NCBI GenBank assembly: GCA_003574885.1
Contig: PJFC01000003.1
Coordinates: forward strand, 248,001 to 312,000
Reading direction: 5' to 3'
DNA length: 64,000 nt
Source of the DNA: Geobacter sp.
Lineage (GTDB): Bacteria; Desulfobacterota; Desulfuromonadia; Geobacterales; Geobacteraceae
Made by a program: the position numbers and the translations under genes
Part shown: positions 1-64,000 of the stretch, piece by piece
Position numbering within the stretch: the stretch's first letter is position 1
Layout: every line of letters starts with the position of its first letter
Notes under the pieces: model-generated
What the model saw: only the letters and a program-made list of their open reading frames with translations
The model's database searches: none
Told to the model about the DNA's origin: nothing

Positions 1-493
1 CGGGCTCCGTAACTGGTGTTTGTACAGGGGAAGTTGTTTTTTCTCTCGACTGTGCGGGAAATTTCACAACCAGCTTGTTTTTGTCGGCTGGGTCAACACC
101 AACGGTAAAATCAACATCTTTTACAAGTGTTATTTCGACACGAGTCAGGTACCCACCACTGAATACATGTTTCGTGGCATCAATCCGTTTGATATCTCCT
201 GCATTGACATCAAGATATTGAAAGTTGCCAGGCTCAGTATCTGCCAGATCAATGACTGCTTTTGCTGGATCTGTTGTCTTGTAGAACGTGAATGTACCTG
301 GATGTGAAACCGAGATATCAACCTGGGAGGCATCTGGTGCCACACTCACGGACTGAATAGTCACGGGCTGAGCACCATCGGATGATTTATCATCCGTCAG
401 GTTAACCCTCTGTTGTGCACAACCGGCGCCGAGCGTCAACATGAGCAGTACGGCAATTTTATTAAGGCAAACCCGGGTTGAATTCATTCTCAT
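1..493 (-). CDS. pilQ: PilQ, type IV pilus secretin (N-terminal part, cut by the window edge)
   Basis: PilQ forms the outer-membrane channel through which the pilus leaves the cell. Only the first 164 codons are present; the rest lies beyond position 1. The start ATG at 493 follows GGAGAG with 6 bases between; an in-frame ATG at 487 is less well placed. The N-terminus has a hydrophobic signal ending in LGAGC, a lipobox, so this copy is probably lipid-modified at Cys25. Residues from about 45 on (VTIQSVSVAPDASQVDISVS) look like an AMIN domain, the peptidoglycan-binding module usual in PilQ. It is the last gene of the pilM-N-O-P-Q run, 12 bases after pilP. The identity rests on this context plus the AMIN-like start; the secretin domain itself is not visible. 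Confidence 0.88.
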   Translation of the reverse strand, partial: MRMNSTRVCLNKIAVLLMLTLGAGCAQQRVNLTDDKSSDGAQPVTIQSVSVAPDASQVDISVSHPGTFTFYKTTDPAKAVIDLADTEPGNFQYLDVNAGDIKRIDATKHVFSGGYLTRVEITLVKDVDFTVGVDPADKNKLVVKFPAQSREKTTSPVQTPVTEP

Positions 494-505
494 CTGGAAC
501 TCTCC

Positions 506-1060
506 TTACCGTTTTGGGGACAGGGTAAGCTTGATAACCCTTTTTTTCGTATGACCATCTTCGTCGCGGTACTGCTCGACAATTTCAACAGCGTTATTGC
601 TGATTTTAGTTATCCGTCCATTATTGTTGCCAATCAGCATGCCCCGCTTTACAACATACCCCCTACCATTCGGATCAACAATAAGGGCTTTGCTTTCATT
701 GATGCCTGCAACAATGCCCGATAGTTTGAATTTACTTGCATCAATAGCCTGAATCGGCAACTGGTTCAGATTCAAGGGGAGCCCCCCGCCAGTTTTGCCT
801 GCACGCGGAACCTCCGTAGCAAGTAGCGGCTTAAAAGGGTCCTTCTTTTTCGAGAAATCCAATGCCGATATATTGGGCCCTTGAGTGTGCACAGACGATT
901 GCTGGGCCTGTACCGGCTTCTTCTGGGTTTGCGCTACCACCGCCTGTGGCTTCTGAGCCTGAGGTGGAGACGTAACCCCCTTATTCTTACAACCGGGGAG
1001 CGCCGCGATCAGGACCAAAGCAAACAGAACAAATCGTCTATTTATTGCCCGTTTTAACAT
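506..1060 (-). CDS. pilP: PilP, type IV pilus inner-membrane lipoprotein
   Basis: PilP is the lipoprotein that links the PilN/PilO dimer to the PilQ secretin across the periplasm. The product is 184 residues. It starts with a signal peptide ending LPGC (lipobox, Cys near residue 22), then a Gln/Pro-rich linker, then a small beta domain (from about residue 65, with the typical KKDPFKPLL opening) ending in RVIKLTLSPKR. I chose the ATG at 1060 because it sits immediately before the signal peptide and has AAAAGGG 5 bases upstream. The reading frame stays open further upstream and overlaps pilO, which is shadow sequence. Two further in-frame ATGs at 1078 and 1096 are created by an 18-bp tandem repeat inside the pilO tail. 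The start overlaps the end of pilO by 23 bp, which suggests translational coupling. Confidence 0.9.
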   Translation of the reverse strand: MLKRAINRRFVLFALVLIAALPGCKNKGVTSPPQAQKPQAVVAQTQKKPVQAQQSSVHTQGPNISALDFSKKKDPFKPLLATEVPRAGKTGGGLPLNLNQLPIQAIDASKFKLSGIVAGINESKALIVDPNGRGYVVKRGMLIGNNNGRITKISNNAVEIVEQYRDEDGHTKKRVIKLTLSPKR

Positions 1061-1676
1061 CCTTACCCTTTTTATCATCCTTGCCTTTTTTATCATCCTT
1101 AATCTCTTTCTTGTCCAGAAAACGGAATGTTGTAGCAAGACAGTTGATGGTATAGACTGTTTTCGCACCAACGTTTTTCGGGCTCGTAAATTCAACGTTG
1201 CTAATATTGACAATCCTTGGGAGGTTTCCAACCGCAACGAAAAAATTACCTACATTGGCATACGTGCCGGAAACCTTTATATCGACAGGTACAACTGAAT
1301 AGAAATCCTTCGGTTCCTCAGGTTTAGGCTTGAACATAAGAAAGTCAAGCCCGGCACCTTTCCCTGAACTTGTAATACTGGTGAGTAGCGTCGGAATTTC
1401 CTTCTGGTTAGGTAATTCGGTCAATGCATTTTCGAGCTCTTTGTTCAACTGGGCATATTCCAGCTTGAAGCGAGGAAGATTGTCAGCAATTTTCTTGCTT
1501 TCCGTCAACTGCGCACGAAGACCATCCAACTTCTTCTGAAGCTCTTTTTGCTGTTTGAGCTTCGGCTGTATCAACCCGAAAAACATACCTGCACCTATCA
1601 GCGCGACAATGAGCCCCAAAAGAGCTGCTTTCTGTTTGTTCGGGAGCTTAAGTAATTTTTCTACACGTGGGTCCAT
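1038..1676 (-). CDS. pilO: PilO, type IV pilus alignment subcomplex protein
   Basis: PilO pairs with PilN in the inner membrane and carries the periplasmic contact to PilP. The product is 212 residues: a short cytoplasmic head (MDPRVEKLLKLPNKQK), one membrane helix at about residues 18-38, a coiled-coil segment rich in Lys, Leu and Glu at about 40-90, and a ferredoxin-like periplasmic domain to about residue 190. The last 20 or so residues are an unusual Lys/Asp-rich tail with a repeated DDKKGK unit, encoded by an 18-bp tandem repeat in which the pilP start lies. Size and layout fit the family; the charged tail is the odd part. Confidence 0.92.
   Translation of the reverse strand: MDPRVEKLLKLPNKQKAALLGLIVALIGAGMFFGLIQPKLKQQKELQKKLDGLRAQLTESKKIADNLPRFKLEYAQLNKELENALTELPNQKEIPTLLTSITSSGKGAGLDFLMFKPKPEEPKDFYSVVPVDIKVSGTYANVGNFFVAVGNLPRIVNISNVEFTSPKNVGAKTVYTINCLATTFRFLDKKEIKDDKKGKDDKKGKDVKTGNK
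1061..1096 (-). repeat. 18-bp tandem repeat, two units, in the pilO tail / pilP leader
   Basis: Two 18-bp units (1061-1078 and 1079-1096) match at 16 of 18 positions. In the pilO frame they encode DDKKGK twice. In the pilP frame each unit ends in an AAGG followed by ATG, so three evenly spaced candidate starts (1096, 1078, 1060) arise. Confidence 0.85.
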
Positions 1677-1741
1677 GAAATGTCCTCAACCGTTTTAGAC
1701 ATAGTAGATACAGATTGTCTGAACATACTGCATCGCTCGTC

Positions 1742-2338
1742 CTATTTCTTCTGCGAAGCTTTGGGCGCAACCTTGGTTCCCTTAGGTTCTTCCTTAACGA
1801 AACCTTTGACCATACAGCTAATGTCAAATTTTTTCACTTTGACATTAGAGATTTCCTTCTGTTCAGAAACAACCAGTTCCACATCGGAGAAAAGGTCAGA
1901 CTTTTGCAGATTCTGGAGAAAAGTAGCAATCAAGTCTTCGTTATAGGCAAAGCCAGATATTGTTATCTTGCCTGAAACTTCCTTGTAATTCGTCAACCAC
2001 AGCTTGTCCGGAGTCAAATCGCTCAAACTGACCAACCTGGCGGCAGGGCCGGTCTTCTCTTTACGCAATGTATTGAGAACATCAAGTTTTTTCTTAACCT
2101 CATCCTGAAGCTTTTTTATATTGTCGATTTCGCCTATTTTGGTCTTCAATTGCTGCAACTCGGTCTCAGACCTCGTAATTTCAGCTTTTATGCCGCTTAC
2201 CTTTGCAAACGTAACCGTGTAAAACGCCAATCCGGCAGCAATAACTGCTGCAACGGCAACAATCAGTATCATGATCTGCTGCTTGGCTGTTTCCTTCTTT
2301 TTCGTAGCCCTGATAGGCAATAAGTTGATTCTGGTCAT
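1742..2338 (-). CDS. pilN: PilN, type IV pilus inner-membrane protein
   Basis: PilN docks PilM to the inner membrane and dimerises with PilO. The product is 198 residues. The N-terminus MTRINLLPIR holds the INLLP motif that fits into the PilM groove. One membrane helix follows at about residues 22-45, then a coiled coil (about 50-90) and a periplasmic alpha/beta domain. The start ATG shares four bases with the pilM stop (ATGA, 2335-2338), a sign of coupled translation. A 65-bp gap separates it from pilO and holds only the pilO ribosome site. The C-terminal tail is Lys/Ala/Pro rich. Confidence 0.94.
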   Translation of the reverse strand: MTRINLLPIRATKKKETAKQQIMILIVAVAAVIAAGLAFYTVTFAKVSGIKAEITRSETELQQLKTKIGEIDNIKKLQDEVKKKLDVLNTLRKEKTGPAARLVSLSDLTPDKLWLTNYKEVSGKITISGFAYNEDLIATFLQNLQKSDLFSDVELVVSEQKEISNVKVKKFDISCMVKGFVKEEPKGTKVAPKASQKK

Positions 2339-3390
2339 TTGTCGCCTACCCTCCTTGACGCCAACCCCAAAGCTACGGTCACAAGAGGTCCGATCTCGCG
2401 CAGGTAGTCGACATCAAAGTCCTTGTCCGCATATTTTACCTTGGCAAATGGATTCATGGTCTCGACCGGTAATCCCAACCTCTGGCCAACAGCCTCTGAC
2501 AGCATGGAGGTCTTCGCACCTCCACCGCTAAGGTAGACCTTTGTTATTCTTCCATCGCCAGCAGTAGTATTGTAAAAATCCAAAGAGCGCCGAATTTCCA
2601 TTGCCAGTGTCTCATTGACGCGGCTGATAATGCCCTGGAGGCGTTCTTTGTCAGGGCAGGCACCGGAAACTTTGAATCGTTCGGCCTCTTCACCGCTCAC
2701 ACTGAACTGTTTCTGGATTTCTTCAGTGTAAATATTGCCACCCATCTGAACATCACGTGTGAAGAGCGAGATACCATCCTTGACAATATTGAGGTTCATG
2801 ATGCTTGCCCCGATATTTATCAGGGCGACAACATCTTCGTCCCCCATGTTGTAGTTGATCTCAAACGCATTCTGCATTGCAAAGGAATCGACGTCAACTA
2901 CCGCAAGCTTGACGCCTGTCTCATTGAACACCGTCTGGTAATCGTTAATGATATCCTTCTTGCTGGCCACCAGTAAAACATTCATTCTGGTAGGATCGTG
3001 CTCATCGGGGGGGAGAAGCTGAAAGTCGATATTCACATCATTGATGTCAAAGGGAATATACTGCTCTGCCTCCCAGTGAATCTGGTCATCAAGTTCCTCA
3101 ACCGGCATGGCAGGTAGTGAAATTTTACGAATGATAACCGAATTGCCTGAGACAGAACAGACAGCCTCGCACCCCTTGCCTATCTTAAGACTGGCAAGAA
3201 GGTTTTTAACTGCCTCTACAATGGAAGAACTGTCCATCATGGTATTATCGACAATAGCTTCGGGAGGAAGGGGGACGATCCCGGCATTCTGAAGTACATA
3301 GGCGCCCTTAAGCTCTTTAAGCTGAATGAGCTTGATGGAACTGGAACCGATGTCAATACCGATTATTTCTTTCTTTTTAGAGAATAGCAT
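2335..3390 (-). CDS. pilM: PilM, actin-like type IV pilus assembly ATPase-fold protein
   Basis: PilM is the cytoplasmic actin-like ring protein of the pilus machine. It binds ATP and the N-terminus of PilN and passes signals from the motor to the periplasmic parts. The product is 351 residues, usual for the family. IIGIDIGSSSIKLIQL near residues 9-24 is the first phosphate-binding strand of the actin/FtsA fold; VVALINIGASIMNLNIV (about 190) and YLSGGGAKTSMLSEAV (about 285) are the second phosphate and adenosine motifs. It heads the pilMNOPQ run and lies 20 bp downstream of a small HTH gene. Confidence 0.95.
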   Translation of the reverse strand: MLFSKKKEIIGIDIGSSSIKLIQLKELKGAYVLQNAGIVPLPPEAIVDNTMMDSSSIVEAVKNLLASLKIGKGCEAVCSVSGNSVIIRKISLPAMPVEELDDQIHWEAEQYIPFDINDVNIDFQLLPPDEHDPTRMNVLLVASKKDIINDYQTVFNETGVKLAVVDVDSFAMQNAFEINYNMGDEDVVALINIGASIMNLNIVKDGISLFTRDVQMGGNIYTEEIQKQFSVSGEEAERFKVSGACPDKERLQGIISRVNETLAMEIRRSLDFYNTTAGDGRITKVYLSGGGAKTSMLSEAVGQRLGLPVETMNPFAKVKYADKDFDVDYLREIGPLVTVALGLASRRVGDK

Positions 3391-3410
3391 GGTTAGCTTC
3401 CTGTAGAGAA

Positions 3411-3611
3411 TTAGTCCTGAAACACCTTGTCCTTCTCGGCCAAAGAATACCCCAGAGCAAGAATTATCTTTCGCTTTGTTTCCATACGACAGGGCATTCC
3501 GCTCTCTATCCTGTCAATGGTAACCGGCGAAACACCAGCAAGACGAGCCAGCTCAGCCTTGCTTATCATTTTCTGCTCGCGCATCTTTTTGACGTTGTTT
3601 TTGCTTTTCAT
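3411..3611 (-). CDS. Small XRE-family helix-turn-helix protein
   Basis: A 66-residue protein that is almost nothing but a Cro/C1-type DNA-binding domain: MREQKMISKAELARLAGVSPVTIDRIESG supplies the recognition helices (about residues 17-37), and METKRKIILALGYSL the closing helix. There is no sensing or dimerisation domain. It is the first gene downstream of the riboswitch leader and lies 20 bp upstream of pilM on the same strand, so it is probably cotranscribed with pilMNOPQ. A local regulatory role in pilus expression is inferred from position only. The HTH call is firm; the target is unknown. Confidence 0.8.
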   Translation of the reverse strand: MKSKNNVKKMREQKMISKAELARLAGVSPVTIDRIESGMPCRMETKRKIILALGYSLAEKDKVFQD

Positions 3612-3769
3612 GCAAAGATACCCACTCTGAGTAATTTACATGGAATTTACAATAAACAACACAAATGTCAACAAATTTATTATAATTATATCAAATTATT
3701 TATAGCGATACACAACCAACTGATATTATTTAAGTATTTGGCTGAATTTCAACTGAGACTTAAGTTTTC

Positions 3770-3811
3770 AAAAAAAAAGGTTGCCCAATATCGGATGATA
3801 TTTCGGCAACC
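3770..3811 (-). terminator. Riboswitch expression platform: intrinsic terminator
   Basis: On the minus strand GGTTGCC...GGCAACC closes a stem that extends inward through AATATC/GATATT with loop ATCC, followed at once by a run of nine T (A on the plus strand at 3770-3778). The 5' arm of this stem is the 3' end of the aptamer (GGGTTGCCGAAATATC). Aptamer closure and terminator formation therefore compete for the same bases, which predicts a switch that turns transcription on when ligand is bound. Confidence 0.9.
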
Positions 3812-3882
3812 CGGCTGTCTCCAAGAGACCCAATAGGCTTTCCGCCCCATCCTCGCGGATGGTTTAGTATTATCGTTACCAT
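3793..3882 (-). promoter_or_regulatory. GEMM-I riboswitch aptamer, probably 3',3'-cGAMP-responsive type
   Basis: Minus-strand sequence follows the GEMM-I consensus: AAACCATCC-GCGA-GGATGG (P2 stem with a GNRA tetraloop), then GGGCGGAAAGCC, a P3 arm with the loop receptor side, and ACAGCCGGGTTGCCGA. Aligned by hand to the well-studied Vc2 aptamer, the position equal to G20 is A here (plus-strand T at 3868), and the A47 equivalent is kept. A20 is the known mark of the Geobacter GEMM-Ib class that prefers cyclic AMP-GMP over cyclic di-GMP. It lies in the leader of the XRE-pilMNOPQ transcript, just ahead of a terminator that shares its 3' bases. The class is sure; the ligand is inferred from one base. 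Confidence 0.9.
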
Positions 3883-3959
3883 TGTATGGAGGCTGTCCTG
3901 CATAGCCCTGCGATATCGCACTTTTCAAATAACAACATCACACATCAATATTTCATTAT

Positions 3960-3974
3960 GCAAGTAAGGTTCCA
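3960..3974 (-). promoter_or_regulatory. Sigma-54 (RpoN) type -24/-12 promoter
   Basis: Minus strand TGGAAC-N5-TTGC matches the RpoN consensus TGGCAC-N5-TTGC with one change. The expected start is about 12 bases on, near 3948, some 65 bases before the aptamer. It would drive the riboswitch leader and the XRE-pilMNOPQ genes. An NtrC-type activator is encoded in the same locus (13394-14764). Confidence 0.65.
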
Positions 3975-4069
3975 TCTAGCAAGCCAACTGCATTTCTAAT
4001 GATTTTAACATATTACAATATGAATAGATATTAGGCATACCGTGCAGGTCAGGGCTTTCACAATATTTG

Positions 4070-4100
4070 ACGTTATTTGACACCGTTAAATAACGTTTTT
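4070..4100. other. Palindrome with T run on the plus strand
   Basis: ACGTTATTT (4070-4078) pairs with AAATAACGT (4088-4096) and is followed by TTTT on the plus strand. It looks like a rightward terminator but no rightward gene precedes it. It may instead protect or end the leftward minor-pilin transcript, which stops at 4166. Confidence 0.35.
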
Positions 4101-4165
4101 GGGGCCCAATTACCTATTTACTGATCACATCAGAATACTATAGAAGCCATACCCTACGAAAATAC

Positions 4166-4768
4166 TCAATATGCATAAAGCACTGACAGCATTGCCTTCT
4201 CCTTGGGATTATCTTCCCGTTCGCCTAGCACTTCGAACGTAATGAGGCTGGGGTCATGCTTAGGAGCAATTCCCGACCCAACCCCCGCCACCCCGATGCC
4301 TGCGTCCAGATCCCTGCCACTGACGTCTGAATTACCGGATACCGTATCTATTATCTTGTTGTACACCATAAAGTTGCCGTTTTCCCCGGCTAGTTTAAAG
4401 GTTATGTCCGGTTCGACTTTCGCGTCGGGTGTCATGTTGTTCGAAGGCAATGACCAGGCAGATGTGTCATTTTTTATCTTCTTCTCTAAGTTGCTATTGA
4501 ACACCAGCCCGATTCCGCTGAAAGTGCTTGCCAACGATCTGCTGCCTGACGAGTAATCGCCGAAGAGTTGGGGAATGACTTCCTTGGTAACAAACTCGAC
4601 TCCGCCGTAGGATGCCTCCAGGGAGTTGCGGTAGACTTTCTGGCTGGCCGACATCTTCGTCCCCATGAGGACCAACTGCAGCAGCGCCATAATGATCCCC
4701 AGCGAGATAAGGGTGAACATGAGTGCCGTCAACAGCGCTATTCCGTTTTCGTTTCGAACGTATCGCAT
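4166..4768 (-). CDS. pilX: PilX-like minor pilin
   Basis: A 200-residue type IV minor pilin of the PilX type. The short leader MRYVRNENG is followed by IALLTALMFTLISLGIIMALLQ, a prepilin hydrophobic helix. Mature residue 5 is Thr, not the Glu that all major pilins carry. PilX and GspK proteins share this trait, which suits a subunit at the fibre tip. A MSASQKVYRNSLEASYGGVE segment follows, typical of the PilX_N family, then a globular part. I chose ATG 4768, preceded by GGTGGAG; an in-frame GTG at 4777 is possible. It is the last gene of the minor-pilin run, 16 bp after pilW. Confidence 0.82.
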   Translation of the reverse strand: MRYVRNENGIALLTALMFTLISLGIIMALLQLVLMGTKMSASQKVYRNSLEASYGGVEFVTKEVIPQLFGDYSSGSRSLASTFSGIGLVFNSNLEKKIKNDTSAWSLPSNNMTPDAKVEPDITFKLAGENGNFMVYNKIIDTVSGNSDVSGRDLDAGIGVAGVGSGIAPKHDPSLITFEVLGEREDNPKEKAMLSVLYAY

Positions 4769-4784
4769 AATCTCCACCCACCGG

Positions 4785-5987
4785 TTATTGAATCAGATTT
4801 TTGGGTCGCACCACTATTGTGTAGACCTTCCAGCGGTAATTCTTATAGTCGTCGCCGATGCGGTCCTTAAGATTGAAATCACGCCCCAACGTAGTCGTCT
4901 CCGACAACTTTTCCCCGACTGTAATGGTTTCGGAGGGGAAACTATATGTCCTGTCCCGCTTCCCTTCCTGGGCCAGGATATAGAGCCGTATTTCCTTCAC
5001 CTGGCTTCGGATGGATTCCGCCTGGTCCAAATAAGTACCTTTTTCAGGGGGGGTAGTCTGGTGCAAGTTAATAACTCCCGATGCATTAGTATCGAGTCCA
5101 TACACGACCTGCATATCGGCGACGCAGTCGAGCAGGGGCATTTCGGGAGAAAGGGAACCGTCTGCATGACTGGCAACCGCCTTGTAGAGTATCCCCGTGT
5201 TGGGGGCGCAGGTCAGCGGTATGTTCGCCGGTCTCTTTATGTAGTAATCCGCACGGTTGAAAGGCATCCGGAGTTTACTAGCAGCGGGTTTGTCTATACC
5301 GTAGATATGGAAGACGTCCCCCTGCGTGTGGGGAGTTGACATGGAACTGTATTTACTGAAGGTCGTGGAATACTCTCCGCCTTTCACCATGAGCTGCTGT
5401 TTAGGGATGTTGTCCGTAAAAGTGGTTTTGATGAGGATGACACGGTCGTTATCACCCAGGTCCCGGTCGTCCTGGTTCCATATAGTTGGTTGAGTACTTG
5501 CGGAGTCCGTGTAGCTTTTGGTAGTCCATTTCTTGGCGGACGGGTCAAGGCCGATCACTGTGGACTTGATGACCAGGTACTGTGCCCCGATTCCAGCCGA
5601 GTCCAGGTTGAAGCTCGTCGAACCATTCTGAATGGCACAGGGGGGAGATGCCGGCGAATTATTGAAAAACATGGCGCTGTCAATGGATGTCGGAAACTCA
5701 ACCGGCTCATTGCTGCCGACATTCACCTCGGTATAGGCACTACTCGCAGGTGCTTCCGTAAAAGCCCAGGGGAGGCCGAATCCGGCCTGTTCCAGGTCTG
5801 CCCGCAACATCTCCAGTCCGACTATCCCTTCGATCTGGGACTGGGCAGATTTCCCCTGTTGCCCCGCATGGTTCAAGACAATCTCAAAAGACTTGCTCGT
5901 AATCAAGATAACGACCATGAAGATGCCCATAACGATTAACATCTCGATAAGAGTGAAACCACGCTGATCACGTATCATAAAGTACAC
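4785..5987 (-). CDS. pilW: PilW-like minor pilin
   Basis: A 400-residue minor pilin with a class III leader, MYFMIRDQRG, cleaved before FTLIEMLIVMGIFMVV, with Glu5 present. Its length and its long C-terminal globular domain fit PilW. PilW acts with PilV, PilX, FimT-type pilins and PilY1 to prime pilus assembly. The start is uncertain: GTG at 5987 has GAGG two bases away and ATG at 5978 has it 11 bases away; either gives a workable leader. It lies between pilV and pilX, all on the same strand. Confidence 0.85.
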   Translation of the reverse strand: MYFMIRDQRGFTLIEMLIVMGIFMVVILITSKSFEIVLNHAGQQGKSAQSQIEGIVGLEMLRADLEQAGFGLPWAFTEAPASSAYTEVNVGSNEPVEFPTSIDSAMFFNNSPASPPCAIQNGSTSFNLDSAGIGAQYLVIKSTVIGLDPSAKKWTTKSYTDSASTQPTIWNQDDRDLGDNDRVILIKTTFTDNIPKQQLMVKGGEYSTTFSKYSSMSTPHTQGDVFHIYGIDKPAASKLRMPFNRADYYIKRPANIPLTCAPNTGILYKAVASHADGSLSPEMPLLDCVADMQVVYGLDTNASGVINLHQTTPPEKGTYLDQAESIRSQVKEIRLYILAQEGKRDRTYSFPSETITVGEKLSETTTLGRDFNLKDRIGDDYKNYRWKVYTIVVRPKNLIQ

Positions 5988-6019
5988 ATCCTCGCATAAA
6001 ATACGCCGTGCTGCATCCG

Positions 6020-6415
6020 CTACTGATGAATTTTGGATCGAACCGTTACAACTTTGTTCTGAAATGGCCTGCCTTTATAGGTCCACTTTACCGTCACATC
6101 ATACTGCTTTGTATCGGCCCCCAACTCGGTAACATCTCTTTCCACCGTATACCTGCTAGGGATCCCCCTTATATTCATGGGAATGGTGGTCTCGTTGGTA
6201 AACGCGGCGTCAAAATCCTGTCCCCGCATTTCATTCAAGACCATCTCACCAACATGGACACCCTGGTCACGCATCTGGTTCCTGAGATTGTGCTCCATTG
6301 CCACGTTCAAAGACTGCAGGACTCCGATCATCCCCACCATCATGATCAGAATAGCAATCAGTACTTCAACAAGCGTGAAACCGCCGTTATCGTTGTACGA
6401 TGGTACCTGTGCCAC
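6020..6415 (-). CDS. pilV: PilV-like minor pilin
   Basis: A 131-residue minor pilin. The leader MAQVPSYNDNGG is cut before FTLVEVLIAILIMMVGMIGVLQ, with Glu5 present. The MIGVLQSLNVAMEHNLRNQMRDQ stretch after the helix is typical of PilV. It uses a GTG start at 6415 with GGAGG about 6 bases upstream. The start overlaps the FimT-like gene by 29 bp. It is part of the minor-pilin priming set at the tip of the pilus. Confidence 0.85.
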   Translation of the reverse strand: MAQVPSYNDNGGFTLVEVLIAILIMMVGMIGVLQSLNVAMEHNLRNQMRDQGVHVGEMVLNEMRGQDFDAAFTNETTIPMNIRGIPSRYTVERDVTELGADTKQYDVTVKWTYKGRPFQNKVVTVRSKIHQ

Positions 6416-6857
6416 AATCGCCTCCCGATACTCTCTTCCCCATATTGACTTTCGCCGCCGAGATTACGATACTGTCGATGAAGCCCGGATTATCGGCCTG
6501 TTCGATGCATACGGAACTGAAGGCACCGAAGGTAAGACCGCTCGTTGCGAACTCAAGCCGGTTGTCCGTGGTATTCAGCACGACGGGATGCTTCAATGTC
6601 ATCGACGACAGGGTCGCGCCCGACGTTGCATCGACAACTTTAAAATCCGTACCGCTCACGATAACGGCACGTGGCTGTTTGGTATAAAATGATTGCAACC
6701 GTGCATTCACGATCTCCGTGTACATATCCCGCACCTCTGCCTCGATGATGGACTTCCGTTGCTCCCTTTTGAACTCATAGGTCGCAAGACCGGACAATAT
6801 ACCGATAAGAGCAACGACGATAAGCAGTTCCACCAGTGTAAATCCGCGCTCATTCAT
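6387..6857 (-). CDS. FimT/GspH-like minor pilin
   Basis: A 156-residue minor pilin with a very short leader MNERG before FTLVELLIVVALIGILSGLA, Glu5 present, followed by a small beta-rich domain with a Cys pair near the end. FimT and GspH proteins share this layout. The ATG at 6857 has AGGAA 7 bases upstream; the open frame continues upstream into pilY1, which is shadow. It starts one base past the pilY1 stop, so translation is likely coupled. Confidence 0.85.
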   Translation of the reverse strand: MNERGFTLVELLIVVALIGILSGLATYEFKREQRKSIIEAEVRDMYTEIVNARLQSFYTKQPRAVIVSGTDFKVVDATSGATLSSMTLKHPVVLNTTDNRLEFATSGLTFGAFSSVCIEQADNPGFIDSIVISAAKVNMGKRVSGGDCGTGTIVQR

Positions 6858-6858
6858 A

Positions 6859-9800
6859 TCAGCGTTCCTGTATGTGCAGAATGCGTTTGATCGGCTTGTT
6901 GCCGCTCGTACTGAGAATTGGCGGAGCATCCCCCGGCGGCTTGCCTGTCATGGCTGTCCCCATCCGCCTGCCATCTCTTGCAGTGAACACTTCGGACAGG
7001 TTGACCTCTTTGAATTCACCAGTGGAGAGCTGGATGAGCGCCTTGCCGACAAGTGTCGAGTCGGGGGGGCGGAGACCGGTATTGTAATCAAGCGCCCAGA
7101 GGAAGGAGTTGCCCCCGAAACCACAGGCATCCGCCGTCGGCTCGAACGTCGTGAAGAAAATGGCACCATTGGTCAGGGTAACCGTGTTGGTGACCACCCG
7201 TTCCGCGCCATAGGAAGCCCCATAGGGTTCAAGGTCGACCTTCCACCCACCTGTCCCGACAGTGGGATCGGGAGTCGTCCCGACGGTGGTTCGGTCGGTG
7301 ATGCCCGATATTAACGGGTTAGGGTCAGACGAGAGCTGTGTGGAGCAGGTCGTATCGAGAGAATCATCCACTGTGTAGCATGGCTCCTTGACCCCGTAGA
7401 GCGTCCGTTGGCTGGAGTAGTCGTCTATATTGTTACCGTAGCGGAAGAAATATCTCCCCGTCCCGAAATAGAGCCAGAGCTGATGGTTCTTCCGGTCCTG
7501 GAGCCGGGCGATCGCCGTTGTCACCGGCCCGATGCCATCGATTAGCACCTTGGGCTGCCACGTAGCAGGGCCGGTTGCAGCAGTGAGAGGGCCAGTTAAA
7601 TCGGTGATTTCCTTGGTCATTATCCGCAGCACGCCGCCGTCATTCCATTCGCCGCCAGAACCCTTTTTGGTGTACCCGACGTAAATGGCCTCGTCCTGGT
7701 ATCTCCCCTGAGAACTGGTGTTCCAGCGGTCCGTGTCGATAGATCCGCCGGTCATGGAACTGGTAAAGGCATCGGCAATGTCGGTATCGATAACCCAGTA
7801 GTTCGAGTTCAAGACAAATGGCGGTTTAGCATTCAGGTCGACGACAAAGAACTTGAGGGTCTGGTCGGACCGCCCCAGGAACTGATGCGTTATCGTATCG
7901 ATCGGACCGGTGGGACCGGAGCCGAACACCGCGTACCATCGGCCGTTTTTACCACTGGGACCGACCCTGACAATAGCCGGACCTGCTGTGGTGTAACCAA
8001 GGGCAGGATTGCTGAATTCCCACATAAATTTAGGGTTGTTGTCATCGGACACGTCCAGGGCAAAGTAGGACGAATATCCGAGTCCATTAATCGGAGTCTT
8101 TACACAGGTGCCCGCCGAAGTGTCTATGCAGGTGTCACCGGCATTGCGCGACGCCCCCCCGAGCCCCATGCCGCCGATCAGAACGGTACGCCAGGTGTTC
8201 TTGGCGGGATCCAGGTTGTTTGAAGTATCCACCACTGTCGGGTTCTTTTCGCAGACATCATACGTGTCGGCAGTACAGCCATTGGTCCCGGTATAATCGC
8301 CGATACTTGCATCCAACAGGGTTGTGGAACCATCGACGAAATAAATATGGTTGTAGTACTTATCGGTCGTGTAGCCCAGGTAGGGCAGGGCATTCTTCGG
8401 TATAAAAGACCACACCTCTTCACCGAGGCCCGTCCCTTCAAGAGTCGCCTTGGTAAAATTGTCTGGTGTCATCTTCAGTATGCCAAGCCTGAAGGCATGA
8501 AGCATGCCGTCATTAGCCCCCACGTACACCATTCCCCGCTGCTTGTACTGATTGGATCTGAGGAACGAGGCGTAGGACGTATCACTGTAGCCGGCGGGAG
8601 CGGAATAGTCGTAGGTGTTCAGACGGCTTGTGGACTGGAGGCGCGGTGTCGAGGAGATGATGTCGCCCAGTTTCCAGACATGTGTCTCGGTCAAGCCGCT
8701 CGGAAATTTTTTGGTAGTTACCGTTCTGCTCCGGTAGTCCGCGTCATAGTAGGGGTCAGTTGTAGAGAGGGTTGACAGATCGATCCCCTGGACATATTTG
8801 ATGATCTTTGTAGCAGTGTTCGTGTCAGGCGCCTGCAGATAAGAACTCAAGGTAGAGGCGTTGGTGGTGGAAAAGTCCATCAGGCCCGAGGTGCAGCTAG
8901 CGGAACCGACACACGGTGTCCTGATGTCCCGGGCGGTGGTCCTGGCCCAGAGCTGGTTGCCGGCAAACCAGATACTCTTCAGATCATCAGGGTTTTTTAT
9001 AGTAATGGCACCGTCGGCAACCCCGTCACCATTGGTATCCTGCTGCACTTTAACGACGGTCTGATTATCTACGGTATTAAATTCAAATGTAGCGACATAA
9101 TCGTCGGTCAGATTCAGCTTGTGATCCTGGATCGTATCCTCCCGAATCGTGCTTTTGCTGATCCGGGGGTCAACGTAGTACCAGAGGTTCTGCATCTCGC
9201 CGACCCAGTTAGCCGTCGTATCGTTAAGGAAATATTTCTTCGGGAAGAACACTGCCTGCAGGATATTCGCCCCGCTCCCCTCGCTGTTGCTGAGGATAGA
9301 GGCCGCGGTTCCGGATGCAGACTTCGCGACCAGGCCCATAAAGGTCCCCCTGAGAGCCGCGTAGAAATCTTTCGGGTCAGAAGCCTCGAGGAGGTCCGTT
9401 CCCCCGTTCGTGGCAGTGAGCTGCATCTGGGTCCTGGGGTCGCAGACCCCGGTCAGACCGCTTGTTGCCGGACCGGTATAGATTACATGGGTGCTTATGG
9501 TCTGGGCACTGTCGCAGTTCCCCGAGGCACAGGAAATCGTCGGATCAAAGATGTCCCGGTGTCTTGCGTAGTAGCTCAGGTCATGCAGAAAGGGACTCCC
9601 ACTGTAAGGACCGCACTGGTCGGATGTTGAACCTGCTTCGGCCAAGGTATTCGGGTCGCGGAAAAGATTGGAGGCATCTTTCACCTTGGACTTCATGGTG
9701 CTGTTCTGGTCGGCTGTCGAACCGCCGTCGGTTATCAGCATGATGTTGTTAGCCTGACAACGGAACTGGATGGGGTTCACGTTGGTATAACTGTCGGTGC

Positions 9801-11658
9801 CGGCGAGTGGCTCGGCAATGGCAGGAGAACCAACCGGCGGAGTAAACTTGTCAGCAGGCAAGATGCTGTTTGTGGCAACGGCATCCTTGGCAAAATAGGC
9901 AATGGCGTTGTAATATGCCTCGGCATAGGGCGTCCAGCTTCCTGCATCGATCCCGTCGATGTGTTGGACGAGTCCGTTTTCGTGGCTCCCCGCAGAATTG
10001 CAGACTTCCCCGCTGGGACAGTCGGCGTCGATACTGCACAAGGTAGCGGTAGTAACCGAGCAGATGCCCTGGGCGCCGATGAAGGAAACGATTTTCCCTC
10101 CATCCTTGTTGCCGGAAGGAACCGGGCCCGGCATGGTTTCCGACGCCGATCCGATCGGATTGATCTGCATGGCGCCGATCCGCATATAGTTGCCGTACTT
10201 CTGAAGAAGTCCCGACGGCGGTGTTGTGGCAGCCACGTTGGCAACATAGAACAGATTTTGTTTTGCACCTGTAACCGGATCAATTGTACCACTCCCCACC
10301 GGGCCGATAGGCTCTCCGACAGCCCTGATGCCGGCATCCATGAGGATCCCAGGTATCCCTCCCCCGGAGGGGGCGGTGGACGTCGGGTCGATGACTTCGG
10401 TTTCCTGCCCCATGCAGTAGTGTAGAAGTTCTCTCTCAATGCACGTAGTAGTGGCAACACCATTATTGTCTTTGAAAGCTAGGCTGTTAGTGTTCCAGCA
10501 TTGGCCGATAAAACCGGACTGGTCAACACCGCCGGCAGCCCATGCCCCAACCGGCAACTGGTGGGTATTGGGCCAAACGCCCGTCAGGGCGCTCGTACAG
10601 ACGTATCTGCCGTCGGCCTTATTGGTGATGCTGGAGGGGGGGGTGGCGTCTGTGGTGTACACTTTCTCGCAGTCACCGGTTACGTCGGTGGTGTTGACCC
10701 CCTGCCAGATGGCATTCATGGTGGTGGCACCCTTGCGGATGTTGTCCTTGAGCAGCCAGCAGGTCTGCATGGTATGGTTGAGGGTGGTCAGGGTCCGTTT
10801 GATCCCGGTAGGGTCGGAACCCGAGATATCGAGGCAGTTCCCTGTCTGGGTCGAGGCGGTACCGTAGTTGCCATCGTTCCAGTTCGTGGCGGCGGAGCTG
10901 CACGCGGCTTGATTGAAATCGGCCTCAAATATCTCGATCCTGCTTAACCCACCCGCGGTATCGGGGCTATAATTGGGTTCCACCGAATTCGGCCCCCTGG
11001 CCGCAAAGGTAATCGGGTTCACTGTGAGGCCAGAGGGAGAAGTCCAGGCCGAGAGAGGGAGTTCCCTGACGAAGCGCCTGCCGACGCAGCCGCGGGACTC
11101 GCTTATCAGGTACTGATTTACCATATCGTACTTGCCGCCGGTAAGGGCCTGCTTCTGGGTGTCGAATTTGGAGGCGGAGAGCCAGTTGAGAAACCGTCCA
11201 GAAGCAGCGAACTCTGATACCTGCCTGTCGGCGCCCCCCTTTGTTCCGGTCATCGTGATGTGAAGATACGGGGTCTGATAGGTACCACCCGTGGGGAGTG
11301 CCGCCACTTCGACAAATTTGCTTTTGAGTGGGGCGGAAGTGTTGTATGAGAATTGGTAATACGGATAGGTAATATTGCCTTCGGTGTCCAGCTTGCTGAA
11401 ATAGCCTATATAATCCTTTGTATTGTCGTAGCTGTCATCATAGCAGTCGACACCGCCCGCCTTTGTGTACGCAGGGTCGTACATACTGGCCGAGTTGTCC
11501 AGCATCAGGAGGAGGTTGGGGGGGATACCGCCGGCAATAAAGGCAGGAGTTACGCAGTAGTTGTTGCCGGGATCGGCCTTGACCAGTCCGGGAATCAGTG
11601 AGATGAGCAGGGCAACGACGACCGGGAGCATTTTTATGAACGTACTGACGGCCTTCAT
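6859..11658 (-). CDS. pilY1: PilY1-like type IV pilus tip adhesin / assembly factor
   Basis: PilY1 proteins sit at the pilus tip, promote pilus extension and bind surfaces. This one is 1599 residues, longer than the classic Pseudomonas protein of about 1160. A signal peptide (residues 1-29, ending LVKADP) leads to a von Willebrand A-like domain with LLMLDNSASMYD near residue 50, a metal-binding DxSxS. The C-terminal half (from about residue 1000) is the PilY1 beta-propeller, with GMVYVGANDGMLHAF and WRTVLIGGMGLGG. DTNGDGVAD near residue 870 is an EF-hand-like calcium loop. I count about 29 cysteines, many in close pairs, so folding in the periplasm should need disulfide isomerisation; a DsbC-like gene lies directly upstream. 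ATG 11658 follows GAGG by 6 bases. Confidence 0.9.
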   Translation of the reverse strand: MKAVSTFIKMLPVVVALLISLIPGLVKADPGNNYCVTPAFIAGGIPPNLLLMLDNSASMYDPAYTKAGGVDCYDDSYDNTKDYIGYFSKLDTEGNITYPYYQFSYNTSAPLKSKFVEVAALPTGGTYQTPYLHITMTGTKGGADRQVSEFAASGRFLNWLSASKFDTQKQALTGGKYDMVNQYLISESRGCVGRRFVRELPLSAWTSPSGLTVNPITFAARGPNSVEPNYSPDTAGGLSRIEIFEADFNQAACSSAATNWNDGNYGTASTQTGNCLDISGSDPTGIKRTLTTLNHTMQTCWLLKDNIRKGATTMNAIWQGVNTTDVTGDCEKVYTTDATPPSSITNKADGRYVCTSALTGVWPNTHQLPVGAWAAGGVDQSGFIGQCWNTNSLAFKDNNGVATTTCIERELLHYCMGQETEVIDPTSTAPSGGGIPGILMDAGIRAVGEPIGPVGSGTIDPVTGAKQNLFYVANVAATTPPSGLLQKYGNYMRIGAMQINPIGSASETMPGPVPSGNKDGGKIVSFIGAQGICSVTTATLCSIDADCPSGEVCNSAGSHENGLVQHIDGIDAGSWTPYAEAYYNAIAYFAKDAVATNSILPADKFTPPVGSPAIAEPLAGTDSYTNVNPIQFRCQANNIMLITDGGSTADQNSTMKSKVKDASNLFRDPNTLAEAGSTSDQCGPYSGSPFLHDLSYYARHRDIFDPTISCASGNCDSAQTISTHVIYTGPATSGLTGVCDPRTQMQLTATNGGTDLLEASDPKDFYAALRGTFMGLVAKSASGTAASILSNSEGSGANILQAVFFPKKYFLNDTTANWVGEMQNLWYYVDPRISKSTIREDTIQDHKLNLTDDYVATFEFNTVDNQTVVKVQQDTNGDGVADGAITIKNPDDLKSIWFAGNQLWARTTARDIRTPCVGSASCTSGLMDFSTTNASTLSSYLQAPDTNTATKIIKYVQGIDLSTLSTTDPYYDADYRSRTVTTKKFPSGLTETHVWKLGDIISSTPRLQSTSRLNTYDYSAPAGYSDTSYASFLRSNQYKQRGMVYVGANDGMLHAFRLGILKMTPDNFTKATLEGTGLGEEVWSFIPKNALPYLGYTTDKYYNHIYFVDGSTTLLDASIGDYTGTNGCTADTYDVCEKNPTVVDTSNNLDPAKNTWRTVLIGGMGLGGASRNAGDTCIDTSAGTCVKTPINGLGYSSYFALDVSDDNNPKFMWEFSNPALGYTTAGPAIVRVGPSGKNGRWYAVFGSGPTGPIDTITHQFLGRSDQTLKFFVVDLNAKPPFVLNSNYWVIDTDIADAFTSSMTGGSIDTDRWNTSSQGRYQDEAIYVGYTKKGSGGEWNDGGVLRIMTKEITDLTGPLTAATGPATWQPKVLIDGIGPVTTAIARLQDRKNHQLWLYFGTGRYFFRYGNNIDDYSSQRTLYGVKEPCYTVDDSLDTTCSTQLSSDPNPLISGITDRTTVGTTPDPTVGTGGWKVDLEPYGASYGAERVVTNTVTLTNGAIFFTTFEPTADACGFGGNSFLWALDYNTGLRPPDSTLVGKALIQLSTGEFKEVNLSEVFTARDGRRMGTAMTGKPPGDAPPILSTSGNKPIKRILHIQER

Positions 11659-11681
11659 GGTGTACCTCTCTGTTGAATTCA

Positions 11682-12476
11682 TCATGGTTTTGCACCTTTA
11701 TCGCTGACGGTTGACATGAGATCTTTGATCTCTTCGGCTTTTTTGAACCCGGCCATGATCCGACCGTCGGGAAGGATCAGGGTGGGTGTTGAACTTATCC
11801 CGATGGACTCGCCGTATTTTATGGTGTCGTCCACCGGCTTGGCAGAATCCTTCGGACCCGGCGCAGGCAGGGGTTCGCCAGCAAATGCCTTATTGAGGAG
11901 TTCCGGCGTGCCGGCACCCAGAATGACCCGCGCCTTGTCATAGGCGGCGGGATGCATCTTGAGGGGGAACATCTTGACGTAGATGGTCAATTGGGGAGCT
12001 AGGGTGGTGAGCTTCCAGAGTTCCACGTGGAGTTTGGCACAGAAAGGACAGTCGGGATCGGTGAAGACAAACAGCTTTCGGGTCCCTTCCGGGTTGCCGA
12101 TGATGATGGAGTTTTCCGTCGGAACCGTGGCAATGTCCACCTTGGTAAGTGGAGGAGAAATGTCCACAGGCGCGGGGGCAATCGGCTTTTTCGTTGCAAG
12201 GCTGAAAATGGGGCCAGGGATGAGATGCTTGCGGGCGTAGTCCAGGTAAACGGTGGCCTGCCGGCCCTTATTGACGATTGACAGTTCATACAGACCCGCC
12301 ACCGGTGACGGCTTGACCGATTTAACCTCTCCGAGACCTTGCAGTATGCCGTTGGCCTCACCAACTGTCATCATCGTGACATCGGCACCGGTGTCATGGC
12401 ATTCCTCAGCGTTAGCCCCGAAGGAACCGCCTGCAACAGCAAATAAAATGAGGACGGGAACAACGAATTTCAGCAT
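11682..12476 (-). CDS. DsbC-like periplasmic thiol:disulfide isomerase
   Basis: A 264-residue secreted thioredoxin-fold protein. A signal peptide (about 1-23, ending ANAEE) precedes a DsbC-type dimerisation region (about 25-110). The catalytic domain carries FTDPDCPFCAKLH near residue 138 with the CxxC active site, and the cis-proline loop SSTPTLIL near 232. DsbC proteins reshuffle wrong disulfides in the periplasm. It starts the run that continues with pilY1 only 23 bp later, so the very cysteine-rich PilY1 is a likely client; that is an inference from position. A second DsbC-like gene lies at 48302. Confidence 0.85.
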   Translation of the reverse strand: MLKFVVPVLILFAVAGGSFGANAEECHDTGADVTMMTVGEANGILQGLGEVKSVKPSPVAGLYELSIVNKGRQATVYLDYARKHLIPGPIFSLATKKPIAPAPVDISPPLTKVDIATVPTENSIIIGNPEGTRKLFVFTDPDCPFCAKLHVELWKLTTLAPQLTIYVKMFPLKMHPAAYDKARVILGAGTPELLNKAFAGEPLPAPGPKDSAKPVDDTIKYGESIGISSTPTLILPDGRIMAGFKKAEEIKDLMSTVSDKGAKP

Positions 12477-12615
12477 GGATTCCTCGCGAAAATGGATTCA
12501 TTCCAGTAAACATATATACAACTACGTTCTTATTCCATAGCAATTTTCATACCCTAAAAGAATACGCGTTGACGTATGAATTTTTTTAGTATTATCAGAG
12601 GGTTCGAGCCGACGT

Positions 12616-12651
12616 AAAAAACAAAGGACTATGCAAAAGATGCACAGTCCT
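12616..12651 (-). terminator. Intrinsic terminator after the GspH-type pilin gene
   Basis: Minus-strand AGGACTGTGCA-TCTTT-TGCATAGTCCT forms an 11-bp stem with one G-T pair, followed by TTGTTTTTT. It lies 34 bp past the stop of the pilin gene at 12685 and separates it from the dsbC-pilY1 run, which must have its own promoter in 12477-12615. Confidence 0.85.
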
Positions 12652-12684
12652 GTCCCCAACACTGTCATACCACCTGATACGCTG

Positions 12685-13269
12685 CTACATCTTCACCCAC
12701 GCAGTGCCGTTCCACCGCCGCTGAGTGCAACTGAAGTCCCGGGAATTGACGGTTATGGCGATTGCAGCACCCCCCGGTGTATTGAGATAGACTGTGCCAG
12801 CATTCCCGGTCAGCCCAGGATTGCAGACAACAGTATTGTTTTCCTGAAATGTTATGCCATCATCCGCAGAGGCATATCCGGGGATCGGGCCATAACTGCC
12901 ATACCCGAACCGAACGACACGACTTTTCAGGCTGAGTGAACGCAGTATCCGGTCGTCACTCGTATTCCACTCTCCGTCCAGTCCCCGGTCTGCAATAAGG
13001 GAAACCGTGCCCTGAACCGGGTCGAAACCGACGCTGAAGTAACTTCCATCGCTAAGGGAGTGCATTTTCGCCTCTTTGACCATGCCGACGATCTCCCATG
13101 CGACAGATTTCAGGCAGAAATTGTCATAGTAGGAACAGAAAGCAGGAAATGAAAGAGCAGCGATAATTCCCATTATCCCGATCACGAGAACCAGCTCCAG
13201 CAGTGAAAACCCGTTCGCTCCCCCCCTTCTGTCCATGGAGAAATTCCCCGTCGTCATACCAGGTGCCAT
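12685..13269 (-). CDS. GspH/FimT-type minor pilin, separate unit
   Basis: A 194-residue pilin-like protein. A 20-residue leader (MAPGMTTGNFSMDRRGGANG) is cut before FSLLELVLVIGIMGIIAALS, with Glu5 present. The globular part has a GspH-like beta domain and four cysteines. I chose ATG 13269 because a full AGGAGG lies 8 bases upstream; an in-frame GTG at 13278 and an ATG at 13236 are alternatives. It stands alone between two terminators, so it can be regulated apart from the other minor pilins. Only about 40 bp separate the upstream terminator from the start. Confidence 0.82.
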   Translation of the reverse strand: MAPGMTTGNFSMDRRGGANGFSLLELVLVIGIMGIIAALSFPAFCSYYDNFCLKSVAWEIVGMVKEAKMHSLSDGSYFSVGFDPVQGTVSLIADRGLDGEWNTSDDRILRSLSLKSRVVRFGYGSYGPIPGYASADDGITFQENNTVVCNPGLTGNAGTVYLNTPGGAAIAITVNSRDFSCTQRRWNGTAWVKM

Positions 13270-13310
13270 TTCATCCACCTCCTGGGGATGATATCTATCA
13301 GGTATTACAA

Positions 13311-13343
13311 CAAAAAACGGCCATGCAGTTATTGCATAGCCGT
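13311..13343 (-). terminator. Intrinsic terminator between the NtrC-type gene and the lone pilin
   Basis: Minus-strand ACGGCTATGCA-ATAAC-TGCATGGCCGT then TTTTTTG: a strong 11-bp stem with a U run. It lies 50 bp past the stop of the regulator gene. Because the lone pilin starts only about 40 bp further on, it may work either as the regulator's terminator or as an attenuator in the pilin leader. Confidence 0.85.
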
Positions 13344-13393
13344 TAACTAATTACAAGTATTTTATTATTTTATTCTAACATAACAGGCCTTCC

Positions 13394-14764
13394 CTACTCC
13401 ATCCCGTACTCCTTTAGTTTGTAGAGAAGCGCACGATGGCTGATTTCCAGCAACCTGGCAGCATGGGTCCTGTTGCCGCCCGTCTTCTCCAGGGCACGAC
13501 GGATGAAGTCCCGCTCCATCATTTCCCCTGCCCGTTTAATAGAAAGGGTGTCCGCCGGGAACCAGGGGGCGGGGGAACTGCTCCGTATGCTATCCGGCAG
13601 ACAGTCGATGGTCAACAGGTCGCCGGCGCAGAGGATGAGACCCCGCTCTATGGCGTTCTCAAGTTCCCGCACATTGCCGGGCCACCCGTAAGCCATAAAT
13701 TCCTTCAGCACCTGGGGGGCACATTCGACCCCGGGCCGTCCCAGCTTTTCGCCGTGCTTTGCCAGAAAATGGGCAACCAGGAGGGGGACATCCTCAAGAC
13801 GCTCCCGTAATGGCGGAAGTTTGATCGTGAAGACGTTAAGCCGGAAGAAGAGGTCCTCCCGGAATCTCCCTTCACGCACATCTTGTTCCAGGTCCCGGGA
13901 AGTTGCGGAGATGACCCGGACGTCGATTCTTTGTGGTGAGGTCGCCCCGACCCTCCGAATCTCCCCCTCCTGCAACACCCGCAGGATCTTTGCCTGCAGG
14001 GAGAGCGGCATCTCGCCTATTTCGTCGAGAAAAAGGGTGCCGCCGTCCGCCTGCTCAAACAGCCCTGCCTTGTCGGCCGAGGCATCGGTGAAGGACCCCC
14101 GTACATGACCAAACAGTTCACTTTCCAGCAGGCTCTCGGGGATGGCCCCACAGTTCACCGCCACGAACTCGGCGTTGGTGCGCCCGCTGTTGTAATGGAT
14201 GGCCCGCGCGATAAGTTCCTTCCCCGTCCCCGACTCACCCAGGATGAGTACGGTGGTCTTGTAGTCGCTCACTTTTTCGACCAGGGAAAATATCTCTCCC
14301 ATGCGCGGATTACTGCTGACGATATTGGCAAATGAGAACTCCCGGTGCATCGCCTCCTTCAACCGGCGGTTCTCTGCGGTAAGATGCAGCCGCTCTTCGG
14401 CCTTTTTCAGAACCAGCTGGATTTCATCGTTCTTGAACGGCTTGGAGATATAGTCATAGGCACCGAGCTTCATACATTCGATTGCCGTATCTACCGTGCC
14501 GTAGGCGGACATCATGATGATGGTGGCAGCAACTCCCGCATCCGACGCCTGGCGGAGAAACTCCGGACCATCCATGACCGGCATCCTGATGTCGCTGAGG
14601 ATGAAGTCGTAATTCCCCTTCAGAGCCTTTTGCAATGCCTCCCTGCCGTCGGCAGCCTCTTCCACTGCGTAATCAAGTTTCTGGAGCATGACCCTCAACA
14701 TGTGCCGAAGGTTATTCTCGTCCTCAACTACAAGGATACGTGTTTTCAGCGTTTCACGGGTCAC
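13394..14764 (-). CDS. NtrC-family sigma-54 response regulator (PilR-like)
   Basis: A 456-residue three-domain activator. The receiver (about 8-122) has the phospho-acceptor Asp58 in LSDIRMP. The AAA+ domain (about 143-370) has Walker A GESGTGKE, Walker B TLFLDEIGEM and a sigma-54 contact loop reading GSFTDA instead of the usual GAFTGA. The Fis-type HTH at the end (GGNRTHAARLLEISHRALLYKLKE) binds enhancer DNA. I chose GTG 14764, which overlaps the kinase stop (GTGA) and has GGAGGA upstream; an ATG at 14785 has no ribosome site. Its kinase lies directly upstream. A sigma-54-type promoter in front of the pilMNOPQ leader makes that operon a plausible target; this is inference. Orthology to PilR is not certain. 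Confidence 0.92.
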   Translation of the reverse strand: MTRETLKTRILVVEDENNLRHMLRVMLQKLDYAVEEAADGREALQKALKGNYDFILSDIRMPVMDGPEFLRQASDAGVAATIIMMSAYGTVDTAIECMKLGAYDYISKPFKNDEIQLVLKKAEERLHLTAENRRLKEAMHREFSFANIVSSNPRMGEIFSLVEKVSDYKTTVLILGESGTGKELIARAIHYNSGRTNAEFVAVNCGAIPESLLESELFGHVRGSFTDASADKAGLFEQADGGTLFLDEIGEMPLSLQAKILRVLQEGEIRRVGATSPQRIDVRVISATSRDLEQDVREGRFREDLFFRLNVFTIKLPPLRERLEDVPLLVAHFLAKHGEKLGRPGVECAPQVLKEFMAYGWPGNVRELENAIERGLILCAGDLLTIDCLPDSIRSSSPAPWFPADTLSIKRAGEMMERDFIRRALEKTGGNRTHAARLLEISHRALLYKLKEYGME

Positions 14765-16353
14765 GGCTCCTCCTCCGCCGAACATGCCGGCAGCCAGATG
14801 GTAAAGCGGGAGCCCTGGCCCTGGGCGCTCTCCACCGTAATGCGTCCGCCAAATGAATCGATGATGCTTGCTGATATGGAGAGGCCGAGGCCGGTCCCCT
14901 TCCCCGGTTCCTTGGTGGTGAAGAAGGGATCGAATATCTTCTCCAGACTTTCGGGGGAAATCCCTTCCCCTGAATCGCTGACGACTATCCGCAAACAGGG
15001 AGCAGAATCCTCTCCACCCGGAAACGGTGTCCTGAACACCCCTCCGAAGTCCTCCCTGCGCCGTCCCATGACACTGAAATGACTGGCAGATTCCGACCTT
15101 TCAGGTGTCGTACCCATAACATCGGCAACGGCGCTTAACTCCAGTACTCCACCCTCCGGCATGGCATCACGTGCATTGAGAACAAGATTGATAAGCACCT
15201 GCAACAGCTGGTGCCGGTCGAGGCATACCATCGGCAGATGCTCGGCGATACTGAGGTTCAGGGAAACCTTCTTGAAAACACCCTGCCGTTCCAGCATATC
15301 CACCACATTCCCCAGGAACGGCGCAATGTCGACACGCTCGTTTTCAGGGGGAGACGGCCGGGCATAATTCAGCAAGTCACGGACGATACGGTCGATCCGT
15401 CCCGCTTCCTGCTCGATGCGCCGCAGGTAATCGGCTCTGTCAGGATCGTGCGACATCTCGTCCCGCAAGATACCCGCATAGCCGATTATGGCTGACAGGG
15501 GCGAACCGATCTCATGTGCCATCCCCGCGGCAAGCAGCCCCACCGACGCCATTTTTTCCGAGCGTATCGTCTCTTCCCGGGCCTCTTGAAGCTCGACATT
15601 TGCCTTCTGCAGGGAATGCATGTGGGATTCCACCTCTTCCTGCTTTTCCCTGAGCACCATCTGCATCATATTGAACGAATCGGACAGTTCTACTATTTCC
15701 GAACAACCGGGGATATGAAGCATATGACTGTAGTCGCCGGCAGTTATCCGCTCCGTTGCCGCCAGGAGCTTCCTGATGGGCGTTACGACAATGCGGGCGA
15801 GAAGAAACGACCCGAGTCCAAGCAGGAGGAGAAAGTCAATAATGAAATAGGCAAGAAAAAGGTGGCGCGAGCGGGCCAGTCGATCCCGTTCTGCCGCCAG
15901 GGAGAGGGTAAGGCGGGCCGCTCCTTCAATCTTGGGTCCATCCTGCAACGGCGAGTAGCGGTACAGCAGCCTGCCGTCACTGCTGAACAGGGAAGAAGCT
16001 GCCCCCGTCCGCAATGCCTCTGCCAGGGCAGCATCCATTTCACCCTTGTCTGTAACCCGGTACATCACCCCTCCCCCCGTGTTAACGACTGTCAGTCCGG
16101 TGATGGCGCGTTCGTTGACAAGACGCCGCGCAAAGATTCCGGCCGGGGACGCGTCGTTCAGACGGATAAGGGGGAGCGGAACAAGATTGACGAATGACGA
16201 GAGGAGAATTCTCCCTTCCTCGTTTTTCTGGGTCAGGAGATCTTTTTCAGCAGTCTTGAACGATATGATGCTCAGCAATATCCAGGTAAGACTCAGCAGG
16301 CAGGCAAGGGAAGCCAGGATGGCAAAGGTGAGATTGATACGGATCGGCTTCAT
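14761..16353 (-). CDS. Membrane sensor histidine kinase paired with the NtrC-type regulator
   Basis: A 530-residue sensor kinase. Membrane helices at about 9-31 and 163-187 flank a periplasmic domain of about 130 residues without a recognised fold. A HAMP linker follows (about 188-240), then a coiled coil and the HisKA domain with His280 in MAHEIGSPLSAIIGYAG. The ATPase domain has NLVLNARDAMPEGG (N box), VVSDSGEGI (G1) and GKGTGLGLSI (G2). It overlaps the regulator gene by four bases, so the two form a cognate pair. Position between the minor pilins and pilD suggests a role in pilus expression. Confidence 0.92.
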   Translation of the reverse strand: MKPIRINLTFAILASLACLLSLTWILLSIISFKTAEKDLLTQKNEEGRILLSSFVNLVPLPLIRLNDASPAGIFARRLVNERAITGLTVVNTGGGVMYRVTDKGEMDAALAEALRTGAASSLFSSDGRLLYRYSPLQDGPKIEGAARLTLSLAAERDRLARSRHLFLAYFIIDFLLLLGLGSFLLARIVVTPIRKLLAATERITAGDYSHMLHIPGCSEIVELSDSFNMMQMVLREKQEEVESHMHSLQKANVELQEAREETIRSEKMASVGLLAAGMAHEIGSPLSAIIGYAGILRDEMSHDPDRADYLRRIEQEAGRIDRIVRDLLNYARPSPPENERVDIAPFLGNVVDMLERQGVFKKVSLNLSIAEHLPMVCLDRHQLLQVLINLVLNARDAMPEGGVLELSAVADVMGTTPERSESASHFSVMGRRREDFGGVFRTPFPGGEDSAPCLRIVVSDSGEGISPESLEKIFDPFFTTKEPGKGTGLGLSISASIIDSFGGRITVESAQGQGSRFTIWLPACSAEEEP

Positions 16354-16359
16354 GGGTTG

Positions 16360-17196
16360 CTATCCTCCCCCCCCCCTCCCGAGGCTTAAATACCAGGTTA
16401 TCATCTGCGGCCCGAAGAAGATGTAGAGAACCGCACCAAACGCCAAAAAGGGACCGAAGGGAATGGCCAGTTTGCTATCCTTCCCCTTGGCAAACATGAT
16501 GCTCACGCCGATGACCGACCCGACCAAAGATGCAGCGAAGATGATGAACGGGACCGATTGCCAGCCGAGAAAGGCACCGAGCATGGCCAGAAGCTTGATA
16601 TCTCCTCCTCCCATCCCCTCTTTGCCGGTCAGGAAGTGGTAGCCGTAGGCCACCAGGAGAAGGCTCCCTCCTCCCAACAGAATGCCGGTAAGAGAGTTGA
16701 ACCATCCGAGCCCGGGGAGGAAGAAGGAGCAGGCAAAACCGACCACGATGCCGGGGAGGCTGATGACATCGGGAATGATCTGATGTTCCAGGTCGATGAA
16801 GGTGATGACCACGAGGGACGAGCAAAGCAGGAACAGGACGGCAAAGGTGACCGAAGGCCCGAGCCGGACAAAGAGAAAGAGGGTCAAAAGACCATTGAGA
16901 AGCTCTACAACGGGGTACTGGACAGAAATTGGTTCCCGGCAGGAACGGCATTTCCCCCCCAGGAGGAGGTAGCTGATAACCGGTATATTGTCATAGAAGC
17001 GTATCTTGTAATCACAGCGGGTGCAGTGGGAGGGGGGAAAGACAATGGACTCTCCCTTGGGGAGCCTGCAAATGCAGACGTTAAGAAACGAGCCGACCGT
17101 GGCACCGAAGATGAAGGCAAAGATGTAAAAGATGATTGGCAATGACAATGGAACCCCTGCAGGAACGATTCTCGTTCGCCTCAGCTCGGCGAACAA
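16360..17196 (-). CDS. pilD: PilD, prepilin peptidase / N-methyltransferase
   Basis: PilD cuts the leader from prepilins and methylates the new N-terminus in the inner membrane. All the pilins in this window are its expected substrates. The product is 278 residues with about eight membrane helices. The N-terminal part has the zinc-type CTRC...CRSC pairs (about residues 58-85) of the bifunctional form. The two catalytic Asp residues lie in DLEHQIIPD (about 141) and in GMGGGDIKLLAMLGA (about 200). The start is a TTG at 17196 with AGGAG 7 bases upstream; that ribosome site overlaps the valS stop, and no ATG exists ahead of the conserved region. Confidence 0.95.
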   Translation of the reverse strand: MFAELRRTRIVPAGVPLSLPIIFYIFAFIFGATVGSFLNVCICRLPKGESIVFPPSHCTRCDYKIRFYDNIPVISYLLLGGKCRSCREPISVQYPVVELLNGLLTLFLFVRLGPSVTFAVLFLLCSSLVVITFIDLEHQIIPDVISLPGIVVGFACSFFLPGLGWFNSLTGILLGGGSLLLVAYGYHFLTGKEGMGGGDIKLLAMLGAFLGWQSVPFIIFAASLVGSVIGVSIMFAKGKDSKLAIPFGPFLAFGAVLYIFFGPQMITWYLSLGRGGGG

Positions 17197-17206
17197 CTGG
17201 TCACTC

Positions 17207-19867
17207 CTAGCGTAATCTGCGAATCTTGACCAGGCTTTCTTCCAGAAGCCGCTTCTTGTCGGCTAACTCCGTCAGCTTCTCCCGTTCCTTTGCCACCACG
17301 TCAGCCGGGGCGCGCTCTACGAAACTCGGATTCGACAGCTTTTTATCAAGGAACTCGATATCCTTGTCCACCTTGCCGATTTCCTTGAGAAGGCGCTTTT
17401 CTTCCTCTGCTACATCCACCAACCCCTTGAGCGGCACAACGATCTTGATGTCTCCCGCCACCTGCACGGAGGCATCCTCCGGGACGTCCACGCCGTTGCC
17501 GATGGCCAGGTCGGAAATCCTGGCCAGAGACATGACATAAACCTCGTTCTGCTTCAGGAGATGGCAGCTCTCCTCCGAACCGCAATCGAGGATGGCAGCG
17601 ATCTCACGGGAAGGGGCAACATCCATCTCCCCCCGGATGGTACGGATGCCGGTGATGACCGCCATGACCAGTTCCATATCGGCGGCTCCGTCGGCAAACT
17701 GCCACTCCGGGCGATGTAGTGGGTAGTCGGCCAGCATGATGCTCTCTACCGGCCTCTCCCCCGGCAGGCTCTGCCAGATTTCTTCGGTGATGAACGGCAT
17801 GAACGGATGGAGGAGCCGGAGCAGGTTCTCCAGAACGGTCCAGAGAACCTGGCGCGCTGTCTGCCGGCGTTCGGCATCGCCCCGGTAGAGGTCGTCCTTC
17901 ACCAGCTCGATATACCAGTCGCAGAACTCGCTCCAGGTAAAGCGGTACAGGGTGCTGGCGGCATCGTTGAAACGGAAGGCATCAAGGGCGTCCTTCGTTT
18001 CCCGGGCCGCCTCGTTCAGGCGGTGGAGAATCCAGCGATCGGCATTGGTAAGGGGAAGGGTCGCCGGATCCAGATCGGCAGGTACGAACCCCTCAAGGTT
18101 CATGAGAGCGAAACGGGAAGCGTTCCATATCTTGTTGGCAAAGTTACGGTAGCCTGCAATCCGTTCTTCCGCCAGCTTTATGTCCCGCCCCTGGGCGGCA
18201 AAGGCTGCCAAGGTGAAACGGAACGCATCGGTACCGTACTGGTCGATCACCGTCAGGGGGTCGATAACGTTCCCCTTGGACTTGCTCATCTTCTGCCCCT
18301 GGGCATCCCGCACCAGGGCATGGATGTAGACATCCCTGAACGGCACCTCACCCATGAAATGGAGCCCCATCATCATCATGCGGGCAACCCAGAAGAAGAG
18401 GATATCGAAACCGGTCACAAGACATGAGGTCGGATAGAAGCTCGACAGCTCAGGGGTCCGGTCCGGCCACCCCAGGGTAGAGAATGGCCAGAGTGCAGAG
18501 GAGAACCAGGTATCGAGGACGTCGGTCTCCTGGCGGATCTCGTCGCTGCCGCAGGCGGCACATTTTGACGGGTCTTCCTTGGCGACCGTCACCTTGCCAC
18601 AGTGGTCGCAGTACCAGGCGGGGATGCGGTGCCCCCACCAGATCTGACGGGAGATGCACCAGTCGCGGATATTCTCCATCCAGTCGTAATAGGTATTTTC
18701 CCACTGCTGGGGAACAATCCGGGTCCGGCCATTCTTCACCGCAGCCAGCGCCTCTTCCGCCAACGGCCCCACCTTCACGTACCACTGGAGGGACAGGTAC
18801 GGTTCCACGACGGTCTTGCAGCGGTAGCAGCCTCCCACCGCCAGGGCGTGGTCCTGGATCTTTTCCAGGAGCCCCGCACTCTCCAGGTCCTCCACGACCT
18901 TTTTACGGGCGGTAAACCGGTCGAGCCCTTCGTACTGGTGGCCGGCGGCGTTGATAATCCCCGACTCATCCAAAATATTGATGACATCAAGACCATGCCG
19001 CCGTCCCACCTCGAAGTCATTGAAGTCGTGGGCCGGCGTGATCTTCACCACACCGGTGCCGAATTCCCTGTCCACATACTCGTCGGCGATAATGGGAATC
19101 TCCCGGTCAACCAGGGGGAGGAGGACCTTCTTGCCGATCAGTTCCCGGTAGCGTTCGTCGTCAGGGTGAACCGCAACGGCAGTGTCCCCCAGCATGGTCT
19201 CAGGGCGGGTAGTTGCCACGACGAGACAACGGTCAATCCCGACAACAGGATACCGGAGGTGCCAGAGATGGCCGGCCTTCTCCTCGTGCTCCACCTCGAT
19301 GTCGGAGAGTGCTGTATGACAGCGGGGGCACCAGTTGATGAGGCGGTTGTCCCGGTAAATGAGCCCTTCATCGTAGAGGCGGACGAAAACTTCCCGCACT
19401 GCTTTGGAAAGCCCCTCATCCATGGTAAAGCGTTCCCGCTCCCAGTCACAGGAGGCACCAAGACGCTTGAGTTGACCGATGATCTGCCCCCCCGACTCCC
19501 CTTTCCATTTCCAGACCCGTTCGATGAAGGCTTCGCGTCCCAGTTCGTGACGGTCCTTCCCCTCGGCTGCGAGTTGCCGCTCCACCACATTCTGAGTGGC
19601 AATGCCCGCATGGTCGGTCCCCGGCATCCAGAGAACATTGTAACCTCTCATCCGCTTCCAGCGACAGAGGATATCCTGCAAGGTGTTGTTGAGTGCATGA
19701 CCCATGTGAAGGGCGCCGGTGACGTTGGGTGGGGGGATGACGATACTGTAGGAAGGTTTGTCCGAAACGGCCGCGGCATGGAAATAGCCGCTCCGCTCCC
19801 ATTCCCCGTACCATCTGCCTTCAACGCTCTGCGGTTCATATACCTTTGCCAGTTCTCGTTCAGCCAT
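17207..19867 (-). CDS. valS: Valyl-tRNA synthetase
   Basis: ValS charges tRNA-Val with valine in the cytoplasm. The product is 886 residues, full length. The HIGH-type motif is in PPNVTGALHMGHAL (about 47-60) and the KMSKS loop in GQKMSKSKGNV (about 530). The editing domain lies between (TTRPETMLGDTAVAVHP near 220). The C-terminal coiled-coil arm is present (VDVAEEEKRLLKEIGKVDKDIEFLDKKL). ATG 19867 has GAGG 7 bases upstream. pilD follows with its ribosome site over the valS stop. Its substrate tRNA-Val(CAC) is encoded at 52332. Confidence 0.98.
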   Translation of the reverse strand: MAERELAKVYEPQSVEGRWYGEWERSGYFHAAAVSDKPSYSIVIPPPNVTGALHMGHALNNTLQDILCRWKRMRGYNVLWMPGTDHAGIATQNVVERQLAAEGKDRHELGREAFIERVWKWKGESGGQIIGQLKRLGASCDWERERFTMDEGLSKAVREVFVRLYDEGLIYRDNRLINWCPRCHTALSDIEVEHEEKAGHLWHLRYPVVGIDRCLVVATTRPETMLGDTAVAVHPDDERYRELIGKKVLLPLVDREIPIIADEYVDREFGTGVVKITPAHDFNDFEVGRRHGLDVINILDESGIINAAGHQYEGLDRFTARKKVVEDLESAGLLEKIQDHALAVGGCYRCKTVVEPYLSLQWYVKVGPLAEEALAAVKNGRTRIVPQQWENTYYDWMENIRDWCISRQIWWGHRIPAWYCDHCGKVTVAKEDPSKCAACGSDEIRQETDVLDTWFSSALWPFSTLGWPDRTPELSSFYPTSCLVTGFDILFFWVARMMMMGLHFMGEVPFRDVYIHALVRDAQGQKMSKSKGNVIDPLTVIDQYGTDAFRFTLAAFAAQGRDIKLAEERIAGYRNFANKIWNASRFALMNLEGFVPADLDPATLPLTNADRWILHRLNEAARETKDALDAFRFNDAASTLYRFTWSEFCDWYIELVKDDLYRGDAERRQTARQVLWTVLENLLRLLHPFMPFITEEIWQSLPGERPVESIMLADYPLHRPEWQFADGAADMELVMAVITGIRTIRGEMDVAPSREIAAILDCGSEESCHLLKQNEVYVMSLARISDLAIGNGVDVPEDASVQVAGDIKIVVPLKGLVDVAEEEKRLLKEIGKVDKDIEFLDKKLSNPSFVERAPADVVAKEREKLTELADKKRLLEESLVKIRRLR

Positions 19868-19961
19868 GCTGCAACCTCGTCATTTACTGATGTAGTGCGT
19901 CAGGGGAGACATGCCTTCGCTTTATCCTCCCTGACAAAGAAACTGTGGCAGGTATAAATCA

Positions 19962-19986
19962 AACGGGGGATTCATCATCCCCCGTT
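19962..19986 (-). terminator. Hairpin between the receiver-protein gene and valS
   Basis: AACGGGGGAT-(5)-ATCCCCCGTT forms a perfect 10-bp stem, followed on the minus strand by TGATTTAT. The stem is strong but the U run is weak. It lies 46 bp past the stop of the upstream gene. Confidence 0.55.
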
Positions 19987-20032
19987 CGCCTGCATTAAAG
20001 ATTCAATCTGCCGGTCGTTGCCGGCCGGACAA

Positions 20033-21388
20033 TCAGGCCCCTTCCTTGAGACGGCGGACCTCTTCCCTGATAATGTTTTCAGCCAGGTCCGGCACCACTT
20101 CCCAGGCGATCCGCTCGATGATATCTTTCGATATTTTCGCCACCAGCGTCGTCAGCTGCTCTTCACTCAACTCCGCAGGCAGGGCGGGGGCCGGGGCCGT
20201 TACCGCAAAAGTCGGCACTGCTGCTGCGGCAGCTGCGACTGCAACGTCAGCTACAGAGGGGATTACTGTCTCCTCCGGTGGTGCAAAAGAGACATAATCT
20301 TCTTCGGGAGCAAACTGTAACTCTGTATCAGGTGCGGTGACAGCCAGCGGCTCCGCCGCTGCAACCGAGGCCATGACCTGTACGGACTCTTCCTCAGAGG
20401 CAAATGGCGGTTCGGCAGCAAATTCAGCCATCTCATCCTGAACTGCCGCTTTCGGAACAGTTGCGGGTTCCGCAAAGAAATCCTCGGTCGGCGCGCTCTC
20501 CTCGGGAAAGGAAGTCTCTTCCTGGAAGTCAAAGGTCTGTTCATCTACCGGCAACCACTTGTCACCAAAGTCCCCGGCAGCTTCCACCATGACCGTAGCA
20601 GGCTCGACAGCGCCATCCTCAAGCTCGTCGCCGAAGACAAAGTCGTCTGCCACCTCTTCAACGGTAGCGGGTTTTTCTTCGACAAAGGCTGTCTCGAAAT
20701 CAACCGGGGTATCTTCCGGCATTTCTTCCAGGTCGAAAGCCCCCCACAGATCATCGTCCGCAGAAACCTCAACGACTTCCGTCTCGAAGGATGCCGTAGC
20801 AGGAGGGACAACCGCGGGCTCGCTCATATCGGCGAAGAGAATATCTTCCGTCGGAGTCGATGCGGCTGGAACCGGTTCGGGTTCGGCGGCAAAAGCATCA
20901 GCATCGGCAAAAGTCTCCCAGGCTACGTCAGGCTCGGCAGCAGGCTCAACCGGTGGCTGGACAGACACTGCGGCGGCGACCGGCTCCGGGGGAACGGACG
21001 GGGCCGCATGCCGTTCCGTACCGAGTTCGATCAGCGTTTTCACTTTATCTATGAGTTGTTGGGATTCGAATGGTTTGGAGATGAAGTCGTCGGCACCGCT
21101 TTCGCGGGCCTTCCCTTCATCAAAGGGCTCAAAGGCACCCGTAAGAAGCAGAAGGGGAACATGGCGAAGGGCCGGCTCGCCACGGACGGCTTCACAGACC
21201 TCATAGCCGGTCTTGCCAGGCATGAGGGCATCCACCATGATGATGTCCGGTATCAGCTCCCGGGCCTTCTCCAGTGCAGCGTTTCCGTTATCGACAACGG
21301 TTAGTTCATAATCCTCGTTGGCAAAGATTATCCCTACGACCTTCTGAATGGTGATGCTGTCATCGGCGAGGAGCAATTTTTTGCCCAT
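20033..21388 (-). CDS. Receiver-domain protein with long acidic Ala/Pro linker and conserved C-terminal helix
   Basis: A 451-residue protein. Residues 1-122 are a CheY-type receiver (LLLADDS, phospho-acceptor Asp53 in MVDALMPG, Lys in SKPFE). Residues from about 130 to 400 are a low-complexity linker very rich in Ala, Pro, Glu and Val, expected to be unstructured. The last 45 residues, ELSEEQLTTLVAKISKDIIE and on to EEVRRLKEGA, are helical and look conserved. There is no DNA-binding or enzymatic output domain. This layout recalls FrzS-like polar motility proteins of the deltaproteobacteria. The C-terminal pattern W-x-x-(V)P-x-L-x-E-x-(I)-x-x-E-(V)-x-R resembles the PopZ (DUF2497) C-terminus. 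A scaffold or localisation role is inferred. Confidence 0.75.
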   Translation of the reverse strand: MGKKLLLADDSITIQKVVGIIFANEDYELTVVDNGNAALEKARELIPDIIMVDALMPGKTGYEVCEAVRGEPALRHVPLLLLTGAFEPFDEGKARESGADDFISKPFESQQLIDKVKTLIELGTERHAAPSVPPEPVAAAVSVQPPVEPAAEPDVAWETFADADAFAAEPEPVPAASTPTEDILFADMSEPAVVPPATASFETEVVEVSADDDLWGAFDLEEMPEDTPVDFETAFVEEKPATVEEVADDFVFGDELEDGAVEPATVMVEAAGDFGDKWLPVDEQTFDFQEETSFPEESAPTEDFFAEPATVPKAAVQDEMAEFAAEPPFASEEESVQVMASVAAAEPLAVTAPDTELQFAPEEDYVSFAPPEETVIPSVADVAVAAAAAAVPTFAVTAPAPALPAELSEEQLTTLVAKISKDIIERIAWEVVPDLAENIIREEVRRLKEGA

Positions 21389-21450
21389 CGAACCCTCCTC
21401 CGCGGTAAAAGTTGGTCGGGAAGTGTCCTAAACTCTGCACAGGTGCGAAA

Positions 21451-21479
21451 AAGCTAGCACAAGAGCCAGAACGTGTCAA
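21451..21479 (-). promoter_or_regulatory. Sigma-70-type promoter for the receiver-domain protein
   Basis: Minus strand TTGACA (21474-21479), 17-bp spacer, TAGCTT (21451-21456). The start codon lies about 60 bases downstream, with GGAGGAGG ahead of it. A strong match. Confidence 0.7.
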
Positions 21480-21502
21480 GATATTTACCGTTTGCAATGA
21501 TC

Positions 21503-22678
21503 TTACTCGGCAGCGCCGCCAGCCATGCCGACTATTTCCAAGGGGGTCGCAAAGAGGCTTGCCGCAAGGGTTGACAACTCACTCCGCAACCTGCTGAATT
21601 CCTTTGTTTTGGCATACTCGACTCGGGAGGTGAGGAGGACCACATAGGTGTCGGTTGCCGGGTCGATCCAGATCGAACTGCCGGAGTACCCCGTATGACC
21701 GAAAGAGTAGCGGGAAAAACCGTTACCCTTTGGAGAAGAGAAGGGGGATGCGATGTCCCAGCCAAGCCCCCGCACCACGTTCCCACCCCGTGAAAAATAG
21801 GGGACCGTCATCTGCCGGACTGCCCTCCCGGACAGCACCCGAACACCGTCGAGTTCCCCCTCGTTGAGCATCATGCGGCAGAAACGGGACAGGTCGTTTA
21901 CCGTGGTGAACACGCCGGCATGACCAGCCACGCCACCTAATTGACGCGAGAGGCTATCCTGAACCATCCCTTGCAGCAACTGGTTCTCTGACCCCCGCGT
22001 TGCAGCACAACGGGCCATTTTTGCCCTGTCGGGATTAAAGCCGGTATCGTCCATCCCAAGGGGACCGTAGAAGTTGTCCGCAGCGTACTCCTGGAGGCCG
22101 ACCCCGCTTACCCGCCTGACCAGTTCACCAAGCAAAATGAAATTGATGTCTGCATACCTGAAACGGCTCCCCACCTCACCCTTCAGTCGCTGTTGGGCTG
22201 CCCCTTCTATGGCACTCCGAAGGGGGTTGGCACTTCCGAGGGAAAAGTCGTCAAGGCCCGAAGTATGGGTCAACAGATTCAGAATAAGCAGGTCGTCCTT
22301 CCCCTTGCCGGAGAATTCCGGGAACCATTTGACAACGGGGTCGACGAGGGAGATTTTCCGCTCTTCAGCCAGTTTCATAATCGCCGGCGTCGTAGCAATA
22401 ACTTTGGTGAGAGAGGCGATGTCGAATATCGTATCAAGAGAGAGGGGAGTTGCTTCCTGGCCACCAAGACCCCGGCCGTAGACCTTTTCAAACAGTACAC
22501 CCTTGCTGTTGCCGACTAGCACAACACCACCGGTGATAAGGCCCCGGGTGATGGCGTTTTCAAGCAGCTGATCGACCTTCTCCACATGAGACTTATCCTG
22601 TCGTGATATCTCAGCGGAACCGGAGACCGACGTGGCAAGAACCACAAGGGATATGATAAACGTTTGGACAATTCGCAC
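21503..22678 (-). CDS. Serine beta-lactamase-like hydrolase, exported
   Basis: A 391-residue member of the class C beta-lactamase / DD-peptidase fold family (Pfam Beta-lactamase). A signal peptide ends near residue 22 (SVSGSAE). The active-site SxxK is Ser89-Leu-Thr-Lys92 in DIASLTKVIA. The second motif reads Tyr-Ala-Asp in RYADINFILLGELV where YxN is usual. The third is His-Thr-Gly in SFGHTGYSGSS. Such proteins cut D-amino-acid peptides or esters in the envelope; most do not give drug resistance. It lies alone between the receiver-protein promoter and a DUF2914 gene 42 bp upstream on the same strand. Confidence 0.82.
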   Translation of the reverse strand: MRIVQTFIISLVVLATSVSGSAEISRQDKSHVEKVDQLLENAITRGLITGGVVLVGNSKGVLFEKVYGRGLGGQEATPLSLDTIFDIASLTKVIATTPAIMKLAEERKISLVDPVVKWFPEFSGKGKDDLLILNLLTHTSGLDDFSLGSANPLRSAIEGAAQQRLKGEVGSRFRYADINFILLGELVRRVSGVGLQEYAADNFYGPLGMDDTGFNPDRAKMARCAATRGSENQLLQGMVQDSLSRQLGGVAGHAGVFTTVNDLSRFCRMMLNEGELDGVRVLSGRAVRQMTVPYFSRGGNVVRGLGWDIASPFSSPKGNGFSRYSFGHTGYSGSSIWIDPATDTYVVLLTSRVEYAKTKEFSRLRSELSTLAASLFATPLEIVGMAGGAAE

Positions 22679-22720
22679 TGCGCCACCATCTAAAACCGAA
22701 GAGGGGAAACCCTCCTGTCG

Positions 22721-23134
22721 TCAGTTTACCCTGAATTTAACGCTCTTGAGCAGGGCACCCTCTCCATCGAGGACATCAACACGCCATTCTCCGGGAGACC
22801 CCTTGTCGACGGACTTCTTGCTGTAGGTCCTCCAGCGTTCCCCTCTCACCGGCAGTTTGTACTCGCCAACCTTCTCGCCGTTACGGTACCAGACGTGGGT
22901 AATTGATTGCTCCCCGCCGTCGCTGGAAACGAGGCGGGTAAAGCAGTAGAGGGAAGGGACGGAGCGCCAGGAGATGCGCCGCACCGAATCTATCGGATTC
23001 CCGCGGACTATCTTGGTGGTTACCGCCATCTCGGTGATCTTGATTCCGGTACCGGCAGCCAGCGCCTGTCCGCCAAAGGTAATGGTCAGCAGCAGACTCA
23101 TAACGGCCAGGACGACCGGCAGATTACATTTCAT
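22721..23134 (-). CDS. Exported DUF2914-type protein
   Basis: A 137-residue protein with a signal peptide (1-26, ending GQALAAG) and one compact domain that matches my memory of DUF2914: SLYCFTRL, ITHVWYRNGEKVGEYKLPV, WRTYSKKSV, GEWRVDVLDGEGALL. Such domains are found in the periplasm, often next to cell-wall or ligand-binding proteins; the function is unknown. It is 42 bp upstream of the serine hydrolase on the same strand and is probably cotranscribed with it. Confidence 0.75.
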   Translation of the reverse strand: MKCNLPVVLAVMSLLLTITFGGQALAAGTGIKITEMAVTTKIVRGNPIDSVRRISWRSVPSLYCFTRLVSSDGGEQSITHVWYRNGEKVGEYKLPVRGERWRTYSKKSVDKGSPGEWRVDVLDGEGALLKSVKFRVN

Positions 23135-23254
23135 AGCTCCTCCAGATGGTAAGTCCGTGAGAAAGAATCAAATCAGCCCTGCAGTAACTATCGTGTAAAA
23201 CAGATGTACATTCCAGGCTCTCGCCGCCTTTCAGACAACGCTCCCCACCACTGA

Positions 23255-24436
23255 TTACGTGCGGTAATCCGCATTGATTTTCACGTAATCATAGGAAAGG
23301 TCGGAGGTATAGACCGTGGAGCATCCCTCACCCAACCGGAGGTCGACGGTAACCGTGAATTCCTTTTTGTGCAGTACTTCCGAACCACGGGTCTCAGCAT
23401 CGCCACCCGCAAAAAAACCGTTATCGGCCATCAGCACATCGTCAAAAAACAGTGCCACCCGGTCCGGATCGACCGCAACCCCCGCATACCCGACAGCGGC
23501 CAGAATCCTTCCCCAGTTTGCATCCTGGCCGAAAAAGGCAGTCTTGACAAGGGACGAATTGGCCACTGACATGGCCGCCCGCCGGGCTTCTTCGGCCGTT
23601 AAAGCTCCCTTGACCGTAATGGCAACGAACTTGGTTGCCCCTTCCCCATCCCGGACGATCTGCCGGGCCAGAGCCAGTACCACGTCCCGCAGTTCCCGCA
23701 TAAAACGGTCCGCTTCCGGCGTCCCCCCCTGAATTATGGGATTCCCCGCCGCACCGTTGGCAAGAAGCAGGGCTGTATCGTTAGTGGAGGTGTCGCCGTC
23801 TACGGTTATGACGTTGAAGGACGCGTCAATCACCTGACAGAACGCCTTCCGCAGCCAGGCCGGGTCGACCGCCGCATCGGTAACGATAAAGGCCAGCATG
23901 GTCGCCATATTCGGCATGATCATTCCGGCCCCTTTGGCAACGCCGGTGATGGTGTAACAGACGCCGCCAGCCTCACCCTGCCGCGTTTCCAGTTTGGGAA
24001 AGGTGTCAGTGGTCATGATGGCCCGGGCGACATCATCAAGGGAGCCGGAGCCGAGCCCTTCCACCAGTTTCGGCAGGCCGGACCGCAGCCGTTCCATGGG
24101 AAGCTGCACGCCGATAACACCGGTTGAAGAAACCTGCACCGCCTCGTCGGGGATACCGAGCCCTTCCGCAACCAGCCGCGAGGTCTGCCGGGCATCTTCC
24201 ATCCCGCGGGGACCGGTGCATGCATTGGCGTTGCCACTGTTCACCACCACAGCCTGGCAGATACCGTCCTTTGCCCGTTCCATCCCCAGAAGCACCGGTG
24301 CAGCCTTCACCTTGTTAGTGGTGAACACCGCCGCCAACGTCGCCGGCATTTCGGAAAAGATAAGCGCCAGGTCAAGCCGTCCCGGCTTCTTGATGGCCGC
24401 CTCAACAGCAGAGAATTTGAATCCTTTTGGCTGCAT
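23255..24436 (-). CDS. argJ: ArgJ, glutamate N-acetyltransferase / ornithine acetyltransferase
   Basis: ArgJ moves the acetyl group from N-acetylornithine to glutamate in arginine synthesis; some members also use acetyl-CoA. The product is 393 residues, full length. The proenzyme cuts itself before the Thr of the ATMLAF motif, here in GMIMPNMATMLAFIVTDA (about residue 185). GNANACTGPRG and DGDTSTNDTALLLANG are further family signatures. The end DLSYDYVKINADYRT is complete. A large palindromic repeat separates it from secA upstream. Confidence 0.97.
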   Translation of the reverse strand: MQPKGFKFSAVEAAIKKPGRLDLALIFSEMPATLAAVFTTNKVKAAPVLLGMERAKDGICQAVVVNSGNANACTGPRGMEDARQTSRLVAEGLGIPDEAVQVSSTGVIGVQLPMERLRSGLPKLVEGLGSGSLDDVARAIMTTDTFPKLETRQGEAGGVCYTITGVAKGAGMIMPNMATMLAFIVTDAAVDPAWLRKAFCQVIDASFNVITVDGDTSTNDTALLLANGAAGNPIIQGGTPEADRFMRELRDVVLALARQIVRDGEGATKFVAITVKGALTAEEARRAAMSVANSSLVKTAFFGQDANWGRILAAVGYAGVAVDPDRVALFFDDVLMADNGFFAGGDAETRGSEVLHKKEFTVTVDLRLGEGCSTVYTSDLSYDYVKINADYRT

Positions 24437-24454
24437 ATACCACTCCTTCGACCA

Positions 24455-24574
24455 GGAAACGTCAATTTTTCGTCAGATCAAGGCTGTCGAGGGAGTGCGC
24501 GGAGGCGTACATCAGTACGCCGCACAAGTACTCCCAAAGACTTACGCAGAGCTGGCGGAAAAGTGGCGTTTCCC
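24455..24574. repeat. Large imperfect palindromic repeat, copy A (argJ-secA gap)
   Basis: About 115 bp with core GCGCGGAGGCGTA / TACGCCGCAC and outer arms that begin GAAACGTCAATTTTTC and end GAAAAGTGGCGTTTC, which are near reverse complements. The second copy at about 44079-44193 shares the core, the TCAAGG block and the outer arms. Both copies end at the stop codon of a leftward gene (here secA), so they lie in 3' untranslated RNA and may fold as a long stem. Confidence 0.85.
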
Positions 24575-27262
24575 TTATTTGCCGCAGCATTGCTTATATT
24601 TCTTCCCACTCCCGCACGGGCACGGCTCGTTTCGCCCCACCTTCTGGCTCTTGACCGGCTGCTGCTGGACGTCCTCTCCCCCCAGATTGAAGACCAGCCG
24701 TTGTTTCTTCTGCTGCTGCTCTTCGATCCTTTCCACGTCCTCATCACGAGCGAGCTGTACCCAGAAGATCTTCTCCACCACCTCTTCGCGGATACGACCG
24801 ATCAAATCTATAAAGAGCTGATAGGCTTCTTTCTTATACTCCTGTTTGGGGTCCTTCTGACCGTAACCCCGAAGGCCGATCCCTTCCTTCAGGTGATCGA
24901 TGGAGAGGAGGTGGTCCTTCCACTGTGTGTCGATCGCCTGGAGCATGACAACCTTGATCAGGTGATCCATCACCTCGTCGCCGAACTGGCCAAGCTTGGT
25001 GGTGAAGACCTCACGCACTTTCTCCTGGAGAAGTTCCTTGAAATTGACCGGATTGAGCACCGCCATGGTTTCGGGAGGAATGTCCAGATGGAAACCGAAG
25101 GACTTGTACGCCCAGTCCCCTACCCCCTGCCAGTCCCACTCCGCCGCCGAAACCTTGTCGATGGCATAGGCACTCACAAGGTCCTCCACGCTCTCGTCCA
25201 TCATCTCCATGAAGCTTGCGCGGATGTTTTCACCGGCCAGGATCTCACGACGCTGGGTGTAGATAACCTCGCGCTGCTTGTTCATGACGTCGTCGTACTC
25301 GATGAGGTGTTTGCGGATTTCGAAGTTGTGGGCCTCCACCTTCTTCTGGGCATTCTCGATGGACCTGGTGATCATGCCGTGGGTGATCGCTTCCCCCTCC
25401 TCGATCTTGAGAAGGTCCATGATCTTCGATACCCGCTCGGAGCCGAAAATACGGAGAAGGTCGTCCTGAAGCGACAGGTAGAAGCGGGACGAACCCGTAT
25501 CCCCTTGGCGGCCTGAGCGCCCCCGCAACTGGTTATCGATACGGCGGGACTCATGGCGCTCGGTACCGAGGATATGGAGACCGCCGAGCTTGATCACCTC
25601 CTCGTGCTCCGCAGCACATTGCGCCTTGAACCGCTCCAGCATCTTTGCGCACTCCTCCTCGGTCGCTTCCGGTTCGGACAGGCTCCACTGACGCAGTAAC
25701 CCATCAGGGTTGCCGCCGAGAACGATATCCGTACCACGCCCCGCCATGTTGGTAGCGATGGTGACCATCCCCTTGCGGCCAGCCTGGGCGACGATCTCCG
25801 CCTCCCGCTCATGCTGCTTGGCGTTGAGGACGTTATGGGGAACCCCCTGCTTCTTCAGCAGGTCGGACAGCACCTCCGACTTATCGATGGAAATGGTGCC
25901 GACCAGCACCGGTTGACCCTTGGCGTACAGCTCCTTGATCTCCTCGATGACCGCCCTGAACTTCTCCATTTCGGTCTTGTAGATGACGTCGGGGAAGTCG
26001 GGACGGAGCAACGGCCGGTTAGTCGGGATAACCACCACGTCCAGCTTGTAGATCTTGTGAAACTCCTCCGCTTCAGTATCGGCGGTACCGGTCATCCCCG
26101 AGAGCTTCTCGTACATCCGGAAGTAGTTCTGGAAGGTTATGGTGGCCAGGGTCTGGTTCTCATTCTCGATCTGCACCCCCTCCTTGGCCTCCACCGCCTG
26201 GTGCAGGCCGTCGGACCAGCGACGACCCGGCATGAGTCGGCCGGTGAACTCGTCGACAATGAGGACCTCACCGTCCTTCACCACGTAATCCACGTCCCGC
26301 TTGAACAGGGCATGGGCTCGCAGGGCCTGTTGCACGTGGTGGAGTATCTCCATGTTGCGGGGGTCGTAGAGGTTGTCGATCTTGAGAAGCTTCTCCACCT
26401 TGAGCACCCCCTCCTCTGTCAGGGTGGCGGACTTGGATTTCTCATCCACGGTGAAGTCACCGGTATAGCGCTTTCTCTTGCCGGAGAGAGTGTTGGCCTC
26501 CTCCTCGATCACCTCCCCCTTCTTGAGAGAAGGGATGATCCGGTCGATGACGTAATACTTGTCCGTGGAGTCTTCCGTGGGACCGGAGATGATGAGCGGG
26601 GTCCGCGCCTCGTCGATGAGGATGGAGTCAACTTCGTCGACGATGGCATAGTGGAAGGAGCGCTGGACGTAATCCTCCAGGGCGAATTTCATGTTGTCCC
26701 GCAGGTAGTCGAACCCGAATTCGTTGTTGGTGCCATAGGTGATGTCGGCATTGTACGCCTCGCGCCGCTCGTCATCGTCCAGGCCGTGAACGATGACCCC
26801 AACCGACAGGCCGAGAAACCTGTATATCCTCCCCATCCAGTCGGAGTCACGCTTTGCCAGATAGTCGTTCACCGTCACTACGTGAACGCCGCGGCCGGTC
26901 AGGGCATTGAGGTAGGCGGGAAGGGTCGCCACCAGGGTCTTCCCCTCACCGGTTTTCATCTCGGCGATCTTGCCGGAATTGAGCACCATGCCGCCGATAA
27001 GCTGGACGTCGAAATGGCGCATGTTGTGGACTCGCTTCCCCGCCTCGCGGCAGACGGCAAAGGCCTCGGGAAGAAGGGATTCGAGGGACTCGCCACCGGC
27101 GTACCGCTCCTTGAATTCGAAGGTCTTATTCCTCAACTGATCGTCGGAAAGCTTCACCATCTCCGGCTCCATGGCGTTGATCCGCTCAACGATGGGCCAG
27201 AGTTTTTTCAGCTCCCGTTCGTTCTTGCTACCGACGATCTTCTTGATGATTGCTCCAAACAT
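24575..27262 (-). CDS. secA: SecA, preprotein translocase ATPase
   Basis: SecA drives unfolded preproteins through SecYEG. The product is 895 residues, the normal length. Walker A is in [15 protein letters not shown] (about 100), the DEAD-like box in [12 protein letters not shown] (about 208), and the second nucleotide motif in [20 protein letters not shown]. The C-terminus [19 protein letters not shown] is the zinc-binding SecB-contact motif. ATG 27262 has AGGAG 8 bases upstream; an in-frame GTG at 27268 is less likely. Export through SecA is needed for the many secreted proteins in this window. Confidence 0.98.
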
Positions 27263-27304
27263 GCACACGTCTCCTGGTAACGATCTTGAAAATAGAAACA
27301 GGTA

Positions 27305-27333
27305 AGACTACCACACCGGGGGAATTTGCTCAA
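27305..27333 (-). promoter_or_regulatory. Probable secA promoter
   Basis: Minus strand TTGAGC (27328-27333), 17-bp spacer, TAGTCT (27305-27310), about 40 bases ahead of the start codon. Confidence 0.5.
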
Positions 27334-27372
27334 CTGAAAAGGGGGAAAGAGAGGACGGGGACAAGACAAGAG

Positions 27373-27395
27373 GGGGCGGGTTTGAAACCCGCCCC
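27373..27395. repeat. Perfect 23-bp palindrome GGGGCGGGTTT-G-AAACCCGCCCC
   Basis: Both arms are 11 bp and match fully. It lies 33 bp past the pmbA stop. There is no U run on the minus strand, so it is a poor terminator; it looks like a dispersed palindromic element. Confidence 0.8.
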
Positions 27396-27427
27396 AACGC
27401 GATCAAGTTGATATGGACTCCCTGCTG

Positions 27428-28765
27428 TCAGTGCCCGCTCACGTCCAACGCGGCGATGCGGAGAGAGGGGGAACCAACTCCGCCGAAGAAGCGGAGGTCA
27501 TCCCCCACCCCCTCCACGGAGCTGAACAGCTCCAGAATGTTGCCGGAGATGGCGATCCCCTTTACCGGCACGGTAACTTCACCCCGTTCGATAAGAAAGC
27601 CGGCTGCGCCAACGGAGAAATCGCCGGAGATAGGATTGGCGGTGTGCATCCCCATCACGTCGGTGATGAGCACCCCCCGCTCGATCCCCCCCCGCAGTGA
27701 CAGCGAGGGAATGGTGCCGTTCTCGATGAAGAAGTTGGTCACCCCCATATGGGGAACCCCCTTGACGCCGCTTCGCACCGAGTTGCCCGTAGAAGCAGCC
27801 CCATCCTTGCAGGCACAGTAGGTGTCGTAGAGAAAGGCCTTCAGTACGCCGTTTTCCACAAGGACGTTGTTACGGTGCGCCACCCCTTCCCCGTCGAAAG
27901 ATGCTGTGGCCATGCCACCGGCGAGGGTGCCATCATCCCTGATTCGGAGGGATGGGGCGAAGAGCCTTTCCCCCAGCCGCCCCGCCAGAAGCGATTTCCC
28001 CTTCTGCACGCTTTCCGCCAGGAAAGCGGGGGCCAGCACTTCGAGTATCTCGGTGGCGACATAGGTGTCGAGCACTGCCGGACAGCGCATGGTCGCGATC
28101 TTTTGCGCCCCCAGGAGCCCCGTCGCCTTGCCGGCGGCGATGCGTGCTATGGATGCAATGTCCACACCGGCAAATCGGGTGCTGAAACCGAAATCCCACC
28201 CCATCTGTGAATCGCCGTCCGCTTCGGCTAAGGCGGAGACGCTGCTGGAGACCGAGGTCCCCCGGTAACTCCCCTCTACCCCGTGGGAATTCCGGATGAA
28301 AACCCGGTAGTCCGCTTCTCCGTAACTGCTCTTGCGCACCTTGCGCACCCGCGGGTCTTCCGCCAGCACCAGCCTCTCCAGTTCCAGGGCACGGCCGATC
28401 TTGGCTTCCTCGGTAACCGCCGCCAGATCTTCATCCACGAGTCCCGTGAGCACCGGGTATTCCTGGGGAAGGGGAAAAGCGTGGCATGAATCTGGCGTCT
28501 GGGTCTCGGCCCCCACCAGGGCGTTGTCAATCATCAACGCCAGGTCAGCCTCTTCCAGACTCGTGGAGTAGGAAAACCCCATTCCCGCCTCTTTACGCAC
28601 CCGTACCCCCACCCCCACCGGTTGGGAACACCTGAACGTATCCACCTTCTGCTCCTTCACCTCGATGGAGAGATTGCGGGAACTACCAAGCATGATCTCG
28701 TAACCGTCCAAGGCACGGGATGCAATGATCTTCTCGATGCGGCCTGCTGTTTCCTTGAAGTCCAT
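27428..28765 (-). CDS. pmbA: PmbA/TldE-family metalloprotease component
   Basis: A 445-residue TldD/PmbA family protein. In other bacteria the TldD-TldE(PmbA) pair degrades unfolded peptides and matures some peptides. This is the PmbA/TldE side: I see no HExxxH zinc motif, which TldD carries. Landmarks are YEIMLGSSRNLSIEVKEQKV near the start, HRNNVLVENGVLKAFLYDTY, and near the end GVLITDVMGMHTANPISGDF and GAAGFLIERGEVTVPVKGIA. No TldD partner is in the window. A GNAT gene is 17 bp upstream on the same strand. Confidence 0.9.
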   Translation of the reverse strand: MDFKETAGRIEKIIASRALDGYEIMLGSSRNLSIEVKEQKVDTFRCSQPVGVGVRVRKEAGMGFSYSTSLEEADLALMIDNALVGAETQTPDSCHAFPLPQEYPVLTGLVDEDLAAVTEEAKIGRALELERLVLAEDPRVRKVRKSSYGEADYRVFIRNSHGVEGSYRGTSVSSSVSALAEADGDSQMGWDFGFSTRFAGVDIASIARIAAGKATGLLGAQKIATMRCPAVLDTYVATEILEVLAPAFLAESVQKGKSLLAGRLGERLFAPSLRIRDDGTLAGGMATASFDGEGVAHRNNVLVENGVLKAFLYDTYCACKDGAASTGNSVRSGVKGVPHMGVTNFFIENGTIPSLSLRGGIERGVLITDVMGMHTANPISGDFSVGAAGFLIERGEVTVPVKGIAISGNILELFSSVEGVGDDLRFFGGVGSPSLRIAALDVSGH

Positions 28766-28782
28766 GGCTATCCTATCCTCTA

Positions 28783-29235
28783 TCAGTCCAAGTCCAGAAT
28801 CATCGCAATTTCGTCACAGTCCGGAAACTTCACACACTTCAGACAATCCCCCCAGACCTTGTGGGGAAGTTCAGCCTTATCCACGATGCGAAAACCGAAT
28901 TTGGCAAAAAAATCCGGCTTGTAGGTGAGGCAGAACACCCGCTTGAGGCCGATGGCTCGTGCCTCGTCGATACACGCCTGCACCACCTGGCTGCCGACCC
29001 CCTTGCGCCCCGCGTCTTCCTCCACCGCTACGGAACGGACCTCGGCAAGGTCCTCCCACACGATATGGAGGGCAGCGGTCCCGAGGAGTCTGTCCCCTTC
29101 CACGACCACGTAAAAATCCCGCAACACCTCGTACAGTTCGGCAAGGGAGCGGGACAGCATAGCGCCGCGACTGGCGTGGAAGGTCAGGAGTTTCTGGATG
29201 TCCTTCACATCCTTGATCTGGGCCTTGCGGAGCAT
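28783..29235 (-). CDS. GNAT-family N-acetyltransferase, short ArgA-like
   Basis: A 150-residue single-domain GNAT protein. The acetyl-CoA loop is RKGVGSQVV in EEDAGRKGVGSQVVQACIDE. LTYKPDFFAKFGFRIVDKAELPHKVW near the C-terminus is the pattern of short N-acetylglutamate synthases and of the ArgA acetyltransferase domain. These make N-acetylglutamate for arginine synthesis. The end has three Cys (GDCLKCVKFPDC), usual for this subgroup. argJ lies about 4 kb away. The family is sure; the substrate is likely but not proved. Confidence 0.75.
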   Translation of the reverse strand: MLRKAQIKDVKDIQKLLTFHASRGAMLSRSLAELYEVLRDFYVVVEGDRLLGTAALHIVWEDLAEVRSVAVEEDAGRKGVGSQVVQACIDEARAIGLKRVFCLTYKPDFFAKFGFRIVDKAELPHKVWGDCLKCVKFPDCDEIAMILDLD

Positions 29236-29244
29236 TTTCGGTCC

Positions 29245-29312
29245 TTTCTGTCAGCTGTTGGAGGCGCACCCCCTGCGGGTGCCCTTTATGCAGGCAGGCA
29301 CGAGGCCCGCTC
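29245..29312. repeat. REP-like GC-rich repeat between recN and the GNAT gene
   Basis: Contains GGCGCACCCCCTGCGGGTGCCC and GGCACGAGGCCCGCTCCTAC. The first half is self-complementary (GGCGCACCC / GGGTGCCC). It resembles GTAGGAGCGGGCC-type intergenic elements common in other genomes. It fills the gap after the recN promoter-distal end on the minus strand. Confidence 0.5.
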
Positions 29313-30974
29313 CTACAGATGGGCTTCGGCTATCATCTCCCGGGCATGCACCAGGGTAGTTTCGGTAATCTTCACCCCGCCGAGCATGCGAGCCATTTCC
29401 GCCACCCGCTCATCATTTCCCAGAAGGGATACGACCGTTGCGGTCCGGCCGTCAGTGACCAGTTTTTCCACTTGGTAGTGATGGTCGGCGAAGGCCGCAA
29501 CCTGGGGAAGATGGGTGATGCAGAGCACCTGCTGTTTCCGTGCCACGTTTTTCAGCTTTTTCCCCACCAGCGCCGATGTGGCGCCACTGATCCCCGTATC
29601 CACCTCATCGAACACCAGGGTCGGTACGTCACTTTCGGGATGGACCTGTTTCAGGGCGAGCATGAGCCGGGACAGTTCGCCACCTGAGGCAACCCGGGCC
29701 AGGGGGCGGGGCACCTCTCCCGGATTGGACGAAAAATGGAACTCGACCCGTTCGAATCCGCTCGTCCGGGGTTCAGCCAGCGTCTCGAATACAACTTCGA
29801 ACAGTGCATGGGGCATGGCAAGCTCGTGGAGTTCCCGCTCCATGGCCACCTTGAGAGTACCGGCAGCCTCGCGACGCCGGGCGGAAAGGTCCCGCCCGCT
29901 TGCCCGCATCTGTTCGTCCAGTTCCTTCAGCCGCCCGTCCAGCTCACCTCTCGCCTGTTCACGGTTTGTCAGGAGCGCCAGTTCCCGATCAACCTGTTCC
30001 TTGAAGGCGATGATCTCATCCACTGTCGGGGCATATTTTTTCTTCAGGCGGCCGATCAGGTCGAGCCGGTCATCCACCGCCTGCAAACGCTCCGGGTCGA
30101 CTTCCGCCCGCGCTGCGTAGTCTCGCAGAACAAGAGCCCCGTCCTCCAGTTGAAGGGCAGCTCCCAGCAGGGATTCATGAAGATCTGTCAGCGAAGGATC
30201 GATCTGCCGTATGTCGCCGACGGCGGTCGTCACCTGGCTGAGCTGGCCGAGAATACTGGTATCACTGCCGTAAAGAAGGTCATAGGCCCCCTGACTGTTG
30301 GCCAGGAGTTTCTCTCCGTGGACCAGCAGCTCCCGTTCCCGCTCCAGCCCCTCTTCCTCGCCGGCAACCAGAGCAGCGGCGCCAATCTCATTACTCTGGT
30401 AGGAGAGGAGGTCCAACTGCCGGGCAGCGTCCCGTTCTCCTTCCTCCAGGCGCAGTATTTCAGCCTTGACGCCACGGAACTCGCCATAAAGAGCGGCAAA
30501 GTCGGCCCGCAGGGAATCGAGACCGGCGAATCCATCCAGAAGTGCCAGATGGTTTTCCTGCCGAAGAAGGGTCTGGGATTCATGCTGTCCGTAAATATTG
30601 ATCAGTTCGCGTGTTACCGCCGAAAGGACCGCAAGGGTTGAGAGTCCACCGCAGATGAAAACCCGGTTCTTCCCTGAGCGGGTCACCACCCGTTTGATGA
30701 GAAGTTCCCCCTCCGACTCGATACCGAGCTCGGTCAGGCTGGAGAGGAGCGCATCGTTCCCCGTCAGGTCGAAGAGCGCCTCCACGGTCGCCTCCTCCGC
30801 CCCGGTCCGGATCATATCCGCCGCTCCCCGCCCGCCAAGAATCAGGTTGACGGCATCGATGATGATAGACTTCCCCGCCCCGGTCTCGCCGGTAAGAATG
30901 GTGAGCCCCGGCTGGAACGCCACGTGGAGCGAATCGATGATGGCAAAGTTTTTTATGTTCAGGTCAGTTAGCAT
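29313..30974 (-). CDS. recN: RecN, DNA repair ATPase
   Basis: RecN is an SMC-like ATPase that gathers double-strand breaks for repair. The product is 553 residues. Walker A is ILTGETGAGKSIIIDA (about 27-42), the signature is VASGGELSRLMLALK (about 425), and Walker B is PTLVFDEVDTGISG (about 453). A coiled coil lies between (about 150-360). I chose ATG 30974, which opens MLTDLNIKNFAIIDSLHV; the open frame upstream runs into an AT-rich repeat and is not coding. Confidence 0.95.
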   Translation of the reverse strand: MLTDLNIKNFAIIDSLHVAFQPGLTILTGETGAGKSIIIDAVNLILGGRGAADMIRTGAEEATVEALFDLTGNDALLSSLTELGIESEGELLIKRVVTRSGKNRVFICGGLSTLAVLSAVTRELINIYGQHESQTLLRQENHLALLDGFAGLDSLRADFAALYGEFRGVKAEILRLEEGERDAARQLDLLSYQSNEIGAAALVAGEEEGLERERELLVHGEKLLANSQGAYDLLYGSDTSILGQLSQVTTAVGDIRQIDPSLTDLHESLLGAALQLEDGALVLRDYAARAEVDPERLQAVDDRLDLIGRLKKKYAPTVDEIIAFKEQVDRELALLTNREQARGELDGRLKELDEQMRASGRDLSARRREAAGTLKVAMERELHELAMPHALFEVVFETLAEPRTSGFERVEFHFSSNPGEVPRPLARVASGGELSRLMLALKQVHPESDVPTLVFDEVDTGISGATSALVGKKLKNVARKQQVLCITHLPQVAAFADHHYQVEKLVTDGRTATVVSLLGNDERVAEMARMLGGVKITETTLVHAREMIAEAHL

Positions 30975-30976
30975 AA

Positions 30977-31098
30977 AGTCAATTTTGAATTTTGAATTTT
31001 GAGTTATGAATTTTGAATGAAATACTAAGAACCGTCTTGAATTAAACGAATCGAGCCAGGTTAATTCAAAACTCAACATTCATAATTCAAAATTGCAG
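30977..31098. repeat. AT-rich inverted repeat between recN and nadK
   Basis: The left arm is built of AATTTTGAATTTTGAG-type units (about 30978-31018) and the right arm (about 31063-31097) of AATTCAAAACTC / AATTCAAAATTG, near reverse complements. About 45 bp of ordinary sequence separates them. The composition is far from that of the neighbouring genes. Confidence 0.8.
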
Positions 31099-31099
31099 T

Positions 31100-31954
31100 T
31101 TATCGTTCGCCCCATTTGAGCTTCGTACGCAACACCTCGAAATAATCCTTGCTCCGGGACATGATGAGCCGGGTCCGGTGGGCTGCCCGCCGCACGGTGA
31201 TGACGTCCCCTCCCTTAAGCTCCATTCCCACCTGACCATCCAGGGTAAGAAACACATCCTCGTGGGCCGACTTCAGGGTAACCGTGACCATGGCATCGGC
31301 ATTGATGACAATGGGGCGGTTGGTGAGGGTATGGGGGCAGATGGGGGTAACGACGAGGCACTCCAGGGGAGGATGGACGATCGGTCCGCCCGCAGCGAGG
31401 GAATAGCCGGTGGAACCGGTAGGGCTGCATATGATAAGGCCATCGGCCTTGAACGTGGTCAGGTAATAGTCGTTGACCATGGTCTCCAGATCGACGATCC
31501 GGGCCAGGGCGCCCTTGTTGATCACCACGTCGTTCAGGACCCGGTGGGACATCACCTCTACCCCGTCCCGCAGGACGGTCGCCTTGAGCATCATCCGTTC
31601 CGAGACCTGGTAGTTACCCGCCAGACAGCTGTCGAGCACGGGATAGAGCTCGTCCAGGGTGATCTCGGTGAGAAAACCGAGGCTCCCCAGGTTGACCCCG
31701 AGGATCGGGATTTCCTGCTCACCGATGAGCCGCGCCGCGGAGATGAGGGTTCCATCCCCCCCCAGCACCACTACCATATCGGCAGATGCGGGGATGTCCG
31801 TCGAGTCAATGCCGGTGGTATGACTGAGATGACGCGCCAGGTGGGATTCCACAAGGGGCACCAGTCCCCGCGCCTCAAGCCAGCGGACCAGATCTTCTGC
31901 CACCCCTTGGCATCGGGGGTCGTGCACCTTTGCGAAGATCGCGATTTTTTTCAT
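31100..31954 (-). CDS. nadK: NAD kinase
   Basis: NadK phosphorylates NAD to NADP in the cytoplasm. The product is 284 residues. The catalytic GGDGT is in MVVVLGGDGTLISAARL (about 60-76). NE/D region LGVNLGSLGFLTEI and the glycine-rich PTGSTGYSLAAGGPIV are present. I chose ATG 31954 (MKKIAIFAKVHDPR); the upstream extension overlaps the likely promoter region shared with the divergent glgP. Confidence 0.96.
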   Translation of the reverse strand: MKKIAIFAKVHDPRCQGVAEDLVRWLEARGLVPLVESHLARHLSHTTGIDSTDIPASADMVVVLGGDGTLISAARLIGEQEIPILGVNLGSLGFLTEITLDELYPVLDSCLAGNYQVSERMMLKATVLRDGVEVMSHRVLNDVVINKGALARIVDLETMVNDYYLTTFKADGLIICSPTGSTGYSLAAGGPIVHPPLECLVVTPICPHTLTNRPIVINADAMVTVTLKSAHEDVFLTLDGQVGMELKGGDVITVRRAAHRTRLIMSRSKDYFEVLRTKLKWGER

Positions 31955-32102
31955 CCTGCGTGCCCCTAACCTGTGGTATAAGTACGATTTTACTAGCATA
32001 GAACCGTTACCATGTCCATGGAAATTCCGCTGATAGCCGCTATACTTTCACCGTGACGATAACCTTTCCGTAGCAGACCACAGGACATCAGACGAGGGCA
32101 CA

Positions 32103-34628
32103 ATGCACAACGACAACCTGGACCCGCCCACCGGCACCCCTGAACTCGACAGCCTCATGCTGACCATAAAATCCTTCCTGGAGCACCTGGAGTACACCCT
32201 TGGCAAGGACAAATACTCCGCTTCACGGAACGACATATTCAATGCCCTGGCCTATGCCGTCCGCGACCGGATGGTGGAGAGGTGGCTCGACACCCAGCAG
32301 CACTACTACAACTCCGACCACAAGCGGGTCTACTATCTCTCCATGGAATTCCTCATGGGGCGCACCCTGGAAAACAGTCTCATCAATCTGGGACTTCTGG
32401 ACGAATTCAAGGAGGCGGCCTCTTCCCTCGGCTATGACTTCGACGAACTGGTGGAAGACGAGCAGGAAGCGGGCCTCGGCAACGGCGGGCTGGGGCGTCT
32501 GGCAGCCTGCTTCCTCGATTCCATGGCCACCATGGCCATCCCCGCCTACGGCTACGGCATCCGCTACGAATACGGCATATTCCGCCAGAAAATAACCGAC
32601 GGAGCCCAGGTCGAAATCCCCGATAACTGGCTCCGCTATAGAAATCCTTGGGAACTGGACCGCCAGGAGCACCTTCACCCGGTTAAGTTCAACGGTCGGG
32701 TAGTGACGGTCACCATCGACGGCAAGCCGCGCCACGAATGGGTCGATACGGAAGACGTCATGGCCATGGCCTACGACACCCCGATCCCCGGCTACGGCAA
32801 CAACACCGTCAACACCATGCGCCTCTGGTGCGCCAAGTCAAGCCGTGAATTCGACCTCAAGTTCTTCAACGAGGGGAACTACATCCGGGCAGTGGAAAAG
32901 AAGATGCTGACGGAGAACATCTCCAAGGTCCTCTATCCGGCGGACAATGTCATCGAAGGGAAAGAGCTCCGCTTCAAGCAGGAGTACTTCCTCGCCTCCG
33001 CAACGGTGCATGACGTCATCTACCGCTTCAAGAAGATGCATAAAGATCTGCGTCTTCTGCCGGACAAGGTGGCGATACAGCTGAACGACACCCATCCATC
33101 CCTCGCCATCCCGGAACTGATGCGGGTGCTCATCGACCTGGAAGGGCTCTCGTGGGACGATGCCTGGGGAGTGACGGCAAGGGTTTTCGCCTACACCAAC
33201 CACACCATCCTGCCCGAAGCGCTGGAACAGTGGCCGGTCTGGTTTTTCGAGCAGATACTCCCCCGTCACCTGATGATCATCTACCAGATCAACGACCACT
33301 TCCTCGATGAGGTGCGCAGCCGCTTTCCCGGCGACGATGCACGCCTCGCACGGATGTCCATCATCGAGGAGCACTGGGAGCGAAAGGTCAGGATGGCATA
33401 CCTGGCCATCGTCGGCAGTCATTCGGTAAACGGGGTTGCCGCTCTCCACAGTGAGATTCTCAGGAACAACCTGTTCCGGGATTTCTTCGAGATGTACCCG
33501 GAACGGTTCAACAACAAGACCAACGGCATCACCCAGAGACGCTGGCTGAAAAAGGCCAACCCTCCCCTGGCCACCCTTATCGGCAGCCGAATTGGCGCCG
33601 GCTGGGTCACCGACCTGTATGAACTGGAAAAACTTCGCCCCCTGGCGGAAGATCCGGCGTTCCGGGCCGACTGGCTGCGAGTGAAGCAGGAGAACAAGGA
33701 ACTTCTGGCAGCGTACATCCTCAAACACAACTGCATTCAGGTGGATGTGAACTCCCTGTTCGACTGCCAGGTGAAACGAATCCACGAATACAAGCGGCAG
33801 CTCCTTAACGTCCTCCACATCATCACCCTCTACAACCGGCTCAAGGCAGACCCGACCCAGGACATCGTTCCCCGGACCTTCATCTTCGGCGGCAAGGCAG
33901 CGCCGTCCTATGTCATCGCCAAACTGATCATCCGCCTCATCAACGCCGTGGGGGACGTGGTCAATCGCGACCCGGACGTGGCAGGGCGGCTCAAGGTCGT
34001 CTTCCTCGCCAACTACAGCGTCTCCCTGGCGGAAATGATCTTTCCCGCCGCTGACCTGTCGGAACAGATATCCACCGCCGGCACTGAGGCATCGGGAACC
34101 GGCAACATGAAGTTCGCCCTGAACGGCGCCCTGACCATCGGCACCCTGGATGGCGCCAACATCGAGATCATGGAAGAGGTGGGAAGGGAGAACATCTTCA
34201 TCTTCGGCCTCACCGCCGAAGAGGTGGCCGAACTGAAGCGAAAGGGATACAACCCGCGGGAGTACTACAACCGTATTCCGGAGCTGAAAAAGGTGCTCGA
34301 CATGATCAGCGACGGATCCTTCTCACCCTTCGATCCCAACCTGTTCAAGCCGATCGTCGATTCACTCCTCAACCAGGGGGACAACTACCTGCTGCTGGCC
34401 GACTATGCCTCCTACATCGCCTGTCAGGACGAGGTGAGCCGCCTCTATCGCGACCAGGACGAATGGAGCCGGCGGGCCATCCTCAACTCGGCGGGAATGG
34501 GAAAATTTTCCAGCGACCGGACCATCGCCGAATACGCCCAGGACATCTGGGGGGTAAGCACCGTCGAAATCAGCGCCCAAGCCCAGCATTGCCTTCATGA
34601 CGGGGTCTGCCTGGTGGAACACAAGTAA
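32103..34628 (+). CDS. glgP: Glycogen/starch phosphorylase
   Basis: GlgP releases glucose-1-phosphate from glycogen ends. The product is 841 residues, full length. [20 protein letters not shown] near residue 75 and the glycine loop [20 protein letters not shown] are conserved. The pyridoxal phosphate Lys is in [20 protein letters not shown] (about 665). ATG 32103 has GAGGG upstream. It is divergent from nadK, and its stop overlaps the rarA start (TAATG), so rarA is translationally coupled to it. Other glycogen genes are not in the window. Confidence 0.97.
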
Positions 34629-35980
34629 TGGATCTATTCGATAGCAGAGCAGCCGCCGACACCCTGAAGGAAGCCCCCCTCGCCGAGCGAATGCGACCGC
34701 AAAACCTGGCCGAGTATGTGGGGCAGGAACACCTTCTGGGGGAGGGAAAGCTCCTGCGCCAGCTGATCGAGACCGACCAGCTCACCTCCCTCATCTTCTG
34801 GGGGCCCCCCGGCTCGGGCAAAACCACTCTGGCCCGGATCATCGCCAACGCCACCAAGGCCCATTTCATCTTCTTCTCCGCCATCCTCTCCGGTATCAAG
34901 GAGATCCGGGAGGTCGTCAAGGAGGCCGAGGATATCCGCAAGTTCAAGGGGATCAGGACCATCCTCTTCGTTGACGAGATCCACCGTTTCAACAAGTCCC
35001 AGCAGGACGCCTTTCTCCCTTACGTGGAACGGGGGGTCTTCACTATCATCGGCGCCACCACAGAAAACCCCTCGTTTGAAGTGATCGCCCCCCTGCTGTC
35101 ACGCTGCAAGGTGCTCGTCCTCAACCAGCTGACGGGAGAGGAACTGAAGGGCATCCTCCGCCACGCCCTCGCCGATACCGAAAGAGGACTCGGAGCCCTC
35201 AACCTGTCAATCGATGACGAAGCACTCAACTTCATGGCCGAACAGGCCCAAGGAGATGGCAGGGTAGCCCTCAACACCCTGGAGACCGCGGCGCGCCTGG
35301 CTAAAAACGGTGTAATCTCCCTGGAAACGGCCCGCGAAGCGGTGCAGAAAAAACCCCTTCTCTACGACAAGGGGGGAGAAGAGCACTACAACGTCATCTC
35401 CGCTTTCATAAAGTCCATGCGGGGGAGCGATCCGGACGGCGCCCTCTACTGGCTGGCCCGAATGATCGAGGCTGGAGAGGATCCGATCTTCATCCTGCGC
35501 CGCATGGTTATCCTTGCATCGGAAGATATCGGCAACGCCGATCCCCGGGCGCTGCAGGTGGCGGTGACAGCACTGCAGGCATTCCAGCTTGTAGGACTCC
35601 CCGAGGGGCGGATCATCCTCGGCCAGGCGGTCACCTACCTCGCCACCGCCCCCAAGTCGAACGCCTCCTATACCGGCATCGATGCGGCCCTGGCCGAAGT
35701 CAGAAAGAGCGGCGCCCTTCCCGTCCCGCACCATATCCGGAATGCACCGACAAAACTGATGAAGGAACTCGGCTACCACGCAGGCTACAAGTACGCCCAC
35801 GACTATGCCGGTGGTTACACCCCCCAAACCTACCTGCCTGATCAGCTTGTCGGGCGGAAATATTACGACCCCACCGGGCACGGGTACGAGAAGACGATTA
35901 AAGAGCGGATGGAGTGGGTGCGACAGCAGGCGGGCACGGCAACTGCAGCACAGGAGAAGGAGAACCAGAAGAAAGAATGA
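34628..35980 (+). CDS. rarA: RarA (MgsA), replication-associated recombination AAA+ ATPase
   Basis: RarA acts at stalled replication forks. The product is 450 residues. Walker A is [15 protein letters not shown] (about 58-71), Walker B is [17 protein letters not shown] (about 113-128), and the sensor is [12 protein letters not shown]. The C-terminal tetramer domain has [19 protein letters not shown] and [13 protein letters not shown], diagnostic for RarA/WRNIP1. The start overlaps the glgP stop by one base. Confidence 0.95.
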
Positions 35981-36001
35981 CAGCGGGAAACTATCGTCCA
36001 G

Positions 36002-36039
36002 AACGAAGAAAGGCGCCGATCAAGGCGCCTTTCTTCGTT
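36002..36039. terminator. Bidirectional terminator between rarA and the DUF1858 gene
   Basis: A near-perfect palindrome, AACGAAGAAAGGCGCC / GGCGCCTTTCTTCGTT, with a five-base loop. The T-rich outer arms (TTTCTTCGTTC) serve both strands. It lies 22 bp after the rarA stop and 19 bp after the DUF1858 stop, which converge here. Confidence 0.88.
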
Positions 36040-36057
36040 CAAATGCTACAATTCTGT

Positions 36058-36258
36058 TCAGACAAAGAGTGCATTGAGATCGCTGACGATATCGTCAACG
36101 TTCAGCCCGTGGGCACCACATCCCTGCGCCAGGGTTTCGGCCTGGGCACCCATGCAGCCGATGCAGCCAAGGTTGTACTTGGCAAGCACCTTAACCACGT
36201 CAGGGTGCATCCGCATGACCTGGGCAAACGTCATATCTTTGGTAACTGTCTGGCTCAT
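36058..36258 (-). CDS. DUF1858 (ScdA N-terminal type) small protein
   Basis: A 66-residue protein matching DUF1858: TKDMTFAQVMRMHPDVVKVLAKYNLGCIGCMGAQAETLAQGCGAHGL. The CxxC plus a third Cys are the usual features. Such proteins are common in anaerobes, often near redox genes, and the domain is also the N-terminus of ScdA/RIC iron-centre repair proteins. The function of the stand-alone form is unknown. It ends at the convergent terminator with rarA; greA lies about 95 bp upstream on the same strand. Confidence 0.85.
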   Translation of the reverse strand: MSQTVTKDMTFAQVMRMHPDVVKVLAKYNLGCIGCMGAQAETLAQGCGAHGLNVDDIVSDLNALFV

Positions 36259-36353
36259 CTATGAATCTCCTTTTGTGAATGGTAAATGGTAATGAGTGGT
36301 GGAAAAGCATCACTGGCTCTATTCCCTTTCGCCATTAACTTTTCACTTGTTAA

Positions 36354-36830
36354 TTATTCGTATTTGATATCAACGATCTCGTATTCCTTCATCCCGGATG
36401 GGACGCTGACCTTGACTGAATCGTCCAGTTTGTGGCCGATGAGAGCCTTGCCGACCGGCGAGGTACAGGATATCTTCCCGAGCTTGATGTCGGCCTCGTC
36501 CTCGCCGACGATCTTATAGGTGCTCTCCTCTTCTGAAACAGTATCGTAGAGGGTGACGGTCGAACCAAATACGACCTTATCCGGTTTCAGATTTGACAGG
36601 TCCACCACATAGGCGCGTGCCAGCTTGTCCTGCAACTCGGCGATGCGCCCCTCAATGAAGCTCTGGCGGTGCTTGGCGGCGTCGTACTCGGCATTCTCCG
36701 ACAGGTCGCCATGTTCACGCGCCTCGGAAATATCCTGGATCACCCGGGGGCGCTCTTCACGGATAAGACGCTTAAGATCATCCTGAAGCGTTTCAAAGCT
36801 TTCCTTCGTCATGGGTACGGAATGGGACAT
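36354..36830 (-). CDS. greA: GreA, transcript cleavage factor
   Basis: GreA restarts stalled RNA polymerase by cleaving the RNA 3' end. The product is 158 residues: an N-terminal antiparallel coiled coil with the acidic tip in AREHGDLSENAEYDAAK (about 37-53) and an FKBP-like C-terminal domain (GEDEADIKLGKISCTSPVGKALIG). The start ATG at 36830 has AGGAAG just upstream. A hairpin at 36851-36884 separates it from carB. Confidence 0.97.
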   Translation of the reverse strand: MSHSVPMTKESFETLQDDLKRLIREERPRVIQDISEAREHGDLSENAEYDAAKHRQSFIEGRIAELQDKLARAYVVDLSNLKPDKVVFGSTVTLYDTVSEEESTYKIVGEDEADIKLGKISCTSPVGKALIGHKLDDSVKVSVPSGMKEYEIVDIKYE

Positions 36831-36850
36831 CTTCCTGACAACTCCTCTAA

Positions 36851-36884
36851 TAAAATGGCGAGGCAGCCAGAACGGCTGCCCCGC
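36851..36884 (-). terminator. Hairpin terminator between carB and greA
   Basis: Minus strand GCGGGGCAGCC-GTTCT-GGCTGCCTCGC forms an 11-bp stem with one G-T pair, then CATTTTATT. It is probably the main end of the pyrimidine transcript, with partial read-through to greA. Confidence 0.65.
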
Positions 36885-36917
36885 ATGTTCACTTACTGTT
36901 AGCCCGTTGTAAGTATT

Positions 36918-39900
36918 TTAACCCAGATAATCCTGGATTGGTTTCACGTCCAGCTCTTCCATTTTTATCGCGATCATGCCGTCCACAACAGCCCGGGCAC
37001 CGGAAGCAGTGGTGTAGTATGCAATGTTGTGCATAAGGGCGTTGCGACGGATGGAGAAGGAATCGGCAACCGCCTGGGCACCCTGGGTGGTATTGATCAC
37101 CATGGCAATATCGCCGTTCTTGATAGCATCGACGATGTGGGGACGCCCTTCCAGCACCTTGTTGATAACCTGCACGGCAAGCCCCTTTTCCTGCAGAAAG
37201 GCGGCGGTACCGCGGGTAGCAACCAGCTCGAATCCGTTATCATACAATTTTTTGGCTGCGGTGACAATATGTTTCTTATCGGCGTCACGCACACTTATGA
37301 AGACCCGGCCACTGGTGGGAAGCTTAACTCCCGCCCCCAGCTGGGCCTTAGCAAAAGCAGTGGCGAAATCGGCATCGATCCCCATAACCTCGCCGGTGGA
37401 CTTCATCTCCGGACCGAGAATGGTGTCAACGCCGGGAAATTTCACGAACGGAAAGACCGACTCTTTCACCGAAACGTGGTCCGGCACGATATCGCCGCTG
37501 ATTCCCTGTTCATGGAGGCTCTTCCCCGCCATGATACGGGCTGCGATCTTCGCCAGGGGGCGGCCGGTCGCCTTGGAGACGAAGGGTGCTGTCCGGGAAG
37601 CGCGGGGATTCACCTCAAGAATGAATATCACCCCGGCCTTCACCGCATACTGGACATTCATCAACCCCTTTACATTCAGTTCCAGGGCCATGGCAACGGT
37701 CTGGCGCCGTATTTCATCCACGATCTCCGGTGAAATGGAATAGGGAGGCAGGGAGCAGGCCGAGTCGCCGGAATGGATACCCGCTTCTTCGATATGCTCC
37801 ATGATGCCGCCAATCACCACCTCGCGACCGTCGCAGAGGGCATCCACATCCACCTCGATCGCCTCGTCCAGAAACTTGTCGATAAGGATGGGATGTTCCG
37901 GTGACGCCTGCACGGCGGTATGCATGTAACGGCGCAGGTTATCAACATCATAGACGATCTCCATGGCGCGTCCACCGAGGACGTAGGAGGGACGGACCAC
38001 CACCGGGTAGCCGATCCGTTCGGCCACCTTTTCCGCCTCCTCGAAGGAGCGGGCGGTACCATTCTCCGGCTGGCGGAGCCCAAGCTTGTGCAGCATCTCC
38101 TGGAACCGCTCCCGGTCTTCAGCCCGGTCGATGGCATCGGGGGAGGTGCCGATAATGGGCACTCCCGCCTTCTCCAGTGCCACGGCCAGCTTGAGCGGCG
38201 TCTGGCCGCCAAACTGGACGATCACCCCGTACGGCTTCTCCACATCGACAATACTGAGAACGTCCTCGTAGGTGAGGGGCTCGAAATAGAGACGGTCGGA
38301 GGTATCGTAATCGGTGGAGACAGTCTCCGGGTTGCAGTTGACCATGATGGTTTCATAGCCGTCCTCCGCCAGGGCAAAGACCCCGTGGACGCAACAGTAG
38401 TCGAACTCGATCCCCTGGCCGATCCGGTTGGGGCCGCCGCCGAGGATAATGATCTTCTTCCGGTCGGTTACCTCCGCCTCACACTCCTCCTCGTAGGTCG
38501 AATACAGGTAAGGTGTGTAGGCAACGAACTCGGCGGCGCAGGTATCAACCCGCTTGAAGACCGGCGTGACTCCCAGAGAAAGGCGAAGCTGCCGCATTTC
38601 CTCCTCGTTCTTTTCCCACAATTTGCCGAGGAATTTGTCGCTGAATCCGAACTGCTTCGCCTCGCGGACGATGTCTTTCAGCTTTTCCTTTGCCTCAACC
38701 TCAACCTTTACCTGTTTGAGCTCGTCCTCCATCTCTATGATCTGCCGGATGTTGTGGAGGAACCAGGGATCGATGCCGGTGATGCTATAGATCCGGTCGA
38801 CCTCCATGCCGCTTCGGATCGCATCTCCCACGAACCAGAGCCTTTCCCAGTTGGGGGTGCTGAGCTTGTCATGAAGGAGTTGCTGCTCGGCGGGGGTGAG
38901 TGCCCTGCGGGTTTCATTCTTCAGGTCGAAGAGGCGTGATTCGAGGCCGCAGGAGCCTATTTCCAGGGATCTGAGCGCCTTCTGGAACGACTCCTTGAAG
39001 GTCCGGCCAATGGCCATCACCTCCCCCACCGATTTCATCTGGGTGGTAAGGGTGGCATCTGCGGCGGGGAACTTCTCGAAGGTGAACCGGGGGATCTTGG
39101 TTACCACGTAGTCAATGGCCGGCTCGAAGCAGGCGGGCGTTTCCCGGGTGATGTCGTTGGTAATCTCGTCGAGGGTATAGCCGACCGCCAGCTTGGCAGC
39201 GATCTTGGCAATGGGGAAGCCGGTCGCCTTGGAGGCAAGGGCCGACGAGCGGGAAACACGGGGGTTCATCTCAATTACGACAAGGCGGCCATCCCGAGGG
39301 TTGATGCCAAACTGTATGTTGGAGCCGCCGGTGTCCACGCCGATCTCCCGGATGATCTTCAGTGATGCATCCCGGAGAATCTGGTATTCCTTGTCGGTAA
39401 GGGTCTGGGCCGGCGCCACGGTGATGGAATCGCCGGTATGGACCCCCATGGGGTCGAAGTTCTCGATGGAACAGATGATCACCACGTTGTCGGCAGTGTC
39501 CCGCATCACTTCCAGCTCGTACTCCTTCCAGCCGATGACCGACTCCTCCACGAGAATCTCGTCGGTGGGGGAGGCATCGATCCCCGCCATGGCCATCTGC
39601 TCGTACTCTTCCATGTTGTAGGCAATGCCGCCGCCGGTCCCCCCCAGGGTGAAGGAGGGGCGGATGATGGCCGGGAAACCGATTTCTTTGATGACGGCCA
39701 TCGCTTCCTGGCGATCATGGGCAAGGCCCGAACTGGGGACAGACAGGCCGATCCGCGCCATCGCCTCCTTGAACAAGGTCCGGTCCTCCGCCATCTTTAT
39801 GGCGGGGAGCTTGGCGCCGATGAGTTCCACGCCGTACTTTTCCAGGGTTCCGTTCTCCGCCACCGCTACCGCGGTATTGAGCGCAGTCTGTCCCCCCAGA

Positions 39901-40166
39901 GTGGGGAGAATCGCGTCAGGGCGCTCCTTGGCGATGATCTTGGCAAGCATTTCCGGCGTCACCGGTTCGATATAGGTCCGGTGGGCGAAGTCCGGATCGG
40001 TCATGATGGTGGCCGGGTTGCTGTTCAACAGCACCACCTCGAACCCCTCCTCCTTGAGAGCCTTGCAGGCCTGGGTGCCGGAATAGTCGAACTCGCACGC
40101 CTGGCCGATGACGATCGGGCCGGCGCCTATGATGAGGATCTTATGAATGTCAGTACGTTTGGGCAT
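36918..40166 (-). CDS. carB: Carbamoyl-phosphate synthase, large subunit
   Basis: CarB makes carbamoyl phosphate from bicarbonate, ATP and ammonia channelled from CarA. It feeds both pyrimidine and arginine synthesis. The product is 1082 residues, full length. Two ATP-grasp halves are visible: the first (about 1-400) opens with [22 protein letters not shown] and the second (about 555-940) with [22 protein letters not shown]. The C-terminal MGS-like allosteric domain (about 940-1082) ends [13 protein letters not shown] 40166 has AGGAG 7 bases upstream. Confidence 0.98.
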
Positions 40167-40199
40167 CTATGACTCCTGTTAGTGATAAACGAATCTTTT

Positions 40200-40529
40200 T
40201 CATCCTCTGAATATGAAGAACACCGCTCCGGCCAGACAGCACCCCGCCCAGAGAAAGTTCAGCTTTAGCGGCTGTCCCATGTAGAAGATTGCGAACGGCA
40301 CGAACACGGAAAGGGTGATAACTTCCTGCATGATCTTCAGCTGCCCCAGATTGAAGGTTCCGTAGCCGGCCCGGTTGGCCGGCACCTGGAGCATGTATTC
40401 GAAGAAGGCCAGTCCCCAGCTGACCAGCACCGCGATAAACCAGGGGGCGGTCCGGAGGTTCTTCAGGTGCGCGTACCAGGCAAAGGTCATGAAAATATTG
40501 GACAACAACAGCAATACGATCGTTCTCAC
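40200..40529 (-). CDS. DUF486-family small membrane protein
   Basis: A 109-residue protein with four predicted membrane helices (about 3-20, 28-47, 67-85, 90-107). FMTFAWYAHLKN and VSWGLAFFEYMLQVPANRAGY are the DUF486 signatures. The family belongs to the drug/metabolite transporter fold; the substrate is unknown. It lies inside the pyrimidine run between the radical SAM gene and carB, 33 bp ahead of carB, on the same strand. Confidence 0.85.
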   Translation of the reverse strand: MRTIVLLLLSNIFMTFAWYAHLKNLRTAPWFIAVLVSWGLAFFEYMLQVPANRAGYGTFNLGQLKIMQEVITLSVFVPFAIFYMGQPLKLNFLWAGCCLAGAVFFIFRG

Positions 40530-40585
40530 GTCAAAACCTCAATAACTAACCATCGAGAAGCAAAGATTTTTCAAATATCTGCTTC

Positions 40586-41488
40586 TCATTCCTGCACCCA
40601 GCCGTTTTCCAACCCCGCCTCCTCCAGCGCCTCCACCGCCGCCTCGTACTCCTCGTCGGTAATCTTCCGGTTGAGGCCGGGGATATTCGCCGCTTCGTGG
40701 GCCGGGAAGTACTGCTTCATCAGGGAGATATGGGTCTCCCGTCCAAGGTTTTCCCCAATCCAGCGGAGTGTCTCCCGGCTGCCGGCGTGCCCCTCGGGGA
40801 GGACCAGATGGCGAATAATGAGGCCGCGTTGAGCGATACCGTTGTCGTCCAACTGCAGGTGACCCACCTGGCGGAGCATCTCAGCCACAGCCGCCCGATT
40901 GACCTCCCGGTAGCCGGGAGCCGATGAAAAGTTTACCGCCGGTTCCTCCGCCACGTACTTCATGTCCGGCAGATAGATGTCCACTACCCCGTCAAGGAGT
41001 TGCAGGGCATCCACCCGCTCATAACCGTTGGAATTCCAGACGATGGGAAGCAAGAACCCCTCTTTCACCGCCAGATGGAGCGCCGCCAGAAACTGGGGAA
41101 GAAAGTGGCTGGGGGTGACCAGGTTCAGGTTATGGACCCGCTGCCGCTGGAGCTTGAGCATCCGGGCCGCCAGCTCCCGGATGGAGATATCCTCCCCGTT
41201 GCCCAGCTGGCTGATGGGGAAGTTCTGGCAGAAACGGCAGCTGAGATTGCAGTTGGAGAAGAAGATCGTCCCCGATCCACGAGTGCCGGAAATAGGAGGT
41301 TCCTCTCCCCGGTGGACATTGGCCGACGCAATACGCAGCAGCGCCCCGCTCCGGCAGACCCCCGTCTCCCCCGCCAGTCGGTTCACCCGGCAGTCGTGGG
41401 GGCAGAGGTCGCAGCTTCGCAGGCGGTCGTAGGCCAACCGTACACGTCGCAGTAATTCTCCTGAATTGTAAAGATCGAGGTAGTTCAT
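40586..41488 (-). CDS. Radical SAM protein, AmmeMemoRadiSam-like / PflA-like
   Basis: A 300-residue radical SAM enzyme. The iron-sulfur CxxxCxxC is Cys80-Cys84-Cys87 in FSNCNLSCRFCQNFPIS. An extra N-terminal Cys set (C26, C29, C33, C45: CDLCPHDCRVNRLAGETGVC) is shared with PflA-related putative activating enzymes of archaea and deltaproteobacteria. The later DIYLPDMKY and LVLPEGHAGSRETLRWI segments fit the same group. The substrate is unknown. It lies in the pyrimidine run between carA and the DUF486 gene; a functional tie to pyrimidines is not evident. Confidence 0.82.
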   Translation of the reverse strand: MNYLDLYNSGELLRRVRLAYDRLRSCDLCPHDCRVNRLAGETGVCRSGALLRIASANVHRGEEPPISGTRGSGTIFFSNCNLSCRFCQNFPISQLGNGEDISIRELAARMLKLQRQRVHNLNLVTPSHFLPQFLAALHLAVKEGFLLPIVWNSNGYERVDALQLLDGVVDIYLPDMKYVAEEPAVNFSSAPGYREVNRAAVAEMLRQVGHLQLDDNGIAQRGLIIRHLVLPEGHAGSRETLRWIGENLGRETHISLMKQYFPAHEAANIPGLNRKITDEEYEAAVEALEEAGLENGWVQE

Positions 41489-41556
41489 AGGGACTAGAGA
41501 CTAGGGACTAGGGACTGGAAAAAGCGATTTACTCCCCAGTCCCCAGCCCCTAGCCC
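41489..41556. repeat. GGGACTA tandem / inverted repeat between carA and the radical SAM gene
   Basis: The left part is a run of GGGACTAGAGACTAGGGACTA (7- to 8-bp units, about 41489-41517). The right part, CCAGTCCCCAGCCCCTAGCCCC, is its near reverse complement and reaches the last codons of carA. The two arms could fold over about 20 bp. Confidence 0.8.
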
Positions 41557-42674
41557 CGGTTCTTCTCCATCATTTCCACGAACCGCCCGAACAGATAATG
41601 CGAATCATGGGGTCCCGGCGACGCCTCCGGATGATGCTGGACCGAAAAGATGGGGAGTTCCTTGTGGCTCATCCCCTCCACTGTCTGGTCGTTCAGGTTC
41701 TCGTGGGCCAACTCACAGGCATGTCCCAGCGACGCAATATCCACCGAAAAGCCGTGGTTCTGGGCGGTAATCTCCACCTTTCTTGTCGCCAGGTCCATAA
41801 CCGGCAGGTTGGAGCCGTGATTGCCGAACTTGAGCTTCATGGTCCGTCCACCCAGGGCAAGCCCCAGAAGCTGGTGGCCGAGACAGATACCGAATATTGG
41901 CTTCTTGCCCACGAATTTGCGGATGTTCTCTATCACGGCGGTCATCGGTTCCGGGTCGCCCGGGCCGTTACTGAGGAAAATCCCGTCCGGATTCATGGCC
42001 AGTGCCTCTTCGGCCGGGAACGCAGCGGGAACCACCGTTACATCGCATCCCGCGGAAACGAGACAGCGGAGAATGTTGTACTTGATGCCGAAATCGTAGG
42101 CGACCACCTTGTACTTGAGTTCGGCAGGCACCGCCTGAAGATACCCTTCCCCCAGTTCCCAGAGCCTCTCAGTCCAGTGGTAGGGCTTCTCGCAGGAAAC
42201 GCCGGTGGCAAGGTCGAGGCCGGCCATGGAAGGAACCGACCGCACTTTCCTGAGCAGGCTCTCCGGATCGAAATCGACGGTGGAGATGATGCCGTTCTGT
42301 GCCCCCTTGTCCCGCAGATGCCGGGTCAACGCACGGGTATCGAGCCTCTGGATACCCACCACCCCGTTCTCCTTGAGGTAGCTGTCCAGACTCATGGTTG
42401 CCCGCCAGTTGGAATAGCAGTCGTGGTACTCCTTGACGATGAAGCCGGAAAGGTAGAGCTGCTTGCTCTCGATATCCTCCGGATTGATACCGGTGTTGCC
42501 GATCTGGGTATAGGTCATGGTGACCATCTGCCCCCGGTAGGATGGATCGGTCAATACCTCCTGGTAGCCGGTCATGGCGGTATTGAACACCACCTCGCCG
42601 GTTGCTTCACCGGTAGCACCGAAGGATTTTCCCGCAAAGATGCGCCCGTCGGCGAGCGCGAGAACTGCTTTCAT
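41550..42674 (-). CDS. carA: Carbamoyl-phosphate synthase, small (glutaminase) subunit
   Basis: CarA takes ammonia from glutamine for CarB. The product is 374 residues. The N-terminal CPSase domain opens MKAVLALADGRIFAGKSFGA. The class I amidotransferase domain has the nucleophile Cys in PIFGICLGHQLLGLALGG (about 262-280) and the His/Glu in SVQHHPEASPGPHD (about 348). ATG 42674 follows AGGAG. Two unrelated genes separate it from carB. Confidence 0.98.
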   Translation of the reverse strand: MKAVLALADGRIFAGKSFGATGEATGEVVFNTAMTGYQEVLTDPSYRGQMVTMTYTQIGNTGINPEDIESKQLYLSGFIVKEYHDCYSNWRATMSLDSYLKENGVVGIQRLDTRALTRHLRDKGAQNGIISTVDFDPESLLRKVRSVPSMAGLDLATGVSCEKPYHWTERLWELGEGYLQAVPAELKYKVVAYDFGIKYNILRCLVSAGCDVTVVPAAFPAEEALAMNPDGIFLSNGPGDPEPMTAVIENIRKFVGKKPIFGICLGHQLLGLALGGRTMKLKFGNHGSNLPVMDLATRKVEITAQNHGFSVDIASLGHACELAHENLNDQTVEGMSHKELPIFSVQHHPEASPGPHDSHYLFGRFVEMMEKNRG

Positions 42675-42698
42675 GCTTCACTCCTAATGTAGACATCT

Positions 42699-42743
42699 AC
42701 CACAGAGGCACTGAAACACAGAGAGAACCTCTGTGACTCTGTG
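42699..42743. repeat. CCACAGAG palindromic repeat between carA and pyrC
   Basis: CCACAGAGGCACTGAAACACAG... pairs with ...CCTCTGTGACTCTGTGG. It resembles the CACAGAG-type dispersed repeats seen in many genomes. It lies in the 83-bp gap of the pyrimidine run. Confidence 0.75.
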
Positions 42744-42757
42744 GCAGGTTTTCACTA

Positions 42758-44032
42758 CTAACGTTTATAAACTATTTTGCCACCAAGGATGGTGTAGGCC
42801 GCCCCACCCTTCATCTTCTCTCCGAGCCAGGGTGAGTTCTTGGACTTGCTGGCAAGGTTCTCCGCTGTTACCATCCATTCGACGGCCGGATCGATCACGG
42901 TGATGTCAGCGACGGCGCCCGCCTTGAGGGTCCCCCGGTCGATGCCGAGGATGGCTGCCGGTTTGCAGGACATCTTCTCAATGAGTTGGGGGAGCGTAAG
43001 CACCTTCTCTTCCACCAGCTTGAGGGAGAGCGGCAGGGAGGTTTCCAGGCCGACGATGCCGTTCATGGCCACGTTGAACTCCACGTCCTTCTCATCGATA
43101 TGATGGGGTGCATGGTCGGTGGCGATGGCATCGATGGTGCCGTCTTTGAGCGCTTCCTTGACGGCAGCCACGTCGTCCGCCTCCCGCAAGGGAGGGTTCA
43201 TCTTGGCGTTGGTGTTGTAACCGCGCACCGCGTCGTCCGTCAGGCTGAAATAATGGGGAGCCGTCTCGCAGGTGACCGGCACGCCGCGTCCTTTAGCTTC
43301 GCGGATGATACGCAGGGAACCGCAGGTTGAGACGTGGGCGATGTGAAGCGGTGAGCGGGTGTACTCGGCAAGCATGACGTCACGGGCCGTAGCGATATCC
43401 TCTGCAACGGACGGAATCCCCTTGAGCCCCAGTTCCGTTGACGTGAATCCCTCGTTCATCACCCCTTCCCCGACAAGGGAAAGGTCCTCGGCATGGGAGA
43501 TGACAAGGATTCCCATTCCCCGGGCGTACTCCAGTGCCCGTCGCATCAGTTCGGAGTTCACCACCGGTTTGCCGTCGTCGGAAACTGCCACGCACCCCGA
43601 CTCCTTCAACTCCCCCATTTCCGCCATCCGCTCGCCGTTGGAGCCGTAGGTTATGGAGCCGATGGGGAAGACGTTGGCGAACCCTTCTGCCCTGGCCTTG
43701 GCGATGATATAGCTCGCCACGGCCTTGTTGTCGATGACCGGCTTGGTGTTGGGCATGCAGGCAACCGATGTAAAGCCCCCCGCCGCCGCCGCCCGGGTCC
43801 CGGAAACGATATCCTCCTTGTACTCCAGCCCGGGGTCCCGCAGATGAACGTGCATGTCCACCAGCCCCGGCACCACGTAGTTTCCGGCGGCATCGATGGT
43901 CTCGGCATCGGCCGGTGCCTTGAGCCCCTTGCCGATCTCCTTCACCAACCCGTTTTCCACCACCACGTCCAGCGTATCGTCGATCCCCTGGGACGGGTCG
44001 ATCACCCTGCCATTCTTGATCAAAAGGTTCAT
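42758..44032 (-). CDS. pyrC: Dihydroorotase, class I
   Basis: PyrC closes carbamoyl-aspartate to dihydroorotate, step 3 of pyrimidine synthesis. The product is 424 residues. The metal site is in [17 protein letters not shown] (about 58-74), with ATDHAPHH (about 302-309) holding the catalytic Asp. This is the class I form of about 425 residues. ATG 44032 has GAGGTGA 7 bases upstream; the longer frame runs into the repeat and is not used. Confidence 0.97.
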
Positions 44033-44078
44033 ATGGTCACCTCGCATGAAAGTATCGAAATTAAGTCTCTTGCCAAGA

Positions 44079-44193
44079 ACGCTCAATTTTGTGCAAGGTC
44101 AAGGAAGATGAGCGTTTGCGCGGAGGCGTAGCAGTGCTACGCCGCACAAGGAAACGAGAATCTGACGCCGAGATTGCGCAAAAGTGTGCGTTC
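44079..44193. repeat. Large imperfect palindromic repeat, copy B (pyrC-pyrB gap)
   Basis: Core GCGCGGAGGCGTAG-(5)-CTACGCCGCAC, with outer arms GAACGCTCAATTTTGTGCAA and GCGCAAAAGTGTGCGTTC that are near reverse complements. It matches copy A at 24455-24574 in the core, TCAAGG block and arms. It ends at the pyrB stop codon. Confidence 0.85.
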
Positions 44194-45126
44194 TCACTCG
44201 GCCAGTTCGCCGCCGCAGACGTGGTACAGCATCGCCATCCGTACGGCCACCCCGTTCTCCACCTGCTTCAGGACATGGGACCGGGGGCCGTCCACCACGT
44301 AGGAAGACATCTCCACGCCGCGATTGATGGGGCCCGGATGCATGACAATGGCATCAGGCTTGGCCAGCTTGAGGTTTTCCGGGTTCAGGCCGAAGTAGCG
44401 GGAATATTCGCGGGCATTGGGCATGAGGGTCTTTCCCTGGCGCTCCTGCTGGATACGAAGCATGATCACCACGTCTGCGTCCTGGATCGCTTCCTTCATG
44501 GTGGCACAGGCCGTAACGTTCCCGAGTCGTTCAACCGCAGGGGGCACCATGGTGGGGGGACCAGCCAGGAAAACGTGGGACCCCATCTTGGTCAGCCCCT
44601 GGATATCGGAGCGGGCCACCCGGCTGTGGGTAATGTCACCGACGATGGCGACCTTCAGTCCGTCCAGCCGTCCGTACTTGTCCTTTATGGTCAGCATGTC
44701 CAGAAGCCCCTGGGAAGGGTGTTCGTGGGCACCGTCACCCGCATTGATAACGGAGCAGGACACCTTCTGGGTAAGGAAGTAATGGGCACCGGAGACGGCG
44801 TGGCGCATGACGATGATGTCCGGCTTCATGGACAAAAGATTCAGCGCCGTATCCGCCAGGGTCTCCCCCTTGGTGGCCGAACTGGTGGAGGGGGAGATGT
44901 TGACCGTGTCGGCCGAGAGCCGTTTGGCGGCGATCTCGAAAGACGTCCGGGTCCGGGTCGAAGCCTCGTAGAAGAGGTTGATGATAGTCTTGCCCCGCAA
45001 CGTCGGAACCTTCTTGATGTCGCGGCTGTTGATCTCCCGCATGCTTTCCGCCGTCGAAAGAAGGAGTTCCATATCCTCCTTCGTCAGGTCCCTGAGCGCG
45101 ATGATGTCCTTATGTTTGAAACCCAT
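44194..45126 (-). CDS. pyrB: Aspartate carbamoyltransferase, catalytic subunit
   Basis: PyrB joins carbamoyl phosphate and aspartate, the committed step of pyrimidine synthesis. The product is 310 residues. The carbamoyl-phosphate site is [18 protein letters not shown] (about 54-71) and the aspartate site includes [14 protein letters not shown] (about 264). The start is ATG 45126. No regulatory pyrI gene follows; control is by PyrR attenuation upstream. Confidence 0.98.
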
Positions 45127-45219
45127 GGCGTCCCCCTGTCAGCTCGCCCTGCGAGCAGGTATAGGTATTCGTTCGTTTCACTCACTGGCAGAGGTTGAGA
45201 AAAAGGATTATGAGTTCTT

Positions 45220-45243
45220 TACCTTTACCTCTACCTTTACCTG
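45220..45243. repeat. TTTACC hexamer tandem repeat
   Basis: About four copies of a six-base unit, TTTACC TTTACC TCTACC TTTACC, lie in the gap between pyrB and pyrR, just past the pyrR stop. Confidence 0.75.
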
Positions 45244-45245
45244 CT

Positions 45246-45862
<617 letters not shown>

Positions 45863-45873
45863 ACCGAACCTAC

Positions 45874-45910
45874 AAAAAAGAGCCCTTCCGCGGACAGGCG
45901 GAAAGGCTCT
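45874..45910 (-). terminator. Attenuator terminator of the pyr operon
   Basis: Minus strand AGAGCCTTTCCGC-(6)-GCGGAAGGGCTCT then TTTTT: a 13-bp stem with one mismatch and a U run. It lies between the PyrR site and pyrR, so it is the conditional terminator. Confidence 0.88.
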
Positions 45911-45941
45911 CAGAACACAATTCTGGTAACTGTTTTCGACA

Positions 45942-45963
45942 CCTTTGATAACCTCACGGGGTT
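45942..45963 (-). promoter_or_regulatory. PyrR RNA-binding site
   Basis: Minus strand AACCCCGTGAGGTTATCAAAGG fits the PyrR binding-loop consensus, with the GUGAGGUU-N3-AAGG core. AACC/GGTT form the stem. It lies about 30 bases upstream of the attenuator terminator. Confidence 0.85.
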
Positions 45964-45996
45964 AAATTAAAAGGCAGTATGGGAAGGATTTGGAGG

Positions 45997-46026
45997 ACTT
46001 TACCACCCCCTGCGGGAAGGAGTCAA
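45997..46026 (-). promoter_or_regulatory. Promoter of the pyrimidine operon
   Basis: Minus strand TTGACT (46021-46026), 18-bp spacer, TAAAGT (45997-46002). Transcription would start near 45990, about 27 bases before the PyrR site. Confidence 0.7.
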
Positions 46027-46084
46027 GGGATATTTAAAGGTTCTTCCACTGTCAATTTTCATAGCGCCCCCTGCGCCGATCTCA

Positions 46085-47098
46085 CTATTTTTCGCGATAG
46101 CTGATCCGATAGACGAAGCTCTTCGGTTCATAGAAATCGAGGACCTTACCCCCAACCTCGGCATAGGGATAGCCAAAGGTATTCAGGGGAGCACCGGCCT
46201 GGGGCGGGTTAAGGATAAGGTCACGGCCCACCGCCAACTTGACCCGGTACGGATCGATCCCCCCCCAGAAATAGGCGCGGTATTCGATCGTTTTCGGATC
46301 CTTCAATCCCAGTTTTTCCATCAGCATCGCCTTCCGCACATCGGCCGGATCGACCGGCACCCAACCGTATCCCGGCAGGAAGAACTCAGCCCAGCAGTGC
46401 TGCCAGGAGGTAATGTCCTCCATCTCTTTCTTTCCGAGCCGGATGCCGAATATCTCCCGGGCAGGAACCCCGGCCGCCCGGCAGAGGGCGACGAAGACCG
46501 AGGAAATGTCGGTGCATTTCCCCCCCGGTTTCCGGAGAAGGTAACAGACGTCTCCCTTGCCGCAGCCGCGTGTGGCGGGATCACGGTAGGTGTTTTCACA
46601 GGTCCAGTCGTAGATGGCCCCCGCTTTCTCCAGGACGGTCTTTTTCCCTTTGGTGATGCTGTCGGACAGCTTCTTCACCTCACCGTCAACGGGACCGAGA
46701 CTGGTTGCCGCCAGATAGGGTGCGAAATCAGCCTTATTCCAGGGCTTCTCCCTCTGGGGCAACTCACGTCGCAGCACCTCCTGACGCTCCACGGCAAAGG
46801 AAAACGTCAGCTTGCGGCTCTTCGCCGACTTGTCCCAACGTGCATAGAGCATCGGCGTGCCGTTGACCCTGTCCGTATAGACTCCACTCTCCCCATAGTC
46901 GCCGGTAACGTTGATACTGCTCACCAGCTGGTCCTCGTCGGAAACAGGGTACGGTAACCACAACTTCGCTTCCTCTCCCTGTTCCTGGGCCGACAGGTCC
47001 ACCTCAACCGTTACCACACCGGACCGGGTCCCGGCCCAGGCCGAAGTCCCCGAGAGGATATTCCCAACGAGCAACAGCAACAGCAACATTCTTTTCAT
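46085..47098 (-). CDS. Exported transglutaminase-like protein
   Basis: A 337-residue protein. A signal peptide (about 1-22, ending SAWAG) leads to an immunoglobulin-like region and then a transglutaminase core. The catalytic Cys is in GGKCTDISSVFVALCRAAGVPA (about 183), His in WQHCWAEFFLPGYGW (about 222) and Asp in VPVDPADVRK (about 237). Bacterial proteins of this type are mostly envelope proteases or cross-linkers of unknown target. ATG 47098 has AGGGG upstream; the longer frame overlaps the divergent control region. It is divergent from the LysR gene at 47230. Confidence 0.88.
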   Translation of the reverse strand: MKRMLLLLLLVGNILSGTSAWAGTRSGVVTVEVDLSAQEQGEEAKLWLPYPVSDEDQLVSSINVTGDYGESGVYTDRVNGTPMLYARWDKSAKSRKLTFSFAVERQEVLRRELPQREKPWNKADFAPYLAATSLGPVDGEVKKLSDSITKGKKTVLEKAGAIYDWTCENTYRDPATRGCGKGDVCYLLRKPGGKCTDISSVFVALCRAAGVPAREIFGIRLGKKEMEDITSWQHCWAEFFLPGYGWVPVDPADVRKAMLMEKLGLKDPKTIEYRAYFWGGIDPYRVKLAVGRDLILNPPQAGAPLNTFGYPYAEVGGKVLDFYEPKSFVYRISYREK

Positions 47099-47229
47099 AT
47101 GCTTTCCCCTGACACAAGAAACTGTAAGCCACACATGGCCGAACATTAATAAGCCATTGACAGCCACAATGCAAATTGATAATTTTCATAAAACCAATCA
47201 GATCTATCGTATTTTTAAATGGTGAACAT

Positions 47230-48138
47230 GTGAATCTCAAACAACTGGAAGTGTTTCTGGCGGTGGCGGATACGGGGAGCTTTTCACGGGGGGCCGAGGC
47301 GACATTTCTCACCCAGTCCACCGTGAGTCAGCACATCGCCGCCCTGGAAAAAGAGTTCGACCTGAAGCTGTTGGACCGGACCGGCCGGGGTGCCCTCATG
47401 ACCGAGGGGGGGAAGCTACTGCGCGAGCATGCACGGCAGATACTGGCCGATACCACTAGCCTGGAACATGCCATGCGGCGGTTCAAGGGAATTGAAGAGG
47501 CGGCACTCAGGATTGGCGGCAGCAACATTCCCGGCGATTACCTGATACCGGCTGCCCTCCCCATCCTGCTGGAGCGTTTCCCTGGTCTCCAGGTAACACT
47601 GGTGCAGGGGGACAGCCACGAGATACTGGAAAAACTGGCACGGGAAAACGTCGAGATAGGAGTGGTCGGGAACGCCGATTCCCGGGAAGATGTGGACTTC
47701 GAGCCGCTGGTCCGGGATACGATCCGCCTGGTCATCGGACGCGGGCATCGCTGGCGTAACAGGAATGAGATCGCCTTGGCAGACCTCATTGAAGAACCGT
47801 TGATCCTCAGGGAAGAGGGATCGGGCACCGGAGAGGCGCTCGCCGGTGCACTCCGGAAAGTGGGGATCGACATCGGCAAATTGGCCATAAAAGCACGGCT
47901 GGGAAGCAACGAAGCGGTGAAACAGGCGGTTACTGCTGGAGTTGGAGTTGCCTTCATGTCAGAGCTATCGACAGGAAAGGAAGTTGAGCGGGGAGAACTG
48001 GTGTCGATGCATGTGAAGGGGCTGCAGGTGGTGCGCTCTTTCTATATCGCCACCCGCGCGGGCCGCGATCTCTCACCGGCGGCACAGGCCTTCGCAACGG
48101 TGATGAAAGAGAAACATCAACTGGCCCCGGAAAGGTAG
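47230..48138 (+). CDS. LysR-family transcription regulator
   Basis: A 302-residue LysR regulator. The winged HTH is in NLKQLEVFLAVADTGSFSRGAEATFLTQSTVSQHIAALEKEF (about 2-43) and the effector domain (about 90-300) opens LRIGGSNIPGDYLIPAALP. The sequence recalls the group that NCBI names selenium-metabolism-associated LysR; that is a memory-based suggestion. I chose GTG 47230, where the conserved region begins; the ribosome site GGTGA is weak and close. It is divergent from the transglutaminase gene, 131 bp apart, and may regulate it. Confidence 0.88.
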   Translation: MNLKQLEVFLAVADTGSFSRGAEATFLTQSTVSQHIAALEKEFDLKLLDRTGRGALMTEGGKLLREHARQILADTTSLEHAMRRFKGIEEAALRIGGSNIPGDYLIPAALPILLERFPGLQVTLVQGDSHEILEKLARENVEIGVVGNADSREDVDFEPLVRDTIRLVIGRGHRWRNRNEIALADLIEEPLILREEGSGTGEALAGALRKVGIDIGKLAIKARLGSNEAVKQAVTAGVGVAFMSELSTGKEVERGELVSMHVKGLQVVRSFYIATRAGRDLSPAAQAFATVMKEKHQLAPER

Positions 48139-48223
48139 CCATAGCCGGCGGCAACTGCTCCAGACAGCCCTGCTCCTCAAAATGCCGAAGGGAACACTGC
48201 GGTACAAGGGAGTGTAAATAACG

Positions 48224-48264
48224 AAAAAACCCGCCTCAGAGACAAAGAATACTCTAAAGCGGGT
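48224..48264 (-). terminator. Intrinsic terminator after the second DsbC-like gene
   Basis: Minus strand ACCCGC-TTTAGAG...CTCTGAG-GCGGGT then TTTTT. Convergent with the LysR gene; 38 bp past the stop of the leftward gene. Confidence 0.85.
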
Positions 48265-48301
48265 CTTAACCGGACTCTCCGGATTCCTTATATTAGCAAC
48301 T

Positions 48302-49018
48302 TTACTTCAGAAGCTCCTCCAGCTGCGGGATATTAGCCCCGACCACCTGTTTCCCTTCAATGAACATGGTCGGCGTCCCCTGCACTCCCATCTTTTTACC
48401 CAGTTCCAGATGCTCCTGGGCCAGCGCCTTGATTGCTTCGCTGTAGTTTTCCTGGGGCTTGGGCTGGGGGTTGCCGAGCATCATCTCCTTGTAGGCCTTT
48501 TCCTTATCCTTCGCGGCAAGGATGTAGTACACCTTCTTGATTGCCTGGGGATGGGCCAGGGGGGTAAAGAAGACGTATTGTGTAACATCGGTCCGGTTCT
48601 TGAAGAACTCGGACGCTTTCTTGCAGAAGGGGCAGTCGGGGTCGGTGAATTCGATCACCACCTTCTTGCCGTTGCCCACCTTGACTGCCTTGTCAAGGGG
48701 AAGGGTCTTTACCAGCTTGGCGGCCAGCATCCCCTTCTTCTCCGCGGTGAGGCTCTTCCCCGGCGGAGCATAGATTTCCCCCACGAAGAGATATTGCTTC
48801 TCCGGGTAGAAATAGACGAGATTCTGCCCCGCAACCACTTCATAGAGGCCCTTGATATCGGTCGGCTCAATGCTGTCGTACTTCAACTGGGGGAAGGCTT
48901 TCTTCAGAACCGCCTCGGGCGTGTCGTCTGCCGCTGCAGCCAAGGATGCATGGGTGAAAAGCAGCAGCGCCAGTATAACCATGAGTAGGGACAGCGTAGC
49001 CCGTTTCGTCGATTTCAT
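48302..49018 (-). CDS. DsbC-family thiol:disulfide interchange protein
   Basis: A 238-residue periplasmic protein. A signal peptide (about 1-28, ending SLAAAA) precedes a DsbC-type N-terminal domain and a thioredoxin domain. The active site is FTDPDCPFCKKASEFF (CxxC near 133-136) and the cis-Pro loop is VQGTPTMFIEG (about 215-225). The PLAHPQAIKKVYYILAA insert is typical of DsbC/DsbG. It is the second such protein in the window, less than 30% like the first by eye. It follows an L,D-transpeptidase gene by 26 bp. Confidence 0.88.
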   Translation of the reverse strand: MKSTKRATLSLLMVILALLLFTHASLAAAADDTPEAVLKKAFPQLKYDSIEPTDIKGLYEVVAGQNLVYFYPEKQYLFVGEIYAPPGKSLTAEKKGMLAAKLVKTLPLDKAVKVGNGKKVVIEFTDPDCPFCKKASEFFKNRTDVTQYVFFTPLAHPQAIKKVYYILAAKDKEKAYKEMMLGNPQPKPQENYSEAIKALAQEHLELGKKMGVQGTPTMFIEGKQVVGANIPQLEELLK

Positions 49019-49044
49019 GATGTTCCTCCTATGGGTAGTTGTTG

Positions 49045-49911
49045 CTACTTCCCGGTAAACATTGAAAAGAGCGACTTCCCGTGGATGCGGGGGTTGTCGC
49101 CAATAACTTCCACAACCGGACCATCCTCAAGCTCGTCCAGTTCGCCGGTATCGTCCTCGTACTCTGACTCCCCCACTGCCCAATTGTAGAGCTTTTCGGA
49201 ATCCAGCAGAGCCGGCCGGGCGGGGATACCGTAAACCCTCTCCTGCATAGATTCATCGTACACCCCGACACAGCCGTGTGAACCGGGACGCCCCGGCAGG
49301 TCGCGGGCATGAATCCAGTACGACACGTTGTCAGGGCCGATATGGAAGCGGATGGCATTGTCCATGGGATACTGCTCGCTCTCGTCTTCGGTTTTGTAGA
49401 GGGAGGAGGTGTGATTCCGATGGCGGGCATCAACCCTGAACAGGCCGGTTGGGGTTTTGTGGGTATCGCTCCCGGTGGCGGCAGGCATGGAGAACTTCAG
49501 CTTCCCGTTTTCATAGGCTCCGAGCCACTGCTCCGTGAGGTCGATGAGAATGTACTTCTCACGACGACGGGCGGGCTCGTAAAAACGCGGCAGGGGAGTA
49601 TAATCGCGGATGTCGTCCATCCTCTTTGGGACTTTGATGGTCATGCCGGGATAGACGTGGCGACGGTCTACCCTGTTGAAACGGGCCACCAGGGGCCAGT
49701 CCTTGCCGAACAGCGATTCGATGGTGTCCTCGGGGCGGATGAAACGGGGCTCCCACTCGATCTTTTCCTGGCTCGGATAATCGACCCTGCTTAAATCTTC
49801 CTTGGCGGGGTCAAGCGGGCTGGCCGATGGGTCGGACGTGGCTTCGGGCTTGTAGACGACAATGGCGACAAATGAAATGAGCAGCAGAATGTAAACGACT
49901 TTGCGCAGCAT
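49045..49911 (-). CDS. L,D-transpeptidase (YkuD / ErfK type)
   Basis: A 288-residue envelope enzyme that forms 3-3 cross-links in peptidoglycan or anchors proteins to it. One N-terminal membrane helix (about 5-22) is followed by a LysM-like segment (TIESLFGKDWPLVARFNRVD...PGMTIKVPK, about 60-95). The YkuD domain has the nucleophile motif RDLPGRPGSHGCVGVYDES (about 203-221). The C-terminal tail is acidic. ATG 49911 has AGGGAAGAG upstream; a TTG at 49929 is possible. The DsbC-like gene downstream is probably in the same unit. Confidence 0.9.
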   Translation of the reverse strand: MLRKVVYILLLISFVAIVVYKPEATSDPSASPLDPAKEDLSRVDYPSQEKIEWEPRFIRPEDTIESLFGKDWPLVARFNRVDRRHVYPGMTIKVPKRMDDIRDYTPLPRFYEPARRREKYILIDLTEQWLGAYENGKLKFSMPAATGSDTHKTPTGLFRVDARHRNHTSSLYKTEDESEQYPMDNAIRFHIGPDNVSYWIHARDLPGRPGSHGCVGVYDESMQERVYGIPARPALLDSEKLYNWAVGESEYEDDTGELDELEDGPVVEVIGDNPRIHGKSLFSMFTGK

Positions 49912-49931
49912 GGAACTCTTCCCTGTCAATT

Positions 49932-49958
49932 AAAAAAACAAATGGGGCAAACGCCCCA
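49932..49958 (-). terminator. Intrinsic terminator after meaB
   Basis: Minus strand TGGGGCG-TT-TGCCCCA then TTTGTTTTTTT. It separates the B12 gene run from the L,D-transpeptidase unit. Confidence 0.85.
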
Positions 49959-50008
49959 AGTTGGTTTATCAAGTTACCATTTCCCCCCAGCAGGGTCAAG
50001 CAAAAGGG

Positions 50009-50959
50009 TCAACTGCCGGTCCGGAGCCGCTCCGCCACAATCTCTTCCACGGCACTGTAGGGATCCTTCTCCCTGGTCATCATGCCGGCAACAATCTCCC
50101 GAAACCGGCCGTTCACCTCGATATGGCTGAACACCTCGCTAAAGAGCCGCTCCCGCAGTATTTCCAGGAACTGCTTGGCGTTTTTCTCTTCCAGAAGATG
50201 ATGAATGGCACCGGAATCGTGGAGATAGACTCGATGGGACTCGAATTCGTCCACCAGTTCCTCGATACCCCGGTTGCGGCTCGCCTCGGTCTTGAGTACC
50301 TTGGGCTGCCAGCCTTTCCCCCTGTCGGGATTCATCTCCAGCATGGTGGCAAGCTCCCGTACGGTTCGGTCCGCATCGGCCCGATCGGCCTTGTTGACCA
50401 CGAACACGTCGCCGATCTCCAGTATTCCGGCCTTGATAGCCTGGATGTCATCGCCGAGACCGGGGACCATCACCACTGTCGTGGTATGGGCCATGCTGAC
50501 GATGTCGATCTCGTCCTGACCTACACCGACCGTTTCGACAATGACCACGTCCATCCCCATGGCATCGAGGACGTTCACCACGTCCCCCGTGGACCGTGAA
50601 AGTCCCCCCAAGTGCCCACGGGTGGCAAGACTGCGGATGAAGACACCGGGATCGTCGGCATGGCGGTTCATCCTGATCCGGTCTCCCAGAATGGCACCGC
50701 CGGTAAAGGGACTGGTGGGATCGATCGCTACGATACCCACTGTTTTGCCGCGCCGTCGGTAGGCGGCGGTTATCTGGTCTACCAGGGTGGACTTGCCGGC
50801 ACCAGGCGGCCCGGTGATGCCGATAATGAATGCCTTGCCCGTATGGGGATAGAGGATTTTCAGTTCATCGACGGCGCTTCGAAAGCCGTCGTCGATGTCG
50901 CGCATGAGTCGCGCCGCAGACCGGATGTCTCCCGTCAGGATCTTTTCAGCGAGTGCCAT
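50009..50959 (-). CDS. meaB: MeaB, G-protein chaperone of methylmalonyl-CoA mutase
   Basis: MeaB uses GTP to gate delivery of adenosylcobalamin to methylmalonyl-CoA mutase and to protect it. The product is 316 residues. Walker A is IGITGPPGAGKSTLVDQI (about 47-64); EVNGAISF-type switch is replaced by VETVGVGQDEIDI (switch/G3 region), and NKAD gives guanine specificity in VVNKADRADADR. ATG 50959 opens MALAEKILTGDIRSAARLM; the longer frame overlaps the upstream gene. It lies 33 bp after the B12-binding subunit gene, with cobO ahead of that. Confidence 0.94.
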   Translation of the reverse strand: MALAEKILTGDIRSAARLMRDIDDGFRSAVDELKILYPHTGKAFIIGITGPPGAGKSTLVDQITAAYRRRGKTVGIVAIDPTSPFTGGAILGDRIRMNRHADDPGVFIRSLATRGHLGGLSRSTGDVVNVLDAMGMDVVIVETVGVGQDEIDIVSMAHTTTVVMVPGLGDDIQAIKAGILEIGDVFVVNKADRADADRTVRELATMLEMNPDRGKGWQPKVLKTEASRNRGIEELVDEFESHRVYLHDSGAIHHLLEEKNAKQFLEILRERLFSEVFSHIEVNGRFREIVAGMMTREKDPYSAVEEIVAERLRTGS

Positions 50960-50991
50960 GGTTCTTCTTTCTCTCAAGCAACATTGTTTTC

Positions 50992-51396
50992 TCAGGCCCG
51001 GGGAGGGACGTTGTCCTTCACCCATTTAACGATGTCCTCGGTGGAAGTTCCCGGGGTGAAGACCTCCTTCAGGCCGGCTGCCTTCAGACCAGGGATGTCG
51101 TCGTCCGGAATCACCCCACCGCCGAAAATGATGATATCGTCGGCCTGTTTCTCCCGGAACAGTTCGCAAATCCGGGGAAGCAGGGTGTTGTGGGCGCCTG
51201 AAAGGATGGAGAGCCCGACGCAGTCAACGTCTTCCTGTATAGCGGCCGCCACGATCTGCTCGGGGGTCTGGTGCAGCCCGGTATAGATGACCTCGAATCC
51301 TGCGTCGCGGAAGGCGCGGGCAATAATCTTGGCCCCACGGTCATGACCGTCCAGTCCCGGCTTTCCCACCATTACCCGTAATTTTCTTTCAGCCAT
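50992..51396 (-). CDS. B12-binding subunit of methylmalonyl-CoA mutase (stand-alone C-terminal domain)
   Basis: A 134-residue cobalamin-binding domain. The base-off/His-on motif is DGHDRG with the cobalt-ligand His18, and the later SxL ([10 protein letters not shown]) and GG ([10 protein letters not shown]) motifs are present. It equals the C-terminal part of the mutase and the small subunit of two-part mutases. The catalytic large subunit is not in the window. Neighbours cobO and meaB supply the cofactor and the chaperone. Confidence 0.92.
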
Positions 51397-51494
51397 GGCA
51401 TTCTCCTTTTGATAAGGTTGTTTGAACTCTCTAGACGTAAAGTTCCAAGGAAGGCACTCTCCGGCGAAGCCGGTGACACCGTGGAAAGATGCCG

Positions 51495-52025
51495 CTACTT
51501 TTCAATACCTATCCGGGCACGTACGCCGGTTTTGTAATAGTGCTTGATCTCCCGCATCTCCGTCACCAGGTCGGCGGCGTCGATGATTCGGGGGTCGGCG
51601 TTGCGCCCAGTCAGGACCAGTTCCACATTCGCCGGCTTCTGCCCCATGAGTTCAAGCACCTGTTCCGTTTCAAGCAAGCCGAAGGAGATGGCGCCGTTGA
51701 CTTCATCGAGAATGACGAGATCGTAGGTGCCGCCCGTAAGCGCCCGTCGGGCAAGTTCCAACGCTTCCTGGGCGAGGCGCCGGTCCTCAAGGTCGGGGTT
51801 GTCCCGGTCCACCCACCCTGCCCTGCCGGTCGGAATAATCGTCAGGTACGGTGCGAGCCGCTGGGCAGCCAGGTGTTCTCCATAGGGACCTCCCCCCTTC
51901 ATGAACTGAATCATGCATACCATCATCTCCCGGCCGACAGCTCTGAGGGCCAATCCGAGGGCAGCGGTCGTCTTCCCTTTGCAGTCACCCGTATAGACCT
52001 GAATATGTCCCTGTTCAAGTTTCAT
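51495..52025 (-). CDS. cobO: Cob(I)yrinic acid a,c-diamide adenosyltransferase
   Basis: CobO (BtuR/CobA type) transfers adenosine from ATP to the corrinoid cobalt to make adenosylcobalamin. The product is 176 residues. The P-loop variant is [21 protein letters not shown] (about 11-31), and [16 protein letters not shown] and [20 protein letters not shown] are family signatures. It is the first gene of the B12 run and has a good promoter at 52184-52213 with a leader of about 150 bases. Confidence 0.95.
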
Positions 52026-52183
52026 GGCTCTCTCCTCTCAGCGGCCGGGAAATCTTACCGGTCCGCCTCACGGACAACGTCGCCCCACCCTTTCGTCCTG
52101 TCATTGGTCGGGAAACGGAAGGGCGCGTAACCTGCTGACATCAAAACGGACTCCCATTTTAGCAGGAGTAAAAGGCGGTGTTG

Positions 52184-52213
52184 AATATATCAACCGGGCT
52201 GTTTTGCTGTCAA
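52184..52213 (-). promoter_or_regulatory. Promoter of the cobO-mutase-meaB run
   Basis: Minus strand TTGACA (52208-52213), 18-bp spacer, TATATT (52184-52189). The start would be near 52177, giving a leader of about 150 bases before cobO. The leader has small hairpins such as GTCCG-TGAGG-CGGAC, but no B12 box that I can find. Confidence 0.7.
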
Positions 52214-52290
52214 GGTCTATTCAGAGCAGTATAACGATTTTTTAGTTTTGATAAAAAGCGCTACCGGCGGGGCTGCCGGTGCTTTCCTGC

Positions 52291-52319
52291 TTGACAGACG
52301 TTCCGCCATTTGCTATTCA
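52291..52319 (+). promoter_or_regulatory. tRNA-Val promoter
   Basis: TTGACA (52291-52296), 17-bp spacer, TATTCA (52314-52319), ending 12 bases ahead of the mature tRNA. Confidence 0.8.
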
Positions 52320-52331
52320 ATAGGGACATCC

Positions 52332-52406
52332 GGGCGATTAGCTCAGCGGGAGAGCACTGCCTTCACACGGCAGGGGTCGCTGGTTCGAACCCAGCATCGC
52401 CCACCA
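52332..52406 (+). tRNA. tRNA-Val (anticodon CAC)
   Basis: A 75-base cloverleaf. The acceptor stem GGGCGAT pairs with ATCGCCC. The D arm is GCTC...GAGC, the anticodon arm is CTGCC-TTCACAC-GGCAG (anticodon CAC, reads GUG), and the T arm is CTGG-TTCGAAC-CCAG. Discriminator A and an encoded CCA complete it. Confidence 0.97.
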
Positions 52407-52415
52407 GAAACAATG

Positions 52416-52447
52416 AAAGGGTCAGCCACGCGGCTGGCCCTTTTTTT
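52416..52447 (+). terminator. Terminator after tRNA-Val
   Basis: GGGTCAGCC-ACGC-GGCTGGCCC then TTTTTTT: a 9-bp stem with one G-T pair and a U run, 10 bases after the CCA. Confidence 0.92.
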
Positions 52448-52473
52448 ACAGATCAACAGGTGAGGCCGTTATC

Positions 52474-53832
52474 GTGACTGCCATGATGCCCCAGCGTCTA
52501 TGCTCCCTGAACGGTGCCCCCGCCTCCGCAGGTCCGGTCGTGTACTGGATGAGCCGCGACCAGCGGGTGGCCGACAACTGGGCGCTTGTCCATGCCCAGG
52601 CCCTGGCCCTGGAACGACAGGTCCCCCTGACCGTGGTTTTCACTCTTGCGCCAGAGTTCCTCGGCGCAACCCTCCGACAGTATGCCTTCATGCTGAAAGG
52701 TTTGTCGGAGACAGCCCGCCGCCTCGCCCACCTGAACATTCCCTTTCAGCTTCTCCAGGGCAAACCGGCAGACGAGATCTGCCGCTTTGCCAGGCTCAAC
52801 AGCATCGGAACCGTGGTAACCGATTTCGACCCCCTGCGGATCAAACGCGCCTGGCGTGAAGAGGTCGCCCGACGGCTCAACGTGGCTGTCATAGAGGTTG
52901 ATGCACATAATATCGTGCCATGCCGGCTGGCATCGGGAAAACAGGAGTTCGGCGCCTATACTATCCGCCCCAAAATCCAGCGACTCCTCCCCGATTTCCT
53001 CCATGAGTTCCCGAACCCGTTCCCCCATCCCTTTCCTTGGCCATACCCCACCGAGACATTTGCAGTCGGACTTGTCCTGAACGCACTCACAATCGACCAC
53101 ACGGTGCCTGAAGTGGTCTGGCCCCTACCGGGAGAAGCAGAGGGCAACGAACGGCTGAAGTCATTCATCGCCAACAGTCTCACCAGCTACGACAGCCGGC
53201 GTAATGACCCGTGCGCGGACGGCCAGTCAGGGCTTTCACCTTATCTGCACTTCGGCCAGCTGGCACCTCAACGGGTTGCGTTGGAGGTACGACGCCACCA
53301 TCCCCATTCCGCCTCTGCCCAGGCCTTTCTGGAGGAACTGATCGTACGGCGGGAGCTGTCGGACAATTTCTGTCTGTATAACCCCTGCTATGACACCGTG
53401 CAGGGATTCCCGGCCTGGGGAGTGCGGACCCACGACGAACACCGCCATGACCGTCGGGAGTTCATCTACACACAGGAGCAGTTTGCGGCGGCCGCGACCC
53501 ACGACCCTCTCTGGAACGCGGCCCAGCGGGAAGTGGTTACGACCGGCAGGATGCATGGCTACGTGCGCATGTACTGGGCAAAAAAAATCCTGGAGTGGAC
53601 ACGATCGCCGGAAGACGCCATGGCGACCGCCATATACCTCAATGACCGGTATCAGCTGGATGGACGAGACCCCAACGGTTACGCCGGCATCGCCTGGAGC
53701 ATCGGCGGGACCCATGACCGGGCGTGGGGCGAACGGCCCGTTTTTGGCAAGATCCGCTATATGAACCTGGCCGGATGCAAGCGGAAGTTCGACGTGCAGG
53801 AATATATCCGACTATGGCAGGATGCAGAGTGA
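52474..53832 (+). CDS. phr: Class II CPD photolyase
   Basis: Uses light and FAD to split cyclobutane pyrimidine dimers. The product is 452 residues. VVYWMSRDQRVADNWALVHAQALA near the start, and the FAD-binding C-terminal half (SGLSPYLHFGQLAPQRVALEVRRH, GYVRMYWAKKILEWTRSPEDAM, DPNGYAGIAWSIGGTHDRAW) are signatures of class II. GTG 52474 has GAGG 8 bases upstream; the later ATG at 52483 is too far from it. It is followed at 41 bp by a DUF523/DUF1722 gene. Confidence 0.95.
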   Translation: MTAMMPQRLCSLNGAPASAGPVVYWMSRDQRVADNWALVHAQALALERQVPLTVVFTLAPEFLGATLRQYAFMLKGLSETARRLAHLNIPFQLLQGKPADEICRFARLNSIGTVVTDFDPLRIKRAWREEVARRLNVAVIEVDAHNIVPCRLASGKQEFGAYTIRPKIQRLLPDFLHEFPNPFPHPFPWPYPTETFAVGLVLNALTIDHTVPEVVWPLPGEAEGNERLKSFIANSLTSYDSRRNDPCADGQSGLSPYLHFGQLAPQRVALEVRRHHPHSASAQAFLEELIVRRELSDNFCLYNPCYDTVQGFPAWGVRTHDEHRHDRREFIYTQEQFAAAATHDPLWNAAQREVVTTGRMHGYVRMYWAKKILEWTRSPEDAMATAIYLNDRYQLDGRDPNGYAGIAWSIGGTHDRAWGERPVFGKIRYMNLAGCKRKFDVQEYIRLWQDAE

Positions 53833-53873
53833 GCCCGACACGATTGAACACAGCACGATGACGAGGAGGAGCC

Positions 53874-54821
53874 GTGACGAGTCAGATAAAGATTGGCGTT
53901 AGCTCCTGCCTGACGGGAAATAATGTCCGCTATGACGGGAGACACAAGCACAACTGTTACATTACCGATGTACTCGGTCGTTTTTTCCAGCTCGTACCGG
54001 TCTGCCCCGAGGTTGGGTGCGGCATGCCCATCCCGCGGGAAGCGATGTGCCTCGCAGGGGACCCCGCGGCCCCCCGCCTGATGACCATTCGAACCCGTAT
54101 CGACACAACCGCCCAGATGCTCGAGTTCTGCAATAGAAAGGTCGGGGAACTAGAAAGCGAAGGCCTCTGCGGTTTCATCTTCAAAAAGGGTTCCCCCAGC
54201 TGCGGGCTTTCCGGCGTCAAGGTCTGCAACCGGGGAGTCCCTGCCAGGAGGGGCAGCGGGCTGTTTGCCGCCGCGATGGTCGGCCACTTCCCTCTTCTTC
54301 CGGTGGAAGAGGAAGGACGACTCAACGACCCGGCTATCCGTGAGAATTTCATTGAGCGGGTCTTCACTCAGCGCCGGTGGATGGATTTCATGCTGGGTGG
54401 GCAGAGTATCGGGGCGTTGGTCACCTTTCACACGTCCCACAAGCTCCTCATTATGGCCCACAGCCCTGGCCATTACCGGGAAATGGGGGCAGTGGTCGCC
54501 CATGGCACGGAGATGCCGCTTGACCAGCTGCTTGAACGCTACCGGCTACTCCTCATGGAGGCCATGGCCCTCCATGCAACTGTCAGGAAACAGACCAATG
54601 TGCTCCACCATGTCATGGGATATTTCAGGAAGGTTTTGACGGCGGCCGAAAAAGCGGAACTGGTTGAGGTTATCGCCCGCTACCACGACCATCTCGTACC
54701 ACTCACCGCCCCCCTGACCCTCCTCAGGAACTACGCAAGCCGATACGACCAATCCTACCTGACGGGACAGGTCTACCTCAATCAACATCCTGCCGAGCTG
54801 ATGCTGCGAAACCATGTTTAG
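53874..54821 (+). CDS. DUF523-DUF1722 (YbgA-type) fusion protein
   Basis: A 315-residue two-domain protein. The N-terminal DUF523 (about 5-150) has conserved Cys residues: GVSSCLTGNNVRYDG, CPEVGCGMPIPRE and KKGSPSCG. The C-terminal DUF1722/YbgA domain (about 185-300) has LGALVTFHTSHKLLIMAHSP-like and YFRKVLTAAEKAEL. In Escherichia coli ybgA is next to phr, and the same pairing is seen here, so a role linked to photolyase or UV stress is likely but unknown. GTG 53874 has GGAGGAG just upstream. Confidence 0.9.
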   Translation: MTSQIKIGVSSCLTGNNVRYDGRHKHNCYITDVLGRFFQLVPVCPEVGCGMPIPREAMCLAGDPAAPRLMTIRTRIDTTAQMLEFCNRKVGELESEGLCGFIFKKGSPSCGLSGVKVCNRGVPARRGSGLFAAAMVGHFPLLPVEEEGRLNDPAIRENFIERVFTQRRWMDFMLGGQSIGALVTFHTSHKLLIMAHSPGHYREMGAVVAHGTEMPLDQLLERYRLLLMEAMALHATVRKQTNVLHHVMGYFRKVLTAAEKAELVEVIARYHDHLVPLTAPLTLLRNYASRYDQSYLTGQVYLNQHPAELMLRNHV

Positions 54822-54915
54822 ACCGTCGACCATGGAAATTATCGTCGCTACTGGACCACGGAGGGAATTGGGATATACTTGATTTACCGTCATTTTTACG
54901 GAGGAGGGTGCAGCC

Positions 54916-55290
54916 ATGGAGAAGCGCCAGTTCAAGCGATTGGGTTATTGCGCTGAGGCAGACCTTTCCTGCAACGGCAAGGAATTACGGGGATCTGTGG
55001 AAAACCTCAGCTTCAGAGGCCTGTATTTCCGATCCAACACCCCCCTCCCCGCCTGCGAGACGGCGGACATCACCGTCCATTTCATCGGCAGGGCATCCCC
55101 TCTCGTTATCAACTTCCACGGAGCCATCGCATGGCGGACAGAGCGGGGAATAGGTATGGAGTTCACCCGAACCGATCCGCGCTCCTTCTCACGGTTGAAA
55201 AACATTCTCGCCTACAACTACAAGGAACCGGAAGAGTTCAGTGATGAATCCCGCCACTGTGCATCAATCCTCGAACATGAGGACAACTGA
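54916..55290 (+). CDS. PilZ-domain protein (c-di-GMP receptor)
   Basis: A 124-residue single PilZ domain. The ligand motif RxxxR is Arg4-Gln-Phe-Lys-Arg8, and the second (D/N)xSxxG is Asn-Leu-Ser-Phe-Arg-Gly in ENLSFRGLYF (about 29-38). GAIAWRTERGIGMEF is the closing beta strand. Both ligand motifs are intact, so it should bind cyclic di-GMP. The target is unknown; nothing about pili is adjacent. ATG 54916 follows GGAGGAGGG. Confidence 0.92.
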   Translation: MEKRQFKRLGYCAEADLSCNGKELRGSVENLSFRGLYFRSNTPLPACETADITVHFIGRASPLVINFHGAIAWRTERGIGMEFTRTDPRSFSRLKNILAYNYKEPEEFSDESRHCASILEHEDN

Positions 55291-55316
55291 ATCAGATTTT
55301 CAGTGAACACGGTTAC

Positions 55317-55352
55317 AAAAAAAGGGACAACCACGTGAATTGTCCCTTTTTT
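55317..55352. terminator. Bidirectional terminator between the PilZ gene and glyA
   Basis: AAAGGGACAA-(8-base loop)-TTGTCCCTTT with A and T tracts on both sides. It serves the rightward PilZ gene and the leftward lipid-glyA run. Confidence 0.92.
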
Positions 55353-55373
55353 CGTTTCTGAAGCGGAATGGGT

Positions 55374-56621
55374 TTAACTGAGCCGTTTGGCGTAGAGAGG
55401 AAAGCGCCGCATGAGCGCATTTACCCGGCTCTTGACCTCCGCCAGTTTTGCCTCGTCTGCCACATTGGCAAGGACATCAGCAATACAGGCAGCGACCTCT
55501 TCCATCTCCTTCTCCTTGAGGCCGTGGCTGGTCGCCGCCGGAGTACCGATGCGGATTCCCGAAGTTACGAAGGGTGAGCGGGTCTCGAACGGGACGGTAT
55601 TCTTGTTGACCGTGATCCCGGCACGGTCGAGGGCTTCTTCAGCAACCTTGCCGGTCAGCTCGGTGCCGGAGAGATCGAGCAGCATCAGATGGTTGTCCGT
55701 ACCGCCTGAAACCAGCTTGTAGCCGCGTGCCATGAGCCCAGCGGCAAGCACTTGGGCATTTTTCACGATCTGCTGCTGATAGGCCTTGAATTCGGGCGCA
55801 AGGGCCTCCTTGAAGGCCACCGCCTTGGCAGCTATCACGTGCATGAGCGGCCCCCCCTGGATACCGGGGAAAATATTGGAATTGAGGGTCTTGGCAAACT
55901 CTTCCCGGCAGAGAATCATGCCACCACGAGGGCCGCGCAGGGTCTTGTGGGTGGTAGTCGTGACAAATTCGGCAAAGGGGACAGGGCTCGGATGGAGTCC
56001 GGCAGCGACCAGACCAGCGATGTGGGCCATGTCCACCATCACTACAGCGCCCACCTTGTCGGCGATCCTGCGGAAAGCGGCAAAATCGAGGATGCGCGGA
56101 TAGGCACTCGCCCCAACCACGATCATCTTCGGTTTGTGTTCTACAGCCAGCCGCTCGACTTCATCATAATCGATGGTCTGGGTCTCCGGCGAAACACCAT
56201 AGGGAATCACGTTGAAGAACCGCCCCGAAAAATTCACCGGGCTGCCGTGGGTAAGATGGCCACCGTGGGAAAGGTTCATCCCGAGGATGGTGTCTCCCGG
56301 CTTGAGCACGGTGAAATAGACCGCCATGTTGGCCTGGGAACCGGAGTGGGGTTGAACATTGACATGGTCGGCGCCAAACAGCTCCTTCGCCCGGTCGATT
56401 GCCAGGTTCTCGACGATATCCACGTTGTTGCAGCCGCCATAGTAGCGTTTGCCCGGATACCCCTCGGCGTACTTGTTGGTGAGCACCGACCCCTGGGCCT
56501 CCATAACCGCTTCGGAAACGAAGTTCTCCGAGGCGATCAATTCAAGGTTATACTCCTGCCGCTCGGTTTCAAGCCGGATGGCACGGGCAACTTCAGGGTC
56601 AAACGATTCCAGAATAGACAT
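55374..56621 (-). CDS. glyA: Serine hydroxymethyltransferase
   Basis: GlyA converts serine and tetrahydrofolate to glycine and methylene-THF. The product is 415 residues. The pyridoxal phosphate Lys is in [17 protein letters not shown] (about 226-242). [18 protein letters not shown] and [16 protein letters not shown] are conserved. ATG 56621 follows AAGGAG. It is the last gene of the leftward lipid run. Confidence 0.98.
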
Positions 56622-56656
56622 GCTGTCGCTCCTTGAGAAGGTTATAAGAAAAGGAA

Positions 56657-56677
56657 ACGGGACCTCATCAGTCCCGT
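56657..56677 (-). terminator. Weak hairpin between rpiB and glyA
   Basis: Minus strand ACGGGAC-TGATGAG-GTCCCGT then TTCCTTTTCTT. A short 7-bp stem with an interrupted U tract; it could reduce glyA transcription. Confidence 0.4.
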
Positions 56678-56704
56678 CGAAATTACTTTGTATGCGTCTC
56701 GCTG

Positions 56705-57151
56705 CTACTTATACAACCCCTGCTCCAGTGCGGTGATCTTGTCGAGACGCCCCTGGTGCCGTCCACCTTCGAACGTGGCGTCGAGCCAGATAGAAACCAT
56801 CTTCCGGGCACTGTCAGTATCAAGTACCCGCCCGCCGAGCACCAGGATATTGGCGTTGTTATGTTCCTTCGCCATTTGGGCCATGAACGGGTCAGTAACG
56901 AGTGCAGCCCTCACCCCGGGGTATTTGTTGGCGACGATGGACATCCCTATACCGGTACCGCATATAAGGATACCCTTCTCAACTTCACCGGAAGATACTT
57001 TGCTTGCCACCTTCTCGCCGAAGTCTGGGTAATCCACCGAATTGCCGTTGTCGGTACCGCAATCCACCACGTCGATCCCGCGCCCTTTGAGAAGCTCCTG
57101 CAGGGACTCCTTCAGCTCAAATCCGCCGTGATCACTACCCAACGCTATCAT
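56705..57151 (-). CDS. rpiB: Ribose-5-phosphate isomerase B
   Basis: RpiB interconverts ribose-5-phosphate and ribulose-5-phosphate. The product is 148 residues. [14 protein letters not shown] (start), the active Cys in [15 protein letters not shown] (about 65) and [21 protein letters not shown] are diagnostic for RpiB/LacAB. ATG 57151 is favoured over the GTG at 57154 just before it. It lies 9 bp after the fabF stop. Confidence 0.97.
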
Positions 57152-57160
57152 CACTTCCCC

Positions 57161-58387
57161 CTACACCTTCTTGAAGAGCAACGTGGCGTTTGTGCCGCCG
57201 AAGCCGAGGTTGTTGCTCATGGCACAGTTTACCCTGGCATCCCGCGCCGTATTCGGTACGTAGTCCAGAGTGCATTCGGGATCCGGCTCGCTATAGTTGA
57301 TGGTCGGAGGGACAACCCCCTTATCCATCGCCATGAGCGTATAAACCGCTTCGAGACCGCCGGCTGCCCCGAGGGCATGACCGGTCATGGACTTGGTGGA
57401 TGACACCATGAGTTTCTGGTCGCCGAACACCTTCCTGATAGCCATGGATTCATAGAGGTCGTTCATCGGCGTTGAGGTGCCGTGGGCGTTGATGTAGTCA
57501 ACATCCCCAGGATTGAGCCCGGCATTTTTGAGTGCCATGGCCATGCAGCGTGCCGCCCCCTCACCACCCGGTGCCGGTGCGGTCAGGTGATAGGCGTCGC
57601 CGGTAAGCCCGTAACCGACCACCTCGGCATAAATCTTCGCTCCCCGTTTTTTTGCGGACTCGTATTCCTCAAGCACGACAATACCTGAGCCCTCGCCCAG
57701 AACAAAACCGTCGCGGTTCTTGTCAAAGGGTCGCGAGGCACCCTGTGGATCGTCGTTACGGGTGGAAAGAGCCTTCATGACCGCAAAGCCGCCGATCCCC
57801 AGGGGGGTGACGGTGGATTCCGTCCCGCCGGCAATCATGGCGTCCGCATCACCACGACGGATGATCTGGTAGGCGTCGCCGATGGAATGGGATCCCGTGG
57901 CACATGCGGACACGGAAGAGATATTGGGTCCCTTGGCACCGTATTTGATGGAAATGTGGCCCGGCGCAAGGTTGATAATCAGCATCGGGATGAAAAACGG
58001 CGAAATCTTCTTGTAACCACCCTCTTGCAGCGCGGTATGGTACTTCTCGATGGAAGGAAGGCCACCGAGGCCCGCTCCCACGAGCACGCCGACCCGCTCC
58101 GCGTTGCTTTCGTCGATAACGAGGCCGGAATCCTCCATGGCGTAATGGGCTGCACCAAGGGAATACTGGATGAAGAGATCCATCTTCTTGATCTCTTTCT
58201 TGTCGATGAAATCTTCGGGATTGAAGTCCTTGACTTCACCGGCGATCCGGACCGGCATATCGGTGGCGTCAAACCTTGTGATCTCGCCAATCCCCGACTT
58301 GCCAGCGACAAGGGCATCCCAGTTTTTTCCGTTGCCACAACCCAAGGGGGATACAACACCGACCCCGGTTACCACTACTCTTCTCAT
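57161..58387 (-). CDS. fabF: FabF, beta-ketoacyl-ACP synthase II
   Basis: FabF extends acyl-ACP chains. The product is 408 residues. The active Cys is in [17 protein letters not shown] (about 160), and the two His are in [13 protein letters not shown] and [15 protein letters not shown]. It lies between acpP and rpiB in the fatty acid run. Confidence 0.98.
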
Positions 58388-58478
58388 AAACGCATTCTCC
58401 TCGGCATCAACATCGCTTCAATATTGGTGACACATTTCCTGAAAAGGAAAGGGGAAGTGTGTCTTCCCCTCCAGTATC

Positions 58479-58712
58479 TTAGGTATGGTCGGTAATATAG
58501 TCTACAGCGTCCTGCACGGACTGGATCTTCTCGGCGTCTTCGTCGGAAATTTCGATGTCGAATTCTTCTTCGAGAGCCATGACAAGCTCAACAGTATCGA
58601 GGGAATCGGCACCGAGATCGTCCATGAAGGAAGCTTCGTTGGTCACCTGGGCCTCATCAACGCCGAGCTGTTCGGCTACGATTTCTTTTACTCTTTTGTC
58701 AATCGTTGACAT
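58479..58712 (-). CDS. acpP: Acyl carrier protein
   Basis: A 77-residue acidic four-helix protein. The 4'-phosphopantetheine Ser is in [19 protein letters not shown] (about 33-51, Ser39). The acidic helix [16 protein letters not shown] is typical. It is the carrier for FabD, FabF, FabG, FabH and PlsX in the same run. Confidence 0.98.
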
Positions 58713-58811
58713 TCTTCCTACCTCCGTTGTTTGTGTTTACCTTTTCAGGTTTCAATGACTAAGCAATGTAGCTTCATAACATGAATCAGGGAAATTGCAA
58801 ACGATATTTTT

Positions 58812-59549
58812 CTACATGTACATGCCGCCGTTTACCGACAAAACATGGCCGGTAATATAACCGGAAGCCTCTGCCGTGAGGAATGTCACGGCATTTGCGA
58901 TATCCTCTGCCGAGCCGAGCCGTTCCAGGGGAATCTGTGCGGTCAGTTCGGCCCGCACCTTCTCGGGGAGGGCATCGGTCATCGCCGTGGCAATGAAGCC
59001 GGGGGCAACGGCATTGACCGTTACATTGCGTTTCGCAAGTTCACGGGCATTTGACTTGGTAAGGCCGATGAGACCTGCCTTGCTCGCGCAGTAGTTGGCC
59101 TGGCCGGCATTCCCCATCTGCCCGACGACCGAGGCAATGTTGACGATTCGGCCGTAACGCTGTTTGGCCATCACCTTGGATGCCGCACGGGTGCAGAGGA
59201 ACGCTCCCTTGAGGTTGACGGAGAGAACTGCGTCCCAATCTTCGTCCTTCATCCGCAGAAGGAGGCCGTCACGTGTTATGCCGGCGTTATTGATCAGAAT
59301 ATCGACACGGCCAAACGCCGCAACCGCCTCATCGATCATGCGGTTCGCGTCTTCAGCAACGGTCACATTACCCACAACAGCCAGGGCCTTGACTCCTGAC
59401 GCCTTCAACTCTGCAACGACCGCATCGGTTGCCGCCTGGTCAATGTCAACGGCCACGATCGTGGCTCCGGCAGCAGCGAGTGAAAGCGCAATGCTTTTAC
59501 CTATTCCACGGGAAGCTCCCGTGATGACAGCTACTTTATCCTTTGGCAC
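58812..59549 (-). CDS. fabG: FabG, 3-oxoacyl-ACP reductase
   Basis: FabG reduces beta-ketoacyl-ACP with NADPH. The product is 245 residues. The Rossmann loop is GASRGIGKSIAL (about 11-22), the catalytic set is Ser-Tyr-Lys with IASVVGQMGNAGQANYCASKAG (Tyr/Lys near 151/155), and NNAG is at about 88. It lies in the fatty acid run between fabD and acpP. Confidence 0.98.
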   Translation of the reverse strand: MPKDKVAVITGASRGIGKSIALSLAAAGATIVAVDIDQAATDAVVAELKASGVKALAVVGNVTVAEDANRMIDEAVAAFGRVDILINNAGITRDGLLLRMKDEDWDAVLSVNLKGAFLCTRAASKVMAKQRYGRIVNIASVVGQMGNAGQANYCASKAGLIGLTKSNARELAKRNVTVNAVAPGFIATAMTDALPEKVRAELTAQIPLERLGSAEDIANAVTFLTAEASGYITGHVLSVNGGMYM

Positions 59550-59689
59550 TGGTCTCTCCTTTCAGTCTGTATACTCGTCAGGTTGCCGAAGACTATCCGT
59601 CACGTATCGGCAAAAGTCGCTTTTCAATCCACTTTCAGCCACAAGCCTGTCCAGCACGAACGCCCGTCCGATGAATACCCGGCGAAAAG

Positions 59690-60610
59690 CTATCCGCAAA
59701 GGGACGCAAGTCCCGCCGCATCTTCGAAGTTGGCGGTGGAGACTTCTTTGGTGATCCGCTTGACGAGGCCGGACAGTACCTTGCCGGGACCGATCTCGAT
59801 GAACGAGGTTACCCCAAGGCTTACCATCTCCTGAACGGATGCATCCCACAATACCGGTGCGCTCACCTGGCGAACAAGCAGTTCCTTTACCCGTCCCCTG
59901 TCGTCGTTTGCCTTCGCCTCAACGTTGCTGATCACCGGAACCGTCAGTTCGTTCAACGCGACATTGTCCAGAACACCTGCAAGTTTTTCTCCGGCCGGCA
60001 CCATGAGGGGCGAATGGAAAGGGGCACTTACCGGCAGCAGCATCGCCTTGCGGAACCCGCGCCCCTTGGCGATTTCGATGGCGCGATTCACCGCACCGGC
60101 ATGGCCGGCAATCACAATCTGGCCGGGGGAATTGAAGTTGGCAGGAGCTACGACCTCTCCCTGGGCCGCCTCGGCACAGATTGCGGCAAGGACATCCGCC
60201 TCTACACCAAGTATGGCGGCCATGGCACCGACACCGACAGGCACGGCTTCCTGCATGAAGGCACCGCGCGAACGGACCGTCCGGAGCGCATCACCGAACT
60301 CCATGGCACCGCTGGCAACGAGAGCGGAATATTCACCGAGGGAATGACCCGCCAGAAAAGCAGGTGTGAGACCCGTCTCTGCCTTCAGCACCCGCAGCGC
60401 AGCCACACTCGTGGCGAGAATTGCCGGCTGGGTGTTCGTCGTGAGCCTGAGATCTTCTTCAGGCCCCTCGAAACAGAGCGTGGAGAGTTTGGCCCCGAGG
60501 GCGTCGTCAGCCTCGGCAAAGGCATGCCGGGCGAGGGGAAAATTATCAGCCAGGTTCTTGCCCATACCCGCGTACTGGGATCCCTGACCGGGAAAAATAA
60601 ATGCTTTCAT
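59690..60610 (-). CDS. fabD: FabD, malonyl-CoA-ACP transacylase
   Basis: FabD loads malonyl onto ACP. The product is 306 residues. FPGQGSQYAGMG is at residues 6-17, and the catalytic Ser is in LAGHSLGEYSALVASG (about 91). SAPFHSPLM holds the catalytic His. ATG 60610 has AAAGGAA upstream; the longer frame overlaps the fabH end. Confidence 0.97.
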   Translation of the reverse strand: MKAFIFPGQGSQYAGMGKNLADNFPLARHAFAEADDALGAKLSTLCFEGPEEDLRLTTNTQPAILATSVAALRVLKAETGLTPAFLAGHSLGEYSALVASGAMEFGDALRTVRSRGAFMQEAVPVGVGAMAAILGVEADVLAAICAEAAQGEVVAPANFNSPGQIVIAGHAGAVNRAIEIAKGRGFRKAMLLPVSAPFHSPLMVPAGEKLAGVLDNVALNELTVPVISNVEAKANDDRGRVKELLVRQVSAPVLWDASVQEMVSLGVTSFIEIGPGKVLSGLVKRITKEVSTANFEDAAGLASLCG

Positions 60611-60626
60611 TGAAAATGATTCCTTT

Positions 60627-61613
60627 CTATGACTGCCAGCGCAGCAGAACCGATCCCCAGGTGAGACCACCGCCGAAGGCGTCGAACATCAAGAGATCGC
60701 CGTTCTTGAGTCTGCCGGACCGGTTCGCCTCATCAAGGGCAATCGGAATCGAGGCACTCGAAGTATTCCCGTAACGCTCGAGGTTTATGAACACCTTGTC
60801 ACTGCCCAGGCCGAGGCGCTTTCCGATGGCATCGATGATGCGCCGATTCGCCTGATGGGGGATAAAGAGATCAAGATCAGCCACCGTCAGGTTATTGGCA
60901 TCCAAAGCTTCATGGGCAACCTCTTCCATCGCCCGCACCGCCAGCTTGAATACCTCGTTCCCCTGCATGGAAATGTAGACGAGCCTGTCGTCGAGCGTCT
61001 TCTGGGTTGCCGGATTGCGGTTGCCGCACCCCGGCTGGTAGAGGAGTTCCCAGTAGCTGCCATCACTGTGGATGTGGGTTGAAAGAATGCCGCCGGTTCC
61101 GTCCCCGGCTTCGACGACAGCTGCGCCTGCACCGTCGCCGAACAGGCAGCAGGTATTCCGGTCGGTCCAGTCTACGATTCGGGAGAGGACCTCTGTCCCT
61201 ATCACGAGGACCTTACTGGCAGACCCGCTACGGATCGATTTGTCGGCAAGGGAAAGACCGAAGAGAAACCCGGAACAGGCAGCCGATATATCAAAAGCGG
61301 CAGCTTTTGTGGCTTTCAGGTTCTGCTGCACGATACAGGCAGTTGAGGGGAAGGGGAAATCGGGAGTAACCGTTGCTACGATGATCAGATCGAGTTCATC
61401 AGCCTTGACGCCGGCCATTTGCAAGGCACGCTCGGCAGCCAGAGTGGCAAACGTCGAGGTAAACTCCCCTTCGCCTGCTATGTGACGTTCCCTGATGCCG
61501 GTCCTGGTGACAACCCACTCGTCGCTTGTATCGACCATTTTTTCCAGGTCATGATTGGTCAGAATCCTGTCGGGCACCGCTGAACCGGTGCCGGTAATCG
61601 TCGCCCGCTGCAT
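60627..61613 (-). CDS. fabH: FabH, beta-ketoacyl-ACP synthase III
   Basis: FabH starts fatty acid chains from acyl-CoA and malonyl-ACP. The product is 328 residues. The active Cys is in FDISAACSGFLFGLSLAD (about 114), the His in LFIPHQANRRIIDAIG (about 250) and the Asn in NLERYGNTSSASIPIAL. ATG 61613 (MQRATITGTGS) is preferred, with AGGTGG upstream; a GTG at 61622 is in frame. Confidence 0.97.
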   Translation of the reverse strand: MQRATITGTGSAVPDRILTNHDLEKMVDTSDEWVVTRTGIRERHIAGEGEFTSTFATLAAERALQMAGVKADELDLIIVATVTPDFPFPSTACIVQQNLKATKAAAFDISAACSGFLFGLSLADKSIRSGSASKVLVIGTEVLSRIVDWTDRNTCCLFGDGAGAAVVEAGDGTGGILSTHIHSDGSYWELLYQPGCGNRNPATQKTLDDRLVYISMQGNEVFKLAVRAMEEVAHEALDANNLTVADLDLFIPHQANRRIIDAIGKRLGLGSDKVFINLERYGNTSSASIPIALDEANRSGRLKNGDLLMFDAFGGGLTWGSVLLRWQS

Positions 61614-61627
61614 CCGTCCCACCTTTT

Positions 61628-62668
61628 CTAACCAGCCGCCTGATCCTGAACTGGCACACGCTGTTGTACTGTAATCGAGTAATTTGCCTGGAGTTTTTCA
61701 GCCATCCGCTCGTTCACCCCTTTCTCTGCGTACTCATGGGCAAACCTGATGGCATTCTTGATTGCCTTGGCATTGGAGCCGCCATGACTGATCATGCCGA
61801 CACCGTTGATGCCGAGAAGCGGGGCACCACCATACTCGGCATAATCCACTTTTTTCTTGAACTTTTTGAACGCCTTGCGGGCAAGGAGATAACCGACCTG
61901 CGCAAAGATACTCTTCTTGAACTCATCCCTGAGCATCTTCCCCACAGCTTCGGCGAGCCCCTCCGAAAGCTTCAGCACGACATTGCCGACAAATCCGTCA
62001 CAAACCACGACGTCCACGAGACCGTTGAAGATGTCACGGCCTTCCACATAGCCAACATAATCAAGGGAGATATTTTTCAGAATGGCAGAGGTTTCCCGCG
62101 TCAGGTCATTCCCCTTGCTCTCCTCTTCACCGTTGGAAAGCAGGCCGATGCGGGGATTGGCGATGCCCATCACGGATCTCGCATAAACTTCACCCATGAT
62201 GGCAAACTGGACAAGGTTGAGTGGTTTGCAATCCACATTTCCCCCGACATCCAGCACCAGCGTGCGGTCACGCAATGTGGGGAAAAGCTGGGCAATGGCG
62301 GGGCGGTCGATACCGGGGAGTCGTTTGAGCACGAACATTCCCGCAGCCATGGTCGCACCGGAATTACCGGCGCTCACCACTGCGGCGGCCTTCCCCTCCT
62401 TCACCAGATCGAAGGCGACCCGTATGGAAGAGTCTTTCTTCTTCCGCACGGCATCCGACGCTGAATCATGCATTCCGACGACTTCACTTGCATGGTGCAC
62501 ATCGATGTCAAGCCCTTTGCAATCGTGTTTTGCAAGTTCCTGACGCAGCCTGTCAGTATCGCCCACCAGCGTCACGGGAATACCGAATTCCCTCACTGCG
62601 GCAACAGCCCCCTCAACTTCGACAACCGGAGCATTATCGCCGCCCATCGCATCAACAGCAACTCTCAT
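61628..62668 (-). CDS. plsX: PlsX, phosphate acyltransferase
   Basis: PlsX makes acyl-phosphate from acyl-ACP for phospholipid synthesis. The product is 346 residues. [21 protein letters not shown] opens it, and [46 protein letters not shown] and [18 protein letters not shown] are family marks. It lies between rpmF and fabH, the usual order. Confidence 0.97.
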
Positions 62669-62716
62669 ATAACCCCTGGGCGTAGCTGCCCGGCCAGGGC
62701 GGCCGGGACAAACGAC

Positions 62717-62899
62717 TTACAGATCTTCTGCCTTCAGAACTTCTTTGCCTTTATACGTGCCGCAGGAAGGACAGGCACGATGGGGAAGCTTGGGGGCCTT
62801 GCACTGGGGGCAGGTCGAGACATTGGGAGGGGTAAGAAAATCATGGGCCCTCCTCATATTCTTGCGGGACTTGGAGGTTTTCTTCTTAGGTACTGCCAT
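62717..62899 (-). CDS. rpmF: Ribosomal protein bL32
   Basis: A 60-residue ribosomal protein. [20 protein letters not shown] is the conserved start. Two CxxC pairs (CPQC and CPSC) make it the zinc-ribbon form. It lies between the yceD-type gene and plsX. Confidence 0.98.
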
Positions 62900-62912
62900 G
62901 GTAGTTTCTCCT

Positions 62913-63452
62913 TTACTTTTCTGTCTTAAAGTTCTTCAAGGCGTTGAATTTCAGATTAACATCCTGCCGGTCGCAGCCGCATTCAGCCACATTAAGGTCT
63001 GTACCGCAGTTGCCGCACAACCCCCGGCAATCCTCCCGGCACAGGGGTTTGAGAGGGATAGCCAGCAGGACCTGCTCGGTTATCTCGCTGGTAAAATCTA
63101 TTTCGTCCCCTTCGTAAGTCACCGATATGAGGTCTTCCTCAGCCAGCTCGACCTCTTCCTCATCCTGCTTCAAACCTGCATCCTTCGAGTAGACGATGGT
63201 GAATGCGGACACCACGTCATGAACTGTCTCGACGAGACAGCGTGAACACCCCATCCCCACGGCGGTTGCTACGTTACCGCTGACCCGGATGTGGTCGTAC
63301 TCCCTGGCTATGGAGAGATGTATGTCGAGCGGTCGCACAAACCTGCATTCACCCGACGTCTCCATTGCAAGCAGCGTTGGGTAATCAACGATCTGCTCTT
63401 CGCCGGCAAGGGTAATCGCCTTATCCTTTATATCATGTACACGAATATTCAC
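62913..63452 (-). CDS. YceD/DUF177-family protein
   Basis: A 179-residue DUF177 protein. [13 protein letters not shown] near the middle and [22 protein letters not shown] near the end are the conserved Cys clusters of the family. In plants and bacteria the family is linked to 23S rRNA processing and ribosome build-up, and it lies upstream of rpmF almost everywhere. I chose GTG 63452 ([12 protein letters not shown] follows); GTG 63464 is an equal alternative. It is the first gene after a strong promoter. Confidence 0.88.
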
Positions 63453-63486
63453 ACAATGCCCCACAGTGCCGTTTCCAAAGCTTTTC

Positions 63487-63514
63487 AGTATATAGACGGG
63501 GAAGTTTTTGTCAA
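63487..63514 (-). promoter_or_regulatory. Promoter of the yceD-rpmF-plsX-fab run
   Basis: Minus strand TTGACA (63509-63514), 16-bp spacer, TATACT (63487-63492). Both boxes are nearly perfect. Start near 63480, 16-28 bases ahead of the first gene. Confidence 0.82.
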
Positions 63515-63639
63515 GGGAAATCAGATACTACGGCATGATAAGCACCAGATTGCGGGAGCTTCCTAAATACCCTATTGCCCCATATTTTGCAAGCAGAAAG
63601 GGGGGAGCCCGGCGACTCCGGACAAACCGCTGTTCCGTT

Positions 63640-63993
63640 TCAGATAACTATTGTCTCGTCCGGTCTTAAGGGAGATTGCTGCGGTGAAGTGAGACTTCGG
63701 TAGAAGAGGGCAAAAAACAGCAGTATAACCGCAATGAGAACCAGCAACGTGCGGACAAGCCTGATGTTACTGCTGTCCGCCCGGCTGCGGAGTGCTCCGG
63801 CCAAGGCAATCATGATTCCCAGACCACTGCAGAGGCCGCCACAAAAGAGCCCAACGGCAATAAAGGTCTTCTGGGCCGGGATCGTGAGAGAAAAAAGCCG
63901 GGTCACCCCGTCATTAAAAAATGTGCCCAGGATAATGGCAACGATGCCTGCTATGATCAGATTCAGACCCGACCTGACGGTACGCTTGTTCAT
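63640..63993 (-). CDS. Small three-helix membrane protein, function unknown
   Basis: A 117-residue protein with three likely membrane helices (about 8-24, 38-65, 79-100), a short basic start MNKRTVRSG and a polar tail ending DETIVI. I do not recognise the family. ATG 63993 lies seven bases from the window end, so its ribosome site is not fully visible. It reads in the same direction as the yceD run but a good promoter separates them. Confidence 0.6.
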   Translation of the reverse strand: MNKRTVRSGLNLIIAGIVAIILGTFFNDGVTRLFSLTIPAQKTFIAVGLFCGGLCSGLGIMIALAGALRSRADSSNIRLVRTLLVLIAVILLFFALFYRSLTSPQQSPLRPDETIVI

Positions 63994-64000
63994 GGGGGAA

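Follow-up and report, generated by a model that had tools for sequence, protein, structure and literature searches.

Which second messenger is sensed by the RNA that precedes the pilMNOPQ genes of this Geobacter genome, and does all expression of these genes pass through it? The initial annotation of the window, by which we mean the whole stretch of 64,000 nucleotides analysed here, had read a full GEMM-I core on the minus strand, assigned it to the cGAMP sensors from an A at the position of Vc2 G20, and placed the pilMNOPQ leader under its control. A cmscan of the whole window against all families returned RF01051 (c-di-GMP-I, or GEMM-I) at 3878..3802 (-) with 49.1 bits and E = 1.4e-6. The score lies above the gathering score of 35 bits and the match spans the full model (1-87 of 87), as expected of a GEMM-I member. 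The core is present as described, with P2 and its GCGA loop, GGAAAGCC at 3843..3836 and CCGGGTTGCCGA at 3814..3803, all on the minus strand. The same scan found a PyrR binding site (RF00515) at 45874-45978 (-), whose 58.7 bits exceed the cut-off of 54. The parts of the riboswitch are as follows.

3802..3880, minus strand: GEMM-I / GEMM-Ib aptamer including the 5' strand of P1 (RF01051 match and orthologues from our own model, R1)
3880..3877 and 3875..3874, minus strand: 5' strand of P1, GGUA and CG
3868, minus strand: A at Vc2 position 20, A14 of the cGAMP riboswitch (covariance-model alignment and other aptamers of the genome)
3841..3867, minus strand: P2 (covariance-model alignment and reading of the sequence)
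3806, then 3805, minus strand: equivalent of C92 (C75 of the cGAMP riboswitch), then the first P1 base of the 3' strand (numbering of PMC6274999 placed on the sequence)
3770..3812, minus strand: intrinsic terminator, hairpin GGGUUGCC...GGCAACCU at 3812..3778 and U tract at 3778..3770 (fold)

The interval first proposed, 3793-3882, covers the aptamer and about half of the terminator hairpin; the U tract ends at 3770.

In the covariance-model alignment, model position 11 corresponds to Vc2 G20 and is an A (3868) in the window, in agreement with the earlier hand alignment. Positions 21-22 are C and U, and positions 45-47 are G, G and A. The lower pairs of P2 are C21-G46 (3867/3842) and U22-G45 (3866/3843), the stem 3862..3857/3852..3847 is closed by the GCGA tetraloop at 3856..3853 (3862..3847 for stem and loop together), and the intercalating A47 lies at 3841 (-). 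In cGAMP-riboswitch numbering, C3867-G3842, A3841 and C3806 are C15-G40, A41 and C75 (PMC6274999), so that the remaining pocket of the GEMM-Ib (3',3'-cGAMP) subclass accompanies the A at Vc2 position 20. As read from its bases, the combination A20/C21-G46/A47/C92 is identical to the contacts of the published cGAMP-bound structure (PMC6274999), and the apparent fit to the cGAMP class rests on this set of pocket bases rather than on a single base. Vc2 of Vibrio cholerae (RF01051) shares the aptamer fold, A47 and C92 with the window element but has G20 and G21-C46 where the window has A20 and C21-G46.

The assignment of P1 requires some care. Thermodynamic folds of 82-102 nt transcripts favour a pairing of GGUAAC (3880..3875) with GUUGCC (3810..3805). 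We rejected this helix as P1 because most GEMM-Ib (A20) aptamers of the genome keep GAUA..CG against CG...UAUC, and because the ligand-binding C would be occupied. In the clade of the window, the outer part of P1 is GGUA with UAUC, with one pair now G-U when compared by eye.

Immediately downstream, the terminator arms GGGUUGCC (3812..3805) and GGCAACCU (3785..3778) are followed by nine consecutive T (3778..3770). The terminator stretch has a fold z of -3.1 to -3.3, with none of 200 shuffles as stable, and in folding of growing transcripts the terminator overtakes at about 106-110 nt. Its 5' arm includes C92 and the first base of the P1 3' strand; the bound aptamer and the terminator are therefore mutually exclusive, as in the Geobacter pilM-type ON switch. 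Since the terminator shares its sequence with the 3' part of the aptamer, ligand should turn transcription ON. The element should be a cGAMP-sensing GEMM-Ib transcriptional ON switch. Once cGAMP is bound, P1 would form and the GGGUUGCC strand would be kept in the aptamer, no terminator would arise, and RNA polymerase would continue into the HTH-pilMNOPQ operon. Without ligand, the GGGUUGCC strand would pair with GGCAACC and transcription would end at the U tract. Vc2, in contrast to this terminator-bearing element, has been described as a translational OFF switch (PMC9262584).

A cGAMP riboswitch before Geobacter pilus-assembly genes is already known, and the window adds one more species. The pilM riboswitch of G. 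metallireducens is turned ON by cGAMP, and its terminator takes C75 into a base pair (PMC9262584). It is of the same class and has the same operon, cGAMP ligand, C75-using terminator and direction of switching, although it belongs to another species and is likened here by its published description rather than by aligned sequence. A GEMM-Ib element of G. sulfurreducens has the same gene setting, upstream of the regulator and pilMNOP (PMC6456294). There the system is shown in vivo, whereas that of the window is deduced from sequence: deletion of gacA lowers the regulator and pilMNOP 2-3 fold and several other targets 10-16 fold (PMC6456294).

The genome contains 23 RF01051 matches. The A20-C21-U22 / G45-G46-A47 pocket of the window is found in 14, G20 in eight (L001-L006, L014, L016) and A20 with G21-C46 in the remaining one (L013). 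The last, at 1501-1577 of its locus (genome C10:348094-348170), has the combination of a Vc2 G20A mutant and precedes an ORF in which a CxxCH motif occurs close to the start; the usual rule gives no guide to which ligand this aptamer prefers. The reverse mixture, G20 with C21-G46, occurs in the same genome in L014 and L016 (1501-1579, minus strand of each locus). In a separate leader (L009), an A20 (cGAMP-type) aptamer with a terminator is followed by a G20 (c-di-GMP-type) aptamer and this in turn by a hairpin; the two aptamers lie at 1501-1576 and 1698-1787 (genome C10:101927-102002 and 102124-102213). The hairpin can pair TACCTC with the ribosome-binding GGAGGTA ahead of a GTG start, and all elements and their order are kept in two further species of the genus (L152, L153). 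This leader looks like a two-messenger gate, with transcription controlled by cGAMP and translation by c-di-GMP, and the aptamer pair is absent from the table of two-ligand tandem riboswitches in PMC9481103.

A likely source of the ligand is encoded in the same genome. Among GGDEF domains with a readable motif, one protein (GHLVGS, L033), of REC + GGDEF architecture, combines Ser at the specificity Asp position with GGDEY; one other GGDEF domain of the genome has Thr at this position. Ser at the specificity site marks Hypr GGDEF enzymes that make cGAMP (PMC6456294). The best PDB match of the GGDEF domain of the Ser protein, at 249 bits against 145 bits for the next, is 6d9m, a crystal construct of the GGDEF domain of G. 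metallireducens GacA (GmGacA), in which Ser aligns with Ser. On the strength of the Ser, the GGDEY motif and this match, a cGAMP source is likely present, namely the GacA-type candidate synthase, which would supply the riboswitch and whose presence is a supporting feature of the GEMM-Ib subclass.

From the whole pocket, the Hypr GGDEF of the genome and the published work on the pilM riboswitch and the gacA mutant (PMC9262584, PMC6456294), we infer that the ligand in this species is 3',3'-cGAMP. A20 is a strong but imperfect mark of cGAMP selectivity, and the earlier class assignment, which had drawn on that one base, stands with the pocket as a whole; A20 alone is not full proof because G. sulfurreducens has an A20-class riboswitch, that of omcST, for which responses to both cGAMP and c-di-GMP are reported (PMC6456294). 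That report would allow the window aptamer to sense c-di-GMP, or both ligands about equally, despite A20, and c-di-GMP is very likely present in the cell, as canonical-looking GGDEF domains are the majority in the genome. We nevertheless consider this very unlikely, given that the pocket, C21-G46 included, matches the published cGAMP class (PMC6274999), that work on the orthologous pilM RNA took cGAMP as the cognate ligand (PMC9262584), and that the regulator and pilMNOP respond to loss of gacA (PMC6456294). A decayed or non-functional aptamer is scarcely credible here. Loss does occur, since one orthologue (L079, 1997-2049) is a remnant in which the 5' half of the aptamer is gone and the P3 hairpin and terminator are kept. 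In the window and three relatives from the genus, however, aptamer and terminator are kept while the sequence on either side is not, and paired positions covary among orthologues. DNA resembling the aptamer-terminator stretch occurs in all 48 family genomes searched, and our own model R1, applied to the surroundings of 80 pilM-like genes from named genomes, located 16 intact aptamers upstream of pilM in addition to the one remnant. The ACU...GGA pocket is present in 16 of 16 of these intact orthologues from other genomes, P2 is paired in 100% of cells with two covarying pairs, and a terminator with a U tract again follows the aptamer. At most other pilM loci, those of the Geomonas group included, the riboswitch was not found within the stretch examined per locus.

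The reading of the RNA as a cGAMP switch leaves the question of how much of the operon it governs, for which the downstream features are needed.

3644..3671, minus strand: promoter-like block, TTGACA (3671..3666), 16 bases, TAAATT (3649..3644) (alignment of four species of the genus)
3411..3611, minus strand: HTH_3 (Cro/C1-type) regulator of 66 aa, first gene past the riboswitch (PF01381, E 1.6e-10)
2335..3390, minus strand: pilM (PF11104, E 1.5e-80)
1742..2338, minus strand: pilN (PF05137)
1038..1676, minus strand: pilO (PF04350)
506..1237, minus strand: pilP (PF04351); the true start is probably inside this ORF, which overlaps pilO
1..493, minus strand: 5' part of pilQ (secretin); the name follows from position and the initial annotation

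The ORF in the pilQ position, of 868 aa, extends beyond the window (L154 388..2994 (-), corresponding to window 493 onwards), and minor-pilin genes of the PilW/PilY1 kind lie upstream. Several long plus-strand ORFs (1680-1946 and others) opposite pilO, pilN and other pil genes are most likely chance frames opposite coding sequence. The riboswitch does precede the operon, as originally proposed, but the first gene is that of the 66-aa regulator and not pilM.

Alignment of four species of the genus reveals two conserved islands separated by divergent sequence: the aptamer with its terminator and, immediately ahead of the HTH gene, a block of ~90 bases. The promoter-like sequence sits in the latter, between the terminator and the HTH gene. 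TTGAC[A/T] occurs 50-83 bases before the HTH start in all 68 HTH-pilM loci in which a position could be assigned to the HTH gene, 16 of 16 with the riboswitch and 52 of 52 without it, against ~3 of 68 expected overall from mononucleotide shuffles; the loci are related, and the count is therefore not a probability. The proximal -10 agrees with TATAAT at only 4 of 6 positions. This conservation suggests promoter activity. Because the block is kept with or without the riboswitch, the operon probably carries a promoter of its own, with the riboswitch probably acting as a distal, additional upstream input. Ahead of the aptamer, a search for a promoter gave only weak matches and no clear candidate; a sequence ATGGAA...TTGCATA upstream of the riboswitch is conserved within the genus. 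The block before the HTH gene also contains TGTAAATT twice, 11 bases apart (about 3655-3630 (-)), and an AT-rich near-palindrome, TATAATTATA, that precedes TTGACA; either is a possible operator of the HTH protein.

These observations bear on whether the riboswitch could be the sole control, with all HTH-pilMNOPQ transcription running through it. No other gene lies between the terminator and the operon, as such an arrangement would have it. The promoter-like block past the terminator, with its motif at every HTH-pilM locus, and the modest cost of the gacA deletion (PMC6456294) both argue the other way, and we regard sole control as unlikely. The modest effect is as expected if a second promoter exists. 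The proposal that cGAMP controls the pil operon thus stands for cGAMP as an input, though probably not the only one. We favour, with some reservation, a two-storey arrangement in which a conserved promoter before the HTH gene is joined by a patchy upstream cGAMP riboswitch that adds transcription only at high cGAMP, and in which the HTH protein may target its own promoter region. The promoter 3' of the terminator would give ligand-independent transcription of the operon, and the riboswitch would be an addition to expression rather than its only gate. Taken as a whole, the locus is very probably explained by a cGAMP-sensing GEMM-Ib ON switch with a GacA-type source of ligand and a probable second promoter that would supply ligand-independent transcription.

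A known member of the cGAMP regulon, at pilMNOPQ, is thus present in a further species together with the likely synthase. What the locus adds lies between the riboswitch and the operon: a conserved promoter-like block, which would account for pilMNOP answering the loss of cGAMP only 2-3 fold.
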